NCBI GenBank assembly: GCA_902631395.1
Contig: CACOYM010000006.1
Span: 1-64,000 of the forward strand
DNA: 64,000 nucleotides
DNA from: Halieaceae bacterium
GTDB taxonomy: Bacteria; Pseudomonadota; Gammaproteobacteria; Pseudomonadales; Halieaceae
Direction: 5' to 3'
This document shows positions 1 through 64,000 of the stretch, piece after piece. Numbering within the stretch: position 1 is the stretch's first letter; every line of letters begins with the position of its first letter. Below the pieces are notes generated by a model that saw nothing but the letters and a program-made list of their open reading frames with translations, had not been told where the DNA came from and did no database searches. The position numbers were made by a program, and so were the translations under genes.

Positions 1-100
1 CATCCTTTACTACTACTACCCAGAAATGAAAGTGTAATGGCCTGCCCGGCTATTCTTGCATAAGGTGCACATAAGGAATCTAACTTTTTTTGGGGGGGAA

Positions 101-1114
101 ATGCGATACATCGGCTACATTATTTTGGGAGCCTTATTACTCGGGTTGAGTGCATTTGGTGCTCTATGGTTAAGCGCTTATTCATCACTGGATCAGAGTT
201 TTTCGCACAGTAAAGACTCGTCAAAATTACCGGTTTTCGATCGAATCTCGAGCGATGGCTTAGTCCGCCTTAAAACAGATCGCGGAGAATTTCGCGCCAG
301 AGTAGCTGGCTTCGAGGCTGGCGAGAATCGGGAGCTAGTCATATTACTTCACGGGTTCCCAGTTACTTCGGCAATGTGGATTGACCTCATTCCGGCCTTG
401 GCAAGCGCTGGTTACCAAGTAATTGCGTTTGATCAGCGAGGTTACAGTCCGCAGGTTCGACCCCCAGATCTTAATGACTATCAAATCTCTGAAATGGTCG
501 CTGATCTCCTAACTGTCGCAGATCTCGCTGGGTCAGAGAGGTTTCATCTTGTTGGGCACGATTGGGGAGCGGCAGTCGGGTGGGCTGCGGTGATTGAGAA
601 TCCCAGCAGAATTATTAGCTGGGCACCTATGTCAATAGCTCATCCCGCAGCTTTTGGCGCTGCCTTGCAAAACGATCCTGAGCAGCAATCGAAAAGCAGG
701 TATTTCGCTTTCTTCGTGACTCCAATGATCCCTGAAATCTTCTTCAGCTTTAACGACTTTCAAATGCTTAAGGCACTATTTGGGAACATGCGATCTGAAA
801 AAGTAAGGGAGTACATAAAAGTTTTCAGTGAACCGGGCGCAATAAGCGCAGGTTTGAACTGGTATCGCGCAGCGTTCCTTCATTCAGAGCTAAATCAAGC
901 CGTTCGACCAACACGTGATAACGAGGTAACCGTCCCAACGCTTTTTATATGGGGCAATCAAGATGAAGCCGTAGGTAGGCGCGGAACGGAGCTCATGGCG
1001 GACTATATGAAAGGGCCTTACTCTACAATTGAGCTAGATGCCGGGCATTGGCTGCTGACGGATTTTCCAGTCGAGGTTGAGCGGCTCGTTTTAACGCATC
1101 TGCAGAGCTATTAG
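101..1114 (+). CDS. Membrane-anchored alpha/beta hydrolase, epoxide hydrolase-like
   Basis: About 337 residues. The first ~30 residues are a hydrophobic signal anchor (MRYIGYIILGALLLG), so the enzyme probably faces the periplasm. The hydrolase fold then shows an oxyanion-hole HGFP motif, a nucleophile elbow GHDWGA whose nucleophile is Asp rather than Ser, and a late His in DAGHWLL. An Asp elbow followed by Trp is typical of epoxide hydrolases and haloalkane/fluoroacetate dehalogenases; substrate cannot be chosen from sequence alone. I start at the ATG at 101 because a purine-rich GGGGGGAA lies just before it, rather than the in-frame ATG at 56. It stands alone in an accessory stretch. Confidence 0.85.
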   Translation: MRYIGYIILGALLLGLSAFGALWLSAYSSLDQSFSHSKDSSKLPVFDRISSDGLVRLKTDRGEFRARVAGFEAGENRELVILLHGFPVTSAMWIDLIPALASAGYQVIAFDQRGYSPQVRPPDLNDYQISEMVADLLTVADLAGSERFHLVGHDWGAAVGWAAVIENPSRIISWAPMSIAHPAAFGAALQNDPEQQSKSRYFAFFVTPMIPEIFFSFNDFQMLKALFGNMRSEKVREYIKVFSEPGAISAGLNWYRAAFLHSELNQAVRPTRDNEVTVPTLFIWGNQDEAVGRRGTELMADYMKGPYSTIELDAGHWLLTDFPVEVERLVLTHLQSY

Positions 1115-1261
1115 CTGTATTCAGCTGATGCCTCGAGGCCTTTACATAGACCTACTTATAAGGGTTATCTCTCCATGCATCTAATCCGAAATTTGGTGGC
1201 TTACGGCGTAACTTTAGTCGGAGCAGGCGTGAAGCGAGTGAGGGGGCCCAAGCGAGGAGCG

Positions 1262-1291
1262 AACTGCCAATATGATTGTGATGGTTACCGC
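1262..1291 (+). repeat. Decayed copy of a dispersed ~43-bp repeat (inverted relative to other two)
   Basis: 23 of 30 bases match, in reverse orientation, the segment at 5080-5122; a third copy is at 3363-3405. The 1115-1390 interval around it holds no convincing gene; the + strand ORF across it (1175-1480) has no family resemblance. Confidence 0.45.
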
Positions 1292-1390
1292 GCGTATGAT
1301 CACAGGCCGAGACCGCTAATGACTGCTGTGCCGACGATCTTCATCTTTGGTCTCGTCAAAGTCTTAAAAAAAGTAATGACTTGCAATTTT

Positions 1391-1519
1391 CTAGCGCGGC
1401 TCCTCAGTTTTGTCCCTGCCTTGTGTCCAAGCTCTGTAGGCTTGGTACCGTTCCCAGAGCCAGAGCAAAACAGTTACTAGCAATACACCAAGTGCGAGGA
1501 AAAAAGCTTCTGTAGGCAC
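1391..1519 (-). CDS. Putative 42-residue single-pass membrane protein
   Basis: A short open frame on the minus strand begins with GTG at 1519, preceded by AAGGAG ten bases upstream. Residues ~5-22 are strongly hydrophobic (AFFLALGVLLVTVLLWLW), followed by a basic and polar tail ending in KTEEPR. This organisation is typical of small inner-membrane proteins of unknown function. No family is recognised. A TATAAA-like -10 element lies just upstream on the same strand. It could be chance, but a well placed ribosome site, clean hydrophobic segment and charged tail together favour a real gene. Confidence 0.5.
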   Translation of the reverse strand: MPTEAFFLALGVLLVTVLLWLWERYQAYRAWTQGRDKTEEPR

Positions 1520-1682
1520 GAAAAACTTGCTCCTTAAAAAGGTTTATATTCACCTAAAGCGGAAATGAAACGTGGACCACCGGTTTAATCTAATGACCCG
1601 TAACATCAATCGCCTTTCGGGACATACCTTTGAGACTCGAGGGGGCAAGATTACCCCCTCTTACTGTGTCTGGCGCGCGCCG

Positions 1683-2123
1683 TCAGATGCCGTACTTTGT
1701 GTTTCCTCGCAAAGCGAAGTACAAGCCACCCACATAGAGGCTGAGGTGCAGGTAGTCGTTAATAATTACATCCATGAGGCTACCTGGAAGTGCAAGCCAA
1801 ATTACCCCTGTGACAACGCACGTCATGGTGATGCCGCTGAAACGCGTGAGTAAGTCAGCTAGGTTGCTTAGTATCCCTGTGGTAACCACGATACCTACTG
1901 CCCCTCCAACTATAAGGCCAATGGCTGACCCAATCTCTCCGTAAGCAGCAAACCACCATACAATGTAAGGGATACCCATTGCGTCTGCGGCGGCGCCGTT
2001 GACGGGGAGCTTGTTCAGCCCTTGTTGGAAAAACATAAGTGCTAGAGGTATCCGAAGCAAAAAAGTGGCGAAGGGTGCCGGCACTTTCGGTATCTCAAAC
2101 GTGACTACTTGACTCATATTCAT
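1683..2123 (-). CDS. DoxX family membrane protein
   Basis: 146 residues with about four hydrophobic segments. The N-terminal part carries the characteristic LLRIPLALMFFQQGLNKL pattern of DoxX/DoxD-type proteins. These are small inner-membrane proteins related to a thiosulfate:quinone oxidoreductase subunit but mostly of unknown role. The start at 2123 is preceded by an AGGAG (reverse of the CTCCT at ~2131). It stands alone, with no DoxA partner nearby. Confidence 0.8.
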   Translation of the reverse strand: MNMSQVVTFEIPKVPAPFATFLLRIPLALMFFQQGLNKLPVNGAAADAMGIPYIVWWFAAYGEIGSAIGLIVGGAVGIVVTTGILSNLADLLTRFSGITMTCVVTGVIWLALPGSLMDVIINDYLHLSLYVGGLYFALRGNTKYGI

Positions 2124-2630
2124 TAAAAAACTCCTCTTACATCTGAACCTTGTCGGAAATATTGGCGCAAACGTTGTTGTGAGCGCGGGCTCCTAATGTC
2201 GTTGGTGCAAGCCGCACCGCAACCCTGTCGCGCGCACGTTAAGTGCCGCTCTATCCGACGGGTAATACGGATACGACACTGAAGTGGTACTTAGCCTGAA
2301 TTGAGAAAATATAGACAAATCGCTGACAGATATGCATCACGGAACATGGATCAAGCTGCAAGTAGCCAGCGTCGTGACTCCACCGCGAAGTTATCAATGT
2401 TAGTCCCAATCAGCTGTTGGTAGCACTAGACAGTCCCTTGACTGACTGGGCGGCTCTGGGGAATGCTGAGTTTTCAGAGGTCTCTCAGACGGTGGGCATC
2501 TACTTTTATTACCGGTGTGGCTGGCTCGGTGTGTCAGAGGTTTATGTGGTGTCGATGATTCTGGTGAATTTGGGCGAGCTTCAGTCCAAACGAATGGCGC
2601 TACTGCAGCAGGATAGAGACGTCTGTCGAA
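2124..2630. other. Intergenic stretch without a supported gene
   Basis: I see no convincing gene here. A 76-codon + strand frame (2417-2647) overlaps the next gene's start, has no ribosome site and resembles nothing. The interval must contain the promoters of the DoxX gene (leftward) and the collagen-like gene (rightward), but no clear -35/-10 pair stands out. Confidence 0.5.
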
Positions 2631-3284
2631 ATGAAAATGATTACTAAACCACTACTCGCCATTCTGTTGTTACTGCCTTTGTCTACGCTGGCTCAGACAC
2701 AGGTGCCAAACGTCTTTGAGGACGGCACCCCAGCATCGGCGGTAGAGGTGAATGAGAACTTCGATGCGCTTGAGGCCGCGATTGATGCTATCCCCGAAGG
2801 TCCAGCAGGTCCGCAGGGTGAACAAGGCCCACAGGGGGAGCCGGGGCCAGCCGGCGCTGATGGCGTATCAGATGGCCTGACATGCAGCAGCACCAATCGA
2901 ATCATAGTGTGGGATGGTTCTGCTTGGGTGTGTACTGATATGCGATGGGAGCCTTACTCTTGGAAGTATGTAGGATCGTCTGGAATTACCCCAAGCCTTT
3001 CGCCGTTCGCTAATGGAACTTTCCAATCCTTTGCTGCGGGGGAGTGGTTGTAAGTCAGCGCCAAAAATCGATACGGCGACACTGTACTTGGGCCGTTCCG
3101 ATTTTTGGATACCGACCTTCAATGCTTCGTCAGTTTGGTCTCGATGACAGGTACAAAAAGGATATTCGAAGTGCAAGTCGTAAGCGTTGGCGAGAACGCA
3201 GGAAATGACACTTGGAACGTTCAAGTATCTGACCCCGGGGGCGGAGGCATAAACGAGAGCCTGTTAACGGTTGACGGCATATAA
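2631..3284 (+). pseudogene. Exported collagen-like protein, interrupted by in-frame TAA
   Basis: The first 140 residues begin with a signal peptide (KPLLAILLLLPLSTLAQ), then a short helix-forming segment and a Gly-X-Y run (GPAGPQGEQGPQGEPGPAG, residues ~58-76), then a Cys/Trp-containing domain. A TAA at 3051-3053 ends it, yet the same frame stays open for another 76 codons to TAA at 3282-3284. That downstream part reads like good protein (for example GTKRIFEVQVVSVGENAG and NDTWNVQVSDPGGGG). The intact ancestor would be ~217 residues. Options are a recent nonsense mutation, a sequencing error, or read-through. If the stop is real, a shortened secreted protein may still be made. Confidence 0.65.
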
Positions 3285-3362
3285 CGGTTTGAGATTCTTG
3301 GATGTCGATAATGAGCGCCAGTTGAGGGACTCCGGAGTCATTTAGGCCAACGCCCCGAATGT

Positions 3363-3405
3363 ACCTAGGCGGTAACCATCGCAATTACAACAGCAGTTAG
3401 CGCCC
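3363..3405 (-). repeat. Dispersed ~43-bp repeat, copy 1
   Basis: 35 of 43 bases match 5080-5122 in the same orientation. Read on the minus strand in one frame, both encode ALTAVVI-(G/A)-(V/M)-VTA, and several of the differences are synonymous (third positions). This suggests remnants of a small protein-coding sequence. In this copy the frame meets TAG where the other has CAG. Confidence 0.6.
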
Positions 3406-3467
3406 AACCAGACAGACTAGTTACACAGCGGTGGCATGGAGTGCCACTGGCACTTCCTAGTGGATTG

Positions 3468-3495
3468 AAGGGGCCAATGTTGGCTCCTTTTTTAT
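3468..3495 (+). terminator. Rho-independent terminator
   Basis: AGGGGCCAA / TTGGCTCCT arms with a minimal loop, followed by a run of six T. It would end transcription coming from the collagen-like gene and insulate the Nif11 genes. Confidence 0.75.
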
Positions 3496-3540
3496 TGGGA
3501 GTAGGATCAACTCAGTTCTGAGATTCGAAGGGAGAATCAA

Positions 3541-3783
3541 ATGTCTTTTGATCAAGCGAATGCATTTAGAGATTATGTATCTCAAAACGAGGACGTACAG
3601 AAGGAAATCCGTTCAGCCTTTATGACTGAAAGCGCCAAGGTTAGTGAGATAGCCGCTGAGCACGGGTTTACGTTTACCTCTAAAGAGGGTGAGCAAGCGT
3701 GGGAGTCTGCTCAGGACAATGGACTAAGCGACTTTGAATTGGATATGGTGGGTGGTGGTCGCAGTAGCCTAAAATCCTGCTAA
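3541..3783 (+). CDS. Nif11-type leader peptide / RiPP precursor
   Basis: 80 residues. Residues 1-60 match the Nif11-like leader family (N-terminal FRDYVSQNEDVQKEI, then helix, GFTFTSKEG and a Trp), and the end is ELDMVGGG, a classic double-glycine cleavage site. After it only RSSLKSC remains: three Ser and a C-terminal Cys. Leaders of this family guide precursor peptides to modifying enzymes (lanthipeptide, sactipeptide and others). Ser plus Cys would allow a single thioether ring, but no LanM, radical-SAM or peptidase-transporter gene is visible within this window. A strong AGGGAGA ribosome site precedes the ATG. The next gene starts with a near copy of this leader, 21 bases downstream. Confidence 0.85.
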   Translation: MSFDQANAFRDYVSQNEDVQKEIRSAFMTESAKVSEIAAEHGFTFTSKEGEQAWESAQDNGLSDFELDMVGGGRSSLKSC

Positions 3784-3804
3784 CCATCGAATTGGGAGAG
3801 CAAT

Positions 3805-4668
3805 ATGTCGTTAGACCAAGCAAATGCCTTTAGAGATTACGTGTCTCAAAACGAAGATGTACAAAAAGAAATCCGTTCCGCACTAATTAAAGAGAGTGCA
3901 AAGGTGAGTGAGATCGCAGCAAAGCACGGCTTCTCGTTTACTTCAGAAGAGGGCCAACAAGCTTGGGACGCCATGCAATCGGAAGTAAAAAATCTGGAAA
4001 CGGAAATGGCAGCGGGGCACGGTAATAACAACAGTGATTCGGCGGATGGCAAGCGTTATTTTTCAGAGCGAGGTCCCTTTTCAATCCAAGCCAACCATCA
4101 AATGAAGCCCACTATTCCCGTAGGAACTTTTGAAGGCAAAAAGCACGTCGCCGAAAACTGGGACATATCCAGGCTTATGGATGATTGTGACAACAAGGAA
4201 AAGATTTGCGAAATGTTGGGTGAAATGCTGGAACTCGCAGCCTCTGGTTCATCTGAACATCGGTTGCAAATGCAAGAGGGAGAGAATGGCATGCGTTTGG
4301 CACATGTCTGGTTCGGACCCAACTTTCACCTTTTTCGTCATAGTCATCCCTTAGGGGATTGCACTTATTACGTCGCTGCTGGCGAACTTACAATGGGCAA
4401 ACGAAGACTAAAGGCAGGGTCTACTATTTTTGTGCCGAATGAAATGCCCTACAAATTTGTAGCGGGACCGGACGGTGTTGAGGTGCTGGAGTTCAGGTCT
4501 GGGGGCTCTATACCCGGGAAGCCAAAAATGAAAATCGAAGAGACTTCGCTTGCCTCGATTCAAAAGATCATTAATGACTATAAGGCCAACCAGCACCTCT
4601 GGAAAATGCCGCCCAACTTCAGCGACACAGGTCACGTGAAGCCCCATGAGGGAAGCAAACATCCTTGA
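3805..4668 (+). CDS. Nif11 leader domain fused to a cupin domain
   Basis: 287 residues. Residues 1-58 are 47/58 identical to the preceding Nif11 leader (25 of the first 26), but the double-glycine site is degenerate (ETEMAAGHG) and is followed by an Asn/Ser/Asp linker. Residues ~90-240 form a cupin: FRHSHPLGDCTYYVAAGEL supplies an HxH pair, and KAGSTIFVPNEMPY resembles the second cupin motif but lacks its usual His. A ~45-residue basic tail follows. A GGGAGAG ribosome site precedes the ATG. The gene probably arose by tandem duplication of the leader. The cupin might be a tailoring enzyme or binding protein that carries its own recognition leader; this is inference. Confidence 0.85.
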   Translation: MSLDQANAFRDYVSQNEDVQKEIRSALIKESAKVSEIAAKHGFSFTSEEGQQAWDAMQSEVKNLETEMAAGHGNNNSDSADGKRYFSERGPFSIQANHQMKPTIPVGTFEGKKHVAENWDISRLMDDCDNKEKICEMLGEMLELAASGSSEHRLQMQEGENGMRLAHVWFGPNFHLFRHSHPLGDCTYYVAAGELTMGKRRLKAGSTIFVPNEMPYKFVAGPDGVEVLEFRSGGSIPGKPKMKIEETSLASIQKIINDYKANQHLWKMPPNFSDTGHVKPHEGSKHP

Positions 4669-5079
4669 GTTATGGATGACAAATTTGCTCAAAGCCCTCA
4701 AAACGGTAGCTACATAATATATTACGCACCGCATTCTTTAATCGAGGCTATTCGATTCGTTGCTTGCTGGTAGCGAGGTTGAATCTTAGACGGGAGCGCC
4801 AGTCATCGCGATTTGTGGGACCACACAGCCCCCCACCACCCATAGCAGGGGAAACAGCACCAACAATCGAGCAATGACCCTTATGCCAGCGTTCTACCTA
4901 ACAATCTGATCGCAATCAAAAGGTACTTCTCTAGCCACGGCTATTGCGCAGACATCTGCTCCAGCTATGGCAGGGATTTTAAAGAAGCAATGCTACTGAG
5001 TAGCCTCATACAGAAGCCAGATGGGCAGGCTATCGGTTGATTCGCTTATCGACGCCAGTCCGTATCGCACTTATGATAT

Positions 5080-5122
5080 GCCTGGGCGGTAACCACCCCA
5101 ATCACAACTGCGGTTAGTGCCC
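5080..5122 (-). repeat. Dispersed ~43-bp repeat, copy 2
   Basis: Direct repeat of 3363-3405 (35/43). The minus-strand frame here reads ALTAVVIGVVTAQAYHKC and ends at TAA 5046-5048, open back to about 5180 with no ATG. Together with copy 1 it flanks the two Nif11 genes. Confidence 0.6.
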
Positions 5123-5132
5123 TCCCCCGTGC

Positions 5133-5191
5133 AATAACCCTCAGATACGCCAAAAGCACAGTACGCCCCGGCAAAACCGGCGAGGGTTATT
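5133..5191. repeat. Inverted repeat AATAACCCTC ... GAGGGTTATT
   Basis: Perfect 10-bp arms at 5133-5142 and 5182-5191 enclosing a smaller CCGG-CAAAA-CCGG hairpin. It may be a structured RNA end or a degenerate mobile-element terminus; function unknown. Confidence 0.5.
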
Positions 5192-5291
5192 CCTGCGTAA
5201 ATCGCTGGTCTTTACCCCTCCCCATATTGGGGGGTAGGCCCAACACAAAATCATTAAGTATTTGATTTATTATTATATTGGTGAGTTTGAG

Positions 5292-5367
5292 TGGTGCCCA
5301 GGGGCGGAATCGAACCACCGACACGAGGATTTTCAGTCCACTGCTCTACCAACTGAGCTACCTGGGC
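5292..5367 (-). tRNA. tRNA-Phe (GAA)
   Basis: Read on the minus strand: acceptor GCCCAGG pairs with CCTGGGC, D-arm GCTCAGTTGGTAGAGC, anticodon loop CTGAAAA with anticodon GAA, T-arm GGTGG-TTCGATT-CCGCC, and an encoded CCA end. All arms pair. The accessory region lies immediately on its 3' side, a common location for integrated elements, but I do not see a duplicated tRNA end within the window. Confidence 0.97.
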
Positions 5368-5398
5368 AAACAAGCGGGCATATAAACGACGGCCGCGT

Positions 5399-5427
5399 AT
5401 TAAACCCGCGCACTCTCCATGCGTCAA
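5399..5427 (-). promoter_or_regulatory. Sigma-70 promoter of tRNA-Phe
   Basis: On the minus strand TTGACG (5427-5422), 17 bases, TTTAAT (5404-5399), followed by a GC-rich discriminator ACGCGGCCG typical of stringently controlled stable-RNA promoters. It sits between the end of the RND gene and the tRNA. Confidence 0.6.
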
Positions 5428-5448
5428 GCAAGCCCAAAGATTGTGCTC

Positions 5449-8400
5449 TCAGTGAGCCGGTGTCGGGGTGTTGGCCTCGGTTTGAGCGCGTGCCGACTCC
5501 GCGGGATGATCTGAGGCAATCAGTGCGTAGATGGCTGGAAGCAGCGCGAGCGTGAACAAGGTGCCGATCAGCATACCGATAACCAAGATGAAGCCAATGC
5601 TGTTGCGTGCCTCGGCGCCCGCCCCCTCAACCAATACCAAGGGGAGGTGGCCAAGTACCGTGGCTCCTGTCGTCATCAGGACTGGCCTCAGTCGGTAAAC
5701 TGACCCTGCTTTGATGGCTTCTAACTTATTCATACCCTCCGCCTGCGCCTGATTGGCAAATTCGACTATCAGAATGGCATTTTTGGAAATCAGCCCCACC
5801 AGTGTGATTAGCCCAACCTGCGAGTAGATATTGATCGTGGTGAGACCGGTAAAGGTAATCACCATGGCCGCGAAGAGTGCGAGCGGCGCAGACCCCAGCA
5901 GAATAATCAGCGGATCTCGGAAACTGTCGAATTGCAGTGCTAGCACGAGAAATACCATAACCAGAGAGAGCCCGAGAACATTGACCATGGTATTGCCCTC
6001 ACGACGTATTTCCCGCGATTCGCCTGTGTAGTCGAGGACATAACCGGGTGGAAGTATTTCTTCGGCCAGCTCTTCTACGTATGAAAGCGCTTGTTCTTTG
6101 GTGTAGCCCGGAATCACACCACCGAATAATTTGAAGCTGCGCTTCTGCTGGAAGCGGGTCAGCGCTCGGGGCTCGGTATTGCGCTGCAGGGTCGCGAAAG
6201 TGCCAAACGGTACGTGCTCGCCAGATGGCAATACGACGGGTGTATCAAGCAATGATTCAGGAGAGACCTTGAAAGCCTGCTGCAGCTGGGGAATCACTCG
6301 ATAAGCTCGGCCTCTCTCGTCATACCGCGTGACGTAGCCTTCCGAGACGAATAAGTCCATCTGGGAGGTCAGGTCCCCCAACGTCATGCCCAGATCTGCA
6401 ATACGTTCTTTATCCAACTGGTACTCCACCGCGAGGAGGTCCATTTTCAGACCATTCTCAAAAAAATAGAAAAGCCCCGAGCCCATTGCTTGTGCGGCCA
6501 TTACGTCCGCAATGTGGTGCATATTTTCGAGTGAGTCACTGGAAGTGACGACAACCTCTAGATCGTACTGACCTGCGGTGGGCAGCGACGGCTGAGTAGA
6601 GGGGAAGGCGGTGACGGACGGCACCCCTTTTAACCGCTCGCTGATAGCGGGTAGTAGCTCATGTGTTGTGACGTCGCGTTCTTTCGGAGGAACAAATTCT
6701 TGGCCGCCAAATCCGAAGCCTGGGTTGATGCTTTGCCAAATATATGTGGTCGTGGGTTCTGATAGCATCACGTCTACGGCGTCGGTGAAACCGCCCACCG
6801 TCTCTGCTATCGAAGCTTCCGGTGCAGCCTCCACAATCATAGCAATGCTGCTGGTATCTTCGATAGGTGATAGCTCTTTCAGTGAAAAAAAGTACAAAGG
6901 CGCGATTAACAGCGAAAAGAACACGCCTCCCGCAACAAGTTGCCATCGCCACCGCAGTGAGAAGTCCACCAGGCCACCATATTTTTTTGCAATCCGCTCA
7001 AAGCCATCGTTGACCCAACTCGTCATGCGGGTTTCATGCCCTTTATCGGGGCAGACCCATGCGCTCATGATGGGTGACAACGTGATGGCAACGAAGCCCG
7101 ATATCACGACGGCAATTGCTAGCGTAAAAGCGAATTCCCTGAACAGCACCCCCGAAAGACCAGAGAGGAATCCTATCGGGGCATACACCACGGCCAATGT
7201 CATGGTCATCGCGATGATGGGTGATAGTAGTCGGCGAGATGAGGCCAATGCGGCCTCTCGTCTTGTCATACCCTCACGTAAATTCCTAGCGACGTTTTCT
7301 ACGACGACAATGGCGTCGTCCACCACCAAGCCGACTGAGAGCACAATCGCCAAAATGGTCAGTAGATTCATGGAGAAGCCGACAAGTGATATCGCTGCTG
7401 TCGCACCCAGAATAGAGATGGGAATTGTCAGTAAGGGTACTAGGGCACTGCGTGCTGAGCCCATCAGCGCGAGCACAACGAGACCCACCAGCAGAATGGT
7501 TTCGCCCAGTGTGCTGAAAATCTCGGCAACGGCCTCGCGCATGTAGCGAGAGTTATCAAACGGAATGAACAGGTCAAGATCTGGCGGAAGCGACTCGTTA
7601 ATCGACTTTACAGCGCTATAAAGTGCGTCACCCACCACAATCTCACTCGTACCGGGCTCGGGGTAAACTCCGACAAAGACTACTTGGTCCTGGTTGTAGC
7701 GATCGACCGTGTTGAGTTCCGTCGTGCCAACTTGGATCTCCGCGACGTCGCCCAGGCGGATGTCTACTGCGCTGTCGTTCTGGATCAGCATGCTTGCGAA
7801 GTCAGATGGGGTTTTGGCTTCGCTATTCGTTTTCAAGTTGACCCTCTGGGAAGTGCTTTTAGTACGTCCGAAGGTGCCGATAACATTATTACGCCTGAGT
7901 GTGTTCGCAACGTCTGCAGTACTGACGTTGAGAGCGGTCATTTTCCATGGATTTAGCCAGATACGCATCGACTGCTGTAACCCATAGTTCTCTACGCGTT
8001 CAATCCCTGGTATCGCAGTCAATCGGGGAAGAATGTCCCGCTGAATCAGATCGCTGACACCGGCATAGGTTCTGTCTGGTGGAATGCGAAGTGCGAGATA
8101 AAAACTGGCGTAGGGCGTATCAGCACGGCTGATTTGTATCGAGGGATCTTCGGTACCCTCCGGCAGTTCGAAGCGGATTTGGCTCAGTCGAGTGGACAAG
8201 GTGGAAATGGCCTCGGTTGTATTCTTATTCAGCTGGAGCCAGAGGGTGACAGTGCTTGTGCCGGCGGTGGTGACTGATTCAATGTAATCAAGCCCCGGCA
8301 CGCTGCTGGCAGCCCGCTCAATAGGTTCGGTAACGAAACCTTGCACGGTCTCAGCGCTGGCTCCCGGATATACCGTTATAACGGCTATGGAGGAGCTCTC

Positions 8401-8541
8401 TATCACCGGAAATGAAATGACAGGTAGGTTAACTGCCGATCGGAATCCTAAAAGCAAAAGACTGAGGCAGACCACGATCGCGACCACGGGCCTTTCGGTG
8501 AAAAGGTCAGTCCACCGCGGTGATAACGACAAACCACTCAT
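5449..8541 (-). CDS. RND efflux transporter, inner-membrane permease subunit
   Basis: 1030 residues, the usual length of an AcrB/MexF-type hydrophobe-amphiphile efflux pump. It has an N-terminal membrane helix, the first large periplasmic loop, a TM2-6 bundle containing GLVVDDAIVVVENVAR (the Asp pair that relays protons), a second periplasmic loop and TM7-12. It exports drugs or other amphiphiles driven by proton influx, working with a membrane fusion protein and an outer-membrane channel. The fusion-protein gene lies just upstream and overlaps by four bases (ATGA). No TolC-type channel gene is in the window, so a remote one must be used. Confidence 0.95.
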   Translation of the reverse strand: MSGLSLSPRWTDLFTERPVVAIVVCLSLLLLGFRSAVNLPVISFPVIESSSIAVITVYPGASAETVQGFVTEPIERAASSVPGLDYIESVTTAGTSTVTLWLQLNKNTTEAISTLSTRLSQIRFELPEGTEDPSIQISRADTPYASFYLALRIPPDRTYAGVSDLIQRDILPRLTAIPGIERVENYGLQQSMRIWLNPWKMTALNVSTADVANTLRRNNVIGTFGRTKSTSQRVNLKTNSEAKTPSDFASMLIQNDSAVDIRLGDVAEIQVGTTELNTVDRYNQDQVVFVGVYPEPGTSEIVVGDALYSAVKSINESLPPDLDLFIPFDNSRYMREAVAEIFSTLGETILLVGLVVLALMGSARSALVPLLTIPISILGATAAISLVGFSMNLLTILAIVLSVGLVVDDAIVVVENVARNLREGMTRREAALASSRRLLSPIIAMTMTLAVVYAPIGFLSGLSGVLFREFAFTLAIAVVISGFVAITLSPIMSAWVCPDKGHETRMTSWVNDGFERIAKKYGGLVDFSLRWRWQLVAGGVFFSLLIAPLYFFSLKELSPIEDTSSIAMIVEAAPEASIAETVGGFTDAVDVMLSEPTTTYIWQSINPGFGFGGQEFVPPKERDVTTHELLPAISERLKGVPSVTAFPSTQPSLPTAGQYDLEVVVTSSDSLENMHHIADVMAAQAMGSGLFYFFENGLKMDLLAVEYQLDKERIADLGMTLGDLTSQMDLFVSEGYVTRYDERGRAYRVIPQLQQAFKVSPESLLDTPVVLPSGEHVPFGTFATLQRNTEPRALTRFQQKRSFKLFGGVIPGYTKEQALSYVEELAEEILPPGYVLDYTGESREIRREGNTMVNVLGLSLVMVFLVLALQFDSFRDPLIILLGSAPLALFAAMVITFTGLTTINIYSQVGLITLVGLISKNAILIVEFANQAQAEGMNKLEAIKAGSVYRLRPVLMTTGATVLGHLPLVLVEGAGAEARNSIGFILVIGMLIGTLFTLALLPAIYALIASDHPAESARAQTEANTPTPAH

Positions 8542-9626
8542 TGGTTTTTGGAGACGACATGAATCGAGACGAAAAGATTGTCCTCTAGCTTGAACGCGCC
8601 TCTGTCAGCTACGAGCTCACCGGGAGTTATTTCACCGCTTACGAACATCTTTTCGCGGCTCTCGCCGCGGACGTCGACCCGCCGGATGGCGGCTCGATGG
8701 GGTAGGAAAGCATCAGCCTCGGTTTCCTCAACAACATAAACATGCGCACCTTGCGGGTCCCATCGCACGCTTCGCTTTGGCACTGACATTAGATTTTCCA
8801 ATGGTCCAGTGTCGACTACTACCTGAACGAGCGAGCCGTGTTTGAGCGCAGGCGCTTCCAATTCTGCGCGGACATCATAGGTGCGGGTGCCTTGGGAAAA
8901 AGCCGAAGACACAGCAATGACTCTCGCTACTCCCGCGAGGGAGCCGTTCACATCACGGATGTCGACGTTATCGCCAACCACGATGTCGGCGAGGCCCTGT
9001 GGAACCTTGAAGTCAATCCATTTGGTAGGTTTCAAGCCGGTGAGCGTTGTCAGCACCTCGCCAAATTGCATTAAATCACCAACTCGCTGTGTGTAGATTC
9101 CCATCGTGCCAGCGAAGGGCGCCAGAACGTTCATTCGACTGAGTCTGGCTCGCAGTGCGGCTATCTGCGCGGTCAGAGAGAGTTTGCGCGCTTTGAGAAT
9201 GTCCAACTGGTCCTGTGAAACCAGTGAGTCTGCCTCCAGTGTGAGGTTGCGCGACAACTGAGTGTCCACAAGATTCAAGTCTGCTTGGAGCGCGTCCCGC
9301 TGTGCCTCGACATCATCGTCAAACAGCACCAGCAACTTTGAGCCAGCAGGGACAGTTTCGCCACTTTGATAGGGTAGTTGGGCGATTCGGCCAGGTGTTT
9401 CCGCTGATATAACGAGATGCTCCGGTGACTGCACGGTGCCGCTGAGAAGGCGGCTAGGCTGCCAATTGTCCGCCTCTGCGTTGGCGACTGTGACGGCCTC
9501 AAAGGCCGGTGGAAAACTTTCCATGAAGGCAAGGGCCTGTGAGATCTGCACAAACTTAATCCCAGCGAGCGCAGCTGTGACGGACGCGCATACCAAAGCG
9601 GTGGTGACCCAGGATTTTGCTTTCAT
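8538..9626 (-). CDS. RND efflux membrane fusion protein (periplasmic adaptor)
   Basis: 362 residues. An N-terminal hydrophobic segment is followed by a lipoyl-type half (ISAETPGRI...LPYQSGETV), a coiled-coil hairpin (~residues 100-160), the second lipoyl half (VLAPFAGTMGIYTQRVGDLM) and a beta-barrel domain. This is the HlyD/AcrA-type adaptor linking the RND permease to an outer-membrane channel. Its gene overlaps the permease gene by four bases, so the two are translated together. A lipoprotein Cys is not evident; it is probably anchored by its N-terminal helix. Confidence 0.93.
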   Translation of the reverse strand: MKAKSWVTTALVCASVTAALAGIKFVQISQALAFMESFPPAFEAVTVANAEADNWQPSRLLSGTVQSPEHLVISAETPGRIAQLPYQSGETVPAGSKLLVLFDDDVEAQRDALQADLNLVDTQLSRNLTLEADSLVSQDQLDILKARKLSLTAQIAALRARLSRMNVLAPFAGTMGIYTQRVGDLMQFGEVLTTLTGLKPTKWIDFKVPQGLADIVVGDNVDIRDVNGSLAGVARVIAVSSAFSQGTRTYDVRAELEAPALKHGSLVQVVVDTGPLENLMSVPKRSVRWDPQGAHVYVVEETEADAFLPHRAAIRRVDVRGESREKMFVSGEITPGELVADRGAFKLEDNLFVSIHVVSKNQ

Positions 9627-9686
9627 GGCCCTTTTCCCAAAGCTAACGCTTGGTCCGCGGATTCGCAGCGCATTGTGAACACTCGA

Positions 9687-9959
9687 TCAGTCATTAGGCG
9701 GCACGTACCCCTCGGCCTGATCGAAGTCCTCGCCAGCGAGAAACTTGTCCATCTCACCCATCAGGTATTTGCGCGCCTCTAGGTCCATTAGGTTGAGGTG
9801 TTTCTCATTGATCAGCATGGTTTGGTGGCCCTGCCACTCCAGCCAAGCCCTCTTCGATACATTGTCAAAAATATCTTGGCCTCTGGCGCCTGGTAACGGT
9901 GCACGCTCGAGTCCCTCTAGCTCCTCGCCGTAGCGTCGGCATTGAACTTTTCTTGCCAT
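9687..9959 (-). CDS. yggX: Fe(2+)-trafficking protein YggX
   Basis: 90 residues beginning [16 protein letters not shown] and including [17 protein letters not shown], the signature of the YggX family, which protects iron-sulfur enzymes and is linked to oxidative-stress resistance. The start is the ATG at 9959, preceded by GAGGAGCG; a longer frame upstream is inside mutY. The ATG overlaps the mutY stop by one base (TGATG). The mutY-yggX pairing is widely conserved and fits, as MutY is an Fe-S protein that repairs oxidative damage. Confidence 0.96.
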
Positions 9960-11044
9960 CAGTCGCTCCTCAATGGGGTTTCTTTCCTGAGTCCTGCCAA
10001 TAACCGCACAATCGGCGCGGGTAAGCCGACCGAAGGCGGCGGGTGCAGAGAGAACCACTGCAGATTTTGCGCGCCACATTCTACGTCATTCGCGAGAGTA
10101 CGGTCTTTTTCGCAATGCACTATGAGGGGATGGGCTTCTAGCTTGAAATGGGTGAAAGTATGTAGAAACGGCGGATCGACCCGACAGGCTTCTGGCGGGA
10201 GTGACAAATAGCGTGCGATCCACTGTCTGGCGGCTGTTACGTTTTCAAATTCGGGTGGTGCCCACAGTCCTCCCCAGATACCGGAGTCGGGTCGTTTCTG
10301 TAGCAAGACCTCTGCAGGTGCGCGCGTTGCAAGGGCGAGCCATCGTTGTTTCATTGGTAACTTTTTGCGTGGCTTTTGTCCGGGAAAGTCGCCTTGCCGA
10401 TTTTGCGCTCTCGCGGCGCAACCTGCCTCCAGAGGGCATTGCTGGCATCTTGGTTGGCTACGCGTGCAGCAGGTAGCGCCCATATCCATAATGGCCTGTG
10501 TATAGTCTGCCGCCCGGTCGACCGGTGTGTGGCGCTCTGCATGGAGCCACAGAGAATCCGCAACTGTCCGCTGCCCCGGCCAGCCCTCGATGCCGTGATA
10601 GCGCGCGAGCACTCGCTTGACGTTTCCGTCTAGGATGGGTGCCCGGGTGTCCATTGCTAGAGAGAGGATCGCCCCCGCGGTAGATCGGCCGATGCCAGGC
10701 AATGCCTCCAGCCCTGCAAGATCATCGGGAAAAATACCATCATGCGAAGCGCAGATCTGTTTGGCGCAGCGATGCAGATTACGTGCTCTGGCGTAGTAGC
10801 CTAGGCCTGTCCAAAGGTGGAGGACATTATCCTCAGTGGCTTTCGCTAGTGTGGCGACATCGGGAAAGCGATCCATAAATCGGTCATAAAAAGGGATCAC
10901 TGTAACGACCCGAGTTTGCTGCAGCATGATTTCCGATACCCAAACGCGATAGGGTGTTCGGTCTTTCTGCCATGGCAGGTCTTTGCGCCCATGGTGGTCA
11001 AACCAATCTAGCAACGCAGTGGCGATATGATCTTTTTCACTCAT
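9959..11044 (-). CDS. mutY: A/G-specific adenine glycosylase MutY
   Basis: 361 residues. It removes adenine mispaired with 8-oxoguanine in base-excision repair. Visible features are the catalytic Glu in [10 protein letters not shown], the helix-hairpin-helix [14 protein letters not shown] with the downstream Asp of [11 protein letters not shown], the [4Fe-4S] ligands in C-x6-C-x2-C-x5-C ([17 protein letters not shown]), and a C-terminal NUDT1-like domain (from ~residue 230) that recognises 8-oxoG. It is divergent to hisB, with ~100 bases between them, and translationally coupled to yggX. Confidence 0.97.
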
Positions 11045-11145
11045 GAAGTGGTACAGCTTCGCAATGAAGTAAGGTGGCTCTTTCTATACAATAGCGGCCC
11101 TAGTGTAACGCTCGCGCAGTCTGGCGGGTGGTTCGGAGAAAAGGC

Positions 11146-11754
11146 ATGAGTCAGCAGGAAGCGGGTGCTCGTAAGGCATCGGTCAATCGCGAGACCCTAG
11201 AGACCCAAATCAGTATCGAATTGTGCCTCGACGGTACGGGCCAATGCACCCTCGATACGGGGATACCCTTTCTCGAGCATATGCTAGATCAAATTGCTCG
11301 GCACGGTCAGGTTGACCTCGATATTCAAGCCAAGGGTGACCTGCATATCGATGCGCACCACACCGTAGAGGACATCGGTATTACTCTGGGGCAAGCCCTT
11401 AGTCAGGCCATTGGGGATAAAAAAGGCATTGTGCGTTACGGCTATGCGTATGTTCCGCTGGACGAGGCCTTGTCTAGGGTAGTCATCGATTGCAGTGGCC
11501 GCCCGGGGCTGGAGTTTCACGCGCCATTTACCCGTGCCAAGGTCGGTGAGTTTGATGTGGACCTGGTCGTCGAGTTTTTTCAGGGTTTCGTGAATCACTC
11601 CGATGTGACACTCCACATCGACAACCTGCGGGGGCATAACGCGCACCATCAGGTCGAGACAATATTCAAGGCCTTTGGTCGCGCCCTGCGAATGGCCGTA
11701 GCGCCCGATCCGGCTATGGCAGGCATTAGTCCCTCGACCAAAGGGGTATTGTAA
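11146..11754 (+). CDS. hisB: Imidazoleglycerol-phosphate dehydratase HisB
   Basis: About 202 residues, the monofunctional length (no N-terminal phosphatase). It dehydrates imidazole-glycerol phosphate in histidine synthesis. The manganese-binding His motifs [22 protein letters not shown] and [17 protein letters not shown] are all present. I start at the ATG at 11146, preceded by GGAGAAAAGG, rather than the GTG at 11128. It is first of a tight hisB-hisH-hisA-hisF cluster on the + strand; hisG, hisD and hisC are not in this window, and hisI/hisE lie ~35 kb away. Confidence 0.97.
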
Positions 11755-11757
11755 GTC

Positions 11758-12411
11758 GTGAACCATCACGTTGCCGTGATCGATTACGGCATGGGGAATT
11801 TGCACTCGGTGGCCAGCGCAATGGAGCATGTGGGCGCTACTAAGGTCACTGTGAGTCATAAGCCGAAGGAGATTGCCGCAGCCGACCGCGTAGTATTTCC
11901 GGGAGTCGGCGGCATCCGTGATTGCATGGAAGCGATTCGTCGCTTGGGCTGCGATAAATTATTGGATGACGTTCTGAATCGAGACGGCAAGCCGGTTCTG
12001 GCCATTTGTGTCGGTATGCAGGCGTTGATGACCCGATCGGAAGAAAATGAAGGCGTCGCCTGTTTGGATACGGTGCAGGGCGACGTGCGCTACTTTGGTG
12101 ACGCCCATTGCGACGAGACGGGCACCCGACTCAAGGTGCCACACATGGGCTGGAATACCGTTGAGCCCGCTATTGATCACCCGTTGTGGCAGGGCATCAA
12201 GCCTGGCGAACGGTTTTACTATGTGCACAGTTATCACGTCGTGCCCGCTGATCAAAAGATAGTGGCGGGGACCTTTGAGTATGGCCTGACGGGTTGCGCT
12301 GCGCTGGCACGAGAAAACCTTTTTGCCACTCAATTCCATCCCGAGAAAAGCCACCGGGCAGGCTTGACCCTGCTGAAAAATTTTTTAAGTTGGGACGGTA
12401 CGTGCTCGTAA
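11758..12411 (+). CDS. hisH: Imidazole glycerol phosphate synthase, glutaminase subunit HisH
   Basis: 217 residues, GTG start three bases after the hisB stop. It is a class I glutamine amidotransferase that delivers ammonia to HisF. The nucleophile Cys is in [10 protein letters not shown], and the His/Glu of the triad are in FHPEKS. The start [11 protein letters not shown] is the usual HisH N-terminus. Its end overlaps the hisA start by 10 bases. Confidence 0.97.
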
Positions 12412-13145
12412 TTCCTGCCATCGACCTCAAAGACGGTCAATGCGTGCGGCTGCGTCAGGGCGATATGGCTGACAGCACTGTCTTTTCTGACGACCCAGTC
12501 GGCATGGCCCAGCGTTGGCACGCCGAGGGTGCGCGGCGACTACATATTGTTGATCTTGACGGGGCGTTTGCCGGCAAGCCCGTCAACGCCGGAATTATCG
12601 AGTCGATCTCCAACGCGTTACCCGATCTGCCAATTCAAATTGGAGGTGGTATCCGTAACGTAGATACTATTGCGCGCTATCTTATGGCGGGTGTGCAATT
12701 CGCCATCATCGGTACCATGGCTGCCAAGAACCCCGAACTCGTCTATGAAGCTTGCAGGCAATTTCCAGGTCATGTCATTGTCGGTATCGATGCCCGCGGT
12801 GGTCAGGTAGCGGTAGAAGGTTGGGCCACTAAAAGTGAGCTCGATGCCACTGAACTTGCTAAACGCTTCGCTGATGCGGGCGTAAGTGCGTTGATCTATA
12901 CCGACATTGATCGTGACGGGATGATGCAGGGTGTCAATGTGGACGCCACCGTGGCGTTGGCTACAGCAACCGCGCTCCCGGTGATCGCCTCTGGGGGCAT
13001 CAGCAACCTCGATGATGTCAGAGGTCTTATGCCCCATGCCCGGAACGGCATCTGTGGCGCGATTACCGGTCGCGCGATTTATGAAGGAACTCTCGATCTT
13101 GCTGCCGCGCAGGCCGAGGTCGATTCCTTCCTACGAGCCGATTGA
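12402..13145 (+). CDS. hisA: Phosphoribosyl isomerase HisA (ProFAR isomerase)
   Basis: 247 residues from a GTG at 12402, giving the canonical N-terminus [17 protein letters not shown]. Earlier in-frame starts lie inside hisH and are rejected. It is a TIM barrel catalysing the Amadori isomerisation of ProFAR. The catalytic Asp in IPAIDLKDG and the second Asp in YTDIDRDGM are present, with phosphate-binding IGGGIR and IASGGIS loops. It overlaps hisH by 10 bases and hisF by one (TGATG). Confidence 0.97.
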
Positions 13146-13918
13146 TGGCGCTCGCGAAACGCATTATTCCCTGTTTAGACGTCGATCAGGGCAGAGTGGT
13201 TAAAGGGGTCAATTTCGTTGGAATACGAGATGCGGGTGACCCTGTCGAGATAGCACGTCGTTATAACGAAGCCGGTGCTGATGAGGTCACGTTTCTCGAT
13301 ATTACCGCCAGCCATGAAGAGCGAGACACCACAGCTCACACCGTCGAAAAGATCGCGCGGGAAGTTTTCATCCCGCTGACGGTCGGTGGAGGCATCCGTG
13401 CATTATCGGATATTCGGGCCATGCTGAATGCGGGAGCCGACAAAGTGAGCATTAATACTGCGGCGATTCATGACCCGGACTTGGTGCGCGAGGCAGCAGC
13501 GCGCTTCGGGTCTCAGTGCATCGTTGTTGCGATCGACGTAAAGTGCGTTTCGACCCAGGGTAAGGCGCCCCGCTATGAGCTCTTCACCCACGGTGGACGT
13601 AAGCCCACCGGCATTGAGGCGGTGGAGTGGGCCATGAAAATGGCAGAGTACGGTGCAGGAGAAATTCTGTTAACGAGCATGGATCGCGATGGCACCCGAG
13701 ATGGCTTTGAGCTGACCGTCACGCGGGCGATCGCTGATGCGGTAGATATTCCGGTGATTGCCTCTGGCGGCGTGGGGACACTGCAACACCTCGCAGAGGG
13801 TGTGACTCAAGGCGGCGCAGATGCCGTACTAGCAGCCAGTATCTTCCACTTCGGCGAGTACACAGTGGGACAGGCCAAAGCCTTCATGGCCAGTCAAGGC
13901 ATCACGATGAGGCTTTAG
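13145..13918 (+). CDS. hisF: Imidazole glycerol phosphate synthase, cyclase subunit HisF
   Basis: 257 residues. It cyclises PRFAR with ammonia from HisH to give imidazole-glycerol phosphate and AICAR. The motifs [19 protein letters not shown] and [10 protein letters not shown] carry the catalytic aspartates. The ATG at 13145 overlaps the hisA stop by one base; a TTG one codon upstream is less likely. The stop overlaps the convergent ctpA stop by four bases. Confidence 0.97.
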
Positions 13919-15339
13919 GTTTCTCCATTCTCTGAGTTTTGCACCCCCGAGGCGTCTGCTTCTGCCATCGACTCATTTTTTATTGCGGACTGGGGCGACA
14001 ACAAGTTGATACCGCGCAATAATGTCAGCGCCTCATAGAGCTGGTTGTCGGTATTTCTCAGCTCGGTCAGCGATTCACTCTCGGACTGACTGTCTGCAGG
14101 GTCGCCACCGCTCAGACTGCCTTGGAGGTCGGCCTCTTTCGTACGTCGGTTGGACTCGACGCTTTTGATTTCGGCGCGCTCGACAACAATATCCGGCACT
14201 ATGCCCTCTGCCTGAATGGATCGGCCATTAGGTGTGTAGTAGAGGGCTGTGGTGAGCTTGACTGCGCGTGTATCGGTGATGGGCAGAATGGTCTGCACTG
14301 AACCCTTTCCAAAGCTACGCGTGCCCATAATGACCGCGCGGCTGCGATCCTGCAGCGCACCCGCCACAATCTCGGAGGCACTGGCAGAACCACCGTTGAT
14401 TAAAACAACAATGGGTATGTCGTCGAGTATGTCCCCGGACATGGCCTCGAAGCGATCCTTTGAGTGGGGATGCCGGCCCTCTGTGTACACAACAAGTCCA
14501 CCATCTAGAAAAGCACCTGCCATGTCGACGCTGGCCCCCAACACACCACCAGGATTGTTTCGTAAGTCTAAGACAATACCCTTAAGCGGGCCCTGACTTA
14601 TCGCTGACTTGAGTTTGGCAATAGCTTCTTTTCCGGTATCACGCTGGAACTGCGACGCGCGCAACCATAAATATCCCTCCATCAGTTCACGACTGCGCAC
14701 GCTGGGCACTTTGATAATGTTGCGTATGACGGTTACGTCAAAAGGATCCGCTACGCCGCGCCGACCAATTGTCAGGAGCACTTCAGAGCCTGTTGGCCCG
14801 CGCATCAGCTCGACCGATTTGTTCACGGGTAGGTCCCGAACGGATTCGCCGTCGATTTTTAAAATGATATCCCCGGCCTCAAGGCCCGCGGCCTCAGCGG
14901 GCGAACCGTCGATGGGTGCGATGATTTTTACGTAGCCCCGATCTTGACCGATCTCGACTCCCAGCCCACTGAACTCTCCCTTTGTGGTTTCTTGCAGCGA
15001 GTCGAAAGCTTTTTCTTTGAGAAACACAGAATGGGGATCCAGCCCTGACAGCATTCCCTGCACCGCCAGCTCGAACAGTTTGCTGTCTGGCACGGATTCT
15101 ACGTAACCCTGACGAATTTGGTTAAACACATCGGCAAACATCTGCAACTCCTCCAGCGGTAACGCGGAGGTCTCTGCAGCGATACCAGCTTGGGGATTAT
15201 CACTATGCGGATTTGACGCCTCCTGAGCGCCGCCGCTTTGTTCGTCCGGCAAAGCCTCCTGTGCTGAGGCAGATAGCGATGTTAGTAGAACGAGCAAAAA
15301 CCCAAGGGCGCTGGCAGGAAAGGGCATGAAACGATCCAA
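13915..15339 (-). CDS. ctpA: Carboxyl-terminal processing protease (S41)
   Basis: 474 residues. A signal peptide ([19 protein letters not shown]) leads into a PDZ domain ([17 protein letters not shown]...[10 protein letters not shown], ~residues 125-200) and the tail-specific protease domain, with the catalytic Ser in [14 protein letters not shown] and Lys in [10 protein letters not shown]. The C-terminal ~80 residues are polar and low-complexity. It cleaves periplasmic substrates from their C-termini. Next to envC and gpmI, as in pseudomonads, suggesting a link to cell-wall hydrolase control. Confidence 0.95.
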
Positions 15340-15382
15340 AAACTAGACGAAAGGTAATGTTACCCGATTATTTTCGCTTCGC

Positions 15383-16537
15383 TCAGCGCCTTATCCAAAG
15401 CGCTGGATCAACGGGTTGCCCCTGTTGTCGAATCTCAAAATACAGCCCTGTAGTCTCCTGACCACCACTGGCGCCCGCTCTAGCGATAACGTCACCTGCC
15501 GTCACGCTTTCCCCTACTTGACGCATCAAGCTGTGATTTTGACCATAAAGCGTCAGCCAGCCATCCTGATGGTCAATCACGATTAGCAAGCCCTGGCCTC
15601 TCAACCAGTCAGCGTAGATCACCTGCCCAGCGTAAACTGCGGTGATAGCCTCACCCTCCTCAGCCGGGATCAGCCAACCCTGCCAGAGGATGTCAGCCTT
15701 ACGGCGGGCTCCAAACCGATTGGAGGGTGTCCCCGAAACCGGCATTCTGAGTGCGCCTTTGAGCTTGACGAATGGCACAATGGCAGGCCTTGGCGCCGGC
15801 GTCATGCTCATCAGTTCCTCAAAGAGTTGATTCATTCGCTGCTGATCCGCTTCGAGATTCGCGAGTCGCTTTTCGTCAGTACTGACCTGCGCGTTTATCG
15901 CCTGCAGAGTTTGCTGTCTCCTAGCACGTTGTTTAGCCAGCGCCTTTTTCGCACTGCTCTCTGCCTCAACTTGAAGGGCGAGTTGGGTTTGCGTCTCTGC
16001 AATGCGCTGAACATTGCGCTCAATGTCTGAGAGTCCTTGCTCGTAGTGGTTAATCATTTCTTGCTGATCTTCCACCACAATCTGCAAATAAGTGAGGTTA
16101 CGCGCAACGTCCTCGGGTGTCTGATCTCCCAGCCACACCCGCAATCCCCCGCTTCGCTGCATTGCCCACAATTGCCGGATGCTCAGCTCGATCAGCTGCA
16201 CCCGAGCGTTATGGCCGGCTCGAAGCGATTGACCTTTCTGGTCTAGCGATTGGAGTCGTGCATTCAGGATGCGCCGCTCGCGGTTCAATTCGTCAGCTTT
16301 GATATCCGAGGCACCGATTTGCAGATCGATTTCTCGGAGAGTGCTCTGCAGGGTGTCTCGTTCCTGCTCACTGGCGCTCAGGCGAGATTGAATGGCATCA
16401 ATCTCCTTTTTCACCCGTGATAGTCGCTCTCCAGCTTCGTTAACATCGGCCGACGTGTGATCGACCGAGATGAAAAGTGTGGTCCCCAGCAAAAGTGACA
16501 GCAGGGTGGAGCGGGGCCTGCAGATATATGCCACCAT
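15383..16537 (-). CDS. envC: Murein hydrolase activator EnvC
   Basis: 384 residues. A signal peptide is followed by a long coiled coil (~residues 35-250, rich in Glu/Gln/Arg heptads) and a C-terminal LytM (M23) domain. The LytM domain lacks the usual catalytic His set (it ends GLYFEIRQQGQPVDPALW), as expected for EnvC, which activates amidases AmiA/B at the septum rather than cutting peptidoglycan. It sits between ctpA and gpmI on the same strand, with short gaps, and is probably in one transcript with them. Confidence 0.93.
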   Translation of the reverse strand: MVAYICRPRSTLLSLLLGTTLFISVDHTSADVNEAGERLSRVKKEIDAIQSRLSASEQERDTLQSTLREIDLQIGASDIKADELNRERRILNARLQSLDQKGQSLRAGHNARVQLIELSIRQLWAMQRSGGLRVWLGDQTPEDVARNLTYLQIVVEDQQEMINHYEQGLSDIERNVQRIAETQTQLALQVEAESSAKKALAKQRARRQQTLQAINAQVSTDEKRLANLEADQQRMNQLFEELMSMTPAPRPAIVPFVKLKGALRMPVSGTPSNRFGARRKADILWQGWLIPAEEGEAITAVYAGQVIYADWLRGQGLLIVIDHQDGWLTLYGQNHSLMRQVGESVTAGDVIARAGASGGQETTGLYFEIRQQGQPVDPALWIRR

Positions 16538-16543
16538 CTACGA

Positions 16544-18076
16544 TCAGGATGTCAGTAGGCTGCGCCCTGACATGGCGCTGGGCGCATCAATGTCCATTAA
16601 GGCCAGAATTGTTGGCGCAATGTCCGCCAAGATGCCGCCCTTGGCATCCAGTTTTCTCCCCTTAACTCCGATATAAATCAGGGGGACAGGCTCGGTGGTA
16701 TGCTGGGTATGGGGCTGATCATTCTCGTAATCTCGCATCTGCTCACAGTTGCCGTGATCCGCTGTAATCAGCCCTTCCCCGCCATGTGCCAGCAGTACTC
16801 GTTCGACACGACCTATGCATTCATCGAGGGTCTCAACAGCGGTCACCGCTGCGTCGAATTGCCCTGTGTGGCCCACCATGTCGCCGTTCGCGTAGTTCAC
16901 GACTATAAAATCATAGTCACCTGACTCGATGGCACTGACCAGCGAGTCGGTTACCTCGCGAGCGCTCATTTCCGGCTGTTTATCGTAGGTCGCGACATCA
17001 GGCGAGGAGATAAGCGCACGCGTTTCTCCCGCGAAAGTCGCCTCTCGCCCCCCGCTGAAGAAGAAGGTGACATGAGCATATTTTTCAGTTTCAGCAATGC
17101 GCAACTGCGTATGACCGCATTTGGCCAGTACCTCACCCAGACTATCTTCCAGTTTGTCCGGCGGAAACGCGATCGGGCACGACAGGCTTGAGGCATACTC
17201 GGTAGTCGTCACCAAGCGTATGTCGGGCACCGCGCTACGGGCAAACCCTAAAAATGCTGGGTCGACCAATGCTTGGGATAATTGTCGCGCTCGATCAGCA
17301 CGGAAATTCATGAAGAGTACGGTATCGCCGTTCTCAAACAGAACAGGGTCACTGATGCCAGTTGGTTCCAAGAATTCGTCATCTTCACCTCTAGCGTAGG
17401 CCGACGCGAGTGCGTCCGCCGCGGAGTCAGCATAGTAGTCTGCGGTGCCCTCGGTCAGCAGGGCATGGCTTTTCTTAATACGATCCCACCGATTGTCACG
17501 ATCCATTGCCCAGTATCGCCCATGCACTGATGCAATCCGGCCGACACCTAAGGCGCTAAATGTCGCTTCTGCGCGCATCAATGAGTGTTCAGCGCTCCGC
17601 GGCGGTGTGTCACGACCATCTAGGAAAGCATGAAGGAACAGCTTTGTTGCGCCCCGGTCTGCGGCCAGCTGCAGTGCGGCAAACAAATGCGCTTCATGGC
17701 TGTGAACTCCACCTTCAGATAACAGGCCCATCACGTGGACAGCCTTGCCAGTGTCTACAGCAGCATCGATCGCAGTCTGGTAAGCGGTGTTCGCTGCAAA
17801 GTCATCGTTAGCGATAGCCTGGTCAATACGTGTAATCGACTGATAGACAATGCGCCCGGCGCCCAGGCTCATGTGGCCCACTTCCGAATTACCCATCTGC
17901 CCCTCGGGCAATCCAACGTCGAGGCCTGAGGCGGATACAAGCGTGTGAGACGCATCGCGCCATAGTCTGTCGAGGTTGGTCGTCTTCGCCGCCCGTATGG
18001 CGTTATCCTCGATAGCGGTACGATGACCAAAACCGTCGAGAATGACCAATAGGGTTGTGCGTCGCTTTGGTGACAC
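16544..18076 (-). CDS. gpmI: 2,3-bisphosphoglycerate-independent phosphoglycerate mutase
   Basis: 510 residues. It interconverts 3- and 2-phosphoglycerate. The alkaline-phosphatase-like metal site is visible ([10 protein letters not shown]; nucleophile Ser in [11 protein letters not shown]; late [10 protein letters not shown]). Full family length, starting [10 protein letters not shown]. It lies seven bases upstream of envC on the same strand and diverges from the rhodanese gene. Confidence 0.97.
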
Positions 18077-18392
18077 AAGTGAAGCTCTGATTACTAAGAT
18101 GCTTATTGTAGCGCGGCGTGCTCATGAGGGCACGCGCACGCAGGTATGTTTCGAAAAGGTCTGCTGCTTTTATAGCCGCGATGGCCACACGATCTGTGCC
18201 AAGCTCACAAGGGCACATGCCGAGGCTGCGACTATTCATCATTGCCTAATCTGACTGGAGGCGCTGTGGTTGAACCGATATACTCCGCCTCCGCGCCGTG
18301 GGGTCAAGGTGACGGACATTCACCTGAGTAACGCTCTTCCCCGCGATATAATGATTGCAAACCCGCACTGCGGATAATGGTAGGGCAAAAGC
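18077..18392. other. Divergent promoter region, gpmI / rhodanese-grxC-secB
   Basis: About 316 bases without a gene. A TATAAT at 18347-18352, about 40 bases before the rhodanese start, is a candidate -10 for the rightward operon, but no good -35 lies at the right distance. No riboswitch or repeat is apparent. Confidence 0.35.
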
Positions 18393-18815
18393 GTGTCGGT
18401 AGACTTGATCTTTCAGTTTCTCGGGCAACAGTGGATCTTAGTGGCCGCATTGGTGACTACATTGGCGATGCTGGCGCTCCATGAGAGCCGTAAAGCAGGG
18501 CCAGCACTCTCCATTAATGAAGCGGTACAGCTCATAAATAGCGGTGGGGGGGTCTTCCTCGATATTCGTGAAGCTCCTGACTTTGCAAGAGGCCATATTA
18601 CCGACGCGGTACATATACCTGCTGCCGCGTTGGCGAGGCGCAGCAGTGAATTGGAAAAGTACCGACAAAAACCGGTCGTAGTCGTGTGTAAAATAGGGCA
18701 TGCCTCGGGCCCGGCGACGAAGGTTTTGAGAGCGCAAGGGTTCAGTCGTGCACAGAGGCTCTCAGGCGGCATGATGGAATGGGACGCGCAAAAGCTTCCT
18801 GTTGTGAGCGAATGA
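18393..18815 (+). CDS. Membrane-anchored rhodanese-domain protein (YibN-like)
   Basis: 140 residues from a GTG at 18393, with AGGG nine bases upstream. One N-terminal membrane helix (WILVAALVTTLAMLALH) precedes a single rhodanese domain with the catalytic Cys in VVVCKIGHASG. Likely a sulfur-relay or redox protein facing the cytoplasm. Its stop overlaps the grxC start (ATGA), and secB follows; this rhodanese-grxC-secB order is conserved in gammaproteobacteria. Confidence 0.93.
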   Translation: MSVDLIFQFLGQQWILVAALVTTLAMLALHESRKAGPALSINEAVQLINSGGGVFLDIREAPDFARGHITDAVHIPAAALARRSSELEKYRQKPVVVVCKIGHASGPATKVLRAQGFSRAQRLSGGMMEWDAQKLPVVSE

Positions 18816-19063
18816 GCAACGTCGTGATCTACACCACGCATTGGTGCCCGTTCTGCATTCGTGCGAAAGCGTTGCTGAAGCATAAGGGCGTGCGGTACGA
18901 AGAGATACCTGTAGACGGCGATCCCGTTGCGCGTCAGCAAATGGCTGAGCGAGCGGGTGCAACCTCCGTTCCGCAGATCTGGATAAACGAGCAACATATC
19001 GGTGGATGTGACCAGTTAGTTGGTCTCGAGCGCTCAGGCGAACTGGACCCGCTGCTCGCTTAA
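18812..19063 (+). CDS. grxC: Glutaredoxin 3
   Basis: 83 residues starting MSNVVIYTTHWCPFC, with the dithiol active site CPFC near residues 12-15, the cis-Pro motif TSVPQIW and GG-C(D) glutathione-binding end. It reduces protein and glutathione mixed disulfides. The ATG overlaps the upstream stop by four bases. Confidence 0.96.
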   Translation: MSNVVIYTTHWCPFCIRAKALLKHKGVRYEEIPVDGDPVARQQMAERAGATSVPQIWINEQHIGGCDQLVGLERSGELDPLLA

Positions 19064-19105
19064 TGGCTTCCGCCACTGGGATTACACAAAGGAAGGAGTG
19101 TCAGC

Positions 19106-19615
19106 ATGGCTGAAGAAGGAACCGCAGCCGCTCAGGAGGAACAGGCTCAGCAGCAGTTTGTCACCCAGCGGATTTACACAAAGGACATTTCCTTTGAGTC
19201 ACCCATTGCCCCCAACGTGTTCCGTAAAGAGTGGAAGCCCGCGGTTAATGTAGATTTAAACACCAAAAGCAGTCGTGTGGATGAGGAAGGCAACCACGAG
19301 GTTGTGCTGACGCTCACGATCACCGCTAAACTCGAGGAGCAGACCGCCTTCTTGGTTGAGGTGCAGCAGGCCGGTATTTTCTATGTATCGGGTATCGAGA
19401 GCGACATGCTTAGGCAGTTACTGGCCACAGTTGCCCCGACTATTCTTTTTCCTTACGCGCGGGAGGCTGTTGACGGTCTCGTCGTAAAAGGGGGTTTTCC
19501 TGCTCTCATGATTGCGCCAGTGAATTTTGATGCTCTGTTCCGTCAAGCTGCTGCTCAACAGGCGGCCGAGGCGGGTGATGGGGCCGCTGTGTCCCCCGAT
19601 GTTGCGACGCACTGA
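19106..19615 (+). CDS. secB: Protein-export chaperone SecB
   Basis: 169 residues. It holds preproteins unfolded and delivers them to SecA. The family pattern is clear (QRIYTKDISFESPIAP, NHEVVLTLTITAK, VQQAGIFYVSG, LFPYAREAVDGLVVKGGFP). The N- and C-termini are slightly longer and Ala/Gln-rich compared with E. coli. An AAGGAG site precedes the ATG. The stop is 17 bases from the convergent ntrC stop. Confidence 0.97.
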   Translation: MAEEGTAAAQEEQAQQQFVTQRIYTKDISFESPIAPNVFRKEWKPAVNVDLNTKSSRVDEEGNHEVVLTLTITAKLEEQTAFLVEVQQAGIFYVSGIESDMLRQLLATVAPTILFPYAREAVDGLVVKGGFPALMIAPVNFDALFRQAAAQQAAEAGDGAAVSPDVATH

Positions 19616-19632
19616 ATCTTGAGTGCCCGCGT

Positions 19633-21045
19633 TTACGCGGCCGGTAAGTCAAGATCCTTCAGCTTTCGGGTGAGGGTGTTTCTGCCCCAACCTAATAATT
19701 CGGCTGCCTCAGCTTTCCGGCCCCCGGTATGCCGCAGCGCAGCTTGAATCATGATCGATTCAAAGAGCGGCAGCGCCTGGCGGAGCACATTAGATTTTCC
19801 GTCGGAGAGCTGACGGTTCGCCCAGCCTGCAAGCTGCTCGTGCCACGTTTCTGATTGACTGACGGCATCAAACTTTTTTTGTTGTGAAAGCTCTGGCGGC
19901 AGATCAGACAATACGATCTCGCGCCCCGCCGCCATAACTGTCAGCCATCGACAGGTATTCTCGAGTTGTCTGACATTGCCTGGCCAGGGTAAATGCGTGA
20001 GCAAGCTCAGTGCGTCCGCAGATAACACTTTGGTCTCGACTCTCAACTCCCTGCCTGCAGCGGCGAGAAAATGGTTGAGTAACTGTGGGATGTCTTCTCG
20101 GCGCTCAGACAATTTTGGCACGTGAATGCGGATGACGTTGAGTCTGTGGAACAGATCCTCACGAAATGCACCCGATTCGACTAGCGACTCCAGCTTCTGG
20201 TGAGTCGCGGCAATGATGCGCACATCAGTCTTGATTGAATCGATGCCACCGACCCGAAAAAATTCCCCGTCCTGCAGCACACGAAGTAGCCGTGTTTGTG
20301 CGGCTGCCGGCATGTCGCCGATTTCATCGAGGAATAGCGTGCCGCCACGTGCCTGCTCGAATCGACCCTCACGGCGATTATTGGCCCCCGTAAAGGCACC
20401 TTTTTCGTGGCCGAACAATTCTGATTCCATCAGTTCTTGAGGGATGGCAGCCATATTCAGTGCGACGAAAACGCTGTCTGCCCGGGGACTGTGGCGGTGC
20501 AGTGCGCGAGCGACCAGTTCTTTACCAGTGCCCGATTCGCCATTGATCAAGACAGTGATGTGGCTCTGCGCAAGACGGCCGATCGCTCGAAAAACCTCTT
20601 GCATGGCAGGCGCGTTTCCAATGATTTCGGTCGTTCGCTGGCCGCCTGCATCCTCTGCACCATCCGCATTCTGTGCCTGCTGGGATTGGGCCCGTGTCAC
20701 GGTCGCAACCATTTCGTCGATGTCGAAGGGTTTGGGCAGATATTCGAAGGCGCCCTCTTCATAGGCGTTGACTGCGCTGTCGAGGTCGGAGTGCGCGGTC
20801 GTGATAATGACAGGGAGCTCGGGTTGTCGCGCTTTGATCTGAGACAGCAAGGTAATACCGTCCATGCCGGGCATTCGGATATCGCTTACCACCACCATGG
20901 GCGTATCGCTATCCAGCGCGTCGACAACGGCGTCACCTGAATCGAAAGCACGACAGCTCAGACCGGCGCGCGTGAGTGCTTTCTCCATCACCCAGCGAAT
21001 CGAGCTATCGTCATCAACGATCCAGATTTGTCCTTCTGCTGGCAT
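19633..21045 (-). CDS. ntrC: Nitrogen regulator NtrC (sigma-54 activator)
   Basis: 470 residues. Receiver domain with phospho-Asp in VVVSDIRMPGMDG, a Gln/Ala linker, AAA+ domain with GESGTGKE Walker A, the sigma-54 contact loop GAFTGA and LFLDEIGDMP Walker B, and a Fis-type helix-turn-helix at the end (HTGGRKAEAAELLGWGRNT). It binds enhancer sites and drives sigma-54 promoters when nitrogen is short. It follows ntrB by one base. Two likely targets, with NtrC-type sites, lie ~2 kb away beside GSII. Confidence 0.97.
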   Translation of the reverse strand: MPAEGQIWIVDDDSSIRWVMEKALTRAGLSCRAFDSGDAVVDALDSDTPMVVVSDIRMPGMDGITLLSQIKARQPELPVIITTAHSDLDSAVNAYEEGAFEYLPKPFDIDEMVATVTRAQSQQAQNADGAEDAGGQRTTEIIGNAPAMQEVFRAIGRLAQSHITVLINGESGTGKELVARALHRHSPRADSVFVALNMAAIPQELMESELFGHEKGAFTGANNRREGRFEQARGGTLFLDEIGDMPAAAQTRLLRVLQDGEFFRVGGIDSIKTDVRIIAATHQKLESLVESGAFREDLFHRLNVIRIHVPKLSERREDIPQLLNHFLAAAGRELRVETKVLSADALSLLTHLPWPGNVRQLENTCRWLTVMAAGREIVLSDLPPELSQQKKFDAVSQSETWHEQLAGWANRQLSDGKSNVLRQALPLFESIMIQAALRHTGGRKAEAAELLGWGRNTLTRKLKDLDLPAA

Positions 21046-21046
21046 C

Positions 21047-22114
21047 TCAAATCTCCATCGGTAAGAGCATTGTGAAGCAGGTCTCTCCCGGTACGCTTTG
21101 CACCTGAATCAAACCGCCATGCTGATTAGCAATACGCTGTGCAATAGACAAACCCAGACCCGTACCTTGGGCATTACCCGTGACCATGGGTAGGAAAAGC
21201 CTTGGCAGCAGGTCTTCTGGAACGCCGGGTCCGTCGTCACTGACCTGCAGCGCACAGACCAGCTTGTGTCGGTTGCCGCCTAATGTGAATTGTCGAAGAA
21301 CACGCGTCTTCAGCGTGATCAGACCACCATCGCCGCAGGCTTGCCATGCATTGCGAACAAGGTTGAGTACGGCCTGTGTGAGCTGTCCGCCGTCTGCTAT
21401 AAAATCAGGCAAGCTCGGATCATAGTCACGCTCGATGCTGAGCTGGCCCTTTGCTTCTGCCTCTATAAGGTGCCGGACATGCTCGGTAACCTCATGGATA
21501 TTCGTAGCATCTGACTCCAGTTGCTCTCTAGGACCCAGCATCCGGTCGACCAAGGTTCTGAGTCGGTCGACCTCCGATATTATGATGTCCGTGTATTCAT
21601 GCAGGGTCACTTCCGCTAACTCACTGGCGAGCAATTGCGCGGCGCCGCGTATTCCGCCCAGCGGGTTTTTTACCTCATGAGCAACCCCTTTCATGATTTC
21701 CTTCAGGGTCGCTTGTGCCTGCCACTCGCTCTCGTCTCGGCTAATGGCTTGTAGACGATCAACCATATTGAGCTCCACTAGTAAGCAGCGTTGATCAGCG
21801 CTTGAGCTAAAAGGACTTAAGGTGATGTCGACTGTGCGTTCTTGACCTGTACGCGTGGCGAGTGGTATCGCGCGCCTCACCATCGGATAATTTTCTGACA
21901 AAGCCTGATGCAGGAGCGAATACCACTCATTTGACTCATCGAGGAGCTTCTCTAAAGCGATCCCCACGGCGCGACTCGCAGAGATTTCCAGCAGATTTTC
22001 TGCGGAGTGGTTGAGCGCTCTAATGTGTAGGTTTGCGTCCAGGAGCACAACGGCCGTAGCCAATAGATCGAGATGGCAGTCGGCAGTGAGATCGATCAAG
22101 GGCTCGGCTGGCAT
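21047..22114 (-). CDS. ntrB: Nitrogen sensor kinase NtrB
   Basis: About 355 residues from ATG 22114 (MPAEPLIDL...); the open frame continues upstream into glnA-remnant sequence, so the longer starts are doubtful. A PAS domain (~residues 15-120) is followed by the H box GVAHEVKNPLGGIRGAAQ, N box NLVRNAWQAC and G boxes DDGPGVPEDL and GTGLGLSIAQRI. It phosphorylates NtrC under nitrogen limitation and answers to PII. The gene follows the glnA fragment just as glnL follows glnA in the canonical operon. Confidence 0.95.
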   Translation of the reverse strand: MPAEPLIDLTADCHLDLLATAVVLLDANLHIRALNHSAENLLEISASRAVGIALEKLLDESNEWYSLLHQALSENYPMVRRAIPLATRTGQERTVDITLSPFSSSADQRCLLVELNMVDRLQAISRDESEWQAQATLKEIMKGVAHEVKNPLGGIRGAAQLLASELAEVTLHEYTDIIISEVDRLRTLVDRMLGPREQLESDATNIHEVTEHVRHLIEAEAKGQLSIERDYDPSLPDFIADGGQLTQAVLNLVRNAWQACGDGGLITLKTRVLRQFTLGGNRHKLVCALQVSDDGPGVPEDLLPRLFLPMVTGNAQGTGLGLSIAQRIANQHGGLIQVQSVPGETCFTMLLPMEI

Positions 22115-22199
22115 CGGCTTAGTCCCGCACGCTAGGGCGCGGAGCATGGAAAGGCTGCTCATGCGACGCGTCTTGTTGGGTGCTGTCAGCATCAAGCCC

Positions 22200-22746
22200 C
22201 AGCACCTGCCGTCGATCTCCGCCCTTAAAGACATTGTTCAGTGGCCAGCTCGCGGCCTGCTTCGGTGCGCCAAACGGCGCTTCATTGAGCGCCAAGAAGC
22301 GGCTCTTCCCTGTTTCGAATATTAGGCGCACCAGAATGGTGCGGAACAAACAGAGAACTCAGGTCCCGGGCCAAGGAATGCAGTATCACCGAGGCCTGTT
22401 GAGGTCGTGTAAGTCTCAGTTTTTTTGGCGATGTTGCGTGGGTCGCAATCGCAACCCCGCATAGTGGCGGGCTCGACGATGTTACATTTGACGATGACGG
22501 TTGGATCGTCGGTGACAGGATCCAGAATGGCGGTGCTGTCGTTTGGCATCAAAATCATGTCGGATTCGTTGACGCCCTTCCATCCAGAGACGGATAACAC
22601 GACGAACGTTTTGCCCCAGCGAAAAAGCCCTTGTCCACAGTGCTAAATTGAAGCAAGCGCTGTTCCTTGCCCTTTATGCCTGTGAATCGCAGATCCACCC
22701 AGAGGACGTCGTCGCTGTTCAATAGATTAATCTCTCGGACTGACAT
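22200..22746 (-). pseudogene. glnA: Decayed class I glutamine synthetase (glnA) N-terminal fragment
   Basis: Starting at ATG 22746, the frame reads MSVREINLLNSDDVLWVDLR then FTGIKGKEQRL, a clear GlnA N-terminus. Near 22615 the frame shifts, and the homology continues in another frame as SGWKGVNESDMILMPNDSTAI, PTVIVKCNIVEPATM and DPRNIAKK, up to LGPGPEF. There the metal-ligand Glu of the usual GPEPEF is already Gly. That frame stops at 22322. A further weak match (SRFLALNEA...NNVFKGG) lies in a third frame. The catalytic C-terminal half is missing; the fragment runs into ntrB. So roughly 190 of ~470 codons survive, with at least two frame breaks and lost active-site residues. The left boundary is approximate. 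Confidence 0.9.
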
Positions 22747-22818
22747 GTGTTGTTCCTCTCAAAAAATGAGGCCCTCTCGCATCGAAGCGGATTTATAATT
22801 GCGAGGTCCGCCTCAACC

Positions 22819-22835
22819 TGCAAGGGATGTGCCAA
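22819..22835 (-). promoter_or_regulatory. Sigma-54 promoter, leftward (old glnA promoter, now upstream of ntrBC)
   Basis: The minus strand reads TTGGCAC-N5-TTGCA, a full match to the -24/-12 consensus with GG and GC ten bases apart. It lies ~73 bases before the start of the glnA remnant. It would now transcribe the remnant as a leader to ntrB-ntrC. Confidence 0.8.
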
Positions 22836-22920
22836 ACTATCTAATGCCTGCTAAAACGGGGCAAGACCAAGGCATTGATCTGGCGATAGTTGTGCAAAAG
22901 GCCATCCTCGCCATGCAAAC

Positions 22921-22937
22921 TGCCACTTATTGGTGCA
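22921..22937. promoter_or_regulatory. NtrC-type enhancer site 1
   Basis: TGCCACTTATTGGTGCA: a GCAC-N7-GTGC-like dyad with one swapped pair of bases in the left half. It lies ~31 bp (three helical turns) from site 2, the same kind of spacing as the E. coli glnA enhancers, and between two divergent sigma-54 promoters. Confidence 0.6.
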
Positions 22938-22952
22938 AAATACAACTTATAC

Positions 22953-22967
22953 GCACTTATTTGGTGC
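22953..22967. promoter_or_regulatory. NtrC-type enhancer site 2
   Basis: GCACTTATTTGGTGC is a perfect GCAC-N7-GTGC dyad, matching the E. coli glnA NtrC sites in form. Located ~64-78 bases upstream of the rightward -24 element. Confidence 0.75.
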
Positions 22968-23030
22968 TTTAAAGTGCCGTGTCGACAGTGAGCCCCATAA
23001 AAATCAGCTATTTACAGATATAAGAAGAGG

Positions 23031-23046
23031 TGGCATAGATTTTGCG
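23031..23046 (+). promoter_or_regulatory. Sigma-54 promoter of the GSII gene
   Basis: TGGCAT-N5-TTGCG with GG and GC ten bases apart; one deviation from TGGCAC. Predicted start near 23057, leaving a ~105-base leader before the GSII ATG. The AGATT spacer also resembles that of E. coli glnAp2. Confidence 0.75.
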
Positions 23047-23162
23047 ATGTATCCGAGAAGGTGTTTTGGTCCTGAGCACTGCATGCGGCTGACACATCGA
23101 TGTATGAACCATTTTGAGCAAACTGTGTGCCTTTAATCGCACCGTGCGGAGACCTAGAAGCA

Positions 23163-24173
23163 ATGAAATCAAAACTTGAATACATTTGGTTGGATGGTTA
23201 CAAGCCCACCCAAAGCCTGAGAAGCAAAACCCAAGTTCGCGATAACTTTGGCGGTACACTAGAGGAGTGCCCCATGTGGTCATTTGATGGCAGCTCAACA
23301 GAGCAAGCCGATGGCAGTGCCTCAGATTGCCTGCTCCAACCGGTAGCGATTTTCCCGGACCCTGGCCGCAAAGATGCTTTTTTGGTGATGACAGAAGTAC
23401 TGAATGCTGACGGGTCGCCTCATGTGTCCAACGGTCGCGCTACTATTGACGATGATGACGACGACTTCTGGTTTGGTTTTGAACAAGAGTACTTCTTATG
23501 GGACATTGACACTAAGTTGCCACCCGGTTTCCCTGTAAATGGCTACCCAGGCCCGCAAGGGCCCTACTACTGCTCTGTCGGAGCGGGAAACGCTTTTGGC
23601 CGGGAGTGCGTGGAAGAGCACTTCGATCTGTGTCTGGCAGCGGGTATTAACGTTGAAGGTATCAATGCGGAGGTTGCTGCAGGCCAGTGGGAGTTTCAGG
23701 TGTTTGCTAAAGGCGCCAAGCGTGCGGGCGATGAAACCTGGGTGGCCCGGTACTTATTGGAACGTGTTGGGGAGAAGTACGGCTTATCGATTAATTGGCA
23801 CCCCAAGCCCTTCGGGAGCCTGGATTGGAATGGTTCGGGCATGCATGCCAACTTCTCAAACGAAGTAATGCGGACTGCAGGCGAGGAAGCGGTGTTTACG
23901 AAAATCTGTGAAGAGTTTGGAAAGAACATTGAGCGTCACATCAGTGTTTACGGCGCAGACAATGATCAGCGACTAACCGGCGACCACGAGACGCAGTCGA
24001 TTGATACCTTTAGCTATGGTATCTCTGATCGAGGCGCCTCTATCCGGATTCCGGTATCCACACACACAGATGGTTGGGTCGGTCGACTCGAGGACAGACG
24101 AACAGCGTCGAACGCCGATCCTTACAAGGTCGCTGCGGCGATTGTGAAAACAACTAAGGAAGCGCTCGCGTAG
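23163..24173 (+). CDS. glnII: Glutamine synthetase type II (eukaryotic-type)
   Basis: 336 residues, far shorter than GSI (~470) and matching GSII. The N-terminus KSKLEYIWLDGYKPTQSLRSK, the FDGSSTEQADGSASDC motif, GFEQEYFLWD, GPYYCSVGAGNAFGR and NGSGMHANFSNE motifs carry the ATP, glutamate and metal ligands; the flexible-loop Glu is in the DHETQSIDTFSYGISDRGASIRIP region. It makes glutamine from glutamate, ammonia and ATP. The start is ATG 23163; an upstream in-frame start at 23127 would extend into the leader. Sigma-54/NtrC control is visible upstream. As the nearby GSI is broken, this is probably a main ammonia-assimilating enzyme. Confidence 0.95.
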   Translation: MKSKLEYIWLDGYKPTQSLRSKTQVRDNFGGTLEECPMWSFDGSSTEQADGSASDCLLQPVAIFPDPGRKDAFLVMTEVLNADGSPHVSNGRATIDDDDDDFWFGFEQEYFLWDIDTKLPPGFPVNGYPGPQGPYYCSVGAGNAFGRECVEEHFDLCLAAGINVEGINAEVAAGQWEFQVFAKGAKRAGDETWVARYLLERVGEKYGLSINWHPKPFGSLDWNGSGMHANFSNEVMRTAGEEAVFTKICEEFGKNIERHISVYGADNDQRLTGDHETQSIDTFSYGISDRGASIRIPVSTHTDGWVGRLEDRRTASNADPYKVAAAIVKTTKEALA

Positions 24174-24230
24174 GGGTTCACAGCTCGAACGCGCTCGAAT
24201 CTAGGTGATCTGAGTGAGTGTGGGAAATGG

Positions 24231-24265
24231 CCGCAGTGCGACCTATTATTCGCTGCGGTTTTTTT
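24231..24265 (+). terminator. Rho-independent terminator after GSII
   Basis: CCGCAG ... CTGCGG stem with an AT-rich loop followed by seven T (24259-24265), about 60 bases after the GSII stop. Confidence 0.85.
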
Positions 24266-24434
24266 GCTTTGAATAGCCTGGCTTGAAAACTCCGCATTGC
24301 TGGCAGAGACCTCTATCTAGGCTGAACTTTTCAACGGCTGTTGGCCAGCCAAATAGTTCATTGAACCGATACGAGTTGAGTGAGGTACATTCCGCGCTAC
24401 AGTTTTTAGCGCTGCTCAATGTAACGGACTCCAT

Positions 24435-26249
24435 ATGAAATCCCTTCGCAATATCGCCATCATTGCCCACGTTGACCACGGAAAAACCACATTGGTTGAT
24501 TGCTTGCTGCAGCAATCCGGCACTCTGGACAGGAAAAACGTGGGCGCAGAGCGGATCATGGATTCGAGTGATCAAGAGCGCGAGCGCGGGATTACTATTC
24601 TCGCTAAGAACACTGCCATCAAGTGGAGCGATTACCGCATCAATATCGTCGATACCCCTGGTCACGCTGACTTTGGGGGTGAGGTTGAGCGCGTTCTGTC
24701 TATGGTCGATTCCGTGTTGCTGTTGGTTGACGCTGTTGATGGACCGATGCCGCAAACCCGCTTCGTCACCGCCAAGGCCTTTGAGCGCGGACTCAACCCG
24801 ATTCTGGTGGTCAACAAGATCGACCGACCCGGCGCCCGTCCGGACTGGGTGATTGATCAGGTGTTTGATCTTTTCGATACCTTGGGCGCGACAGAGAAGC
24901 AGTTGGATTTCCCCGTTATTTACGCTTCGGCCATCAATGGGATCGCGGGCGAAGACTACGATGCGATGGCGGACGATATGTCGCCGCTGTTCCACGCGAT
25001 CGTAAACAAAGTAGCTCCGCCCGAGGTCAATGCTAAAGGGCCACTTCAGCTTCAGATATCTGCGCTCGACTACAGCAGCTATTTGGGCGTGATTGGCGTC
25101 GGTCGGATCACGCGAGGGAGACTCACGCCCAACACACCGGTTGCGGTTGTCGATCGCGAGGGCAACCAGCGTAATGGCAAAGTGCTGCAAGTCATGGGTT
25201 ACCTTGGTCTCGACCGCGTTGACGAGCAGCGCGCCGAAGCGGGTGATATTGTCTGTGTGACAGGCATCGACGCACTGAATATCTCAGACACACTTTGCGA
25301 TCCGGCCACGCCTGAATCGCTGCCCGCGCTAACCGTCGATGAACCGACCGTCAGTATGACATTTCAGGTGAACGATTCTCCGTTTGCGGGCCGTGAAGGT
25401 AAGTACGTGACGTCCCGCAACATTAAGGAGCGTCTTGAAAGAGAACTTATTCACAACGTGGCATTGCGGGTTGAGCAGGGCGACGCCCCTGATAAGTTCA
25501 AGGTATCTGGCCGTGGCGAGCTCCATCTATCGGTATTAATTGAAAACATGCGACGGGAAGGTTACGAGCTGGGCGTTTCGCGGCCCGAGGTGGTTCAGAA
25601 AGAAATCGATGGCGAGCTCTGCGAGCCTTATGAGAGCCTAGTCATCGACTGCGAAGAAGCGCACCAGGGCGGCGTCATAGAAGAGCTCGGCTTGCGTCGT
25701 GCTGAGCTTCAGAACCTGGTGACAGACGGGATGGGTCGCATTCGGTTGGAGTTTATTGTGCCTGCACGAGGGCTGATCGGCTTTCGCTCACACTTTCTCA
25801 CACTGACTTCCGGTTCTGGCATCATGACCCATACATTCGATCACTACGGCCCCGTAGCTAAATCCCAGCTCGGTGCCCGCAATAATGGGGTGCTGGTGTC
25901 CATGGCTTTGGGCAAGACACTTGCTTACGCGCTGTTTGGCTTACAGGAGCGTGGTCGGCTATTTATCGAGCCCAATGCAGAAGTTTATGAGGGCCAGGTC
26001 ATCGGGCTTCACAGTCGGGGCAATGATCTGGTGGTCAACCCAACCAAGGCGAAGCAGCTGACCAACGTGCGTGCCTCAGGTAGTGACGAGGCAGTAATCT
26101 TGACACCTCCGGTGCTCCACAGTCTGGAGCAGGCGCTCGAGTTTATTGACGAAGACGAGCTAGTGGAAGTGACACCTGACAGCATCCGCCTGCGCAAAAA
26201 ATTGCTCTTGGAGCACGAGCGCAAGCGTGCGTCGAGAAATGCAGCCTAA
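24435..26249 (+). CDS. bipA: Ribosome-associated GTPase BipA/TypA
   Basis: 604 residues. An EF-G-like translational GTPase used in ribosome assembly and stress growth. G motifs: [35 protein letters not shown]; then domain II, EF-G domain III/V and the BipA-specific C-terminal domain. ATG at 24435. Its position near ntrBC and the glutamine synthetase slot matches pseudomonads. Confidence 0.97.
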
Positions 26250-26264
26250 GTTTGGCAATCGCCT

Positions 26265-26750
26265 TTATCTGGTCTCACCCACCTCGGTTCTGAGCATCTC
26301 GATGTGTGGGATGTCATCCTCAAGATAAGGCTCGCCGACTGCGGTGAAGCCCAGCGATTCATAAAACGATTGTAGATAGGTCTGGGCGCTGAGCCGCACT
26401 GTTGACCAGCGCGCATCGCAAAACGCCAGCGCAACTATCATGAGCTCGCGACCGAGACCAACGTTGCGATAATCCTCGTGCACCGCGACCCGACCAATTG
26501 AGCACTCCTTATAGGAAAGTCCCGGCGGGAGCACGCGCAGCGTTCCGATCAACCTACCTTGGTCGGCGACTTCCAAGTGCCAGCTGCCGGTGTCTCCCTG
26601 ATCAACCTCTTGATAAGGGCATTTCTGCTCAACTACAAAAATGGCCGTTCTCAGTTCAAGCACTCTGTGCCATTCCGGGCCACTGAAAAGTGCAAAGTGA
26701 CGCCAGCGCCAAGTGAGCGTTTTGCGAACTGATTCGGTGCCCAATCTCAT
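26265..26750 (-). CDS. GNAT-family N-acetyltransferase (ElaA-like)
   Basis: About 161 residues from ATG 26750 (MRLGTESVRKTLTWRW); a longer frame to 26822 lacks family resemblance. The pattern VLELRTAIFVVEQKCPYQEVD is that of ElaA-type acetyltransferases, with the acetyl-CoA loop in RNVGLGRELM and a final YESLGFTAVG...DIPHIEM segment. Substrate unknown. It lies between bipA and parC on the opposite strand. Confidence 0.88.
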   Translation of the reverse strand: MRLGTESVRKTLTWRWRHFALFSGPEWHRVLELRTAIFVVEQKCPYQEVDQGDTGSWHLEVADQGRLIGTLRVLPPGLSYKECSIGRVAVHEDYRNVGLGRELMIVALAFCDARWSTVRLSAQTYLQSFYESLGFTAVGEPYLEDDIPHIEMLRTEVGETR

Positions 26751-26885
26751 GCCGGAGCTCCTAAAAGTTTTGCACCAATTCGCTGACCACCGTGGTGTTG
26801 CCGCGTTCGAGTGCGTTAGCATATCGCGGTTGCCGGGCCACGCGGGAAAGCGTGACCCACCGGTTCTAGAGAGAATACCCTCAGC

Positions 26886-29138
26886 ATGACAGACATGATG
26901 CCGCCCTCCGTTGATGTCGAGCAGCTGCCGCTGCGTGATTACGCGGAAAAAGCGTACCTTGATTACTCAATGTACGTGATCTTGGACCGTGCGCTCCCAC
27001 ACATTGGCGATGGCCTGAAGCCGGTGCAACGGCGCATTGTATACGCAATGAGTGAACTGGGTCTGAAGGCGTCTGCCAAGTACAAGAAGTCGGCTCGTAC
27101 CGTGGGTGACGTCATCGGTAAGTTCCACCCGCACGGAGACAGCGCGGCCTACGAAGCGATGGTGTTGATGGCGCAGGACTTTTCCTACCGCTATCCCCTT
27201 GTCGATGGGCAGGGTAACTGGGGCTCTCCCGACGACCCCAAGTCCTTCGCCGCTATGCGCTACACCGAGTCTCGTCTCACCCCTTACGCCGAGGTGCTGC
27301 TGTCTGAGCTGGGTCAGGGCACGGTTGACTGGCAGACGAACTTCGATGGCACCCTGGACGAGCCTACCGTTATGCCGGCTAAGGTACCCAATTTACTCCT
27401 AAATGGCAGTACAGGCATCGCGGTCGGCATGGCCACCGATATCCCCCCTCATAACCTTAACGAAGTGGTGGCTGCCACTATCCATCTGCTGGACTCACCA
27501 AAGGCGACCGTTGTCGATCTTTGCCGCCACATTAAAGGTCCGGATTTTTCAAACGACGCTGAGATCATCACGTCAGCCTCGGATTTGCAGACGCTATACG
27601 AGACGGGTAGGGGCGCACTTCGGGTTCGCGCTGCGTACTTGGTCGAAGACGGTGCGGTGGTAATCCATGCACTGCCCCATCAGGTCTCGGGCGCCAAGGT
27701 GCTGGAACAAATTGCGTCGCAAATGCAGGCCCGAAAGCTCCCTATGGTTTCGGATTTGCGCGATGAATCGGATCATGAACACCCGACCCGGCTGGTACTG
27801 GTACCGCGATCTAATCGAATTGATCTTGATGGCTTGATGAGCCACCTTTTTGCCACAACCGATCTGGAGCGCACCTACCGTGTGAACTTGAATGTGATCG
27901 GCATTGACGGCCGCCCGGCGGTGAAGTCGCTGGTTACGATTCTCAAAGAGTGGCTGGCCTTTAGGAAGGTAACTGTCAAGCGGCGTTTGGAGTATCGGCT
28001 CGAGCGTGTCGAGCGGCGCATGCACATCCTTGAGGGATACCTTGTTGCTTATCTGAACATCGATGAAGTGATTCGCATTATCCGCGAGGAGAATGAATCT
28101 AAATCCGCGCTGATGAAGACATTCAAGATCAGCGAAATACAGGCAGAAGCTATCCTCGATCTAAAGCTCCGTAATCTGGCCAAACTGGAAGAGATGAAAA
28201 TCCGTGGCGAGCAGGGTGAGCTTGCGGAAGAGCGCGGCATACTAAAGAAGACGCTGGGTAGCGACTCGCGGCTTAAAACATTGATCAAGCGCGAGTTAAC
28301 GGCCGTTGTTGATGCCCATGGTGACGATCGGCGCGCGTCTTTAACTGAGCGGGAGGAAGCCAAGGCCTTCAGCGAGCTTGAGCTTACTACTGCAGACCCG
28401 CTAACAATTGTGCTGTCTGAAAAAGGCTGGATTCGCGCCGCCAAGGGCCACGATATTGACCCGACTTCGTTGAGTTATAAATCGGGCGATGGTTTCCGTT
28501 TTTTTGCATGGGGCAAATCAAACCTTCCGACGGTGGTGCTGGATTCTACTGGCCGGGCCTATACTTTGCCAACGCATCAGCTCCCATCCGCCCGGGGCCA
28601 GGGAGAGCCGCTGACCGGCAGGATTAACCCACCGTCGGGCGCGACCTTCGAAGGGTTGTTGACCGGCGCAGAAGGTGACCGCTTCCTACTCGCCAGTGAT
28701 GCAGGCTATGGTTTTGTGGTGCAGTTTTCTCATCTTCAGACGAAGAACAAAGCGGGCAAGGCAGTTTTAACGTTACCAAAAAATGCCCGGGTGATGGCGC
28801 CTGCAGAGATTGCTTCGGGAGACGATTCACTGGTTGTCGTGGCGACCAATGAGGGCCGCATGCTCGTTTTCCCTCTCGTTGAGTTACCAGAGCTTGCGCG
28901 TGGCAAGGGCAACAAACTAATTGGCATTCCCTCTGCGCGTGCAGCTGCCCGGGAAGAGTTTGTCGCGGGCCTTTGCGTTGTCACCGAAGGTGACACCCTC
29001 CAAGTGACCTCTGGCGGGCACTACCGTAACTTCAAATGGTCGGAGCTTGAATACTTCCGCGGTGAGCGTGGACGTCGAGGTAGCAAGCTGCCCAAGGGCT
29101 ATCAGCGTGTGACACGCCTACAGGTGATTGCCGACTAG
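26886..29138 (+). CDS. parC: DNA topoisomerase IV subunit A
   Basis: 750 residues. The active-site Tyr is in [11 protein letters not shown]; the quinolone region [13 protein letters not shown] keeps the usual Ser and Glu, so no resistance substitution is seen. A breakage-reunion core and coiled-coil tower are followed by a shorter C-terminal beta-pinwheel, typical of ParC rather than GyrA. It decatenates daughter chromosomes with ParE (not in the window). Confidence 0.97.
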
Positions 29139-30413
29139 TTAGAAGGGAAGGAACCCTTGCGGCGTGTCACCATCTGGCGGTGTGATCATCCGCTTGATTA
29201 GTTGCAGTTGCCGCTCAAGTAGGTCTAAATGTGCGCCGCTGATTTCTCCTAAAGCCATCCACTTTTCGTCGATCACATCGATACCCATGTGCGTTGCCAG
29301 CCCATCGTCTTCAGCGGCATATGAGGAGAGCAGAATCCCCTCCACCTGTTGGTTCGCCAGGTCGAGCAGCTCATCCAGCGTCGATTGAACATAAAGCCCA
29401 GGGTAGATGTCATTATCGTCACCCTGTCCCAGCTCACTCACACCGATCGCCAAACCCGCAGTGAATGAGAGTCGATCTTGTTTTTCAGCCATTTTACTGC
29501 TTTTTGATAAAAGCCAGGCACAGCTGGCGGCGCGCAATACCGGTGAGCCGGAAGGGTGATCACTTGAAAAGTAGATTGCCAGTGTGAACTGCCGAACAAC
29601 GCTTAGGTCCCCACCGTAAAATCCTGCGCAACCGTAAGCCATGCGATGCAGCACTGATACGTACTGCTGCAGGCGAGATTCGTCCAACGTGTCGAGGTAG
29701 CCGGGTAAGTGTTTGAGTGAGATGCATAGTATCGCTGTGTCGGTGTAGTGTTCTTCCCCATGGTTACTGGGGTCACGGGATTTGAGGAGCTCGAGTGGCA
29801 AGGCATTTATGCGGTCCTGAAGTTTGTGGACCTCATTGATCGAAGCGGAGTCTTCTCCCGTAACGGCATCAAGCTGCGCGACTGCCTCACTGATGTTACT
29901 CGCCAGCTTCTGGCCCACTGGTCTGGTGAGGGCGTACACCGCAATGCTAAGCAGCGCGGACAGCGCCACCAAGCCCCAAATGAGGGTCTCCAAGGCGCCC
30001 CTTTGTTCACTGAGATCGAGATACAATTCAATTCGACCTGCAGTGTTTCCATCGATAACCACCGGGTGCTGGAACGCTCTAGAGCCGTACATGATTTGAC
30101 CCCGCGTAGCTAGTTCCATGTCCTCCACATCAAGCACCCTCGCGGCGACAAACAGCGTTTGGTCCGCGTAGAACTGCAATTCCGCGGCAAGCCCAAGCCG
30201 GTCACCCGCCGACAATTCTGTCCCTGCGCGAGCTGCGAGTTGCGCCGCGGCGGCCCTAGCATGTTCGATGAGCGTCGTGTTTTGAATAGAGTGAGTGGCC
30301 TTTGCCGCGACCAGCACCAGTGTCAGTGTGGTCAGCAGGCAACAGCCCGCCGCCGAGAGCGCGAGCTGCTGCGAGAGAGGCTGATTACGTAATCGGTGCA
30401 ATAGCCTGTTCAA
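29139..30413 (-). CDS. Inner-membrane protein with HAMP-like segment and degenerate cyclase-like domain
   Basis: 424 residues. TM1 at ~20-40, a ~110-residue periplasmic domain, TM2 at ~145-165 (LIWGLVALSALLSIAVYAL), a HAMP-like helix segment, then a ~200-residue cytoplasmic domain (TAILCISLKHLPGYLDTLDE, FTLAIYFSSDH, FTAGLAIGVSELG) that resembles class III nucleotide cyclase folds but lacks the catalytic metal residues. The parC / membrane protein / serB order also occurs in pseudomonads (genes near PA4961), where function is unclear. I cannot assign a role. The stop abuts the parC stop. Confidence 0.7.
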   Translation of the reverse strand: MNRLLHRLRNQPLSQQLALSAAGCCLLTTLTLVLVAAKATHSIQNTTLIEHARAAAAQLAARAGTELSAGDRLGLAAELQFYADQTLFVAARVLDVEDMELATRGQIMYGSRAFQHPVVIDGNTAGRIELYLDLSEQRGALETLIWGLVALSALLSIAVYALTRPVGQKLASNISEAVAQLDAVTGEDSASINEVHKLQDRINALPLELLKSRDPSNHGEEHYTDTAILCISLKHLPGYLDTLDESRLQQYVSVLHRMAYGCAGFYGGDLSVVRQFTLAIYFSSDHPSGSPVLRAASCAWLLSKSSKMAEKQDRLSFTAGLAIGVSELGQGDDNDIYPGLYVQSTLDELLDLANQQVEGILLSSYAAEDDGLATHMGIDVIDEKWMALGEISGAHLDLLERQLQLIKRMITPPDGDTPQGFLPF

Positions 30414-30514
30414 AGAGATTCTCCACTGGTTGCAGGATCAGTATAAACTTTGCGCAGTGCGGCTGGTCAGCGATCGTCGCATTCCAAGCGACTTAACAGA
30501 CAGGAAATCCGTCA

Positions 30515-31435
30515 GTGGTAGATGCGACACATGCGATCGTCCTAATGGCGCCTAAAAGCGCCAAGCTGGACGTCCACCGTGTGTCGGAGGTTGTCCAACG
30601 CGCAGGCGGCCAGATTATTGCATCGCGTGATGTACCAGTGCCGGTCTCGCTCTCGGATCGCCGCTCGGTGCAAACTTTGCTGATTAACTGCCTCGACGAC
30701 GAGGCGGTCTCTGCTCCGCTGCGCGATCTTTCTGATCAAACGGGGGTTGATATTGCTCTCCAAACCCGGCGTGCACGATGCCAGCGCTACCGGCTGGCTG
30801 TATTTGATATGGATTCCACCTTGATAGATTGTGAGGTGATTGATGAGCTCGCTATCGCTTCGGGCGCCGCAGAACACGTTTCGAATATTACTGCGCGAGC
30901 CATGCGCGGTGAGCTCGATTTTGATGAGAGCTTTCGGACTCGGCTTGCCCTGCTAAAGGGGCTTGATGTCAAAGCAGTGCAGGATTTGGCAGACCGACTT
31001 CCTGTCAAAGAAGGGCTCCGGGAGATGACGACAACGCTTAGGGCCCAGGGAATAAAGCTGGCTATTTTTTCGGGCGGTTTTACGCCGATCGCCAAACGGC
31101 TTCAAGCGGACTATGGCTTCGACGAAGTTCTCGCTAATGAGCTCGAGGTTAAGGACGGCAAGATCACTGGGCAGCCGGTGCCACCTATCGTGAATCGAGA
31201 ATACAAAGCCTCGGCTTTACGAGATTTGGCCGCAAGCCTGAATATATCTATGGAAGCCTGTATCGCTGTCGGCGACGGTGCTAATGATTTGTCAATGATG
31301 TCTGCCGCCGGACTGGGCGTGGCCTTCCATGCCAAACCCGCGGTGCGCGCCGCCAGTCCTATAGAGGTGACACACTGTGGTTTGGATGGCGTGTGCTATT
31401 TACTCGGAAGCGAGGGCGAGTTTGACACCGGCTGA
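30515..31435 (+). CDS. serB: Phosphoserine phosphatase SerB
   Basis: 306 residues, GTG start. N-terminal ACT-like regulatory region (~residues 1-90) and a HAD phosphatase domain with the nucleophile motif VFDMDSTLIDCEVIDEL, motif II Ser in IFSGGF, the Lys region and motif III GDGANDLSMM. It performs the last step of serine biosynthesis. The longer N-terminal part fits the pseudomonad-type enzyme. Confidence 0.96.
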   Translation: MVDATHAIVLMAPKSAKLDVHRVSEVVQRAGGQIIASRDVPVPVSLSDRRSVQTLLINCLDDEAVSAPLRDLSDQTGVDIALQTRRARCQRYRLAVFDMDSTLIDCEVIDELAIASGAAEHVSNITARAMRGELDFDESFRTRLALLKGLDVKAVQDLADRLPVKEGLREMTTTLRAQGIKLAIFSGGFTPIAKRLQADYGFDEVLANELEVKDGKITGQPVPPIVNREYKASALRDLAASLNISMEACIAVGDGANDLSMMSAAGLGVAFHAKPAVRAASPIEVTHCGLDGVCYLLGSEGEFDTG

Positions 31436-31502
31436 GCGAGATAATCGCGATTGAGGATATCCCTGAGGTATCATCACGCTTTTGATCAATAGGTCAATAT
31501 CG

Positions 31503-32075
31503 ATGCCCAACTTCTCAACCAATGAATTCAAGCCCGGGCTGAAGGTGATGCTCGATAGTGAGCCTTGCTCCATCCTCGAAAATGAATTTGTTAAACCGGG
31601 TAAAGGTCAGGCATTTAACCGAGTGAAACTGCGTAATCTCAAGTCGGGTCGTGTTTGGGAGCGCACGTTCAAGTCTGGCGATACGCTCGAGGGTGCGGAC
31701 GTGATGGATGTCGATCTGGAATACTCCTACACCGACGGCGAATTTTGGCACTTTATGGATCCCTCGACCTTTGAGCAGTACGGCGCTGATCGAGAAGCAG
31801 TCGGAGAGGCCGAGAAGTGGCTTAAAGAGCAAGAGCGTTACGAGATTACGCTGTATAACGGGTCGCCACTGGCCGTCACGCCACCTAACTTTATCGAGCT
31901 CGAGATTACTGAGACTGATCCGGGTTTGAAGGGCGACACGGCTCAGGGCGGCAGCAAGCCGGCGACACTGAGCACCGGAGCAGTCGTGCGGGTACCGCTC
32001 TTTATTACTGAGGGCGAAGTGATACGCGTCGACACCCGCACCGGTGAGTACGTGAGCCGCGCAAGCAAAGGCTGA
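31503..32075 (+). CDS. efp: Translation elongation factor P
   Basis: 190 residues starting [17 protein letters not shown] at ATG 31503; the frame opens earlier, but the earlier start is unsupported. The modification loop [11 protein letters not shown] carries the Lys that receives beta-lysine, and the C-terminal [11 protein letters not shown]...GEYVSRA is canonical. It relieves ribosome stalling at polyproline. The next gene, two bases downstream, encodes its modifying enzyme EpmA. Confidence 0.97.
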
Positions 32076-32077
32076 CG

Positions 32078-33049
32078 ATGTCAGATTGGCAGCCTTCCGC
32101 GCCACTGGTCAATCTGAAGGAGCGCGCTACGCTGTTGGCTAAGTTGCGCACATTTTTCTCGGAGCGGGGGGTGTTGGAGGTTGAGACGCCGCTTCTCTCG
32201 CAAGCAACGGTGCCTGACCCTGGCATAGAGGTTTTTTCTGTGCCAGCCGTTGGCAGTGAGACAGGGCTTCGGTACCTACAGACCTCGCCCGAGTTCGCGA
32301 TGAAGCGCCTTCTTGCTGCAGGAGCGGGTGATATCTATCAGATCAGTAAGGCCTTTAGGCAGGGCGAAGCGGGTCGTTATCACAATCCTGAATTCACCCT
32401 ATTGGAGTGGTACCGCGTTGGCTGGGACCATACGGCGCTGATGCGAGAGGTCGCTGAATTACTGGGCACGGTACTTGAAATCAGGGGTTGGCAGGTATGG
32501 CCTTATCGTGCGCTGTTTACAGAATTGCTCGATATTGACCCTCTGACCTATGGAAATGGAAGTGCGGTGCCAGAAAGCTGGCTGCCCGTTGCCAGATCGC
32601 GCTTGGGCGACGTACCGAGAGATCTAGATCGGGATGCGTTTCTGGATTTACTCATGAGTCATTGCATTGAGCCCGATATTGAGGAGTGGGGCATTGTATT
32701 TGTGACGGACTTCCCGCCATCGCAGGCAGCCCTGGCAAGGAAAATGCAGGTAGCGAGCCATGCAGTGGCAGCACGTTTCGAGTGCTATGTGCAGGGGAGG
32801 GAACTCGCCAATGGGTACTGGGAGCAATCCGATCCGCAACTGCTTGCGGAGCAACTCAAAGCGGACAATGCCCGCCGTAAGCGTCGCCAATTAGCTGAAC
32901 GGCCAATTGATGAGCGTTTACTGGCCGCGCATCACCACGGCCTCCCTGACTGCGCTGGCGTTGCCTTGGGTATCGATCGCTTGCTGGCGCTGAAATTGGG
33001 AGCTGACTCTCTGCAGGAGGTGATGAGTTTTGCCTGGCCGGTGGCTTAG
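32078..33049 (+). CDS. epmA: Elongation factor P beta-lysine ligase EpmA
   Basis: 323 residues, class II lysyl-tRNA synthetase-like core without anticodon-binding domain. Motif 2 QGEAGRYHNPEFTLLEWYR and motif 3 GVALGIDRLLALKLG are present. It attaches (R)-beta-lysine to the conserved Lys of EF-P. Located two bases after efp, so the target and its modifier are co-expressed; the aminomutase EpmB is not in this window. Confidence 0.95.
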   Translation: MSDWQPSAPLVNLKERATLLAKLRTFFSERGVLEVETPLLSQATVPDPGIEVFSVPAVGSETGLRYLQTSPEFAMKRLLAAGAGDIYQISKAFRQGEAGRYHNPEFTLLEWYRVGWDHTALMREVAELLGTVLEIRGWQVWPYRALFTELLDIDPLTYGNGSAVPESWLPVARSRLGDVPRDLDRDAFLDLLMSHCIEPDIEEWGIVFVTDFPPSQAALARKMQVASHAVAARFECYVQGRELANGYWEQSDPQLLAEQLKADNARRKRRQLAERPIDERLLAAHHHGLPDCAGVALGIDRLLALKLGADSLQEVMSFAWPVA

Positions 33050-33097
33050 GTGAGGCGTGTTTTAGGTATAGGTTGGCGGCGGATTGAGTTCGCCGTC

Positions 33098-33556
33098 CTA
33101 AGAGCTCGAGGGGGTCTTCGCTGCAATGACTGGGCTGTAAATATCGATGAACTCTTGTGGCGACCGCTTTGGCGATCCTGTTGATATCTGGATGCAGACA
33201 AATTCCAGCGTCCCGCGAAAGACCGTGGTGGCAGTCCTCTCACAGATAATTTGTAGTTGCCGTTTCATTTTCATTTTCCCTGGCCAGTCGGTAATCCACG
33301 TTCCCACCAGCAGTGTGTCGCCCTCGCGGGTAGCCCTCAGATAATCGTATTTGGCATGTGTCAGTGCCATCGCACGATCAAGGCGCTGGTAATCTTCAGC
33401 TCCCAAACCCAGTGCAGTGGTGTGTGCCCACGCGGCTTCCATACACCACTCCACGTAATGCGTGTTGCAGGTATGGGCGAGCGCGTCGATATGTGCTGCC
33501 TCTACCGTGACTGCCCACAAATAGGGATCCGCAAAATCCCAATTTGGCGCCGTCAT
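33098..33556 (-). CDS. Acyl-CoA thioesterase, 4HBT/YbgC-like hotdog
   Basis: 152 residues of hotdog type: AHIDALAHTCNTHYVEWCMEAA at the start (positions of the helix and active-site region), then YDYLRATREGDTLLVGTWI. Family members hydrolyse acyl-CoA thioesters; substrate unknown. Its ATG overlaps the upstream antiporter gene's stop by four bases. Confidence 0.83.
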   Translation of the reverse strand: MTAPNWDFADPYLWAVTVEAAHIDALAHTCNTHYVEWCMEAAWAHTTALGLGAEDYQRLDRAMALTHAKYDYLRATREGDTLLVGTWITDWPGKMKMKRQLQIICERTATTVFRGTLEFVCIQISTGSPKRSPQEFIDIYSPVIAAKTPSSS

Positions 33557-34971
33557 GTGCTAATCGCGGCGACGCGGGGTTGCGCGATCATGAGATAGCC
33601 GAATATCACCGCCAGCAACGGACAAATCAGATTGAATAGCGCATAGGGTGCATAGTCGAGGGTGGCAACCCCTAGGGTCGCCGCCATAAACGCGCCGCAG
33701 GTGTTCCAAGGCACCAGCACTGAGGTGAGTGTGGCAGAGTCTTCAAGGGTGCGTGAAAGACTAAGTCGATTTAGGCCCCGATCGTCGTATGCGGGCGTGA
33801 ACAATCGGCCCGGTACCGTGATAGCAAGAAACTGATCGGCCGCGAGCACGTTGGCAACGAAGCCGCCCCCGACGGTAGCGAGGATCAGGTCTCCTGTGCG
33901 TTTTACTTCCCCCAGGACTCGATTGAGTAATTGGCGGAGGATGCCAGTGCTGTCAAGCACGCCGCCGAAGGTCATTGCAGTGAGGATAAGAAAAATCGTA
34001 TTGAGCATACTTACCAAGCCACCCTTGTCTAGCAGCTTGCTGATTTCACCTATACCTTCCGGAGACTGATAACCCGAGCAGAGGGCCATCCACAGTCCCT
34101 GTATGAGTGGCGTTGGTGACCCCGGATATGCTCCTAGAGCTAGTTCACGGACGACATCGCCTTGCAGACTCGCTGCAAGCAGCGAGCCTGCAAGCGTACA
34201 GATCAGGATCGCCGGGTATGCGGGCACCCGCCAAAACATGAGCGCCAGCATGAGCACCAAGGGTGACAGCACCCATGGCGAAATGACGAATTGCGCGCTT
34301 AATGCTGAGCGAATCACGGCAATATTATCGGGTGTCGCTGCGCCGTCGTTGCCAATTAGTGAGAAAACCACCAGCGTCGCGATAAACGCGGGTATTGTTG
34401 TCCAGAGCATGTTTTTGATGTGTTCAAACAAGTCAACGCTCACTGCCGCCGCAGCCAGATTGGTGGTGTCAGAGAGGGGCGAAAGCTTGTCACCAAAATA
34501 GGCGCCCGAGATGACTGCTCCCGCCGTGACCGCTGGGGACAGCGAGTAGGTGGTGGCGATGCCCATCAGGCCGATGCCTAGTGTTCCGGCGACGGTCCAA
34601 GAGCTGCCAAGGCTGATCGAGGCCAGCGCACAGATGACAGCGGATGCGGCGTAAAAAAAGCCAGGGTCCAATAGCTCTACCCCGTAATAGATCATGCCCG
34701 GTACGGTGCCACTGACAATCCAGCTACCGATCAACGCACCCACAGATAGCAAGATCATCATTGGCATGATCGATACGGTGATCGCGCCAACCATACCGTC
34801 TTTAATGGCCTGCCAACTCATGCCCCGATGCCACCCCACCAGCATGGTGGCGGCAGAGGAAATGATTAGTGCTAATTGGTTGGGCCCGTAGGATGCGTCT
34901 GATCCAAACAAGGTTACTGAAGCAAAAAGCAGGGCGACGAGCAGTGCGATCGGCGCTAAGGACAGCAGCAT
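33553..34971 (-). CDS. Na+/H+ antiporter, NhaC family
   Basis: 472 residues, about 11-12 membrane segments. Family-like stretches include VISGAYFGDKLSPLSDTTNLAAA and LGSSWTVAGTLGIGLMGI, typical of NhaC-type antiporters. It would extrude sodium for pH and salt balance, consistent with a marine host. Coupled by a four-base overlap to a thioesterase gene whose relation is not obvious. Confidence 0.87.
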   Translation of the reverse strand: MLLSLAPIALLVALLFASVTLFGSDASYGPNQLALIISSAATMLVGWHRGMSWQAIKDGMVGAITVSIMPMMILLSVGALIGSWIVSGTVPGMIYYGVELLDPGFFYAASAVICALASISLGSSWTVAGTLGIGLMGIATTYSLSPAVTAGAVISGAYFGDKLSPLSDTTNLAAAAVSVDLFEHIKNMLWTTIPAFIATLVVFSLIGNDGAATPDNIAVIRSALSAQFVISPWVLSPLVLMLALMFWRVPAYPAILICTLAGSLLAASLQGDVVRELALGAYPGSPTPLIQGLWMALCSGYQSPEGIGEISKLLDKGGLVSMLNTIFLILTAMTFGGVLDSTGILRQLLNRVLGEVKRTGDLILATVGGGFVANVLAADQFLAITVPGRLFTPAYDDRGLNRLSLSRTLEDSATLTSVLVPWNTCGAFMAATLGVATLDYAPYALFNLICPLLAVIFGYLMIAQPRVAAIST

Positions 34972-34981
34972 AGGCAGTGGG

Positions 34982-36238
34982 TCAGGCGGGGCGATACCCC
35001 GGCTTAGTCATGGTGATTTGATAGGAGCCAATGATGCGCTCTCTAAAGCCTCCTTCGCAATAGCTCAGATAATAGCGCCACATACGAATAAAGCGGTCGT
35101 CAAAACCCATCTCTCGTACAGTATCGAGCTTTCCAAGGAACCCACTATGCCAGACGCTTAAGGTATCTGCGTAGTCCCGGGTGATGTCTCGCAGGTGACT
35201 CATTTGCATGTCCGTCACACGCGCTAGGGCATCACTGATAACTGTGAGTGAGGGCAGGCAACCGCCGGGGAATATGTAGCGCTTGATGAAATCCACTGAA
35301 TCCCGCGCTTGTTGATAGCGTTGCTCGGTCATAGTAATTGCCTGAATTACGGCCTTGCCATGCGGCTTCAGTAGTCGACTGACTGTGGCGAAGTAGGTGT
35401 CGTAGAACTGGTGGCCCACAGCTTCAATCATTTCGATGGATACCAGTTTGTCGAAACGCCCCTCCAGGTCGCGGTAATCGTCGAATAGCACCGTGATGCG
35501 TTCCTGCAGACCTTTTTCCGTTACTGCCGCGAGGGTATAGTCAAACTGTTCCCGAGAAATTGTTGTGGTAGTCACCCTGCAGCCGTAATTTTCTGCGGCG
35601 AAGATAGCCATGCCGCCCCACCCGGTGCCGATCTCGACCAAATGGTCCGCGGAGGTGAGCTCAAGCTCCTCGCAGATCAGGCGCAGTTTGTGTTGTGATG
35701 CGGCCGCCAGATCGCTGTCTGGTGAGGGGAACACGGCGGAGGAATACATCATGCTTGAGTCGAGAAACAGCGAGAAGAAATCGTTGCCGAGATCGTAATG
35801 CGCAGAGATGTTTTCCCGCGAGCGTGCTGTCGTATTGCGGCGCGCCCAGTGTCCGATTTTGAGCGCCGCTCGGGCCAACCAGTTCTGCTTGTCTGACATG
35901 GCTTCCAGCATGGCCATGTTGGCACTGAATGCTCTGGTCACTGCGGTAAGGTCAGGGCTACTCCATAAACCTTCTATGTAGGTTTCGCCAGCGGCGATGC
36001 TGCCTCCGGTCAGAATGCGTCGATACAGATCGCTGTCGTGGACATGAACCTCCGCATGAGGTGCATGGGGGTCATCCGTGGACCCGAAGATCAGCGTGTC
36101 GTTTTGCTCCTTGAGTGCCAGCGAACCGATCGATAATTTCGCGAGCACCTTCAGCATGAAGGAACGCGCCAGCCCGCCATTTTTCTCCGGCATCAGTAGC
36201 GGCAGTTTTGAGATGTTCTTAACGCTGTGCTCGCTCAT
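34982..36238 (-). CDS. cfa: Cyclopropane-fatty-acyl-phospholipid synthase
   Basis: About 418 residues from ATG 36238; a TTG start at 36274 is possible. SAM-dependent methyltransferase that adds a methylene across double bonds of membrane phospholipids. Motifs: LVEIGTGWGGMAIFAA (SAM site), SAHYDLGNDFFSLFLD, MMYSSAVF. It is the third gene of a leftward flavoprotein-DUF1365-cfa set divergent from an ECF sigma/ChrR pair. That set is a hallmark of the singlet-oxygen response. Confidence 0.93.
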   Translation of the reverse strand: MSEHSVKNISKLPLLMPEKNGGLARSFMLKVLAKLSIGSLALKEQNDTLIFGSTDDPHAPHAEVHVHDSDLYRRILTGGSIAAGETYIEGLWSSPDLTAVTRAFSANMAMLEAMSDKQNWLARAALKIGHWARRNTTARSRENISAHYDLGNDFFSLFLDSSMMYSSAVFPSPDSDLAAASQHKLRLICEELELTSADHLVEIGTGWGGMAIFAAENYGCRVTTTTISREQFDYTLAAVTEKGLQERITVLFDDYRDLEGRFDKLVSIEMIEAVGHQFYDTYFATVSRLLKPHGKAVIQAITMTEQRYQQARDSVDFIKRYIFPGGCLPSLTVISDALARVTDMQMSHLRDITRDYADTLSVWHSGFLGKLDTVREMGFDDRFIRMWRYYLSYCEGGFRERIIGSYQITMTKPGYRPA

Positions 36239-36279
36239 GTGGACTTGCTCGTGGATGGGTCGCGGAATCGACAATTACG

Positions 36280-37026
36280 TTAATCCGATCGCTTCGGATG
36301 AGAGTGCAAGCTCACGCCTTTTAAAAAAAGACGCAGGGCCTCCCAGTAAATGCCTGCCAATACTTTAAGTGTCATGAAAGGATAGGAGAGGATTGCTCGT
36401 CGGGCTCTGCTTGCAGTCATTGGTTTGCCTGTCAGTGAGAGCACTGCGTCAAAAATACGCTCTCCGTTTTCGAATAATGCGATCTGGATCTGCAAATCAT
36501 CGCCCGGCGCGTTGCTGTACCAGCGATAGGTCATGTCCATGGGGTTAAAAGGGGACACATGAAGTGCCTTGTCGAATTCAGTCGCCAGAGGTGCGTCTTC
36601 GGCAGGTGCCTTGAGCACGTAACTGTATCGTTCTCCCCAGGGTGTGTTGGTGACTTCCGCCACCACGTATTCCAGATGGTCGCCCGCTGGGTCATAGCAA
36701 TAATAGACCGCAATCGGATTGTTCTGATAGCCGAAGTAGCGCCAGTTGGCGAGCAGATAGATTGGCCCTCGTTGCCGATCCCCTGTTTCCTTATAAATTC
36801 GCTGGCGCACGGCCTCGGACAGCGCAATATTCTCATTTCCTAGGAAATCACGTCTGACGAATCGCGCGGGTGCCCAACGCTTTGTAGACCAAAACGGAAG
36901 ATGGGCTGTCGCCTCCTGGAGCGATTCAAGCTCCATGAAGGGCATGAACACTTTGTAACGGAACTGATGTGTCTGGGGGGTATAGCGCGCATGCAGCAAG
37001 GTGCCTGTATACAGCCTGTTGATCAC
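36280..37026 (-). CDS. DUF1365 family protein
   Basis: About 248 residues from GTG 37026 (VINRLYTGTLLHARYTPQ), which overlaps the flavoprotein stop by four bases (GTGA); an upstream frame lies inside that gene. Conserved stretches NWRYFGYQNNPIAVYYCYD and HVSPFNPMDMTYRW are typical of DUF1365. No biochemical role is known, but the gene almost always accompanies a flavoprotein and Cfa-like enzyme, pointing to lipid modification under photo-oxidative stress. Confidence 0.92.
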   Translation of the reverse strand: MINRLYTGTLLHARYTPQTHQFRYKVFMPFMELESLQEATAHLPFWSTKRWAPARFVRRDFLGNENIALSEAVRQRIYKETGDRQRGPIYLLANWRYFGYQNNPIAVYYCYDPAGDHLEYVVAEVTNTPWGERYSYVLKAPAEDAPLATEFDKALHVSPFNPMDMTYRWYSNAPGDDLQIQIALFENGERIFDAVLSLTGKPMTASRARRAILSYPFMTLKVLAGIYWEALRLFLKGVSLHSHPKRSD

Positions 37027-38288
37027 GCCGCCATTTGACGGGCAGCGCAAAGACTCTCCGCGACCTGGAGTCCGCTTCTCAGGCCATCCTCGTGAAAACC
37101 GTTTCGCCAATATGCGCCGCAAAACCATGTGCAGTGCCGCCCATTGATATCCGCCCAACGCTGCTGGGCCTGCATACCAGATAGTGTGAACTGTGGATGA
37201 GCATAATTGAAGCGCCCTAGGATCCGATGCGGATTGATTGACGCCGTATCGTTCAACGTGACGCAGAATGTTTCGGGTGCATCTAATCCCTGAAGAATGT
37301 TCATGTTGTAGGTGACCGTTGCGCGCCCGTTGCCGGGCTTTAGCCGATAATTCCAGCTCGACCAGGCCCGTTGTTGTTTTGGCAGCAGTCGGGTGTCGGT
37401 GTGCAGTATCACCTCGTTATCGCGATAAGGCAGGGCACCGAGAACCGATTTTTCATCCTCGGTGGGATCGCCCAGCATTGCTAGTGCCTCATCGGAATGC
37501 GTAGCGATCACTACCGCATCAAACTCTCGCTGGAGACCATTCTTAAAACGGACTGTCACTGGTTGTCCAGGCGGTCGTATGATGGTCTCCACGGGCATCC
37601 GAGTCCGGATGTTATCGGAAAAGCGCTGTGTCAGGGGAGCCAGATATTCGCGGCTACCACCTTCGACCACTCGCCACTGGGGCCGGTCTTTTAGCGACAA
37701 AAGACCATGGTTGCGGAAGAAGCGAATAAAGAATTCGACTGGGAAATCCTGCGCATCCTCGAAGTCAGCTGACCAGATAGCCGATGTCATGGCGAGCAGA
37801 TAGCTGCGGCTAAAGTGCTCACTAAATCCGTGCCGCTTAAGATAGTCACCCAGGGTCTGATCCTGCGGCAGTCGCCCGTTGTCTAAGTCAGCTATCGCCA
37901 ATTTATTGAATCGGAGGATTTCACGAATCATGCCGAGAAAGCTGGGAGACAACAAATTACCGCGCTGCGCAAACAACGTATTTAAATTGTTGCCAGCATA
38001 TTCGAGCCCCGTGCTCTCATCGCAGACCGAAAACCCCATTGACGTAGGCTTGTTAGCGACGCTGAGTTCGTCAAACAGGCCGATTAGACTGGGATAGTTG
38101 CGGTCGTTATAAACGATGAAACCGGTATCGACGGCGAATCGCCGTGTCCCGAGTTGTACATCGTAAGTGGCGGTGTGCCCACCGATCCGATCCCGGGCCT
38201 CAAAGATCTCGACGCGATGGCCTCGTTTGGCCAGCTGGTAGGCACATCCCAGTCCGGAGATGCCCGCTCCTATGACTGCTATGTGCAT
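37023..38288 (-). CDS. FAD-dependent amine oxidase-like oxidoreductase
   Basis: 421 residues. N-terminal Rossmann motif IAVIGAGISGLGCAYQL and ARDRIGGHTATYDV, typical of amine oxidase/desaturase-like flavoproteins, with C-terminal HCTWFCGAYWRNGFHEDG. First gene of the leftward three-gene set; a promoter of the RpoE/ChrR type lies just upstream. Substrate unknown; possibly unsaturated fatty acyl chains. Confidence 0.9.
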   Translation of the reverse strand: MHIAVIGAGISGLGCAYQLAKRGHRVEIFEARDRIGGHTATYDVQLGTRRFAVDTGFIVYNDRNYPSLIGLFDELSVANKPTSMGFSVCDESTGLEYAGNNLNTLFAQRGNLLSPSFLGMIREILRFNKLAIADLDNGRLPQDQTLGDYLKRHGFSEHFSRSYLLAMTSAIWSADFEDAQDFPVEFFIRFFRNHGLLSLKDRPQWRVVEGGSREYLAPLTQRFSDNIRTRMPVETIIRPPGQPVTVRFKNGLQREFDAVVIATHSDEALAMLGDPTEDEKSVLGALPYRDNEVILHTDTRLLPKQQRAWSSWNYRLKPGNGRATVTYNMNILQGLDAPETFCVTLNDTASINPHRILGRFNYAHPQFTLSGMQAQQRWADINGRHCTWFCGAYWRNGFHEDGLRSGLQVAESLCAARQMAA

Positions 38289-38328
38289 TGCTGCCGACCT
38301 CCGGCCACCAGACAGAGAAAGGTGCTAG

Positions 38329-38358
38329 ATATTACGGGGCTTGGGGAGTGCCGGATCA
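38329..38358 (-). promoter_or_regulatory. ECF sigma (RpoE/ChrR-type) promoter of the flavoprotein operon
   Basis: Minus strand TGATCC, 18 bases, TAATAT, matching the TGATCC-N18-TA(A) pattern known for RpoE-ChrR promoters of Rhodobacter. It lies 41-70 bases upstream of the flavoprotein ATG. Confidence 0.65.
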
Positions 38359-38484
38359 GGTCAATTCCAAGGCGCTTGACAGCGCAAGATTAGCGTAGTG
38401 CAGCAAAAAATTAGATTGTTCGCACTGTATCAAGGCACAGCCACTGAGTGTATCCTTGGCGTCTGGGATGATGGTTTGACCTTT

Positions 38485-39105
38485 ATGGCAAACAAAAAAG
38501 ACGCAGCTAATACTGTTTCGGCGACAGGCAAAGGGAAATGGAATATCCCGACGGGCCGTCGCACCGATGAGTGGAGCGAATCGCTGGTGCTGATTGGCGA
38601 AAGCCAAGATCGAGGCGCCTTTACGCGTTTTTTCCGCCACTTTGCCCCGTTAATTAAAGCCTTTGCCCTCTCCGGCTCAAGTTTGTCTGCCACACACGCC
38701 GATGAGCTAGTGCAGGAGGTAATGCTGAAAGTCTGGCAAAAAGCGGGTGGGTTCAACCCTGAAAAGGCGGCGGCCTCGACCTGGGTTTACACGATAGCCA
38801 GGAACTGTCGAACCGACATGTTTCGACGCCTTCAGAAGTTTGACACGCCACTGGCTTCCGATGACTTTGAGCTTGAGAGTGAGGAGGAGGAATCTTTTGT
38901 GGTACTGCATACACGGCGCGGTGCAGAACGAGTGCGCGAACTCTTGGGGGATCTTCCCCCGGATCAAGCGCAGATCCTCGCCAAGGTTTATATGGAGGGT
39001 AAGTCGCACTCCGAGGCTGCGGCTGAGCTGGATTTGCCGCTGGGCACCGTGAAATCTCGAGTCCGCCTTGCCATTCAGAAGCTACAAGGGCTCATGGAGG
39101 CTTGA
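38485..39105 (+). CDS. rpoE: ECF-type RNA polymerase sigma factor (RpoE, ChrR-partner group)
   Basis: About 206 residues from ATG 38485; the open frame begins at 38398, so the start is uncertain. Region 2 (HADELVQEVMLKVWQKAG...STWVYTIARNCRTDMFRR) and region 4 (LPPDQAQILAKVYMEGKSH, PLGTVKSRVRLAIQKL) are clear; an acidic linker ELESEEEES joins them. Paired with a ChrR-like anti-sigma factor and divergent to the flavoprotein operon, it should activate the singlet-oxygen response. Confidence 0.93.
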   Translation: MANKKDAANTVSATGKGKWNIPTGRRTDEWSESLVLIGESQDRGAFTRFFRHFAPLIKAFALSGSSLSATHADELVQEVMLKVWQKAGGFNPEKAAASTWVYTIARNCRTDMFRRLQKFDTPLASDDFELESEEEESFVVLHTRRGAERVRELLGDLPPDQAQILAKVYMEGKSHSEAAAELDLPLGTVKSRVRLAIQKLQGLMEA

Positions 39106-39163
39106 GTAGTGATAGTAATCCCTCAGAAAGTCCTAGGTTTATTGGTGTTAGAGAGTAAACCGT

Positions 39164-39182
39164 TTACGCGAGCTCCGCGTAA
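39164..39182. repeat. Palindrome upstream of chrR
   Basis: TTACGCG-AGCTC-CGCGTAA with 7-bp perfect arms, in the 115-base gap between the sigma factor and ChrR genes. It might be an operator or RNA hairpin. Confidence 0.5.
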
Positions 39183-39219
39183 CGTGAACGTAGATGAGAG
39201 TAGTTTGGACTAGTTAGCG

Positions 39220-39873
39220 ATGGCGCATCATCACCCCCCAATGGATTTACTTATAGAGTATTCGGCAGGCGCGCTGCCTGTCGCACAATCGGCATGTGTG
39301 GCTGCTCATCTGAGCTACTGCCAGCATTGCCGACATTCGGTTGACAAGCTAGAGGACCTGGGTGGTGCGCACCTTGAGCGTTTAGATCCCCAGCCTGTAG
39401 GTGAGTCGGTGCTTGAGAGAGTGATGGCGCGCCTGGATTATCCAGAGCCTCTCAGATATGCACCCAATGAAGTTTCTGATACTCAGCTTCCGGGCCTCTT
39501 AGATCGACTCATCAATGGTAACTATGCCGATTTGGTTTGGAAGCGCGTGACGCAGTCCTTAAGCATCAGTCATCTCAAAACTGGCGACCCGAATCACGAG
39601 TTTGCGTTGTATCGCATTGCCGAGGGCGGTCGTATCCCCGAACACACCCACGGCGGTAGTGAGATGACCCTGGTGTTACGCGGTGGTTTTGCCGATGAGA
39701 GCGGCGAGTACCACCCGGGTGATTTCCTTATTCGGGAGGGATGGGATAAGCACACCCCCGTGGCGCTGGAAGGTGAAGAGTGCATTTGTTTGGCAGTACT
39801 GGATGCGCCTCTGCGATTCACCCGGTTGCGACACCGCTGGCTGAACCCGCTACTGAGACTCCGCGCGGGCTGA
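39220..39873 (+). CDS. chrR: ChrR-type anti-sigma factor with zinc and cupin domains
   Basis: 217 residues. N-terminal zinc-binding anti-sigma domain with HLSYCQHC (H-x3-C-x2-C) and a His-rich start (MAHHHPP); C-terminal cupin with EHTHGGSEMTLVLRGG and the late His in KHTPVAL, i.e. all expected metal ligands. ChrR holds RpoE inactive until singlet oxygen triggers its release. A 115-base gap separates it from the sigma factor, larger than usual for this pair. Confidence 0.93.
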   Translation: MAHHHPPMDLLIEYSAGALPVAQSACVAAHLSYCQHCRHSVDKLEDLGGAHLERLDPQPVGESVLERVMARLDYPEPLRYAPNEVSDTQLPGLLDRLINGNYADLVWKRVTQSLSISHLKTGDPNHEFALYRIAEGGRIPEHTHGGSEMTLVLRGGFADESGEYHPGDFLIREGWDKHTPVALEGEECICLAVLDAPLRFTRLRHRWLNPLLRLRAG

Positions 39874-40005
39874 CACTTTTCTCACTCGTCTCCAGTGGCG
39901 CTGAGGGGCTCTGCTCCTGCCAAGCGACCGCCCCAATGATCAGCTAGCTGGAATTCCAATAACACCGGGATCGCGGTGATCCCAAAAAACCAGGCGAACT
40001 TCACT

Positions 40006-41148
40006 ATGCAACTAGTCATACCCCTTGAAACCCAACCGGGAGAAAATCGCGTCTCCGCGACTCCCGAGACGGTGAAAAAGATGGTGCGGCTCGGTGCGGA
40101 AGTAGTCATCGAATCGGGTGCAGGCGCAGGTGCCGGCATCAGTGACGCTGACTATGAAGCAGCGGGCGCCAGCATTGGTACAGACCGTTCAGCACTGCTT
40201 GGCAGTGCAGACATGGTGCTTAGGCTTCGTAAGCCCGGGATGGAAGAGATCAGTCAGTTAAAAGCCGGCTGCATTCATGTCTCCTATCTTGATCCGTTTA
40301 ACGAAAAAGACTTGATTAAGGCCTTTGCTAACCAGAACGTGACCGCGGTGAGCATGGAGATGATTCCGCGCTCTACTCGCAGCCAGAAGATGGACGCATT
40401 GAGTTCTCAGGCCAACCTCGCGGGTTACATGGCTGTGATGCTGGCGGCGAACAACATGCCCAGCATCATGCCGATGATGATGACGCCGGCCGGTACACTG
40501 AAGCCCGCCAAAGTTTTCATTATCGGTGCGGGTGTGGCAGGTTTGCAGGCGATCGCGACGGCCAAGCGCATGGGCGCTCGAGTGACCGCGTTCGACACCC
40601 GTCCAGTAGTGGCCGAGCAGGTTGAGTCGCTGGGTGCAAAGTTTCTTGAGATCGATTTGGGCGATACCGGCCAGACGGCGGATGGCTACGCGAAAGAGCT
40701 GACCCCCGAGCAGGTCGAGATTCAGCGTCAGGCGCAAAAAGCGGTGATTGCCGACTCAGATGTCGTGATTACTACGGCTCAGGTATTCGGCCGCAAGCCG
40801 CCGGTATTGGTCACGGCAGATATGGTTGAGGGAATGTCCCCAGGTTCTGTCGTTGTCGACATGGCCGCCGAGACCGGTGGCAACGTCGAAGGCTCGGTTC
40901 CCGACGAAGTGGTAGATGTAAACGGCGTCACGATTGTCGGTACTGCCAACCTCGCTAACCTGGCACCTCGTGACGCGACCCAGATGTACGCGAGCAACAT
41001 GTTTAACCTCGTAGAGGACACCTGGGACGAGGAAGCCAAGCGGTTTGTACTCGACCTCGAAAACGACATTTTGCCTGGCTGTGTGATTACGCACGGCGGA
41101 GCGGTTGTTCACCCCACTATTAAAGACATTATCGAGGGAGGCAACTGA
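40006..41148 (+). CDS. pntAA: NAD(P) transhydrogenase subunit alpha part 1 (PntAA)
   Basis: About 380 residues from ATG 40006 (MQLVIPLETQPGENRV). The NAD(H)-binding domain I, with the alanine-dehydrogenase-like fold (KVFIIGAGVAGLQAIATAKRMGA Rossmann segment). It uses the proton gradient to move hydride between NADH and NADP+. The alpha subunit is split in two genes here, as in alphaproteobacteria and many marine gammaproteobacteria. Confidence 0.95.
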   Translation: MQLVIPLETQPGENRVSATPETVKKMVRLGAEVVIESGAGAGAGISDADYEAAGASIGTDRSALLGSADMVLRLRKPGMEEISQLKAGCIHVSYLDPFNEKDLIKAFANQNVTAVSMEMIPRSTRSQKMDALSSQANLAGYMAVMLAANNMPSIMPMMMTPAGTLKPAKVFIIGAGVAGLQAIATAKRMGARVTAFDTRPVVAEQVESLGAKFLEIDLGDTGQTADGYAKELTPEQVEIQRQAQKAVIADSDVVITTAQVFGRKPPVLVTADMVEGMSPGSVVVDMAAETGGNVEGSVPDEVVDVNGVTIVGTANLANLAPRDATQMYASNMFNLVEDTWDEEAKRFVLDLENDILPGCVITHGGAVVHPTIKDIIEGGN

Positions 41149-41149
41149 T

Positions 41150-41434
41150 ATGTCCGGCGCAGAGTATCTGCTGTTTATCCTAATGTTGTCGATTTTCCTT
41201 GGCTTCGAACTGATTAATAAAGTACCCGCTACCTTGCACACCCCGTTGATGTCGGGCGCTAACGCGATCTCCGGTATTACCGTGGTGGGTGCTGTGGCGC
41301 TGGCGGGTACCGGTAGCGAGACCATGGCCATGTGGCTAGGTGTCGGTGCTGTGACCCTGGCCAGCATCAACGTCGTGGGCGGTTACATGGTGACCGATCG
41401 CATGCTCGGCTTCTTCAAGAAGAAGGAGGACTGA
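41150..41434 (+). CDS. pntAB: NAD(P) transhydrogenase subunit alpha part 2 (PntAB)
   Basis: 94 residues from ATG 41150, one base after the pntAA stop. Three membrane helices with the conserved KVPATLHTPLMSGANAISGI segment. It forms part of the membrane proton channel and ends in FFKKKED. Confidence 0.95.
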   Translation: MSGAEYLLFILMLSIFLGFELINKVPATLHTPLMSGANAISGITVVGAVALAGTGSETMAMWLGVGAVTLASINVVGGYMVTDRMLGFFKKKED

Positions 41435-41436
41435 AC

Positions 41437-42795
41437 ATGACGACTGAATTAATGACACAACTCGGCTATGTCGTCGCAGCGGGCCTCTTTATTTTTGGTC
41501 TGAAAATGCTGGGCTCCCCGGCCACTGCGCGGCGCGGCAACATGGTGTCGGCAATCGGCATGCTGGTGGCGATTATTGCGGCACTCCTTGATCAGGGCAT
41601 CGTCGACTTCACGTACATCGCGGCCGGTATGGTCGTGGGCGGTGCGATCGGCGCCATTGCGGCACGCGCCGTTGCCATGACCTCGATGCCAGAGATGGTG
41701 GCGCTCTTTAATGGCCTCGGTGGCGCGGCATCGCTGCTAGTCGGCTGGGCGGCGCTGTCTCCGGATTCCAGCACATTCACTTTGGTGACAATAGTGTTGT
41801 CGATTTTGATCGGCGGTGTGACCCTAACAGGGTCGCTGGTTGCGTACGGCAAGCTGTCGGAGACCATAGGTAGTGGAGCGATCACGTTCTCTGGTCAGCA
41901 GATCGTGAACTCGCTCGTCGTGTTGGGCATTTTTGGTGGCGCGGTCATGTTCTGTATGAACCCCACTGACCCCAACTGGCTCTATATGGTGATTGGCCTG
42001 GCGTTGCTGTTTGGCATCATGGCGGTCATTCCCATTGGCGGTGCTGACATGCCTGTTGTGATCTCGCTGCTGAATTCTTATTCAGGTTTGGCGGCCTGTG
42101 CGGCGGGTTTTGCGATCAACAACAACGCGCTGATCGTGGCGGGCTCACTCGTCGGTGCCTCGGGCATCATCCTGACCCAAATCATGTGTAAGGCGATGAA
42201 TCGCTCGCTCCCCAACGTGCTGTTCTCAGGCTTCGCCAGCGTCTCCAACGAGGAGACCGTGGTAGAAGGCGAGATAAAGCCGATCTCGGTGGAAGACGCC
42301 TATTACGTTCTTGAGGCAGCGACCAACGTCGCGATCATCCCCGGCTACGGCATGGCGGTTGCTCAGGCACAGCACGTGGTCAAAGAGCTTACCGAACTGC
42401 TTGAGAACAATGGCTGTGAGGTCAACTTTGGTATTCACCCTGTAGCGGGGCGGATGCCGGGTCACATGAACGTGCTCCTCGCGGAGGCAGACGTGCCCTA
42501 CGACCAACTCCTCGAGATGGACGAAATCAACCCGCGCATGGAAACCATCGATGTTGCGATCGTGATTGGCGCGAACGATGTGGTGAACCCTGCCGCACGT
42601 GAAGTTGAGTCCTCGCCGATCTACGGCATGCCGGTGATCAACGTGGCCGATGCGCGCACAGTGTTTGTCCTCAAGCGCTCTATGGCGTCGGGCTTTGCCG
42701 GTATCGAGAATCCGCTATTTTACAAAGAGAATACGCGCATGCTGTTTGGCGATGCAAAAGAAAGCATTGGTGGCCTGATCCGCGAATTTAGCTGA
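41437..42795 (+). CDS. pntB: NAD(P) transhydrogenase subunit beta (PntB)
   Basis: 452 residues from ATG 41437. About nine membrane helices, then the NADP(H)-binding domain III (IIPGYGMAVAQAQHVVKEL, GIHPVAGRMPGHMNVLLAEA, VIGANDVVNPAAR). It completes the Pnt proton-pumping transhydrogenase. Two bases after pntAB; a terminator follows. Confidence 0.96.
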   Translation: MTTELMTQLGYVVAAGLFIFGLKMLGSPATARRGNMVSAIGMLVAIIAALLDQGIVDFTYIAAGMVVGGAIGAIAARAVAMTSMPEMVALFNGLGGAASLLVGWAALSPDSSTFTLVTIVLSILIGGVTLTGSLVAYGKLSETIGSGAITFSGQQIVNSLVVLGIFGGAVMFCMNPTDPNWLYMVIGLALLFGIMAVIPIGGADMPVVISLLNSYSGLAACAAGFAINNNALIVAGSLVGASGIILTQIMCKAMNRSLPNVLFSGFASVSNEETVVEGEIKPISVEDAYYVLEAATNVAIIPGYGMAVAQAQHVVKELTELLENNGCEVNFGIHPVAGRMPGHMNVLLAEADVPYDQLLEMDEINPRMETIDVAIVIGANDVVNPAAREVESSPIYGMPVINVADARTVFVLKRSMASGFAGIENPLFYKENTRMLFGDAKESIGGLIREFS

Positions 42796-42815
42796 TTGTT
42801 CCATTGCTCAACAAT

Positions 42816-42836
42816 CCCGCATTGTGCGGGGTTTTA
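42816..42836 (+). terminator. Rho-independent terminator after pntB
   Basis: CCCGCA-TTG-TGCGGG stem followed by GTTTTA, about 20 bases after the pntB stop. Confidence 0.8.
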
Positions 42837-42843
42837 TGTCTCT

Positions 42844-44697
42844 CTAACTTACGTGTTCGGCCAGAAACTGTAGCTGTGCTAGACGCTGGTAGATCTCACA
42901 GCGTGACATCAATTCGTCGTGCGATCCGTTGTCTATGACTCGCCCAGCGTCTATCACCACGATACGATCGGCATTGATTACAGTGGACAAGCGGTGCGCA
43001 ATGACGATCGTGGTGCGCTCCTGCATGATCTCGGTGAGTGCTTGTTGAACGTGCCACTCGCTCTCGGTGTCGAGCGCGCTGGTGGCTTCATCCAGTAATA
43101 ACAGCTCCGGATCGCTGAGTATGGCGCGGGCCAGTGCAATGCGTTGGCGCTGCCCGCCCGATAGCCGGACGCCCTGTGCCCCCAAATGGCTCTGATAACC
43201 CTCGGGCAGGGTCTGGATGAACTCGTGGGCATGGGCCATTTGTGCTGCGGCTTCCACCGTCGCCTGCGTGGACTCTTTGGCACCGTAGGCGATGTTGTAG
43301 AAGATGTCCCCAGAGAACAGCGTCGGTTGCTGTGGTACCAGTGCGATTTTCTGACGCCAGCTGTTCAGCGAAATATCTCGCAGGTCTGCACTACCAAACC
43401 GGACTGCACCCGCTATCGGGTCATAAAAGCGCAGTATCAGCTCGAACACGGTCGACTTTCCAGCACCTGAGGGGCCAACGAGCGCGACAGATTCTCCCTG
43501 CGTGATATGCAAAGTAAAGTCACTCAACGCGGGGTGTGCAGGCCGACTGGGATATGCGAAGTGGACACCCTCAAAGACTAGTGCTGATTCACTCGCCGGT
43601 GCCTCGGTGCCGGTGTCCGGAATCTCGCAGTTCTCGGTGAGTAACTCCATAAGCCGCTCTGCCGCGCCAGCGGCCCGTTGCAAATCGCCCCACACCTCCG
43701 AGAGTGTCGCAAAAGCGGTGCCCACCATGATGGTGTAAAAAACAAAAGCGCCTAGTTCTCCTCCCGTCATGCGGCCTTCAATTACATCTATACCGCCAGA
43801 CCACATCATGCTGACCATGCCGCCAATTAGAAGGAAGATGGCAAAGCCCGTCAGGAGCGTACGCTGAAAGACTCTAGAGAGCGCGACCGAAAACGCATGC
43901 TCCACATCTCTCCCAAAGGCCGTTTTCTCGGCAGCTTCGCGATTGAAGCTCTGTACTACCTTGATCGACTGGAAAATCTCGCCCGCATGACTACCCACGT
44001 CGGCAATGGTTTGCTGGCTTTTGTTTGAGAGCGTTCTGACGCGTCGACCAAAGATCAAAATGGGCAAGAGTGTCACCGGCACTGCGATCACAATCACTAG
44101 ACTCAGTTTGAGGTTGGTGACGACCATAAGCGTCAGTGCTCCCGTGAGCGTCAATGCGTTGCGCAATGCGAGGCTGACCGAGGAGCCGATGAGCGTTTGT
44201 AAAAGGGTGGTGTCTGTAGTGAGGCGAGACATGATTTCGCCTGAGTGATTGCTCTCGAAATAGTTGGGTTGCATATGGACGAGGTTATTGAAAACAGCAC
44301 CCCGGATGTCGGCACTGACTCGTTCCCCTAACCATGACACCAAATAAAAGCGGGTCATCGCGCCGATCGCCATGGCAATGCCGATCACCAGTAGAAACAC
44401 GACAGCTTCATATAACCTCGAAGAATCCGCCTCGACAAAGCCTTCATCGATCAGTATTTTGACTCCATAACCCAGCGTCAGCTGTGCCCCAGCCGTAAAC
44501 AACAGCGCTGTGCCGGCGGCGATCATTCTGCCTTTGTGAGGCCACAAGAACCCCAGCAACTGTCTGAGAGGTGCCAATGATTTGGCGTTGGGAGGCGTGT
44601 CGCGATCAGGATCCGCAATGGCGGCGGGAGCGGAAGTGGTTGAGGATTCGGTCAAGGTCGCGCTCGGATACAGGCTGCAAAAGGATAGCGGGACCAC
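42844..44697 (-). CDS. MsbA-like ABC exporter (fused permease-ATPase)
   Basis: 617 residues: six membrane helices (~residues 50-340) then an ATPase domain with Walker A GPSGAGKST, signature LSGGQRQRIALARA, and Walker B LLLDEATSALD. This is the half-size exporter type that moves lipid A, lipids or drugs. The first ~40 residues look poorly conserved and the true start may be downstream. No lpxK or other lipid A gene is next to it, so I leave substrate open. Confidence 0.88.
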   Translation of the reverse strand: MVPLSFCSLYPSATLTESSTTSAPAAIADPDRDTPPNAKSLAPLRQLLGFLWPHKGRMIAAGTALLFTAGAQLTLGYGVKILIDEGFVEADSSRLYEAVVFLLVIGIAMAIGAMTRFYLVSWLGERVSADIRGAVFNNLVHMQPNYFESNHSGEIMSRLTTDTTLLQTLIGSSVSLALRNALTLTGALTLMVVTNLKLSLVIVIAVPVTLLPILIFGRRVRTLSNKSQQTIADVGSHAGEIFQSIKVVQSFNREAAEKTAFGRDVEHAFSVALSRVFQRTLLTGFAIFLLIGGMVSMMWSGGIDVIEGRMTGGELGAFVFYTIMVGTAFATLSEVWGDLQRAAGAAERLMELLTENCEIPDTGTEAPASESALVFEGVHFAYPSRPAHPALSDFTLHITQGESVALVGPSGAGKSTVFELILRFYDPIAGAVRFGSADLRDISLNSWRQKIALVPQQPTLFSGDIFYNIAYGAKESTQATVEAAAQMAHAHEFIQTLPEGYQSHLGAQGVRLSGGQRQRIALARAILSDPELLLLDEATSALDTESEWHVQQALTEIMQERTTIVIAHRLSTVINADRIVVIDAGRVIDNGSHDELMSRCEIYQRLAQLQFLAEHVS

Positions 44698-44979
44698 AGT
44701 TTACGCGGGCTGGGCACAAAAAGATCCTTTGGCGCTCAATGGCACTTGCGCCAGTGCCGTGACTTGGAAATTAAGGCCTGCCAGGACGGGCGTTGTAGTA
44801 GGCAAGATGGCATGGCATTCTTCGTAAGCTCCGCACCTCGCCCTGCCAGCAGGGCGCCCCATTCAGCTCGCGCGGGTAAGGATGGCAGTGATTAACAGCG
44901 TCTTTTCGTCCACCTCGTCAGGGCTTTTTGGGTACTCGATTGAGCCCTTGAGTTGCGCATCCTTACTCTCTGGCAGCGG
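44698..44979 (-). other. Interval holding an in-frame open extension of tatC and a hairpin
   Basis: On the minus strand the tatC frame stays open after its TAA for 38 codons, to TGA at 44863-44865, reading (for example) DAQLKGSIEYPKSPDEVDE then KTLLITAILT. A GCCCTGC-TG-GCAGGGC hairpin (44840-44855) follows a few bases later, without a T run. No initiation codon of good quality is seen, so it is either a lost C-terminal tail of TatC or a chance open frame. Nothing else in the interval resembles a gene. Confidence 0.4.
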
Positions 44980-45735
44980 TTACTCGTCGGCAACGCTGCT
45001 GGGCTGAGGCTCCAATAGTCTGCCGAAAAATATTCCCAGCTCAAAGAGCAACCACATCGGAATTGCGAGTAGCGATTGGGAGATTACATCGGGTGGTGTC
45101 AGCAACATACCAAAGACGAAGCACCCGACAATGATGTAAGGGCGTTTCTGGGCGAGTGATTCGGAGGTGGTGACGCCTGTCCAGATGAGAATGACCGCGG
45201 CAATTGGCATTTCGAAGGCGATGCCAAATGCAAGGAATAGCTTCAGCACGAAATCCAGATAGCTTTTGATATCTGTCATCACTTGTACGCTGTCGGGTCC
45301 GACGCTGGTGAAGAAAGCGAAGATGAGTGGGAACACAACAAAATAAGCGAAGGCTGCGCCTGCATAGAAAAGCAGGACGCTAGAGGCCAGCAGAGGCATC
45401 GCGATGCGCTTTTCTTTTTGGTATAGCCCGGGCGCTACGAATCCCCATATCTGATAGAGCACCACGGGTATGGCCATAAAGATTGCTAAGACCAGACTGA
45501 GCTTGAAGGGCGTGAGAAAGGGTGATGCGACGCCCGTCGCGATCATGGTCGAGCCCGCTGGCATCAGCTCTCTGAGCGGCGCCGATACAAAGCCGTAAAT
45601 GTCGTTTGCAAAGGGAAAAAGGATGATGAATCCGACAAGCACTGCAAGGACTGCCCGCAGCAGTCGGTCACGCAGTTCAGTGAGATGCGCTACCAGTGAC
45701 ATGGGCGGATCGTCGTGTTCGGTTTGCTCGCTCAT
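44980..45735 (-). CDS. tatC: Sec-independent protein translocase TatC
   Basis: 251 residues with six membrane helices. The N-terminal [13 protein letters not shown] and the FAFGIAFE-like loop ([17 protein letters not shown], with the conserved Glu) are signature-recognition features of TatC. With TatA and TatB it exports folded proteins. Its start overlaps the tatB stop by four bases. Confidence 0.97.
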
Positions 45736-46112
45736 GCGGTTTTTTGGGGGGAACTATTTCCGTCACCGTTGGGGGGTTGATCGCTCGGTGGGGAGAGGGA
45801 TTCCGTCGTGGTTGAGGTGGTCTGGAGTGATTCGCTTACCTCTGTGCCGATCGCTACAATCTCTCGTTCCGCAGACTGGGCGGTGTCGCGCACCTGCTGC
45901 TCGAGTTCCTGAGACTCGGCTTTGAGCTTCTGCATGATTTCGTCGTTGTGTAGTTCGCGTCGGACTTCAGTCCGAATCTGATCAAAGCTGCGGCGAAAAC
46001 GGTTAGTCCACGCCAGTACGGTACGAACGGCGCCAGGTAACTGCTCGGGCCCGACGACCAATAGGCCCACAACGCCGATCAGTAAGAGCTCGGCAAAGCC
46101 GATATCAAACAC
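45732..46112 (-). CDS. tatB: Sec-independent protein translocase TatB
   Basis: 126 residues: one N-terminal membrane helix ([26 protein letters not shown]), an amphipathic helix, then a charged, Ser/Thr-rich tail. The Glu in the membrane helix is typical of TatB. Lies between tatA and tatC. Confidence 0.96.
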
Positions 46113-46126
46113 GTGGGTTGCTCCGG

Positions 46127-46345
46127 TCAGCTTGACGCTTTGTCTGAGTCGCTATCTTTCTGGGCGGCAGCGTGGTTGGCCCCGCCATCGCTATCAGCCT
46201 CATCTTTGCTCATGCTGTTGCGGAAACCCTTGATAGCGCTGCCTAGGTCGCTACCTATGTTACGCAGGCGCGATGTGCCAAATACCATCACGATGATGGC
46301 CAGAATAATGAGTAGCTGCCAAATGCTAATGCCGCCTAGGCCCAT
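46127..46345 (-). CDS. tatA: Sec-independent protein translocase TatA
   Basis: 72 residues: short membrane helix ([17 protein letters not shown]), [14 protein letters not shown] hinge with amphipathic helix, acidic tail. It oligomerises to form the Tat pore. First Tat gene in the hisI-hisE-tatA-tatB-tatC series. Confidence 0.96.
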
Positions 46346-46362
46346 GGTCGCTCTCCCTGTCG

Positions 46363-46716
46363 TTAAGCGTCGTCTGAAACCGCATTATGGCCTTTTCGGG
46401 CCGCTTTTTCTGCTAGCCCTGACAGGCCCATTCGCTCGTCGAGCACTCTGAGGACGTCCGTGTGACTGAGGTCGAAGTGCGCGAGCATCACCATGGCATG
46501 AAACCAGAGATCGGCTACCTCTTTAACCACCTCTTCAGGATCGCCGCCCTCCGCTGCATCTTTAGCGGCCAAAATCACTTCGGTGGCTTCTTCACCCACT
46601 TTTTCAAGGATCTTGTTGAGCCCTTCAGCATTCAGTGCGGCAACATAAGAACTGTCAGGGGAAGCCGTTTTCCGCTCCGCCAGCACCTTGTCCAACGCGG
46701 TGAGCAGATCGTCCAT
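46363..46716 (-). CDS. hisE: Phosphoribosyl-ATP pyrophosphatase HisE
   Basis: 117 residues of the MazG-like alpha-helical NTP pyrophosphohydrolase group: [15 protein letters not shown] and [16 protein letters not shown] carry the metal-binding Glu/Asp. It performs the second step of histidine synthesis. The start abuts the hisI stop. Confidence 0.96.
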
Positions 46717-47091
46717 TCAGTTGTCCTCCTGCAGCCGCCAGTTGCCGTCCTCAGGGTAGTAAAAGAAGCAAGTCCGGCGCCCCGTGTGGCAAGCACCGTC
46801 ACCCTGTTGCTTGACCTGCAACAACAGTGTGTCGCCGTCGCAGTCCAAACATGCGCCTACTAACGTCTGGGTATTCCCGGATGTGGCGCCTTTTCGCCAA
46901 AGAGATTGCCTTGAGCGAGACCAGTACACCGCTTCGCCAGTTTCCAGCGTCTTTGTCAATGCCTCGGCGTTCATCCATGCCAACATCAAGACCTCGCCGG
47001 TGTCGGCCTCTTGGGCAATAACCGGGATTAATCCCTGCTCATTCCAATTGGGTAAGAGGGTGTCGGGTGTATTGGAGATAGTGTCTGCCAT
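46717..47091 (-). CDS. hisI: Phosphoribosyl-AMP cyclohydrolase HisI
   Basis: 124 residues from ATG 47091 (MADTISN). [29 protein letters not shown] and the zinc Cys motif [10 protein letters not shown]...[10 protein letters not shown] are clear. It catalyses the third step of histidine synthesis. Separate from HisE, as in pseudomonads (fused in E. coli). An upstream frame inside the ubiB 3' end is rejected. Confidence 0.96.
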
Positions 47092-47123
47092 CACGACAGT
47101 ATGCCAGACGCGCCTTGTAGCTG

Positions 47124-48686
47124 TTACCGGTCGCGAATTAAGAGCGCGCAGAGCAGGCAGCCGCCGCCGCCGAGCAGCCATCCGGTCCCGCTCCCGGCAA
47201 TACCGAGTCCGAGTGACAGAGCGCCAAGTGTGGCAAGGGGCAACACCCGACTTGAGGATCGGCGCGGGGCCGTCTCGCTCTTGGGGGTTTGCCGGAGGCG
47301 ATTCAGCATCAAATCGGGGAGGAGGGGAAGTGTCTCCAGAAGTGCCGGCGCATCCTCTTGCAATCTTTTAGCCATTGTTTGCAGTGAGTAACGGTCCGCG
47401 ACCCACTGCTCGAGAAACGGCTTGGCGGTATCCCATAGATTGAGCTTTGGATACAGCTGTCTGCCTAACCCCTCTATGTTCAGCAGGGTTTTCTGCAACA
47501 ACACTAGCTGGGGCTGCACCTGCATATCGAACTGCCCGGCGGTGCGGAACAACGAAACCAGCATGTGGCCGAAAGAAATATCCGATAACGGCCGCTCAAA
47601 AACCGGTTCGCAAAGCGTGCGCAACGCACCCTCAAATTCAGCAATCGGCGTGTCCGGGGGGACCCACCCACACTCAATATGAAGTTTGGCGCAAAGTCGA
47701 TAGTCTTGCTGAAAAATGGCCAGCAGGTTGCGCGCGAGGTAATACAGATCCTGCTCGTCTAGTTGTCCGACGATGGCACAGTCAACTGCCATGTAGCGCG
47801 GGTCTTCGGGGGTCCTGCAGTCGACAAAGATGTTCCCCGGGTGCATGTCGGCATGAAAAAAGCTGTCCCGAAATACCTGGGTGAAAAAGACCTCCACGCC
47901 GCGCTCGGCAAGTAATTTGATATCTACCTGCTTCTGCTCGAGCGTCGTGATATCGCTAACTGGTACGCCATAAATCCTCTCGCTGACCATGACCTGCCCG
48001 CAGGTGAGCGCCCAGTGCACTTTGGGTACGTAGACCAAGTCACCCGCTCTAAAGTGGCGTCTCAGTTGAGACGTGTTAGCCGCTTCACGCTGCAGATCGA
48101 GCTCGCCGTGAATGATGCGGTCATATTCAGCTACAACCTCGACGGGCCGCAGCCGTCGCCCGGTCCGAGACCAGCGTGAGAGCAAGCGTGCCGCGTGTTT
48201 TAGTAGCCTTAGATCATGGTCGATGGTCTTCTCGATACCGGGGCGCAACACCTTGACGACGACATTGCTGCCGTCGGGTAGCTGGGCGGCATGCACCTGC
48301 GCTACCGATGCGGCTGCTAGCGGGTTGGCGTCAAATTCAGCGAAACAATCGTTAAGAGGCTTGCCCAACGCGCGCTCTATCCGTTGTATCGCTTCTTTTG
48401 CTGGAAACGGTGCGACCTGGTCCTGCAACAACGCCAACTCGTCGGCGATGTCATGGGGGAGCAAATCTCGCCGCGTTGAGAGAAGCTGACCGAACTTGAT
48501 AAAGACGGGGCCTAGATCTTCCAGCGCGCGACGGAGGCGTTCACCGCGGGGCGTGGTGTTCGGCACAGAGAGGACCGGGAAAATGCGCAGTAATAAGGAA
48601 AAGAACTTTGGCCGCTGATTGGCAGGCAAAAGTTCGTCCAGTCGGTACCGTGCGATAGTGCGATAGAGCGTGACGACCCGACTCAT
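47124..48686 (-). CDS. ubiB: Ubiquinone biosynthesis atypical kinase UbiB
   Basis: 520 residues. The ADCK/UbiB family motifs are present: KFGQLLSTR (KxGQ), an Ala-rich loop AAASVAQVH, and [13 protein letters not shown]. Two C-terminal hydrophobic segments anchor it in the membrane. It acts as an ATPase supporting ubiquinone assembly. Its ATG overlaps ubiJ by four bases. Confidence 0.96.
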
Positions 48687-49330
48687 GAGGTCTTCCTGTT
48701 CGACGCGGCTTTTGCAATCAGTTTTTCGACCTGCTGCTGGGCGCGCTCGACGCGCATCGATAACGATTGCACCGAATCGTAGAAAAATTCGAGTTCAGCT
48801 TTGGGTGGCGTCAGCCGGCCTTCCTCCAATAGATATTCGGATAACTGGCGTTTCAGGCTCGCCCGCGCGCCCTCGCTCCAGCGGAAGAACCTGCGCAACG
48901 TCTGAGCCAGTTGGTGGCCTGTCACATCGCCCAGTGCCTCAACAAGGGGTGCCTCCCAGTCCACATCCATCTTTGAGATTATTTGCTGCAGGTTGATCAG
49001 ACTGGTGCTACGCCCTTCCAGTTCGATACCACTGTTGATCAGCGTCGCGGCTGGATCATCAGAGGCGGCGAGTGTGGCGAAGTCTTCCATTGATCCCCGA
49101 ACAAACGCATCGGTAGCTCGCTCGCAGTGCATCATCAGTCGGACTTCGGTGCCGCTGACTATGTCGATGTAAAGGGTGAGATCAAGGCTGGTGATTTCGA
49201 TACCCAGCAGGGTGCCACTCAGTACATCGAGCTCCCGGTGCGATGTAGGTGCCAGAGCGATGGCTTGATTGAGTGCACGCTCCGCGGCGGCTAGTGCAGC
49301 ACTGAGTAGCGCCGGGTCGTGTTGGATCAC
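48683..49330 (-). CDS. ubiJ: Ubiquinone biosynthesis accessory protein UbiJ (SCP2)
   Basis: 215 residues from GTG 49330, which overlaps the ubiE stop by four bases (GTGA). An SCP2-type lipid-binding domain in the first ~110 residues, then helical segments with a C-terminal coiled coil. It carries hydrophobic ubiquinone intermediates with UbiK. The conserved ubiE-ubiJ-ubiB order supports the call. Confidence 0.92.
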
Positions 49331-50103
49331 GCCTTGAAACCCTGATGCACAGCGACAATTCCCCCTGTCATATTTTGATAGCGACACTCCGTAAAGCCAG
49401 CATCTTCCATCATGCCCATGAGTGTGTCCTGATCGGGATGTTTACGGATAGATTCAGCAAGGTACCGATAACTGTCGGCATCTTGGGCAATCAGGCGTCC
49501 CATGGCCGGCAAAATTTGGAACGAGTATTGGTCATAGACTTTGCCCAATAGCGGCGAGACCGGCTTGGAAAACTCCAGTACCAGCAGCCGCCCACCGGGT
49601 CGCAAGACCCGCAGCATGGATCTGAGCGCCACGTCCTTGTCGGTGACATTGCGCAGACCAAACGCAATGGTGATGCAGTCGATGCTGTTGTCCTCAAAGG
49701 GCAGTGCTTGGGCATCAGCTTGCACAACCTCGATATTGCCCGTTGCGCCTTTGTCGATCAGCCGATCCCGACCCACTTCAAGCATAGCGGCATTGACGTC
49801 GGCGAGAATGACTTTACCTTCGGGTCCCACCAGCTTCGAAAATCGAGCCGCCAGATCGCCCGTGCCACCAGCGATATCAAGAACAGTCTGGCCCGGTCTC
49901 GCTGCGCTGAGTTCGATAGTGAAACGCTTCCACAAGCGGTGCACACCACCTGACATTAAATCGTTCATCAGATCATAGCGGCTTGCCACAGAGTCAAAGA
50001 CGCCGCGCACCATGCCGGCTTTGGCTTCCCGGTCCACTCGGGTATAACCGAAATCGGTGGTGTCGTCTTTTCGATCAGCGGCGGTGGCCTGTTCATCACT
50101 CAT
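49327..50103 (-). CDS. ubiE: Ubiquinone/menaquinone methyltransferase UbiE
   Basis: 258 residues. SAM motif [31 protein letters not shown], and the family signatures [18 protein letters not shown] and [13 protein letters not shown]. It performs the C-methylation in ubiquinone synthesis. ATG at 50103. Confidence 0.97.
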
Positions 50104-50274
50104 GGCATGTTCACTTATGGCTTATTTGCTCACGCAGTGTGGCGCGCTATCCCGCGTGCCTTATGCCAGCGGGTCCGCCAGTGTACCTGAAGCGTCGCCG
50201 TGTTCAGAGGTCGAAGGTATGTTGTCATGAGAGCCCTCGGCAGATCTGGAGGAAGCGCGCTGGGAAGGTCCGCG

Positions 50275-50670
50275 TCAGGGGTCGAAATGTAAAACCTGTA
50301 CCTCTGGGTCGCGGGATTTACCCTCAGCCGCTAGCTGCCTTAGATACTGCTGCCAGTATCGGTCTTGCTCCTCAGCGAGACCTCGGAGGTATTGCCAGCT
50401 ATACAAGCCCGAGTCGTGGCCATCATCAAAGGTGATCTGCACGGCATAGTGTCCCACTGGGTTAATGGCGGAAATACCCACCGAAGACTTACCTGTTTGC
50501 AATGTTTCTTGGCCTGGCCCGTGACCTCGAACCTCTGCAGAAGGTGAAAACACCCGGAGAAATTCAGCGCTGAGTGTATAAGCGGACCCGTCCTCGAACG
50601 CAATGTCCAGCCAGCGCCGGGATCGAGAGTAGTGGAGCTTGGTGACGCGGAGACGAGCGGGTTGTGTCAT
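50275..50670 (-). CDS. DUF971 / gamma-butyrobetaine hydroxylase-like N-terminal domain protein
   Basis: 131 residues with the GBBH-like N-terminal domain: KLHYSRSRRWLDIAFEDGS, LSAEFLRVFSPSAEV, GHYAVQITFDDGHDSGLYSW. Members are linked to iron-sulfur cluster metabolism, but the role is open. In pseudomonads it sits next to hslVU; here it directly overlaps the SPOR gene (four bases). Confidence 0.9.
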   Translation of the reverse strand: MTQPARLRVTKLHYSRSRRWLDIAFEDGSAYTLSAEFLRVFSPSAEVRGHGPGQETLQTGKSSVGISAINPVGHYAVQITFDDGHDSGLYSWQYLRGLAEEQDRYWQQYLRQLAAEGKSRDPEVQVLHFDP

Positions 50671-51230
50671 GGCGCTTCGCGCTTCAGTAATAGTGTGTCC
50701 ATATCAGCCTGCGCGGTGAGTGATCGCGCCCGCGCCATGTCCGAACGTTTGTCAAATGGCCCCAGATACACGCGATACCAACGGCCGCTATTGTTCTCAC
50801 TCGGCTCGACAGTGGCTTCGAGTCCCAGCAGAGCCAGCTCGCCGCGCCGCCGATCAGCATCGGCTCGTTGCCGAAAAGATCCGGCCTGTAGCAAATACTG
50901 CGCGCGAGTGGCGTTATCGGCCTCAAGATCGGCTGGCTCGATCTCAGGGTTGAGGTCCGACGCCTGATTGGGAAGTACCGTATAAAAATCAAAGCGGGGC
51001 GAGGCCTCTGCCTCCAATGAGAGCGGCGGTGTGGGCGCGGCGACGCTTTGGTCATGCTCCTCCGTAGAGCGCATCAAACCCAAGCAGATGGCGACGCCTA
51101 CAACGCATCCCGCAATGAACCCCTGCACGTGCGCGCGGTTCAGCGTCGGCGGCGCCTCGTGGGTTGTCGCTGAGTTGGTCCGCGTTGCAGAGGGTCTTCT
51201 CGGACTTTGGCTGGCTTTGGTGGGCATCAC
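50667..51230 (-). CDS. SPOR-domain membrane protein
   Basis: 187 residues. A basic N-terminus, one membrane helix (VQGFIAGCVVGVAICLGL), a variable linker and a C-terminal SPOR domain (YLLQAGSFRQRADADRRRGELAL ... GRWYRVYLGPFDKRSD). SPOR domains bind denuded septal glycan, pointing to a division role. Overlaps argS by four bases; argS-SPOR order is conserved. Confidence 0.92.
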   Translation of the reverse strand: MMPTKASQSPRRPSATRTNSATTHEAPPTLNRAHVQGFIAGCVVGVAICLGLMRSTEEHDQSVAAPTPPLSLEAEASPRFDFYTVLPNQASDLNPEIEPADLEADNATRAQYLLQAGSFRQRADADRRRGELALLGLEATVEPSENNSGRWYRVYLGPFDKRSDMARARSLTAQADMDTLLLKREAP

Positions 51231-52912
51231 ATGCTGTCCGGTGCCGAAACACCGAGGAGATTAAGACCGCTGGCGAGCACCTGCCGGCTGGCCGTGACCA
51301 GCGCGAGTCGCGCATCGGTGGTTTCCGGTGCCCCTTCCAGCACTTTGTGCGCGTTGTAGAAGCTATGAAAATCTGCGGCCAGCTCGCGCAGATAGTTGGC
51401 GACATCATGTGGCTCGAGCCGCTCTGCGGCGGTGGCGACAACCTCCGGATAGCGGGCCAGACTGACAAGTAATGCCAAAGTCTCGGGTTCGTTCAGCCTC
51501 TCTAAGTGCTTTAGCCCGTCTGCCACGTCATGCTGGCCTCCGGTTTCGGTCGCTTTCCGCAACACGCTGGCGCAACGAGCATGGGCATATTGAATGTAGT
51601 ACACCGGGTTTTCGTTACTGCGTGCCAGGGCCAAATCCACATCGAAGGTCAGCTGAGAGGTCGGCGCGCGGGCAACCAGGAAGTAGCGGGTGGCGTCGCA
51701 GCCTACCCAATCAATCAAATCCCGCAGCGTAACGTAGCTACCCGCTCTTTTAGAGAGTTTGACCTCGGCGCCGTCTCGCATCACCGTCACCATCTGGTGG
51801 AGCACATATTCAGGCCAGCCCTCTGGGATTCCGACATCCAGGCACTGCAGACCAGCGCGTACGCGAGTAATCGTGCTGTGGTGATCGGCCCCCTGTTCAT
51901 TGATGACCCGCTTGAAGCCCCGTTGCCATTTGTTGTGATGGTAGGCGACGTCTGGCACGAAATAGGTGTAGCCGCCCTCTTGTTTGCGCATGACCCGGTT
52001 TTTGTCATCACCGAAGTCAGTCGTGCGTAGCCAGAGTGCGTCCTGTTCTTCAAAGGTGTGGCCGCCTGTTTGAAGGGCGTTGACTGTGTGTTCGACCGCA
52101 CCACTGCCATAGAGCGATGACTCCAGAAAATAGTGATCAAAGACAACCTGAAACGCACGCAGATCCTGATCCTGCTCACGTCGCAAACACGCGACAGCGA
52201 AGTCGCGAATTGCGTCAAGATCATCAATGTCCGCTTTAGCAGTGATTTCCCGGTCGGCCGCCTGCACGGTTTCACCCGCGATATAAGCGGCAGCAACATC
52301 TTCGATGTAACCGCCCTGGTAGCCGTCTGCAGGCCAATCTTTATGGCTAGGGTCTTTACCCTGAGCGCGAGCCTGTACCGATAACGCCAGGTTATTGATT
52401 TGCTGTCCTGCGTCGTTGTAGTAAAACTCACGTTGCACTGCCCAGCCGGTGGCCTCCAGCAACCGGCTTAGAGAATCGCCAATGGCCGCGCCGCGGCCGT
52501 GACCCACGTGGAGGGGCCCTGTGGGGTTCGCACTGACAAACTCAACTTGCACCGGTTGCCCCGCGCCCGTATTGGAGCGCCCGTATGTTTCGCCAGCATC
52601 AAGAATGGTCTGGACAATGTCGGTTTGTTGGCTTTGATTGACGAAAAAATTGATAAACCCGGGGCCCGCAACATCACAGCGGTCGACAAGGCTGTTGTCA
52701 GGCAGTGCGGCGATAAGTTGAGTTGCGAGATCGCGCGGTGCCATGCCAGCACGCTTTGCCAGCACCATGGCGATGTTGCAAGACAGGTCGCCGTGGCTTG
52801 TGTCCCTCGGGCGATCTATTTGTGGTGTCGCGTCCGGTAATTCACCGAGTGCGCCGTCAGCAACCAATTTTTCCAGCGCTATGGTGATCAGCGCAGCCAA
52901 TTCAGATTTCAT
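51227..52912 (-). CDS. argS: Arginyl-tRNA synthetase
   Basis: 561 residues. HIGH-type motif PLHVGHGRG, a KMSKS-like VKLSKRAG, N-terminal Add-1 domain and C-terminal DALR anticodon-binding domain ending LGVSAPDSM. Charges tRNA-Arg. Confidence 0.97.
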   Translation of the reverse strand: MKSELAALITIALEKLVADGALGELPDATPQIDRPRDTSHGDLSCNIAMVLAKRAGMAPRDLATQLIAALPDNSLVDRCDVAGPGFINFFVNQSQQTDIVQTILDAGETYGRSNTGAGQPVQVEFVSANPTGPLHVGHGRGAAIGDSLSRLLEATGWAVQREFYYNDAGQQINNLALSVQARAQGKDPSHKDWPADGYQGGYIEDVAAAYIAGETVQAADREITAKADIDDLDAIRDFAVACLRREQDQDLRAFQVVFDHYFLESSLYGSGAVEHTVNALQTGGHTFEEQDALWLRTTDFGDDKNRVMRKQEGGYTYFVPDVAYHHNKWQRGFKRVINEQGADHHSTITRVRAGLQCLDVGIPEGWPEYVLHQMVTVMRDGAEVKLSKRAGSYVTLRDLIDWVGCDATRYFLVARAPTSQLTFDVDLALARSNENPVYYIQYAHARCASVLRKATETGGQHDVADGLKHLERLNEPETLALLVSLARYPEVVATAAERLEPHDVANYLRELAADFHSFYNAHKVLEGAPETTDARLALVTASRQVLASGLNLLGVSAPDSM

Positions 52913-53015
52913 GGTTTTCCTGTCAGGGTTTTTCCGCGGCGTTGGCGGAGCCGATGGCTATTATCGCCGACCGTTTGCCGTGGCTCCAGCGGAGGAAGTC
53001 ACAAGCTTTTGCGAC

Positions 53016-55223
53016 TTACAGGCTCTCATATGGATCGATGTCGACAGACCAACTCAGTCGATGACTATGACGTTTGGACTCAGCAACGTTTACTAGCGAA
53101 GCCATACTCGCCGCCAGCGCCGCACGACTCGAAGCGGTGAGGACAAGCTGACTCCGATATCGGCTTTTCCGGCGAGCCATTGCAGCGGGTAACGGTCCGA
53201 TGAGTTGACAGCTTTTTGTAGAAGCAACATCGCGCTTTAAATGTTCTAAAAAGTCGAGACCTTCTTGCCTACTCTGGCTGTCACAGCGAATAACGCCCAG
53301 TGCACCGAAGGGCGGCAGGCCCCCGCGTTGCCTTTGCGCGAGTAGTTCCGGTAGGGCCTTATCGTAGGGTCCCGCAAGTTGTTGCATCAACGGATGATCA
53401 GGGTGGCGGGTTTGAATCAGCACTTCACCGGGCACTTCCTCACGACCCGCGCGGCCACTCACTTGTGTCAGCAGCTGCAATAAACGCTCCCCGCCGCGGA
53501 AGTCGGGGCTGAATAGGAGCGCATCTGCATCGACGACTGCGACCAGCGCGACATGTGGAAAGTGGTGCCCTTTGCTAAGCATCTGAGTGCCGATCATCAG
53601 CACCGGCTCACCGTCCGACAGTCTCTTTATCAAGTTGGGCATCGATTCACGGCCTTGCATCGTGTCACTGTCGACGCGCACGACGGGAAACGCAGAGAAG
53701 CGATCATTTAAAAATGCTTCGGTCTGCTGTGTGCCGATGCCGGTGCCGGCCAGTCGGCGGCTGCTACAGTGGGGGCAGGATCGGGGCAGTGAGCTCCGTC
53801 TGTCACAATGGTGGCAATGCAGACCTGCCGGCGTTCTGTGCAGCGTCATGCGTGCGTCACAATCCGGGCAGCCGCTGGTCCAGCCGCAGTCGTGACACAC
53901 CAGTGCGGTGGCGAAGCCACGCCGATTCAGGAAGACCAGAACCTGATGCCCAGCGGACAATGTCGAATCAATTTTTTCTACTAGCTCAGCCGATAGGCCG
54001 GCGGACAGATCCAATCCGCTGATGTCGATTTGTCGTTGCGAGGGAAGGGTTCCTTGTCCAGCACGCTGTGTTAACTGGTGACAGTGGTAACGCCCTTTAT
54101 CAGCGTTATACCAGCTCTCTAGGCTAGGTGTGGCAGTCCCTAGTAAGACCGGGCAGTGCTCGAGCTGGCCACGTTTAATGGCGATATCGCGTGCGGAATA
54201 GCGAAATCCATCCTGCTGCGCAAAGGCGGCGTCATGTTCCTCATCGACAATGATGATTCCAAGGTGTTGAAGCGGTGCAAAGACTGCGGAGCGTGTGCCG
54301 AGGATAATGGCGGCTTTGCCGCGCCGCGCCGCAGCCCACACGCGATCGCGTTCTAAGTCGCCCATGCCTGAGTGGAGTGCGAGCACGGGAGCATCGAATC
54401 GCGCCTCAAAACGTGCCAAGGTCTGGGGAGTCAGCACAATCTCAGGAAGTAGCACAAGCGACTGTTCGCGCCGCGCCAGACACGCCGCAATAGTCTGCAG
54501 GTAGACCTCAGTTTTTCCGCTCCCGGTTACGCCGTGCAGTAAATGGACAGCAAATTTTCCTGCGTCGGCGGTGACTTTCTCTATTACTGATTGTTGTTCG
54601 CTGTTGGGGGGTAAGGGGGTGGAGCGCATACACCATCGATCAGTCTGAGACAGTTCAGTCTCCTTAGCAAGCCTGTGGTCGATCAACGCTCTTATAACGG
54701 GCCGGCTGAAGCCGGATTGGGTCAAGTCTGAAAGAGTTGTTGTTCCATGTCGGAGCATCGCAATCAGAGCCGCCTGCTTGGGGGCGCGATGCGGAGCGTT
54801 CTGTGGCAAAGCAAGCCCTTTCTTCGTCAGGGTGAGCGCGGCGATATCCGTGCCGCGTTCGGCGCGCCCACGCCGTTCACTTGGTGACAACCCTAGCGGC
54901 AATACCTCGCCGACAGGATGATGGTAGTAGCCTGACGCCCAGGTTAGCAGCGCTAGCAGCGGCCTGGTGAACAACGGCTCAGTATCCAGCACTTCAGAGA
55001 CCGATTTCAATTTGGTGTCGCTGACTGTCGACTCGGAGGCAGTCGACAGCAAAACGCCTGTAATCAGGCGTTTTCCAAAGGGCACCTGAACTCTCAGGCC
55101 AGGTAACGCGGTGCCATGCCAGTCTGCGGGCGCTCGATAGTCAAAATAGCGTCTGAGAGGGGTGGGCACAGCACAGCGCCAGATCGGCTGATCGGGATTT
55201 TTTTCCGCAGGATGATGGGTCAA
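53016..55223 (-). CDS. priA: Primosomal replication protein / helicase PriA
   Basis: 735 residues. Helicase motifs Walker A ([13 protein letters not shown]) and DEEHD; zinc-binding region [17 protein letters not shown]...CHHC; motif VI-like [14 protein letters not shown]. It reloads the replisome at stalled forks. Divergent to rpmE2. Confidence 0.97.
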
Positions 55224-55288
55224 GGTCTGCTCGGCGTACTGTCTCTCGACGCTAGTCTACTAGAGCATGGCATTTGGCGTATTCCATG

Positions 55289-55316
55289 TTGCTATCGGTG
55301 CTCGCTCTGGTATGAT
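55289..55316 (+). promoter_or_regulatory. Sigma-70 promoter of rpmE2
   Basis: TTGCTA, 16 bases, TATGAT, ending ~43 bases before the L31 start. No Zur-type palindrome is evident next to it. Confidence 0.55.
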
Positions 55317-55358
55317 CCGCGCTCTTTTCCGCAACGAAGATCGGTGACAGAGGTTCGT

Positions 55359-55613
55359 ATGAAGCCCGATATCCATCCCGAATACAGGGAAGTGTTGTTC
55401 CACGACACGTCGTCTGACACCTTTTTTATCATTGGATCAACTGTCGCAACCAGCGATACCAGGGACTATGAGGGGCAAACTTATCCCTATATGTCGTTGG
55501 ATATTTCAAGTGCTTCACATCCGTTTTACACGGGCAAGCAGAAGGTCGCGCAGAGCGATGGTCGAGTCGCTAGGTTTAATAAGCGGTTTGGTGATCGTAG
55601 TTTGAAAAGCTGA
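55359..55613 (+). CDS. rpmE2: 50S ribosomal protein L31 type B
   Basis: 84 residues from ATG 55359: [20 protein letters not shown]...[26 protein letters not shown]. It lacks the zinc-binding cysteines of ordinary L31, so this is the zinc-free type often made under zinc shortage. It occupies the slot (beside priA) that commonly holds zinc-type L31. Confidence 0.94.
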
Positions 55614-55629
55614 TCCTCCAACTTTTGTG

Positions 55630-58038
55630 TCAGAAAATCTGTTCGACACTGCCGTTGCCTAGTTCCCCGCCAAAATCGCTCTGCCAATCCGGCAGAGATT
55701 CCTCAAGAAAGTACTCCAACAAGCTATTGTCAGGTTGCCCCTTCACCCGCAGCCCTGAGTCGCGATCAACCCGAAGTCGGACTATACCCGGAGGCATTGG
55801 CGGTGCGGGCTGGGGTGCTGGCAGTGCGGCGCGCATGAAGTCGATCCAGATCGGCAGTGCTGCGGTACCTCCGAATTCGCGTCGACCAAGCGGACCATAG
55901 TCATCGAAGCCCACCCATGTGGTGGTAATTAGATCCCGGTTAAAACCCGAAAACCAAGCGTCGCGCGGACCGTTTGTAGTGCCGGTTTTCCCGGCAATGT
56001 CCTGGCGTTCTAGTATCCGCGCCCTGCGCCCCGTGCCTCGCTGGATGGCATCGCTGAGAAAAGTTGAGATAATGTATGCCACCCTGGGGTCCATGACACG
56101 TTCCGCAGCTCTTACTTCAGGTACCTTAGCGCCGAGGATGTCTTCCATACGGACCTCCTCAATGGCTGAAGGAGAATCGTCAAGGCAATCGGAGCACGCT
56201 ACTAGTGGATCGGCCGCATAGACAATTTCCCCTTTGGCATTCACGATGCGGTCGATTAACCAGGGCTCTACCTTGAATCCCTCGTTGGCGAGAATCGCAT
56301 ACCCCGTCGCAACCTCAAGCGGCGTGAAACTGTGTGTGCCTAGTGCCAGCGTTAGATTGGCCTGTATGTCCGTGATGTCAAACCCCAGTGATTCAATGTA
56401 ACGAATGAACGATCTAACGCCCACCCTCTGCAACACGCGAATCGATACCAGATTCCGCGAGAAGGCCAGAGCCTCTCTGAGGCGTGTGGGGCCATAAAAC
56501 TTGCCGCTGTCATTTTCTGGCCGCCAGATCTCTGCCGCGGCTAAATTGTCCAGCACAACTGGAGCGTCGTTGATGACGGTTGATGGTGTAATGCCCGCTT
56601 CTAGCGCGCTGGCATAAAGGAAGGGCTTAAAGTTGGATCCTGGTTGTCGCTTTGCCTGCGTAGCGCGATTAAACTTCGAAAGCTCGAATCCCATGCCCCC
56701 GACGAGCGCCCTGATGGCACCATGTTTTGGGTCCAGTGATGCAAGCGCCGATTGCACCTTTGGTACCTGTGTCAGGTGCCATCCGTCGGCGGCTTCTCGA
56801 ATTCTAATCAGGTCTCCTAGAGACAGCAGTTCACCTGTATTTTCTGCTGGCGCCGCCGTCTGATTAACCGATCGATAGCGTCGTACTTTATTTAGCTCAC
56901 CTTCCCAAGCCAGACGAATACTTTCGCCCGTTTTGGTCAATACTGTCGCGCCGACCTCGTCCACGGCAGTGACTACAGCGGGCGGGAGTGCCGCAATTAC
57001 CGGCATTTCGTGCAATGCCTCCCGCCATCGTGTGAGTGTTTGTTCCTTCGTTTCGTCTTCGCGGGGGGCAAGACGCCGCTCAGGCCCTCTCCAACCGTGA
57101 CGCCAATCGTACGTCCGCAGTCCATTCAGTAGCGCGTCATGAGCTGCCTGTTGCAGCTTGGAATCGACTGTGGTGTATACCACATAGCCATCGTTATAGG
57201 CTGCTTTGCCGAAACGATCGACCATTTCTTGGCGCACCATTTCCGCCACATAGTCTGCATCGACCTCGACAACCTGACCGAAGAAAGCGGCCGTGACCGG
57301 AGCGTTTTGCGCGATTAGCATCTCTCGCTCGTTAATCATTCCTAGATTGGTCATCCGACCAAGGATCCAGTCCCGGCGTATTTTTCCTTTTTCTGGGTTG
57401 CTAAGAGGGTTGTTGCGAGAAGGCGCTTTAGGGATGCCCGCGAGCATCGCGTGCTGCGCTAAATTTAACGCAGCCAAGGGTTTGCCGTAGTAAGTCTCGG
57501 CAGCGGCTTCAAATCCATAAGCGCGGTGTCCCAAGAACACGCGATTTATGTAAAGCTCAAAGATCTCTTCTTTGCTAAACCTCGCCTCGATTTCGAAGGC
57601 GAGCAGGATCTCTGTAAATTTTCTGAGAAAGGTTTGATCTAGCGTGAGGAAGTAATTGCGTGCGACCTGCATTGTCAACGTTGAACCGCCGCTGCCTTTC
57701 TTGCCGGTCAAGATCAGCTCAGAAACTGCTCTCAAGAGGCTTAGCGGCTCGATGCCGTGGTGCTCAAAAAAACCGTCATCCTCGGCAGCCAGCAACGCAT
57801 CGACGAAGCTTTTGGGGATTTCACCGAACTGGAGTGGTTTTCTTTTTTGCTCTCCGAATTGGCCGATTAAAGCGCCGTCGCCACTCAGCACGCGCATCGG
57901 CGTGCGCAGTGTAATGTTGCGCAACGCACTTTCTTCCGGGAGCTTGGGGCTGAGGTAAAGATACAGGCCTGCCATCCACCAGATCCCTGCGCAGGCGATT
58001 AAAGCGCCGTATTGGATTATTTTTCGGGCTTTCGGCAC
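55630..58038 (-). CDS. ponA: Penicillin-binding protein 1A (bifunctional)
   Basis: About 802 residues from GTG 58038, preceded by GGAG (the ORF's first start at 58077 lacks support). A membrane helix, glycosyltransferase domain (AEDDGFFEHHGIE, GGSTLTMQVARN), an OB-like insert, and transpeptidase domain with active-site Ser in GSNFKPF, SRN and KTGTT. It polymerises and cross-links peptidoglycan. Confidence 0.96.
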   Translation of the reverse strand: MPKARKIIQYGALIACAGIWWMAGLYLYLSPKLPEESALRNITLRTPMRVLSGDGALIGQFGEQKRKPLQFGEIPKSFVDALLAAEDDGFFEHHGIEPLSLLRAVSELILTGKKGSGGSTLTMQVARNYFLTLDQTFLRKFTEILLAFEIEARFSKEEIFELYINRVFLGHRAYGFEAAAETYYGKPLAALNLAQHAMLAGIPKAPSRNNPLSNPEKGKIRRDWILGRMTNLGMINEREMLIAQNAPVTAAFFGQVVEVDADYVAEMVRQEMVDRFGKAAYNDGYVVYTTVDSKLQQAAHDALLNGLRTYDWRHGWRGPERRLAPREDETKEQTLTRWREALHEMPVIAALPPAVVTAVDEVGATVLTKTGESIRLAWEGELNKVRRYRSVNQTAAPAENTGELLSLGDLIRIREAADGWHLTQVPKVQSALASLDPKHGAIRALVGGMGFELSKFNRATQAKRQPGSNFKPFLYASALEAGITPSTVINDAPVVLDNLAAAEIWRPENDSGKFYGPTRLREALAFSRNLVSIRVLQRVGVRSFIRYIESLGFDITDIQANLTLALGTHSFTPLEVATGYAILANEGFKVEPWLIDRIVNAKGEIVYAADPLVACSDCLDDSPSAIEEVRMEDILGAKVPEVRAAERVMDPRVAYIISTFLSDAIQRGTGRRARILERQDIAGKTGTTNGPRDAWFSGFNRDLITTTWVGFDDYGPLGRREFGGTAALPIWIDFMRAALPAPQPAPPMPPGIVRLRVDRDSGLRVKGQPDNSLLEYFLEESLPDWQSDFGGELGNGSVEQIF

Positions 58039-58256
58039 GTGGATTCTCCGAAATGGTGGTGTGAAGTGTAAACACACGTCGGGACAATATTTACCTGCGC
58101 AGCGCGGATCTCATGCTGGTCAGGCGAACATATCAGGGCTTTTGTAGGGATTTCAGACAAATGAAGCTGTTAAGTGACCTTTTACCGACTTTGATCAGTA
58201 AATATGAGGCGTTAAGACCCATTATTTTTTAAAAATCTTTTTCGGAGTAAGGCGTT
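58039..58256. other. Upstream region of ponA
   Basis: AT-rich interval with no gene on either strand that I can support. It carries the leftward ponA promoter. Confidence 0.4.
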
Positions 58257-58560
58257 ATACCCAAAAGTACGCTTGATGACAGTATTTTGCTGGATATGAT
58301 TATTAATCAGAACCCGTTGGGAGATTATGTATCTAGGGTAGAGTCAGGCCTGATGCCGAAGAGCTAACACTCAACTGCCCGCATGGGTGTTGGTAGAGGA
58401 TACTGAGTCGCTCGGGCTGGGGGATGTTTTTAAAAATGAGGTGTTGAACAAGTTTGAGAGAGTGCTCCTGCTCAATGATCCTTCCTTGTTAGGTGGTCTG
58501 TCCAATAGCAACGCAAAAAACCGAGATATTGATTTTCATTACGTCCAGAATTCTCTCTGA
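58257..58560 (+). pseudogene. Frameshifted small ORF of unknown family between ponA and aroK
   Basis: An open frame after 58250 reads PKSTLDDSILLDMIINQN then PLGDYVSRVESG, and stops at 58365-58367. One frame over, from about 58366, it continues TQLPAWVLVEDTESLGLGD, VFKNEVLNKFERVLLLNDP and LLGGLSNSNAKNRDIDF to TGA 58558-58560. One indel near 58360 would join them into ~100 residues. A GGAG precedes an ATA codon where the start should be. The family is not recognised; it may be a decayed gene or contain a sequencing error. Confidence 0.4.
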
Positions 58561-58586
58561 AGTCCTAGTGAATTGAGCGCGCGGCG

Positions 58587-59138
58587 ATGGCCAAAAGTGA
58601 CAAAGGCGAAGTGTTGTTCATGGTTGGGCCAATGGGTTCAGGAAAGTCTACTGTGGGTCGACATCTGGCAGAGCTCCTGGGCTATGGCTTTATAGACTCT
58701 GATTCTGAGATCGAAGCTCGAGCAGGTGCTGACATCCCATGGATTTTCGATATTGAGGGTGAGGCGGGTTTTCGCCGACGCGAGGCTGCAGTGCTGAGAG
58801 ACCTCGCCAATAAGCGGCATGTGGTGATCGCAACTGGGGGTGGTGCGATCTTGGCGGAGCAGAACCGTCAGGTTATGGCAGTCAACGGTTTGGTCATTTT
58901 CCTTAATGTCTCGGTCGCACAGCAGCTGAAACGCACCGGGTCTGGAGACGGCCGGCCCCTCCTGCAGACGGGTGATCGTGAGAGAACATTAAAGAGGCTC
59001 ATGGCAGAGCGTGGGCCGCTTTACAGCGCTCTGGCAGATGTCATGATCTCTGGTAGCGAAGGGAACGTTCGCAAAGTCGCTCAACATATTCAAACGCAAT
59101 TGTATGAGCGAGGCCTGATATCCTCTTATACCGACTGA
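58587..59138 (+). CDS. aroK: Shikimate kinase
   Basis: 183 residues. P-loop GPMGSGKSTVG, shikimate-binding FIDSDSEIE with Asp, GGGAI, and GDGRPLLQ. It phosphorylates shikimate on the aromatic amino-acid pathway. ATG at 58587; aroB follows 13 bases later. Confidence 0.96.
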   Translation: MAKSDKGEVLFMVGPMGSGKSTVGRHLAELLGYGFIDSDSEIEARAGADIPWIFDIEGEAGFRRREAAVLRDLANKRHVVIATGGGAILAEQNRQVMAVNGLVIFLNVSVAQQLKRTGSGDGRPLLQTGDRERTLKRLMAERGPLYSALADVMISGSEGNVRKVAQHIQTQLYERGLISSYTD

Positions 59139-59151
59139 TACGCCCACCGAG

Positions 59152-60270
59152 ATGCAGCTATTTATGTTTGACGCTTTGCACACCCTTAATGTTGATCTTC
59201 ATGCGTCGACGCAGGATCGCAGCTACCCGATTAGTATCGGTCGTGGTTTCATAGGCAGTGAGAAGTTTTGGGCACCTGTGGTCGCGGGCAGAGGCGTTGT
59301 GCTGGTCACCGACGATCGGGTTGGACAAATTTACGCAGCGACCCTAAAAGCTTCGCTGGGCGCCGTATCTCAGCTGACGGAAGTGGTGCTCCCTGCCGGT
59401 GAGGCGTATAAAAAGCTCTCTTCGATACAGACCATTCTGGATGCCGCGCTGGCAGACAAGCACGAACGCGGCAGTTTGTTTATCGCCTTGGGTGGAGGCG
59501 TTGTGGGTGACATGACGGGCTTTGCGGCAGCCTGTTTCCTGCGCGGCGCAGACTTCGTTCAGGTTCCCACCACATTATTGGCTCAAGTGGACTCCTCTGT
59601 AGGCGGCAAGACCGGCGTGAATCACGCGATGGGCAAAAATTTGATTGGTGCGTTCCATCAACCACGGCATGTGGTAATTGATCTTGAGACGCTCGCGAGC
59701 CTCGCGGATCGCGAATTCGCTGCTGGCCTCGCCGAGGTCATTAAATACGGACTGATTCGCGATGCTGCCTTTTTTGATTGGCTCGTTGAGAACGTGCGAC
59801 ACTTAAAGGCTCGCGACAACGAAGCGCTGGCATTTGCCATCAAGCGCAGCTGCCGTATTAAAGCGGATGTTGTGGCAGAGGACGAGCGAGAGGTAGGCAT
59901 TCGCGCACATCTGAACTTTGGACATACCTTCGGCCATGCAATCGAACGCTTGCAGGGCTATGGCGGGTGGCTTCATGGCGAGGCTGTCGCAGCGGGTATG
60001 GTAATAGCAACTCAAATTTCTGTTGCTCGTGGCAGTCTTGATGAGATGGCGCTGCACAAGTTATTGCTGTTTAACGAGGCGTTTGGCCTCCCCACTGGGC
60101 CTCCGGCGGATATTCTGGCGGCAGACTTTCTTGAGGCCATGACCAGCGATAAGAAAGTGACCTCAGGGAAAATTCGCTACGTTCTGCTAAATAAGCTAGG
60201 AGAAGCAACCATAACTGACCGCGTGACTGAGCAGGAAATCGTCGACGTCATATCCCTTTATTCAACATAA
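59152..60270 (+). CDS. aroB: 3-dehydroquinate synthase
   Basis: 372 residues. NAD-binding GGGVVGDMTGFAAACFLRG, VPTTLLAQVDSSVGGKTGVNH, and zinc-binding HLNFGHTFGHAIE. It closes the carbocyclic ring of the shikimate pathway. ATG 59152 or the in-frame ATG 59164 may be used; usual family N-termini begin near HTLNVDL. Confidence 0.96.
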   Translation: MQLFMFDALHTLNVDLHASTQDRSYPISIGRGFIGSEKFWAPVVAGRGVVLVTDDRVGQIYAATLKASLGAVSQLTEVVLPAGEAYKKLSSIQTILDAALADKHERGSLFIALGGGVVGDMTGFAAACFLRGADFVQVPTTLLAQVDSSVGGKTGVNHAMGKNLIGAFHQPRHVVIDLETLASLADREFAAGLAEVIKYGLIRDAAFFDWLVENVRHLKARDNEALAFAIKRSCRIKADVVAEDEREVGIRAHLNFGHTFGHAIERLQGYGGWLHGEAVAAGMVIATQISVARGSLDEMALHKLLLFNEAFGLPTGPPADILAADFLEAMTSDKKVTSGKIRYVLLNKLGEATITDRVTEQEIVDVISLYST

Positions 60271-60351
60271 ATGCAGCCAACGAGCCGTCTTATGCCTTCC
60301 TTGCGCGAGCCGCGGTTAAACGATTAATAGGACTAGTTGTTAGTCAGTCTG

Positions 60352-62121
60352 CTAATAAACGTCTCGTAGGTATCGCTTTCGGAGTTTTAATTCTCTGAGG
60401 TATTCACCGGCCGAATCTAAGCCGTTTCCGGACTCATTTGAGATGACCTGCAACAGTGCATTCTCTACATCAGGCGCCATGCGTTCAGCATCGCCGCAGA
60501 CATAAAAATAAGCGCCCTCCTCTAGCCACTGATATAGAGACTTACTGTTCTCGACCATCCGATCTTGGACGTAGACTTTCTCTTGCTGATCTCTAGAAAA
60601 TGCGAGATCTAATCGATCTAACAAGCCTTTCTCCAACCAGTCTGTGATCTCTTCCTCATATAGGAAATCACAATCCCTATGTTGATCCCCGAAGAAGAGC
60701 CAATTTTTACCTTTGGCGCCGGTTGCTCCACGCTCTTGGAGAAAAGCCCGAAAGGGGGCGATTCCAGTGCCAGGGCCCACCATTATGATTGGTACATCAT
60801 CGTCATCAGGGAGTCTAAAATTATTGTTTTGTGTAAAGAAAATTGGATTTGGATGACCGATATTGACTCCGTCAGCAAGCCATGTAGAGGCGACTCCTCG
60901 GTGCTCGCGATTTGCTTGCATCCACCTGACGCCAGCGATGGTCATATGTACTTCATTCTCGTGTACTAGCTGGCTAGATGAAATTGAATAAGCTCGATGC
61001 TGCAAGGGTTTAAGAAGACCAACAAACTCGCTCACCTCTAGAGGGTAGTCAAGTTCTATGCTTAAAAGATCTAAACAGTCTTTACCCCATAGAAATTTAT
61101 CCTTTGCGACTTTGTTGTCGCTCCGATGGAGAGACTTCAATTCAGACCGCTTTGCCCGATTAGCTATCTCTGTTACGAGTTTCTTTGTAGGCGTAACTAT
61201 TTCAAATTGAGTTTTCAAGAGCGTGTTCAGAGTGCTATCAAAGCCCTCTACTTCTGCGTCAGGCGAGAATTCCAGCTTGGCAAGAATTGAGTCAACAAGA
61301 TCAGAGTGATTTTGTGGAACAATATTGAGTGCGTCACCTGGAGCATAAGTGAGGCCACTAGCCTCTAGGTTTAGAGAATAATGGCGGACCTCTTTTTTCG
61401 ACCCTTTTCTGGATAACAATCGGCTGTCCAGAAGTACTGATTGAAAGGGATTTCTTTTAGACCACTGATGGGTCTTCTTTTTTACTTCGGAGCGTTGTTC
61501 GCTAGTTGGGACACTGGCTAGCTCCAACCCAGAATCCGTCGGAGACTTGCTTTTAAAAATCGGAAGTAATTCTGAAATCCAACTGCCAGCCAGTTCTTCA
61601 TAATCTACGTCACAGTCCTGCCTTTCCGCTAATCTTAAGGCGCCCAGTTGCTCGAGCCTAGTGTCAAGTACCTTCGCAGCTTGGCAAAACTCGTCGTAGT
61701 CAGTATCTCCTAATCCCAAAACCCCAAAGTTTAAATTCTCTAGTCTCGGCGCGGTGGTTGCAGATAGCTCCTCCCAAAACAGCTCTGCGTTGTCAGGCAT
61801 TTCGCCCTCACCATGTGTGGACACAACAAAAATTGCATTTTCAACTTCTTGCAGTGTGCCCATAGAGGTTGAATTTAAGTCAGAGAGAACAGTCGTAAAC
61901 CCCAGGCTCTTTGCGGCCTCACAAGTTTCTTCTGCCACTAGCTCGGCATTTCCAGACTGAGAGCCAAATAACACGTGCAATGGCTTAGTGCTGGCGGCCT
62001 CTTCTTGAGTATCTTTGGCGTCTCCGGCCAGCTGAGTGCTTAAGCCCGCTAAAAAGCCTGTCAGCCAGGCTTGCTGCTGATCGCTGAAGGGAGCATCTGC
62101 GGGGAAGTCAGGAGCTTTCAT
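60352..62121 (-). CDS. CysJ-like NADPH diflavin reductase, partner of the GltB-like protein
   Basis: 589 residues, like CysJ (~599). A flavodoxin domain (~48-190; FGSQSGNAELVAEE, STHGEGEMPDNA, LGLGDTDYDEFC), an FAD domain (HRAYSISSS), NADPH-binding VGPGTGIAPFRAFLQER, and the terminal YLRDVY of reductases of this type. Sulfite reductase flavoprotein is the closest family, but no cysI lies beside it. The gene starts four bases after the GltB-like stop. So it likely feeds NADPH electrons to that protein in place of GltD. This pairing is inference. Base composition looks more AT-rich than in the neighbouring genes. Confidence 0.85.
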   Translation of the reverse strand: MKAPDFPADAPFSDQQQAWLTGFLAGLSTQLAGDAKDTQEEAASTKPLHVLFGSQSGNAELVAEETCEAAKSLGFTTVLSDLNSTSMGTLQEVENAIFVVSTHGEGEMPDNAELFWEELSATTAPRLENLNFGVLGLGDTDYDEFCQAAKVLDTRLEQLGALRLAERQDCDVDYEELAGSWISELLPIFKSKSPTDSGLELASVPTSEQRSEVKKKTHQWSKRNPFQSVLLDSRLLSRKGSKKEVRHYSLNLEASGLTYAPGDALNIVPQNHSDLVDSILAKLEFSPDAEVEGFDSTLNTLLKTQFEIVTPTKKLVTEIANRAKRSELKSLHRSDNKVAKDKFLWGKDCLDLLSIELDYPLEVSEFVGLLKPLQHRAYSISSSQLVHENEVHMTIAGVRWMQANREHRGVASTWLADGVNIGHPNPIFFTQNNNFRLPDDDDVPIIMVGPGTGIAPFRAFLQERGATGAKGKNWLFFGDQHRDCDFLYEEEITDWLEKGLLDRLDLAFSRDQQEKVYVQDRMVENSKSLYQWLEEGAYFYVCGDAERMAPDVENALLQVISNESGNGLDSAGEYLRELKLRKRYLRDVY

Positions 62122-62125
62122 GTGA

Positions 62126-64000
62126 TTAGGGTGCCCCTGAGGCCATTACTCTCTCAGGAACCACCTCACCAGCAAATAACTTTTCGAAGCAGGGCACCGC
62201 TCCAAGCCGCTCTGTATTCTTTGCATCCTGACAAAGGATCCAGCCGTAGGTGGGATAACTGTCTATGGATCTTACAGTCCTCCTAGTCAGGGCTTCTTTA
62301 AAATCGGACATACGTTTATAGGCAACTAAAGACGCAAGTTGCAAGTCATCATAGCCTGCTAAGGCTGCTTTAGCGTGTTTAGTGAGCCGCGTCTCTAGCT
62401 CAAAATCCTCTGTCATTATAAGATTTCGCGTAACCCGCTCCAACTCGGCTTTGTTTGCGGAAAGCTTTCGTTGCCTGGTGATCTGTTGAGCTAGGTCTAA
62501 TACCGTCCAACTGTTAACAAGCTGAAACATCTTTCTGCTATCGTTCTCTTCTCTACCCGGGGATACTCCGTCCAGAACATTCGAAGACTCCTTCCATGCT
62601 TTCTTGAGTCTGAGTATCTGTCCTCTAGCAAGGGCTTTAGACACTTCATCCACGAGCTCTTTGCGAGTTTTGACCGCGAGTATTTTATCGGCGTCTTGAT
62701 ACTGCAGCAGTGACTTGGGCATTATCCAGTAGAAATTCTTTGATTCTTTCTCCCAATTCTTTAGCAAGTGGTTCGCCAGTGATGATGAAGTTGCGTCGAC
62801 GTGCTGCTGCAAAAGCGTTTGCACAGTGATGCGGAAAACTTCACCCATAGTGTCTTCTTGAATCACGGGGCCAAAGAGAACTGAGTCATGACTTACGGAG
62901 TCGCTGAGTGCACCACTAGGGTCATACTGGAAAGCAAAGCCGCCGGACATACCATTACCAAAACCTTTGGAAAATTTCCCCAGATTGAGCACTGTGCCGT
63001 TGGTCATATATTCGCAGAAAAAGTCGCCCACTCCCTCCACTACAGCAGTCGCACCTGAGTTCCTCACCGCGAATCGGTCTCCCGCCTGACCCCTTACGAA
63101 AAGTCGACCGCCTGTAGCGCCGAACAAGGCAAAGTTGCCAATTAAAACATTTTCTTTGAGGTCCTCAGAGGCGTCTTCGTGCGACCATTGGATTACCATT
63201 TCTCCGCCGCAGGCACCTTTACCCACACCATCATTGCAGGTTCCAAAGTGTTGCAGCCGCATGCCATCGTTGCAAAAAACGCCGTAACTCTGTCCCGCAG
63301 ATCCGCATGTGCGTATTGAGAGAGTGTTTGGGGATAAAAATCTTCGACCACGGTCATCTTTCAGAGCGCTCGGAGTTGTTTTTCCGCTCCGATCATAATT
63401 TAGCCAGCGTTCTATATCGGTCGACAGCCGCCCACCAACGCTTTTATGCCGATTAGTTAAGTTAAAAATTTGACTGGTATAGGAAATTCCTCCGCTGGAG
63501 TTCAGGGTTTCCAGCGCTTCTCCAAAGAATTTTTCGTCTAAATCATAATTGCACTCTAAATAAGTAGGATCTGGCACCGCGGTCTCACTGATATTGACCA
63601 ACATTGCCCTCATATTAAGGTGGCCAACCGAGGAAGGGTGGTCCAACAGATGTAGCAAATCAGCTCGACCTCTAGCTTCATCAAGAGATTTGAAACCTAA
63701 ACGAGCTAATATTTCTCTGACCTCGTGCGAAATGTTTAAAAGATATTGAGCGAGAGCTCGGGCATCTCCGTCAAATGCTTCCTCGTTGGTAGTCAGTCCA
63801 GCTGGACACTTAATATTGCAATTTTTAGCCATAACGCACTTAAGCATCATTAAAGCAGTCGTCCCAAACTCAAATGAGTCGGCACCAAGCAAACTCGCCT
63901 TGACCACATCCGAACCGGTTTGCATTGCGCCGGAACAGCGCAGAGTAACTTTTTGCCTTATGCTATTAACGCAAAGGGCCTGGTGAACCTCAGCTATACC
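62126..64000 (-). CDS. Glutamate synthase large-subunit-like protein, C-terminal part (runs off the window)
   Basis: The frame is open to the right edge, so only the C-terminal ~624 residues are seen. GIAEVHQALCVN, GADSFEFGTTALMM and the cysteine set CVMAKNCNIKCPAGLTTN belong to the FMN/Fe-S domain of GltB; the GXGXG domain follows (IGNFALFGATGGRLFVRGQAG, GATAVVEGVGDFFCEYMTNG, GMSGGFAF). The third cysteine is spaced C-x5-C-x3-C rather than the usual C-x5-C-x4-C. The usual GltB would stop near NWEKESKNFYWIMPK, but here ~190 more residues follow, with no family I recognise. The N-terminal glutaminase domain, if any, lies outside. Its neighbour is a diflavin reductase instead of gltD. Confidence 0.85.
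   Translation of the reverse strand, partial: GIAEVHQALCVNSIRQKVTLRCSGAMQTGSDVVKASLLGADSFEFGTTALMMLKCVMAKNCNIKCPAGLTTNEEAFDGDARALAQYLLNISHEVREILARLGFKSLDEARGRADLLHLLDHPSSVGHLNMRAMLVNISETAVPDPTYLECNYDLDEKFFGEALETLNSSGGISYTSQIFNLTNRHKSVGGRLSTDIERWLNYDRSGKTTPSALKDDRGRRFLSPNTLSIRTCGSAGQSYGVFCNDGMRLQHFGTCNDGVGKGACGGEMVIQWSHEDASEDLKENVLIGNFALFGATGGRLFVRGQAGDRFAVRNSGATAVVEGVGDFFCEYMTNGTVLNLGKFSKGFGNGMSGGFAFQYDPSGALSDSVSHDSVLFGPVIQEDTMGEVFRITVQTLLQQHVDATSSSLANHLLKNWEKESKNFYWIMPKSLLQYQDADKILAVKTRKELVDEVSKALARGQILRLKKAWKESSNVLDGVSPGREENDSRKMFQLVNSWTVLDLAQQITRQRKLSANKAELERVTRNLIMTEDFELETRLTKHAKAALAGYDDLQLASLVAYKRMSDFKEALTRRTVRSIDSYPTYGWILCQDAKNTERLGAVPCFEKLFAGEVVPERVMASGAP

Follow-up and report, generated by a model that had tools for sequence, protein, structure and literature searches.

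Decay of the glnA and glnE genes in a gammaproteobacterial genome of the family Halieaceae, with an intact, divergent type II glutamine synthetase gene at the glnA-ntrBC locus

The genome analyzed here, G000, is a MAG of 2.3 Mb in 60 contigs that is 88.8% complete. It belongs to a genus that includes a Luminiphilus sp. genome (L006) and the Halieaceae MAG PL34863bin_51 (L005). The window, that is, the whole stretch of DNA that was analyzed, comprises bases 1-64,000 of contig C6, which is 124,832 bp long. The gene order at the locus is secB, ntrC, ntrB, a fragment of the type I glutamine synthetase (GSI) gene glnA, a type II glutamine synthetase (GSII) gene, typA and parC. The features on which the analysis rests are as follows.

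19633..21045, minus strand: ntrC, sigma-54 activator, intact.
21047..22114, minus strand: ntrB, nitrogen sensor kinase, intact.
22119..22326, minus strand: 3' remnant of a DUF4124-like gene that has lost its 5' part to a deletion; in relatives the gene is situated between glnA and ntrB.
22328..22342, plus strand: NtrC-type palindrome GCACCAGAATGGTGC, 15 bases, aligning with one that relatives carry downstream of glnA.
22350..22746 (lower end approximate), minus strand: pseudogene of glnA (GSI) that retains roughly codons 1-134 of 467, from alignment to intact sister genes and matches to GlnA models.
22820..22834, minus strand: TGGCACATCCCTTGC, a sigma-54-type site belonging to the dead glnA and located about 88 bp upstream of its start codon; the consensus is intact.
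22931..22967, no strand assigned: NtrC-type sites between both promoters, comprising the palindrome GCACTTATTTGGTGC (22953-22967) and a half-site TGGTGC (22931-22936).
23031..23045, plus strand: TGGCATAGATTTTGC, a sigma-54-type site belonging to GSII and located about 132 bp upstream of its start codon.
23163..24170 (stop to 24173), plus strand: GSII gene, 336 amino acids, intact.
24435..26249, plus strand: typA (bipA), flanking the glnA-ntrBC locus.

The first-pass annotation had described the slot ahead of ntrBC as a frameshifted N-terminal fragment of GSI that has lost the Glu of GPEPEF and the C-terminal half of the protein, and each part of this description was borne out. The start codon of the fragment is at 22746, and its 92-residue open frame matched the GlnA models NF007006 (5.2e-33) and TIGR00653 (4.9e-21). 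With the slot, strand and gene order also correct, the match exceeds chance. Alignment with intact sister genes revealed an in-frame loss of 3 bases near 22657 and a loss of 1 base near 22615, which shifts the frame (-1). The fragment reads GPGPEF where relatives have GPEPEF, so that Gly replaces the first Glu, which we take to be a metal ligand. The match to GlnA ends at about codon 134 of 467; about 70% of the gene is deleted, a larger loss than first described. A GlnA homolog thus occupies the glnA slot, with no intact frame carrying a complete catalytic domain. Downstream of the fragment is the 3' end of the DUF4124-like gene, followed by ntrB and ntrC. The GCACCAGAATGGTGC palindrome survives at the joint of the glnA deletion, and a second deletion at the locus took the 5' part of the DUF4124-like gene.

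Identity between the fragment and nine relatives is 73-78% over 77 in-frame codons (residues 54-130 of 464 aligned), whereas the other eight relatives are 90-95% identical to G029 over the same stretch. A value of 53% identity for the fragment was set aside; it came from a BLAST match that crosses the frameshift and the joint into the DUF4124-like remnant. Since synonymous sites were saturated, pN was used in place of dN/dS. The pN of the fragment against the nine relatives is 0.105-0.143, compared with 0.031-0.059 for the other eight against G029; the corresponding values for GSII are 0.025-0.033 for G000 against six relatives and 0.018-0.027 for five of those against G029. In the first 396 aligned bases of glnA, 39 first- or second-position bases of G000 are absent from all 19 relatives; the largest number private to any one relative is nine, in the distant G017. 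The roughly threefold excess of amino-acid-changing differences, in pN, over the level among relatives indicates that the fragment is a real pseudogene. With no stop in the 77 codons and an intact sigma-54 consensus upstream, the loss of glnA in G000 looks recent on the scale of sequence divergence. Decay of the glnA promoter was rejected, as the consensus is preserved at 22820-22834.

The same data bear on a rival reading in which glnA is intact in the real genome and its breakage comes from an assembly or sequencing error or from a chimeric join of two strains; the first-pass annotation had itself named an assembly artefact as a possibility. G000 is a MAG, and in one relative, G002, a glnA frameshifted among other frameshifted genes does look artefactual: ntrB and ntrC are split there too, and G002 was therefore rejected as a second case of glnA decay in the genus. 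In G000, however, the neighboring SecB, NtrC, NtrB, TypA and ParC are all full-length frames, the amino-acid-changing excess together with two apparent deletions is a pattern that random errors would not give, and glnE, which lies on a different contig, is decayed too (see below). These observations speak against the artefact explanation, which we consider very unlikely.

A search of the assembly for an intact glnA elsewhere, the check that had been proposed at the outset, found no GlnA over the TIGR00653 cut-off (429 bits) in the 88.8% of the genome represented. Pfam Gln-synt_C matches were found at four places, namely GSII and three other proteins of the GSI superfamily on contigs C6, C8 and C4. 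The last three could in principle include the true glutamine synthetase, with GSII serving some other function, and all three do have a catalytic domain over the Pfam cut-off. Their TIGR00653 scores of 235, 180 and 162 bits are nevertheless too low for GlnA by at least about 194 bits, and, among the matches listed, proteins in the same score range are present in sister genomes that have a true glnA. Gamma-glutamyl-amine ligases are expected beside genes for FAD-dependent oxidoreductases, and two of the three genes adjoin apparent genes of this kind, as judged by eye. The three are probably gamma-glutamyl-amine ligases rather than GlnA, and a role for any of them as the true synthetase seems most improbable.

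GSII is the eukaryote-like type of glutamine synthetase. The first-pass annotation had placed an intact GSII of 336 residues divergently in the same locus, and this was verified by the open frame at 23163-24170, which is divergent from the glnA fragment, and by comparison with solved structures. The protein aligns almost end to end with solved GSII enzymes, with a best score of 314 bits (3fky); 16 distinct solved sequences (including 3fky, 4bax, 4is4 and 2d3a) match at 278-314 bits, and the remaining solved sequences, which by length are of GSI or GSIII type, reach at most 51 bits. When aligned with 3fky, GSII has the catalytic motifs EQEY, NAEV, QWEFQV, G.GxHAN, RLTG.HE, RG.SIRIP and EDRR.ASN. 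It is 93-96% identical across eight other genomes of the genus. Its score against the NCBI equivalog GlnII (NF041605), 376 bits, does not reach the curated cut-off of 500, and it was therefore classed as a type II synthetase and not as the NF041605 equivalog. GSII is probably the working glutamine synthetase of G000 and, as a type II enzyme, would be expected to assemble as a ring of ten subunits.

The 418 bp between glnA and GSII contain both of the sigma-54-type sites found in the window, one in each direction. Two matches to the sigma-54 pattern in the window compare with 0.56 expected, and as many were attained in 10 of 100 shuffled versions of it; the NtrC pattern also occurs twice, once in the 418-bp gap, with 0.31 expected and 2 of 100 shuffles reaching two. 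The half-site TGGTGC is 31 bp from the TGGTGC of the GCACTTATTTGGTGC palindrome. Sigma-54-type sites precede both glnA and GSII in all seven genomes of the genus in which GSII occupies this slot; the strict NtrC palindrome is present in three of the seven and two TGGTGC half-sites 31 bp apart in five. GSII thus has both a sigma-54 promoter and upstream NtrC sites, each by consensus match only. This layout suggests that GSII came to use the upstream sites of glnA, and we infer that NtrC drives GSII.

The genus was sampled by 57 genomes, G000 included. The TIGR00653 search covered 36 of the 56 others, and 11 of the remaining 20 were read at the glnA locus only. GSII was found in 9 of the 57: between glnA and typA in seven (G000, G021, G023, G028, G029, G034 and G069) and elsewhere in two (G001 and G018). 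In this comparison of sister loci, as suggested in the first-pass annotation, six of the seven slot genomes proved to have an intact glnA, the glnA of G028 sharing 91.6-94.6% identity with the other five. Of the 36 relatives searched, 33 have a single GlnA that passes the cut-off and none has two; neither GlnA nor GSII was found in G014 (86% complete) and G026 (62% complete). Nine of the 11 genomes read at the locus have one full copy, G073 has one glnA split over two contigs, and G061 has two full copies on separate contigs, perhaps through strain mixture. These counts bear on whether a second, intact glnA lies in the roughly 11% of the G000 genome that is unassembled and GSI is still used. 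The completeness of 88.8% leaves room for such a gene and G061 offers a precedent for two copies, but the 33 relatives with a single GlnA and the lack of any with two, together with the reduction of GlnE, the would-be regulator of such a GSI, to a remnant in G000, make a hidden glnA very unlikely.

On the GSII tree, the copies of the seven slot genomes form one clade (SH-aLRT 95), with those of G001 and G018 beside it. A tree built with FastTree from TypA, NtrB and NtrC, midpoint-rooted and with as many as 42 genomes for each gene, has the seven slot genomes interleaved with sisters that lack GSII, so later loss or local transfer of GSII must have occurred; G000 joins a clade of 13 with support of only 0.36. 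Relatives with both synthetase genes and relatives with one are thus both observed, and in G000 the ancestral glnA is lost, as read from an 88.8%-complete MAG, and a gene from another family is present that would, by its family membership, serve the same reaction. This is the pattern of a non-orthologous gene displacement.

In most cells ammonia enters through glutamine synthetase, and textbooks use the GSI-GlnE-PII circuit as a model of enzyme control. In E. coli, from which the roles of GlnD, PII and NtrBC are known, GlnE adenylylates GSI and so provides covalent on/off control. A search with PF03710 (GlnE) found nothing in G000 and found matches in 48 of the 57 genus genomes. The glnE gene lies between argA and ilvE in the four relatives read there (G023, G015, G025 and G011). 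In G000, argA and ilvE are on the same contig (C13), and the interval of about 760 bases between them contains two colinear pieces of glnE, corresponding to residues 824-907 and 926-970. With the G023 GlnE as query, these scored 51.6 and 31.2 bits, compared with 24.6 for the best of 100 shuffles; the second piece was found with four of five GlnE queries, the fifth being cut at that end. The remainder of the nitrogen control system appears to be in place. GlnD was matched in all 16 genomes searched, G000 among them (15 over the cut-off, with that of G036 split over contigs). PII was found in 13 of the 16 and not in G011, G028 or G034; G000 has two PII genes. NtrB and NtrC of G000 have their domains, and GltB, the large subunit of glutamate synthase, is a frame of 1833 residues with four glutamate synthase Pfam regions. 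The glnE remnant, together with intact GlnD, PII, NtrB, NtrC and GltB, indicates that G000 has lost the covalent arm of this system and kept the transcriptional arm.

Three other genomes with GSII and an intact glnA (G021, G028 and G034) have one common, clean deletion of glnE, with argA and ilvE facing each other across it. Because they share one deletion, this may be a single event. These genomes lack glnE and retain glnA, which suggests that loss of glnE may precede loss of glnA. No use was made of the absence of GlnE from G008, G014, G020, G065 and G072, where the flanks were on separate contigs, only one flank was present, or nothing was found. At face value, GlnE is missing from 4 of the 7 slot genomes and 5 of the 50 others (Fisher 0.009, relatedness uncorrected). 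G023, G029 and G069 have GSII, glnA and glnE; thus GSII does not force loss. It might be supposed that the decay of glnA is unrelated to GSII and is part of a general genome reduction. Assemblies in the genus are small (1.3-3.6 Mb, incomplete ones included), and GSII is patchy even among close sisters, so that its gain and loss must be frequent. Yet in the loci read, the sole loss of glnA beyond cases of frameshift or contig end is in a GSII carrier, and all three of the clean glnE deletions were found in GSII carriers, which leaves this explanation distinctly unlikely.

Beyond the genus, loci containing GSII were compared for the best 80 of 581 relatives among the matches listed. GSII lies directly upstream of ntrB, on the same strand and with no glnA between them, in 26 of these 80 loci; a GSI-family gene is within 2.5 kb of GSII in 10, and neither arrangement is found in 44. 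One of the 26 GSII-ntrB loci (L038, from genome G107) is in a genome that has GlnA elsewhere. The MAG TMED1 (L054) has, between a divergent GSII and ntrB, three pieces of GlnA that are colinear and contain stops and frame breaks; these scored 45.4, 41.6 and 33.5 bits, and 100 shuffles reached 22.3. In MED690 (L051), the sister of TMED1 on the GSII tree, GSI and GSII are both intact and in the same order.

Fifty of the 80 loci, all from outside the genus, were taken into genome-wide searches for GlnA and GlnE, with E-value limits of 1e-60 and 1e-10 at which short pieces of GlnA at contig ends would escape. Those left out were four genus loci (L005, L006, L019 and L022) and 26 others; among these 26, L046 and L065 carry an in-locus GlnA (57% and 70% identical), and in L062 and L070 there is a GSI-family gene at 32-33% identity, so the counts that follow are valid for the 50 only. 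GlnA was not found in 43 of the 50 genomes, and GlnE was not found in 42 of those 43, completeness not being given. GSI-like proteins that fall short of the cut-off are present in several of the 43, that of G124 scoring highest at 290 bits. GlnA is present in seven genomes, over the cut-off in six and split over contigs in G081, and GlnE in six. Five genomes have both proteins, two only GlnA (G107 and G114), one only GlnE (G106) and 42 neither; the association of the two (Fisher 5.7e-5) is inflated by shared ancestry. Each trait shows nine parsimony changes on the GSII tree. In an independent-pairs test on 59 rows, 3-4 of 7 pairs were concordant and none discordant (p 0.125-0.25, the pairs being too few for significance). 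It would seem that other bacteria made the same change from GSI to GSII.

Taken together, these observations are best explained by a displacement of GSI by GSII that is part-way and in which GlnE has also decayed in G000, a reading to which we assign a probability of about 85%. Weighing against it are the incompleteness of the MAG, the GSII score below the GlnII cut-off, the preserved sigma-54 consensus of the old glnA promoter, the frequency of paired sigma-54-type matches in shuffled sequence, the retention of glnA and glnE in three GSII carriers, the shared ancestry behind the GlnA-GlnE association and the lack of PII matches in G011, G028 and G034. A Luminiphilus-like ancestor would have gained GSII between glnA and typA, facing away from glnA, and through a sigma-54 promoter of its own the new gene would have shared the NtrC-type sites of glnA. 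Once glutamine was supplied by GSII under the control of NtrB and NtrC, both GSI and GlnE, the enzyme dedicated to switching GSI on and off, could have become dispensable. In G000, glnA would then have decayed to the truncated, frameshifted fragment and glnE to the short remnant, as GlnD, the two PII proteins, NtrB, NtrC and GltB stayed intact. Nitrogen control, formerly exerted by NtrC together with the covalent adenylylation of GSI, would thereby have come to lie with NtrC acting on GSII. The original proposal was that GSI is a fossil and that GSII has taken over. The first part is supported by the decay, the deletion and the excess of pN; the second is what an intact, conserved gene with a sigma-54/NtrC-type upstream region would lead one to expect.

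As a hypothesis, the order of events may have been gain of GSII, loss of GlnE and loss of GSI. This order fits the existence of genomes that have both synthetases and lack GlnE (G021, G028, G034 and perhaps also G107 and G114) and the occurrence of GlnE without GlnA only once in 50. More broadly, gammaproteobacteria, marine ones above all, may repeatedly have followed a route in which GSII settles beside glnA on its NtrC sites, GlnE is lost, GSI decays and GSII is left alone in the glnA-ntrBC slot; for this generalization we would offer slightly less than even odds. If the ordered route is true, the GSI-GSII pairs of ocean metagenomes would be transitional states, and the large number of bacterial GSII genes in the sea would reflect nitrogen control having moved away from covalent modification. 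The genus itself supplies a natural series that could be used in experiments, having members with both genes and glnE, with both genes and no glnE, and with neither glnA nor glnE.

A search of the open-licence literature found, among the matches listed, no report of displacement of glnA by GSII or of an accompanying loss of GlnE, and the known systems nearest to the G000 locus each share a part of it. In E. coli, glnA-ntrB-ntrC lies beside typA, and glnA has a sigma-54 promoter and paired NtrC sites about three helical turns apart and is subject to control by GlnE. G000 has the same order beside typA, a sigma-54 promoter and paired NtrC sites, but its glnA and glnE are dead and a divergent GSII lies on the shared upstream region. 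Blochmannia is likewise a gammaproteobacterial lineage, B. vafer being a member of that class. B. vafer, an intracellular symbiont of ants, has lost glnA and is reported to be unable to assimilate ammonia (PMC3017870); G000 resembles it in the loss of glnA and differs in that a second synthetase would stand in. The GSII phylogeny traced by Ghoshroy et al. 2010 includes the GSIIB of gammaproteobacteria (PMC2978018), the same type of enzyme in the same class of bacteria as the GSII of G000; that study concerns the phylogeny of GSII, whereas G000 shows the loss of GSI and GlnE beside it. The closest likeness is to the Global Ocean Sampling data, where, in the passages on this enzyme, the number of type II synthetases was called "surprisingly high" for a reason described as unclear, and where 19 adjacent GSI-GSII pairs were noted and their meaning was left open (PMC1821046). 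An adjacent type I-type II pair is also cited there for Frankia alni CpI1. In all of these, as in G000, the GSI and GSII genes are adjacent. Both genes of the Global Ocean Sampling pairs seem functional by their active-site residues (PMC1821046), whereas in G000 glnA and glnE are pseudogenes; the G000 pair is further distinguished, relative to the pairs as described in those passages, by facing outward from sigma-54/NtrC-type sites. The G000 locus suggests that such GSI-GSII pairs can represent steps in a replacement that discards the covalent arm of nitrogen control and retains the transcriptional one.

A second glnA fossil was found in TMED1, another gammaproteobacterial MAG, with GSII on one side and ntrB on the other; its decay is further advanced.

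L054:4871-5555 (TMED1, NHBG02000020.1), minus strand: decayed glnA, between GSII and ntrB

Several relatives yielded no GlnA above the cut-off (TIGR00653, 429 bits). In G040, a genome of the same order as the Halieaceae MAG that is 99% complete, GlnA above the cut-off, GSII and GlnE were all not found. One match on its contig C20, near 146796, falls in a 760-residue frame, which is possibly a type III synthetase. Neither GSII nor GlnA above the cut-off was found in two members of the MAG's own genus, G014 and G026, and GlnE was likewise not found in G014. Since these two genomes are only 86% and 62% complete, respectively, the missing genes are probably gaps. In a third congener, G061, full glnA occurs twice, once each on contigs C41 and C11 (L125 and L126), which may reflect a strain mixture. 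PII (PF00543) was not found in G011, G028 and G034, which could be due to gaps; each of the 13 other genomes tested had one to three matches.

Relatives of GSII were also seen in 43 viral contigs (L153-L195), at 49-73% identity, and in the 735 kb phage record LR756501.1, at 60% identity. Viral DNA of this kind is a possible route by which GSII spreads.

At the end of the window and running beyond it, gltB is directly followed by a gene for a flavodoxin-FAD-NAD reductase-like protein.

Window 60352 to past 64000 (L196:853-8128): gltB, glutamate synthase large subunit, 1833 residues, and the reductase-like gene after it

Domain searches also identified two adjacent proteins with near-identical Nif11 domains at their starts.

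Window 3541-3783, + strand: Nif11-domain peptide, 80 residues
Window 3805-4668, + strand: Nif11-leader protein, 287 residues

The leader of the shorter peptide recurs on its neighbour. The peptide itself closes with a run of GGG and a short Cys-containing tail, an arrangement that resembles a RiPP precursor.
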